Assembly: GCA_024860865.1 (NCBI GenBank)
Contig: JACRDV010000143.1
Coordinates: 1-6,667 of the forward strand
Length of the DNA: 6,667 nt
DNA from: JACRDV01 sp024860865 [NCBI: Methanobacteriota archaeon]
GTDB lineage: Archaea > JACRDV01
Direction: 5' to 3'
The translations under genes and the position numbers were made by a program. Shown one piece after another: positions 1 through 6,667 of this stretch (position 1 is its first letter; every line of letters begins with the position of its first letter). Under the pieces are notes generated by a model. The model was given only the letters and a program-made list of their open reading frames with translations, did no database searches and was not told where the DNA came from.

Positions 1-105
1 AAGTTTAGAGGATTTAGACTTAAAATTTTTATTCTCGCCGAAATAGTATACAGTCCCTTTAGAAGAGATGAATTTCGGGTTTTTAAATATTTTTATGGTA
101 ATCAT
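1..105 (-). CDS. possible 5' end of an unknown gene, cut by the window edge
   Basis: An ATG at 105-103 on the minus strand opens a frame of 35 codons with no stop before the left edge. It begins MITIKIFKNPKFISSKG and is rich in Lys, Phe and Ser, with no motif I recognise. AAGGG directly abuts the ATG, which is too close for a normal Shine-Dalgarno spacing. A frame this short stays open by chance fairly often in AT-rich DNA. If it is real, the GC-rich island at 111-310 would be its 5' leader, between it and the kaiC-like gene. A short plus-strand frame ending at the TAG at 44-46 is an equally weak alternative. Confidence 0.2.
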   Translation of the reverse strand, partial: MITIKIFKNPKFISSKGTVYYFGENKNFKSKSSKL

Positions 106-110
106 CCCTT

Positions 111-310
111 AGAGCTGTGCTATGCGCACTGCTCGTACTAGCTGCACTGGGCAGCGGAGGCTGGACTCGAATTAACGAGCCGTTTGTAACTCAGTCCAGA
201 AGTTGGGATGAACGGGATAAGGACTGGCCGTGCCAACAAGATCCCCTGCGGACCAGCAACCTCGCAAGCAATAGTGAACCTCGCCTCTGCGACTGGATGC
301 CAAATGCTTT
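111..310 (+). ncRNA. candidate structured non-coding RNA in a GC-rich island, family unknown
   Basis: This 200-base stretch is about 55% GC by hand count (111 of 200), far above its AT-rich surroundings, and ends just before the kaiC-like stop. On the plus strand it can fold into a closed multi-branch shape. The closing stem is GCGGAGG (154-160) with CCTCTGC (284-290), one G-U pair, extended by GGCA (150-153) with TGCC (298-301). Inside are CTGGACT (161-167) with AGTCCAG (193-199), GGGAT (213-217) with ATCCC (241-245), and a TGGC/GCCA hairpin (225-235). AACCTCGC occurs twice (258-265, 277-284). A TATA-like TTTTAAATA at 81-89 would place a start near 111. I do not see the SRP GGAAGGGAGCA loop or the RNase P GAAAGTCC and ACAGAA motifs. 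Strand is uncertain: the G-U pair and the TATA box favour plus, but a minus-strand leader is possible. Confidence 0.35.
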
Positions 311-314
311 AGCG

Positions 315-1763
315 TTAGGAGGAAGTCACTATAATGCCTTTAGGAGTGATCTCAAACTCCCGAACTTCTGTATCATAATTGCTGCCTTTCATCTTTGGGA
401 TTGCCATTACTCTTTTAATTTTGGACTCGATTTCAGCAAAGCGTAATAGAATAACAGCATCTACAATGATAGAAGCTCCAACGTCTGTTGTTCCTATCGG
501 CCCAATGATCTGAGGTGTATCAATTGTGAAAATTGAAGTTATATTATGGCTTTCAAATAACATACATAAAGAATGGATGTAGTCTTTTAATTTATCTGGA
601 TCTTGGAGAGCAAGTGGTAAACCTGTTAAGCCATCAATTAATACTCTTTTTATACCAGTAGCTTCGGCTATTTCTTTTATCTTTAATGCAAGCTCCTCTA
701 TACATAAATCAGTTGGAGACGAGTATAATATTTTGAGCAGACCTTTCTTTTCTAACTCCTCAAGATTCCAACCGAAACCGCTCACATTTTTTAACAATTT
801 GTTTGGAGTCTCTTCAAAAATAACAATTAAACCGGGTTCATTGTTCATCGCTCCAGTTACTATGAACTGCAACCCAAGGACAGTCTTTCCTACTCCAGTC
901 GGACCTGTAACTACCGCAGAATATCCGCTCCAAAATCCACCACCAAGCATTCGGTCAAGTCCCTCTATTCCAGACTTCACTCTTTTTCTAGGCAGGTCTT
1001 TGGTTGGTTCAGCTCTTAATTTTGGAAAGACTTTTATTCCATTATTGGTGATTTTAAAGGGCAGAACATCTAAAGGATGTTTTGTTCCGCGCATTTTTAC
1101 TATGCGCATTTTTCGAACATCGCGAGCATTAGGAGAAAGCTGCAGTTCTAACACTCCATGGGCAAGGTACTCCTCATGTGTATACTCGCCTATTTTTGAT
1201 TCACCTATCAAAAGAGTTGTGCACTTAAGATTTGCCAATCCAGCAATTAGTTCATGAATGCTTTGTCTAATTTTCATTTCTGACTTAGGCAGAAGTTCGA
1301 AATAAGTTATTGAGTCAATAACAACTCGCTTTGCATCGATTTGTTCAACATATTTTTTTATTATTTCAAGCAACATTGTAGCAGAAAACTTAGGACGACC
1401 TACTGGAGTAAAAATGGGAAGGATGTACTCATCCCTTCCCTCTTCAACTGAAACTGGAGCAGCATTAATGATTTTAATTTTGTTTTCTTTCATTAATTTC
1501 TCTAAATTCCAGCCAAATTTTGACATGTTAAGTATGATATCCTCTGGAAATTCTGCTAAAGTCACAAGAAGCCCATTTTCTCCGAGCTTTATCCCTTCAA
1601 CCAAAAATTGCATTCCCAAAGTAGTTTTTCCAGAGCCAGGTGTACCGCTTAGAAGGGTGATTCTGCCTTTCGGAAAACCCCCTTCCATTAATTCATCTAA
1701 GCCAGGTATTCCGCTTGCGACTCTTTCCATAGTAACCACTAAACAATGCATAAAAGTATACAT
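315..1763 (-). CDS. KaiC-like two-domain RecA-family ATPase
   Basis: Tandem-RecA ATPase of the archaeal KaiC/RadA-like family; such proteins are generally signalling or regulatory ATPases of unknown partner. Domain 1 (about residues 12-248) has Walker A GTPGSGKT at 40-47, Walker B RVVIDS with D150, and the KMRGTKH motif at 223-229. Domain 2 (about 260-482) has Walker A GPTGVGKT at 287-294, the paired catalytic glutamates E317-E318, Walker B RVLIDG with D377, and KMKGS at 457-461. Domain 1 has AE (70-71) where the family usually has EE, so its hydrolysis may be altered. Against cyanobacterial KaiC CII, the phospho-site stretch reads T426-D427-...-S431-I432: the serine is kept but the neighbouring threonine is isoleucine. 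Coordinates give the longest frame (482 aa). ATG at 1728-1730 fits the usual family start (MERVASGIPGLDE) better and gives 471 aa. No kaiA or kaiB is visible. Confidence 0.93.
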   Translation of the reverse strand: MYTFMHCLVVTMERVASGIPGLDELMEGGFPKGRITLLSGTPGSGKTTLGMQFLVEGIKLGENGLLVTLAEFPEDIILNMSKFGWNLEKLMKENKIKIINAAPVSVEEGRDEYILPIFTPVGRPKFSATMLLEIIKKYVEQIDAKRVVIDSITYFELLPKSEMKIRQSIHELIAGLANLKCTTLLIGESKIGEYTHEEYLAHGVLELQLSPNARDVRKMRIVKMRGTKHPLDVLPFKITNNGIKVFPKLRAEPTKDLPRKRVKSGIEGLDRMLGGGFWSGYSAVVTGPTGVGKTVLGLQFIVTGAMNNEPGLIVIFEETPNKLLKNVSGFGWNLEELEKKGLLKILYSSPTDLCIEELALKIKEIAEATGIKRVLIDGLTGLPLALQDPDKLKDYIHSLCMLFESHNITSIFTIDTPQIIGPIGTTDVGASIIVDAVILLRFAEIESKIKRVMAIPKMKGSNYDTEVREFEITPKGIIVTSS

Positions 1764-1792
1764 AGTTTTTCAATTGAATCTAAAAAGGAAAA

Positions 1793-1801
1793 GTTTAAAA
1801 G
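1793..1801 (-). promoter_or_regulatory. TATA-like box for the kaiC-like gene
   Basis: On the minus strand CTTTTAAAC lies at 1801-1793. With the usual archaeal spacing of about 25 bases the transcript would start near 1770, giving an almost leaderless mRNA for ATG 1763 or a leader of about 40 bases for ATG 1730. Neither ATG has a strong Shine-Dalgarno. Assigned from position and composition only. Confidence 0.4.
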
Positions 1802-1816
1802 AGTAAAGTCTTTAGG

Positions 1817-1836
1817 GCAAAGAATTTTTTCTTTGC
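1817..1836. repeat. perfect 8-bp inverted repeat upstream of the kaiC-like promoter
   Basis: GCAAAGAA at 1817-1824 is followed by TTTT and then TTCTTTGC at 1829-1836, a perfect dyad with a 4-base spacer. It sits about 15 bases upstream of the TATA-like box of the kaiC-like gene, where an archaeal activator or repressor dimer could bind. It could also form a hairpin at the end of the tRNA-Leu transcript. No known operator is recognised. Confidence 0.4.
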
Positions 1837-1890
1837 TATAGCTATTTTGTATTTATTTTTTAACCATTGTTTTATTATTTTTTGTTTGCT

Positions 1891-1915
1891 AAAAATAGGC
1901 TAGTAAAAGTAAAAA
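1891..1915 (-). terminator. oligo-T terminator after tRNA-Leu
   Basis: Read on the minus strand, three T-runs (TTTTT at 1915-1911, TTTT at 1908-1905, TTTTT at 1895-1891) follow the 3' end of tRNA-Leu within about 30 bases. Archaeal RNA polymerase typically terminates at such T-tracts without a hairpin. They would separate the tRNA transcript from the kaiC-like gene on the same strand. Confidence 0.45.
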
Positions 1916-1967
1916 GCATATGCGGGGGCAGGGATTCGAACCCCGGAAAGGCCTACGCCTACAGGAT

Positions 1968-1980
1968 TTCTTAGGCGGCT
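1968..1980 (-). other. tRNA-Leu intron 2, 13 nt, canonical position 37/38
   Basis: The intron is AGCCGCCTAAGAA. Its motif is a relaxed BHB: CTTA of exon 2 (positions 32-35) pairs with TAAG of the intron, with cuts at AG^A and AA^A. The outer helix is the anticodon stem, which is contiguous only after intron 1 has gone. The inner part, GCCGCC, cannot self-pair and is a loop. Confidence 0.8.
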
Positions 1981-1987
1981 CTTAAGT

Positions 1988-2002
1988 TTGGCAGAATTAT
2001 CT
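1988..2002 (-). other. tRNA-Leu intron 1, 15 nt, after position 30 (non-canonical)
   Basis: The intron is AGATAATTCTGCCAA. It forms a near-ideal bulge-helix-bulge: central 4 bp GGCA/TGCC, a 3-nt bulge GG^A on the 5' side, a 3-nt bulge AA^A on the 3' side, a short GA/TC inner stem, and an outer AAG/CTT stem. The CTT belongs to the anticodon micro-exon. The splicing endonuclease should cut after the second base of each bulge. Canonical archaeal introns lie at 37/38, so this position is unusual. Confidence 0.8.
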
Positions 2003-2167
2003 CCTGCCCTTTTAACCGCTCAGGCACCCCCGCACAAAGATATTTTGTTTTCTTAATGTTTAGTTATTGCTATTATGATGGTCTATTATGCAAACATTAG
2101 ATTCTCAGCGGAATCCGATAATTAAGATGTGCCTCGGACGGGATTTGAACCCGTGTTCTCGGCTCGA

Positions 2168-2195
2168 TTGGCCACAGGTTTGGAGACCACCTGTT
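2168..2195 (-). other. tRNA-Glu anticodon-loop intron, 28 nt, between positions 34 and 35
   Basis: The central helix is GGCC (2201-2198) with GGCC (2173-2170). The 5' bulge is TC^A, and the inner stem ACAGGT (2194-2189) pairs with ACCTGT (2179-2174), six perfect base pairs over a 9-nt loop. The 3' cut is AA^T. The outer helix CTC/GAG is reached only if C2166 is left unpaired, so the 3' bulge may be 4 nt. The cut splits the anticodon after its first base. Confidence 0.78.
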
Positions 2196-2227
2196 GAGGC
2201 CGAGATCCTTAACCGGGCTAGACTACC

Positions 2228-2244
2228 TTAGCCAGCTTACGCTT
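2228..2244 (-). other. tRNA-Glu acceptor-stem intron, 17 nt, between positions 5 and 6
   Basis: The intron is AAGCGTAAGCTGGCTAA. Folded with its flanks it gives an inner AGC-GTAA-GCT hairpin (a GNRA-type loop), a 3-nt bulge TC^A, a central GCC/GGC helix ending in a T-T mismatch, a 3-nt bulge AA^G, and an outer TAC/GTA helix. The TAC (2253-2251) is in the 5' leader, outside the mature tRNA, while GTA is positions 7-9. Removing the intron restores a perfect 7-bp acceptor stem. Confidence 0.82.
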
Positions 2245-2260
2245 GAGGCAGTATTTAACC

Positions 2261-2275
2261 TTCAAATCCGAGGCA
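2261..2275 (+). repeat. 15-base tRNA-Glu 3'-end-like fragment, inverted relative to the gene
   Basis: The plus strand reads TTCAAATCCGAGGCA. This equals the tRNA-Glu T-loop TTCAAAT joined directly to its 3' acceptor strand CCGAGGC and A73, lacking only the five bases CCCGT of the T-stem. It faces away from the tRNA gene, 12 bases upstream of the tRNA 5' end. Read on the minus strand it supplies an uninterrupted GCCTCGG, the mature 5' acceptor sequence. It may be a relic of tRNA-directed integration or recombination, or chance. Confidence 0.35.
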
Positions 2276-2280
2276 TTTAA

Positions 2281-2288
2281 TTTTTAAA
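2281..2288 (-). promoter_or_regulatory. TATA-like box for tRNA-Glu (and possibly tRNA-Leu)
   Basis: TTTAAAAA on the minus strand is centred about 35 bases upstream of the tRNA-Glu 5' end. The expected start near 2258 gives a leader of about 9 bases, just long enough to include the TAC (2253-2251) used in the acceptor-intron BHB. Only 96 bases separate the two tRNAs and I see no strong separate box for tRNA-Leu, so they may be co-transcribed. Confidence 0.4.
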
Positions 2289-2364
2289 CCGCTCTAAATA
2301 TTTGAGCTTTTCACCGAAAAATAGAAAAATGAAAATAGGAACAATAGCACTAGAGCTGATTTAA

Positions 2365-2418
2365 ATGTGTAAAACATGTGCAAAACATAACCCAAAGAAA
2401 AAGTCCAGAAAAAAATAA
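2365..2418 (+). CDS. possible micro-ORF, 17-residue basic CxxC peptide
   Basis: ATG at 2365 opens a 17-codon frame, MCKTCAKHNPKKKSRKK, ended by TAA at 2416-2418. A CxxC pair, a His and a very basic tail look like a fragment of a zinc-binding nucleic-acid-binding protein, but the peptide is too short to assign. GAG lies 11 bases upstream of the ATG, a poor ribosome-binding site. It could be translated, a remnant of a decayed gene, or chance. Confidence 0.15.
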   Translation: MCKTCAKHNPKKKSRKK

Positions 2419-3060
2419 AGATTACACTCAGTTGATGCTAAGAGAGGATTATTAGATACAAAGTACCTACAGCAAATTGTCTCTATCCCCAGCAGGGACC
2501 CATTTAGATTGAAACTAGCGTTTAAGGCTTAAATTGGATTAGAGGTTGAAAAGGGAAAAGGAAATCTTGTTTATTTCATTCAGGCTTACTGGGTTTTCGC
2601 AAATTTGCTTATACAAAAGCTTGCAATATTAACTCCGAAGAACGCACTAGTAAGTGGATTTCAAAGTTACAAGAATTTGAGATCTGAGATCAACATTATG
2701 CAGTGTTTACTTTTCAATTTTTTTTGTTAAGTAAAACTTTTGGTTATTCCTCACTTGTTTTTTAACTAGTCTTGCCCTCAGAAGATTTTTAATTAAAAAC
2801 TTCTAATTTTATTTTTGAGGTATCTATTTTAAATAATTGCTATAGAGTTAAACTTGAAGGTCTTCTTTATTGAAGGAATATTAGGTTAGTTTAGAAGAAT
2901 TAGCAAATTAATTATATTTAAAGCATAAAACTTTAATGTTACAATCTTAGTAAATTATTGCTGATCGCTGTCAATACTTGTATATGGTAAAACCCAGAAA
3001 AATATATTAGGCCAATAAATTACTGGATGAATTTTGATATAACAGAGTAATTTAATACTA
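2419..3060. other. long AT-rich intergenic spacer upstream of the por operon
   Basis: No coding frame of convincing length or composition is visible on either strand. The stretch is dense in stops and poly-A/T runs. Noted within it are a CRISPR-repeat-like 37-mer at 2479-2515 (single copy), an imperfect palindrome at 2781-2803 (GAAG-A-TTTTTAATTAAAAA-CTTC), and a TATA-like box near 3000. It may hold upstream control sequence for por, a decayed gene, or nothing. Confidence 0.5.
2998..3007 (+). promoter_or_regulatory. TATA-like box of the por operon
   Basis: AAAATATATT preceded by a purine-rich CCAGAA (BRE-like) would start transcription around 3030, leaving a leader of about 45-50 bases before the TTG start of porG. 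A second AT-rich stretch, TTTAATACTATA at 3051-3062, lies too close to the start codon for a leadered mRNA. Confidence 0.35.
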
Positions 3061-3077
3061 TATTTTGAGGGGCAACT

Positions 3078-3623
3078 TTGAAAGAGATTCGATTTCATGG
3101 GCGCGGCGGGCAAGGAGTCGTAACCGCTGCTGAAATTCTAGCTGCTGCAGCTTTTAAAAATGGGAAGTATGCGCAAGCATTTCCTTATTTTGGACCGGAA
3201 AGGCGCGGAGCTCCAACAACTGCTTTTACAAGGATAGATGATAAGCCCATTCGCACCCGTTCTCAAGTTAAAAAACCAGACTATGTTGTTGTTCAAGATT
3301 CTTCTCTTTTTGATGTTGTAGATGTATTAGATGGTTTAAAAAACGATGGTTTAGTTTTAATCAATAGTAATAAATCACCTAAAGATTTCAAAGTTAAAAA
3401 TGCTAAAGTTTATGCTATTGATGCTACTTCACTTGCTGAAAAAATTTTACACGCTCCTTTTGTCAATACAATAATACTTGGAGCTCTTGCTGCTGTAACA
3501 AATGAGGTAACTCTTGAATCAATTAAAGCCGCAGTAAAAGAAAGGCTCGCGGGCAAAGCTGTTGAAGGCAACATTAGAGCAGTAGAAGAAGCATATAAAT
3601 TAATGAAGGGAAGCATTGAATAG
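3078..3623 (+). CDS. porG: pyruvate/2-oxoacid oxidoreductase gamma subunit
   Basis: Gamma subunit of the archaeal four-part 2-oxoacid:acceptor oxidoreductase, a cytoplasmic enzyme that oxidatively decarboxylates pyruvate (or another 2-oxoacid) with CoA to acyl-CoA and CO2. The 181-residue protein has the family's glycine-rich opening FHGRGGQGVVTAAEIL (about 6-21), FGPERRGAP (about 39-47) and the PDYVVVQD segment (about 68-75), and its length is normal for a free-standing PorG. The start is TTG at 3078: no ATG fits, and GAGGGG at 3067-3072 is a good Shine-Dalgarno with a 5-base gap. It is first in the operon, and its last 8 bases overlap porD. The substrate is called pyruvate mainly from the PorA and PorB sequences; a branched-chain 2-oxoacid is less likely. 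Confidence 0.95.
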   Translation: MKEIRFHGRGGQGVVTAAEILAAAAFKNGKYAQAFPYFGPERRGAPTTAFTRIDDKPIRTRSQVKKPDYVVVQDSSLFDVVDVLDGLKNDGLVLINSNKSPKDFKVKNAKVYAIDATSLAEKILHAPFVNTIILGALAAVTNEVTLESIKAAVKERLAGKAVEGNIRAVEEAYKLMKGSIE

Positions 3624-3891
3624 CATGCGCGAGTTAACAATAGGAGCCGTAATCAAAAAGCCAGGATCTTCTCGCAGAAATAAAACAGGGACGTGGAGAA
3701 ATCTAAAGCCAGTTATCGATATTGACAAATGTCTCCAATGTGATAACTGTCAACTTTTTTGTCCAGAAGGTATTATTAAGAAAGCAAAAAAGGGCATGGA
3801 AATCGATTATGATTACTGCAAGGGATGTGGAATCTGTGCAAATGAATGCCCAACCAGAGCAATCCAAATGGTTAAAGAGGGGATTGATTGA
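3616..3891 (+). CDS. porD: pyruvate/2-oxoacid oxidoreductase delta subunit, 2x[4Fe-4S] ferredoxin
   Basis: Small electron-transfer subunit of 91 residues. Two classic cluster motifs are intact: C39-x2-C42-x2-C45-x3-C49-P and C68-x2-C71-x2-C74-x3-C78-P, each expected to bind one [4Fe-4S] cluster. In the family these carry electrons from the TPP/PorB site outward. The N-terminal 30 residues with KPGSSRRNKTGTWR are the typical PorD lead-in. Two starts are possible. TTG at 3616 overlaps the porG stop by 8 bases and has GAAGGG at 3604-3609 at good spacing. ATG at 3625 has that site too far away and would shorten the protein by three residues. I prefer TTG. Its stop overlaps the porA start by four bases, so translation is probably coupled. 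Confidence 0.95.
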   Translation: MNSMRELTIGAVIKKPGSSRRNKTGTWRNLKPVIDIDKCLQCDNCQLFCPEGIIKKAKKGMEIDYDYCKGCGICANECPTRAIQMVKEGID

Positions 3892-5060
3892 GCAAAAAAG
3901 TCGTAATTCATGGCTCACGGGCAGTAGCAGAAGCGGCAAAACTAGCTAAGGTAAATGTAATTTCCGCATACCCAATCACACCTCAAACTCACATAGTTGC
4001 AGATCTAGCTGAAATGATTGCAAACGGTGAGCTTAAGGCAGAATATATTCGAGCAGAATCAGAACACTCTGCAATCTCAGCTTGCATCGGAGCTTCAGCT
4101 GTTGGAGTTAGAACTTTTACTTCTACATCATCTCAAGGGATTGCACTCATGCATGAGGTTTTATTTATCGCTTCTGGGCTTAGACTTCCGATTGTAATGT
4201 CAGTTGCTAATCGTGCCATATCTGCCCCACTTAACATATGGTGTGATCACCAAGATTCTATTTCACAACGCGATACTGGCTGGATTCAGTTATACATAGA
4301 GGATAACCAAGAAGCGCTTGATACAACTTTACAAGCTTTTAAAATTTCTGAAAATTCAGAAGTATTGTTACCAACAATGGTCTGTATGGATGGATTTATT
4401 TTAACTCATACTGTTGAACCAGTTGAAATACCAGATCAATCGTTAGCAGACCAATTCTTGCCGAAGTATAAGGCGCAAATTTCCTTAGACCCAAAAATAC
4501 CGAGCACATTTGGAGCATATGCTGATCCTGAGTGGTATATGGAATTTAGGTACATGCAGAATGAAGCAATGGAGCGAGCGAAAAAAGCAATCCTAGATGT
4601 GGACAATCAATTCAAAAAAATTTTCAATCGAAGTTATGGCGGATTAATTTCTGAATATAAGTGCAATGACGCAGAGGTAATATTTATTGCAATGGGTTCT
4701 GTTGTAGGGACGATAAAAGAGGTCATCGATAGATTTAGGGCAAATGGTATTAAAGTCGGTGTTTTAAAAGTTAGATCATTTAGACCATTTCCAAAAGAAG
4801 AAATAAAAAAAGCCGTCTCAAATGCAAAGGTTTTGGCTGTTGTTGAGCGTTCTCTATCTATCGGTTCTGATAGCCCATTGTATGCGGAAGTTAAAAACAC
4901 AGTTGGTCCTGAACTTAAAACAATCTGTTTTGTGGCTGGACTTGGTGGAAGAGATATCACTGAATTAGATATTGAAGAAATAATTAAGAGAGCATATAAT
5001 GCGATAAAAACTGGCAAAATTGAACGAGAAGTTGAATGGATTGGATTGAGGTTAAAGTAA
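3888..5060 (+). CDS. porA: pyruvate/2-oxoacid oxidoreductase alpha subunit
   Basis: Alpha subunit (390 residues, normal length), which together with PorB forms the TPP active site. Recognisable segments are SAYPITPQT (26-34), [16 protein letters not shown] (from 55; the Glu/Ser/His region that contacts TPP in the family), [13 protein letters not shown], and the long signature [17 protein letters not shown] followed by RDTGWIQLY, typical of pyruvate-type enzymes. The C-terminal part (about 260-390) is the transketolase C-terminal-like domain, with [14 protein letters not shown] and [13 protein letters not shown]. The start is TTG at 3888 inside the TTGA overlap with porD; AGAGGGG lies 5 bases upstream. 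The TAA stop shares one base with the ATG of the next frame. No defect is seen. Confidence 0.96.
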
Positions 5061-6667
5061 TGAAGCTTGGTTTTGTAGGCACCGGTTGCCAAGTGCAAGG
5101 AATTAAAAAATTGCAAGCATGCTCTAAGATGATTGATTTGCTTTCAAGTCAATTTACTTGGCCAGAACAAATCAAATTTACCATTGGTTTATTCTGTTAT
5201 GAAAATTTTCCATATGAATACTTAAAATCTTTTCTTGAAAAACGTGGAGTTAAATTGGAAGACATAAATAAAATGTATATCAAAGGAAGACACTTCTGGG
5301 TTATCCTAAAAAGCGGAAAAACAATTCAGCTTTCCCTTGATGAGTTGAAATCGATTGCTCGCACTAGCTGTAAATTTTGCCCAGATTTTTCGGCTGAGTT
5401 AGCTGATATTTCAATTGGATCAATAGGTTCGCCCTCAGGTTGGTCAACTGTATTAATTCGAAATGAAGTTGGTGAAAAAATTTTTAATAAGGCTCTAGAG
5501 CTAGGCTATATTGAAGCAAACGAAATCACTGATCCAAAATCAAGGCTTAAAGTTGAAAGATTAGCATTAAAAAAGAAAAAAGAAAGCATTTCTACAATTA
5601 ATAAATTCAAGCCTGTATCTGCTAAAAAATTTGAATTACCTCCAAAGGAAAGCCCGTCTAATTTTGATAAATTAGTTAAATCAGTAGTGGACGCTGATTT
5701 ATGCACGCTCTGTGGAACATGCATTTCGGCTTGCCCAGCTAATATCATTCGTATGGAAAATGAAAAATTGAAGTTAATTGGCGAATGCCAAGTTGGATGC
5801 AGTGCATGTTTTGTCTCTTGTCCAAGAACTGGGTTGCCGGATGAGCTAAAAATATCCGTTAAAGAACCCTTAGGTAGATACATAAAATGTTACTCAGCTA
5901 GGGCTAAAGATGAAAAAATCTTGAAACGTAGCCAAGATGGTGGAGTTGCAACAGCAATTTTAGCTGCTGCACTTGATGCAGAGCTCATTGATGGTGCTGT
6001 AGTTAGTTCCACTGAAATAACTGAACCATGGAAACCCTTCCCAAAGATAGCAACTAATTTCGAGGAATTGTTAGCAGCTGCTGGTTCTCGTTATTCTTTT
6101 TCACCAAACGTCTCGTTAGTAAAAGAAGCGAAGCCAAAAATATTTGAAAAGGAGCTATTCGCCCCGGGACATAGAGCTTGCGCTGGATGTGGAGGAGTTC
6201 TCGCGATTCGACATGGATTAAAGGCACTTGGGAAAAATGTTATTGCAGTTAGTCCAACCGGCTGTATGGAAGTGGTCTCAAGCCCATATCCTGAAACTGC
6301 TTGGGAAGTCCCATGGATTCACGTAGCTTTTGAAAATTCAGCTGCAGTTGCTTCTGGTATCGAAGCTGCTCTCAAAGTTTTAGGCAAAAAAGAAAATATA
6401 AATGTTGTATGTTTTTCTGGAGACGGTGGTACGGTCGATATAGGTTTTCAAGCTCTGTCTGGAGCTGCAGAGCGGGCTCACAATTTCATTTATGTCTGCT
6501 ATGATAATGAAGCTTACATGAATACAGGCATTCAAAGAAGTGGAGCAACTCCATATGGGGCCAGAACAACGACTTCTCCACCCGGTAAATTCAGCATTGG
6601 AAATGAAAGACCTAAAAAAGATATGGTAATGATCATGGCTGCGCATGAAGTGCCTTATGTAGCTACA
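5060..6667 (+). CDS. porB: order-swapped FrhB-type flavoprotein fused to pyruvate oxidoreductase beta subunit (3' end cut by window)
   Basis: 536 codons are present with no stop before the right edge. ATG 5060 overlaps the porA stop (TAATG) and has GAGGT at 5048-5052. Residues 1 to about 172 match the C-terminal half of FrhB/FdhB proteins: FVGTGCQ with C10, [10 protein letters not shown]104-x2-C107, then [14 protein letters not shown]. Residues 215-254 bind two clusters: C215/C218/C221/C225 and C243/C247/C250/C254. Residues 271-357 match the N-terminal half ([27 protein letters not shown]). From 362 it is Por[13 protein letters not shown] with C374 and C377, [11 protein letters not shown]/Mg site GDGGT at 454-458, then DNEAYMNTG; roughly 100-120 residues are missing. 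The usual FrhB order is N half then C half, so the halves are swapped. PorB should complete the enzyme with PorGDA. The FrhB part predicts FAD and possibly F420 as electron acceptor, which is inference. No stop or convincing restart separates the parts. Confidence 0.93.

Follow-up and report, generated by a model that had tools for sequence, protein, structure and literature searches.

A rearranged FrhB flavin module on PorB suggests a possible direct link of pyruvate metabolism to F420

In textbooks, pyruvate:acceptor oxidoreductase (POR), the gate enzyme between acetyl-CoA and pyruvate, is coupled to ferredoxin. An F420 dependence once reported for crude methanogen extracts was later ascribed to secondary reduction by ferredoxin (PMC9012536; this and the other papers below are cited from parts of their text). 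The FrhB6 or 'Pfor' paralogues of ANME-1, which like the module described here lie within a por cluster, have been proposed to let pyruvate oxidation feed the reduction of F420 (Chadwick et al. 2022, PMC9012536). We take this group to be represented by the por loci of Methanophagales and other lineages, where FrhB, unlike that of our host, is of canonical order and encoded separately after porB. In Ca. Ethanoperedens, an F420-reducing CODH (zeta subunit, PDB 8RIU) and Fwd (PDB 8RJA) reduce F420 (PMC11493965), and both resemble the host in placing an FrhB-type F420 reductase module on a CO2-forming C1 enzyme; the CODH subunit likewise has a two-cluster ferredoxin domain, there N-terminal. Unlike in the host, these modules are separate subunits of other enzymes, and the CODH subunit has the order ferredoxin (Fer4), N-half, C-half; the word 'pyruvate' is absent from the main text of that paper.

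Two further systems share either the covalent joining or the rearrangement. Fsr (PDB 7NP8, 7NPA), as partly described in print, has an FrhB/FpoF-type module covalently joined to the catalytic part of a different enzyme, as the host does. Its catalytic partner, unlike the host's, is a sulfite reductase, and the match to the C-half falls at residues 152-320 of the chain. We take the Fsr module to be in canonical order. The F420-dependent glutamate synthase subunit, in contrast, is already known to be permuted: in ADL58239 of Methanobacteriales the N-terminal 182 residues resemble the FrhB C-terminus and the C-terminal 83 the FrhB N-terminus, as in the host (Mills et al. 2013, PMC3591093, Fig. 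9 legend). Loci of this kind (L046, L047 and others) differ from the host in that the partner is glutamate synthase and the subunit, in the loci seen, is unfused; the host operon has no Glu_synthase, GXGXG or GATase genes, and por genes stand there instead.

The window analysed here, a stretch of 6,667 nt from an uncultured archaeon, carries a por operon on the plus strand, in which porG, porD and porA were confirmed upstream of the fused gene, as the first-pass annotation had claimed. The gamma subunit gene porG (3078..3623) matches Pfam POR at 4.8e-47 and lies above cut-off for TIGR02175 and PRK08534; porD (3616..3891, alternative start ATG 3625) encodes the 2x[4Fe-4S] delta subunit (NF040684 PorD_Arch, 132.9 bits, cut-off 120); and porA (3888..5060) encodes the alpha subunit (NF040682 PorA_Arch, 588.2 bits, cut-off 550). 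The order porG-D-A-B is the usual one, with FrhB inserted ahead of porB. ARAGORN found no tRNA in the window.

The fused gene (5060..6667, plus strand) remains open at the contig end. Its start codon, the ATG at 5060, shares bases with the stop of porA (TAATG), and a Shine-Dalgarno-like GAGGT (5048..5052) precedes it by 7 nt; an upstream in-frame ATG at 5036 would give a product of 544 aa. Within the 536-aa product, Pfam finds four parts in a single frame. These are an FrhB C-half (residues 2-158, 5063..5533; FrhB_FdhB_C, PF04432, 6.8e-47, and alignment), a two-cluster ferredoxin domain (residues 209-257, 5684..5830; Pfam Fer4-type domains, with cysteines C215, C218, C221, C225, C243, C247, C250 and C254), an FrhB N-half (residues 277-355, 5888..6124; FrhB_FdhB_N, PF04422, 8.8e-26) and, after the junction EAKPKI (residues 356-361, 6125..6142), the N-terminal 175 residues of PorB (6143..6667), the subunit of TPP and one [4Fe-4S], with its TPP-binding domain (TPP_enzyme_C, PF02775, residues 400-535, 1.8e-18). 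The TPP motif is presumably the stretch that begins GDGGTVD. PorB is the best family model for the C-terminal part: PRK11865 matches residues 357-536 at 302.7 bits, below a cut-off of 405 that is meant for a whole PorB, with 178 of 300 model positions available here. Because the contig ends at 6667 inside the frame, roughly the last 40% of PorB, with its last cluster ligand, lies beyond the data. The domain order and the clean break between the two FrhB halves, both proposed in the first-pass annotation, are borne out by these matches.

All 12 cluster cysteines of the permuted module are present, four in the FrhB part and eight in the ferredoxin domain, for a total of 3x[4Fe-4S]. C10, C46, C104 and C107 align with the [4Fe-4S] ligands Cys104, Cys134, Cys192 and Cys195 of M. 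marburgensis FrhB (PMC3591093). Alignment to FrhB also places QDGG (residues 292-295) at the start of the FAD-contact helix and Ser121-Ile122, at the putative F420-binding site, opposite FrhB Ser209-Val210. The module is predicted as a single compact fold (pLDDT 90.9, pTM 0.91), and an AlphaFold model of all 536 aa gives the partial PorB at low confidence. The C-half superimposes on the F420-reducing hydrogenase 9r51_B (Z 15.1, 1.9 A, 183 aligned) and on the F420-reducing CODH 8riu_B (Z 14.4, 1.2 A, 175 aligned); these VIA-align and best Foldseek matches to FrhB chains cover the C-half only, as sequential aligners tend to do with permuted chains.

The permutation is real, but it is not peculiar to the fused protein. 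The order C-half, Fer4, N-half runs as a single HSP through all three parts in 38 of 393 other archaeal genomes (50 of 394 genomes matched at E <= 1e-38, less the host and 11 with a C-half only), which, together with the published case (PMC3591093), rules out a freak of this one protein; the permuted order itself is not new. We infer that the arrangement is more aptly seen as an FpoF-type chain of the order Fer4-N-C that has been circularly permuted. The fusion to PorB, on the other hand, was not seen among the 393 other archaeal genomes and their loci. At a threshold of 1e-45 the only match among 392 genomes of the phylum of G007 was G007 itself, and 11 of 72,556 plasmid records matched the fused protein, none across more than 80% of the query; one scan of relatives took 80 of 532 and may have omitted records of the host genome. 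The fusion is known from one genome, the sole member of its phylum examined. Separate FrhB and porB genes, named beforehand as a finding that would count against the fusion, do occur in relatives with permuted FrhB, and we read this as a fusion particular to the host lineage.

FrhB stands beside por in three arrangements: permuted and upstream of porG, canonical and after porB, or fused as in the host. The first, which shares one operon with POR as the host module does but is a separate gene, immediately precedes porG and occurs in 15 genomes (Hydrothermarchaeota and others; for example L103, L120, L102, L053, L096, L108, L109 and L128). The second was found in five loci (L139, L145, L154 and L157, with a shorter FrhB in L135). 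A Cys-rich N-terminal extension of PorB was present in 14 of 14 readable por operons with permuted FrhB versus 0 of 23 other PorBs, counts that merge 19 rows into 14 genomes and 27 into 23 and that omit PorB frames without the core motif of our script (e.g. L030, L032-L035, L037, L038). Fourteen of the 23 negatives are known only from loci of about 3.5 kb, and their genomes gave no C-Fer4-N match at E <= 1e-30. The extension sits where FrhB is fused in the host protein, whose PorB lacks it and is preceded by FrhB itself. The cysteines of ferredoxin cluster II are lost in 9 or 10 of 15 POR-linked permuted FrhBs. Apparently new here are the FrhB-PorB fusion, the permuted FrhB upstream of porG and the Cys-rich PorB extension.

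Phylogenetic trees differ on whether the permuted order arose by one permutation or by several. In a tree of 72 of 109 rows, from which near-duplicates and a few long branches were omitted and on which the p-AU tests were run, all 38 permuted rows fall on one side of a branch (43/86), and in a quick tree of all 109 rows the host protein, L129 and L130 lie outside the other 60 permuted rows (SH-aLRT 94). Forcing the host into one clade with the permuted FrhBs of por operons lowers lnL by 22.5 (p-AU 0.0526), and in the best trees those proteins occupy a different branch; we therefore do not favour the host protein as simply a member of their clade, as far as sequence trees can tell. A clade with the canonical por-linked FrhBs (p-AU 0.0989) is absent from the free tree, and one with the permuted glutamate synthase subunits gives p-AU 0.353.

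We consider it somewhat probable that the complex is a POR into which an F420 port has been built. Electrons would pass from the TPP of PorB through the clusters of PorB and PorD to the two ferredoxin clusters, then to the FrhB-part cluster and FAD, which would exchange hydride with F420. The retained PorD may still serve ferredoxin, and the enzyme may have two ports. From the potentials, following an argument in PMC9012536, the F420 branch would run as pyruvate + CoA + F420 -> acetyl-CoA + CO2 + F420H2. The fusion would make covalent a contact that is probably formed elsewhere by a separate permuted FrhB and the Cys-rich extension. The link to F420, suggested in the first-pass annotation, gains from the domain content, complete cluster cysteines and predicted fold of the module, from the repeated association of FrhB with POR, from the distribution of the extension, from this being the one PorB detected in the host genome at E <= 1e-30, from the Cof, Mtd and CdhA genes of the host and from the solved CODH and Fwd; it is weakened by the failure to find CofD and CofE. 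To our knowledge, the POR of M. barkeri is not FrhB-linked. The purified M. barkeri enzyme, as told in PMC9012536, did not use F420, which speaks against such a port.

The strongest rival, though an unlikely one, is that the acceptor of the FrhB-type module is something other than F420, either a ferredoxin or a different partner. The FrhB fold is also at work without F420, as in plant HCAR, and HCAR 5dqr_D shares the fold of the module (Z 10.0). The F420-phosphate loop GKGK of FrhB is KGRH (residues 75-78) in the fused protein, and the FAD-contacting Lys75-Tyr76 loop of FrhB is RY (344-345), with Lys replaced here by Arg and, for 14 of the 15 permuted relatives linked to POR, by Leu, Ile or Val. 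Neither CofD nor CofE was found in the host genome (listed completeness 92.45%), which at first suggested that F420 is absent; this was weakened by CofG (454 bits), CofH (516) and CofC (162), each above its NCBIfam cut-off, and by an F420-dependent Mtd (420 bits). CofE occurs in 14 of 16 genomes tested and is missing only from the host and the 91%-complete G145, so its dropout from the MAG is plausible. With CofD and CofE not found, we grade F420 in the host, from its genes, as probable.

It is rather less likely still that the enzyme is mainly a ferredoxin-dependent pyruvate synthase, in reverse or dual use, in which the FrhB arm would act as a side port or as a redox valve; this reading partly overlaps with the F420 port. 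PorD retains both cluster motifs, CdhA and Mtd in the genome indicate an archaeal Wood-Ljungdahl context, and a search at E <= 1e-30 found no second PorB there. If a CdhA-bearing archaeon has this POR alone, it may depend on it to make pyruvate, which counts against the F420 port in that F420H2 by itself cannot achieve such synthesis. Against the reading as a pyruvate synthase stand the potentials: F420H2, at about -340 mV, is too weak a reductant for reductive carboxylation at about -500 mV unless a further donor of low potential takes part (PMC9012536).

An artefact, in which adjacent FrhB and porB genes were joined by sequencing or assembly errors, is very improbable. In its favour, the junction sits about 540 bp short of where the MAG contig ends, and the two genes are separate in relatives. 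Against this, the frame has no in-frame stop from 5060 to 6667 and no in-frame ATG, GTG or TTG across residues 337-403, so that at least two base errors would have to be assumed; PorB keeps its usual N-terminal residues behind a short linker. GC3 is constant (porA 0.267, FrhB part 0.261, PorB part 0.274), and we read the higher overall GC of the PorB part (0.434, against 0.364 and 0.381 for porA and the FrhB part) as conserved-protein composition because GC3 is unchanged. Given also the usual porG-D-A-B order, the join artefact was in the main rejected, and the fusion in one frame, as first annotated, is confirmed as real.

Flavin-based bifurcation or confurcation, the alternative raised in the first-pass annotation, in which F420 and ferredoxin would each take a share of the pyruvate electrons, either at the FAD of the FrhB part or via an HdrA-type partner, is the least probable reading: the cluster number and a possible second ferredoxin port would permit it, and HdrA-like genes adjoin canonical FrhBs on other host contigs, but the fused protein has by sequence one FrhB-type FAD site, such an FAD simply hands electrons to F420 or takes them from it in the parts cited of PMC3591093, PMC11493965 and the Fsr literature, and no HdrA, Etf or Nfn gene lies in the visible por operon, where the contig ends within porB, and it is kept as a faint rival because an HdrA-like gene (658 aa) follows porB by 22 bp on the same strand in an Archaeoglobaceae MAG (L128; also L053).

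The covalent form matters, as with an FrhB-PorB chain a direct F420 link becomes testable on a single purified complex, and FrhB paralogues placed near POR only by gene clustering gain a concrete meaning. Through the permutation the N-half ends at the C-terminus of the module, where its last residue is free for joining to PorB, and the permuted module appears to be used as an interchangeable electron plug. A bolder proposal, which we hold only tentatively, is a dedicated class of pyruvate:F420 oxidoreductases in which the PorB N-terminus docks a permuted F420 reductase, through the Cys-rich extension in Hydrothermarchaeota and others and through covalent fusion in the host lineage; in alkane- and methane-oxidising archaea a canonical FrhB after porB would have supplied the link. 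Were this true, separate recruitments of F420 reductases would have given rise to F420-coupled pyruvate oxidation. In either case, a rearranged flavin module on PorB suggests that F420 can be linked directly to pyruvate metabolism.

Bases 3078-6667 of the window carry porG (3078-3623), porD (3616-3891) and porA (3888-5060) on the forward strand, followed by one 536-codon open frame that runs off the contig end. Within this single frame, the Pfam domains run in the order FrhB_FdhB_C (residues 2-158), Fer4-type (inside 209-257), FrhB_FdhB_N (277-355) and TPP_enzyme_C (400-535), and NCBIfam assigns residues 357-536 to PorB. The first-pass annotation, which had read 5060-6667 as an FrhB with exchanged halves fused in frame to PorB, is thus borne out in both coordinates and domain order. 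The genes are tightly packed, with the ATG at 5060 overlapping the porA stop and GAGGT lying 7 nt upstream of that ATG. The window is one entire contig of a 1.54 Mb archaeal genome, listed as 92.45% complete, which is the only member of its phylum among the comparison genomes. The reverse strand, opposite the por genes, encodes a KaiC-type protein of 482 aa with two ATPase stretches (315-1763) and a tRNA gene that seems to carry an insert (2130-2232; Rfam RF00005, 37.6 bits across 103 nt) and is missing from the ARAGORN output. A second tRNA-like stretch was seen by eye on that strand at about 1921-2034, with no Rfam match at E <= 1.

Residues 337-403 contain zero stop codons and zero in-frame ATG, GTG or TTG codons, which leaves no place for a separate PorB start that would include its first cysteines. 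GC3 is equal on the FrhB and PorB sides of the junction, and PorB follows porA as it does in ordinary porGDAB operons (e.g., loci L056, L057, L060 and L061). Some 540 bases separate the junction from the end of the contig, and about 40% of PorB lies beyond it.

In an alignment with FrhB, residues 2-180 of the permuted module pair with positions 96-269, and residues 271-357 with positions 3-88. The cluster ligands of Methanothermobacter marburgensis FrhB (Cys104, 134, 192 and 195; PMC3591093) correspond to C10, C46, C104 and C107, and all eight cysteines of the ferredoxin part are kept. Modeled alone by AlphaFold with 37 permuted relatives, the module gave a pLDDT of 90.9 and a pTM of 0.91; superposition of its C-half gave Z 15.1 with FrhB 9r51_B (183 positions aligned, rmsd 1.9) and Z 14.4 with 8riu_B, the subunit of F420-reducing CODH (175 positions aligned, rmsd 1.2). 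Because the order is C-half, ferredoxin, N-half, we infer that the chain is the product of a circular permutation of an FpoF-type chain (ferredoxin, N-half, C-half).

This permutation is known and common, and is already in print in the Fig. 9 legend of Mills et al. (PMC3591093), which aligns the first 182 residues of an F420-dependent glutamate synthase subunit with the C-terminal part of FrhB and its last 83 residues with the N-terminal part. A 420-residue query matched the C-Fer4-N order in 38 of 393 other archaeal genomes, and only the window's own genome gave an unbroken match across the PorB junction; four further matches cross residue 365 but are interrupted by one to three stop codons apiece. 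Likewise, no open reading frame with both FrhB halves and PorB was found among the best 80 of 532 relatives kept from a peptide-pattern scan of genome contigs, or in the other loci examined. The mapped loci hold 109 distinct FrhB rows including the window (63 permuted, 46 canonical), and gene maps place the permuted module in glutamate synthase operons (GATase, GXGXG, permuted FrhB, Glu_synthase), immediately 5′ of porG, and, as a longer version (about 487 residues), elsewhere. The longer form (486-493 aa; L049:1570-3027, reverse strand; L050:7704-9182; L080:1414-2874; L099) occurs in Pyrohabitans and relatives, away from por and glt operons. It is extended at the C-terminus, and its N-terminus includes a stretch that by eye resembles the tail of a lost N-half, as would be expected if the permutation arose by tandem duplication and truncation.

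A permuted FrhB gene precedes porG, porD and porA on the same strand in 15 genomes, with porB also present where the locus is long enough, and overlaps porG by 4 bp in nine of them. These include six Hydrothermarchaeota (among them Pyrohabitans and Hydrothermarchaeum), four listed as "Euryarchaeota archaeon", three as "archaeon" and one Archaeoglobaceae. Among 392 genomes from the phylum of genome G007, G007 was the single match at E <= 1e-45, and the distribution of the por-linked permuted form in that phylum is therefore patchy. At five loci (L135, L139, L145, L154 and L157; Methanophagales, Methanosarcinales, Alkanophaga and Methanoxibalbensis), porB is instead followed downstream by a canonical FrhB; we take these to be the FrhB6 ("Pfor") group described by Chadwick et al. 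2022 (PMC9012536). The fusion in the window is a third arrangement. C215, C218, C221 and C254 are kept in all 15 por-linked permuted FrhBs; each cysteine of ferredoxin cluster II is gone from nine or ten of them (C225 and C243 kept in 6/15, C247 and C250 in 5/15; lost, e.g., in L051, L112, L090, L107 and L078), whereas the window retains all four.

It is possible that the FrhB module was recruited separately in the window's lineage. In FrhB trees built with the halves rearranged into one common order, a long branch sets the window's module apart. The 72-row tree puts all 38 permuted rows on one side of a branch with weak support (43/86), and constraining the window to join the glutamate synthase clade, the canonical por-linked clade or the por-linked permuted clade costs 5.5, 19.0 and 22.5 log units, respectively (p-AU 0.353, 0.0989 and 0.0526). 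A 109-row quick tree places the window and two others outside the remaining 60 permuted rows (SH-aLRT 94), a topology that would allow a separate permutation. The PorA+PorB tree also places the window outside the por operons bearing permuted FrhB (SH-aLRT 91).

The first-pass annotation made its F420 proposal dependent on F420 biosynthesis genes, and these were recovered in part: CofG (454 bits), CofH (516) and CofC (162) pass NCBIfam cut-offs, but CofD and CofE were not found in this 92.45% complete genome. Of 16 genomes tested for CofE, 14 have it, and the only one besides the window's genome to lack it is G145 (91% complete). The window's genome encodes Mtd (420 bits) and CdhA (1164 bits). 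F420 is probably present in the organism, and cofD and cofE probably dropped out of the assembly. CofG and CofC share a contig with methylenetetrahydrofolate-reductase-like and HdrA2-like genes, and CofH is on another (L175-L177 = contigs C4, C63 and C120 of this genome, G000). These loci also include MqnE (495.8 bits versus a cut-off of 434.6), which hints at menaquinone via the futalosine route. Further canonical FrhBs lie beside HdrA-like genes (L043, L044 and L045 = G000:C147, C55 and C67), and L043:7379-8449 (reverse strand) encodes a diverged FrhB_C protein.

Earlier work already covers the permutation, the proposal that FrhB couples to POR, F420-reducing C1 enzymes and, in Fsr, an FrhB module fused to a different enzyme. 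Searches of open-access papers turned up no report of PorB fused to FrhB, of por operons with permuted FrhB or of the PorB extension; the sole paper containing "FrhB", "PorB" and "fusion" (PMC11237513) concerns a PorA-PorB fusion and, in the relevant passages, names FrhB for Fsr only. The closest precedent for the mechanism comes from Ca. Ethanoperedens, whose CODH and Fwd complexes connect FrhB-type modules to enzymes that form CO2 and have been measured to reduce F420 (PMC11493965; 8RIU, 8RJA). The cofactor-binding sites are evident from sequence. By analogy, electrons would pass from TPP through the PorB cluster, the PorD clusters, the ferredoxin clusters of the fused module and the FrhB cluster to FAD and then F420. 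On the basis of potentials (about -500 mV versus about -340 mV), Chadwick et al. reason that an FrhB-POR link should run as pyruvate oxidation (PMC9012536). PorD may retain a ferredoxin port for pyruvate synthesis, since no second PorB was found in the genome at E <= 1e-30 (the two other matches were FrhB proteins). Flavin-based bifurcation with a bifurcating partner is very improbable, but is made slightly more likely by an HdrA-like gene (658 aa) that starts 22 bp after porB in the Archaeoglobaceae operon with permuted FrhB (L128:10987 onward = L053:4717-6693, reverse strand); the window's contig ends inside porB, upstream of whatever gene comes next.

A Cys-rich N-terminal extension of PorB of about 35 residues, C-x(2,3)-C-x(7,12)-C (e.g., SYVKCRHVCGASLAANRCFKFR), is present in all 14 genomes with permuted FrhB in the por operon and a readable PorB; 13 have the operon on one contig, and in G001 FrhB-porG-porD-porA and porB are split between two. 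Extended PorBs with the three conserved cysteines include L103:10048-11046, L120:10090-11061 and L053:6719-7690 (reverse strand). The other 23 PorBs all lack the extension, the five with a canonical FrhB downstream among them. Pfam scans of four extended PorBs and one without the extension gave no confident family for it, and a zinc-ribbon match in L053 reached only E 0.07, below the cut-off. In the window's PorB, the FrhB module itself occupies the place of the extension. The N-terminus of PorB would thus be the place where FrhB docks, and the fusion would have made that contact covalent.
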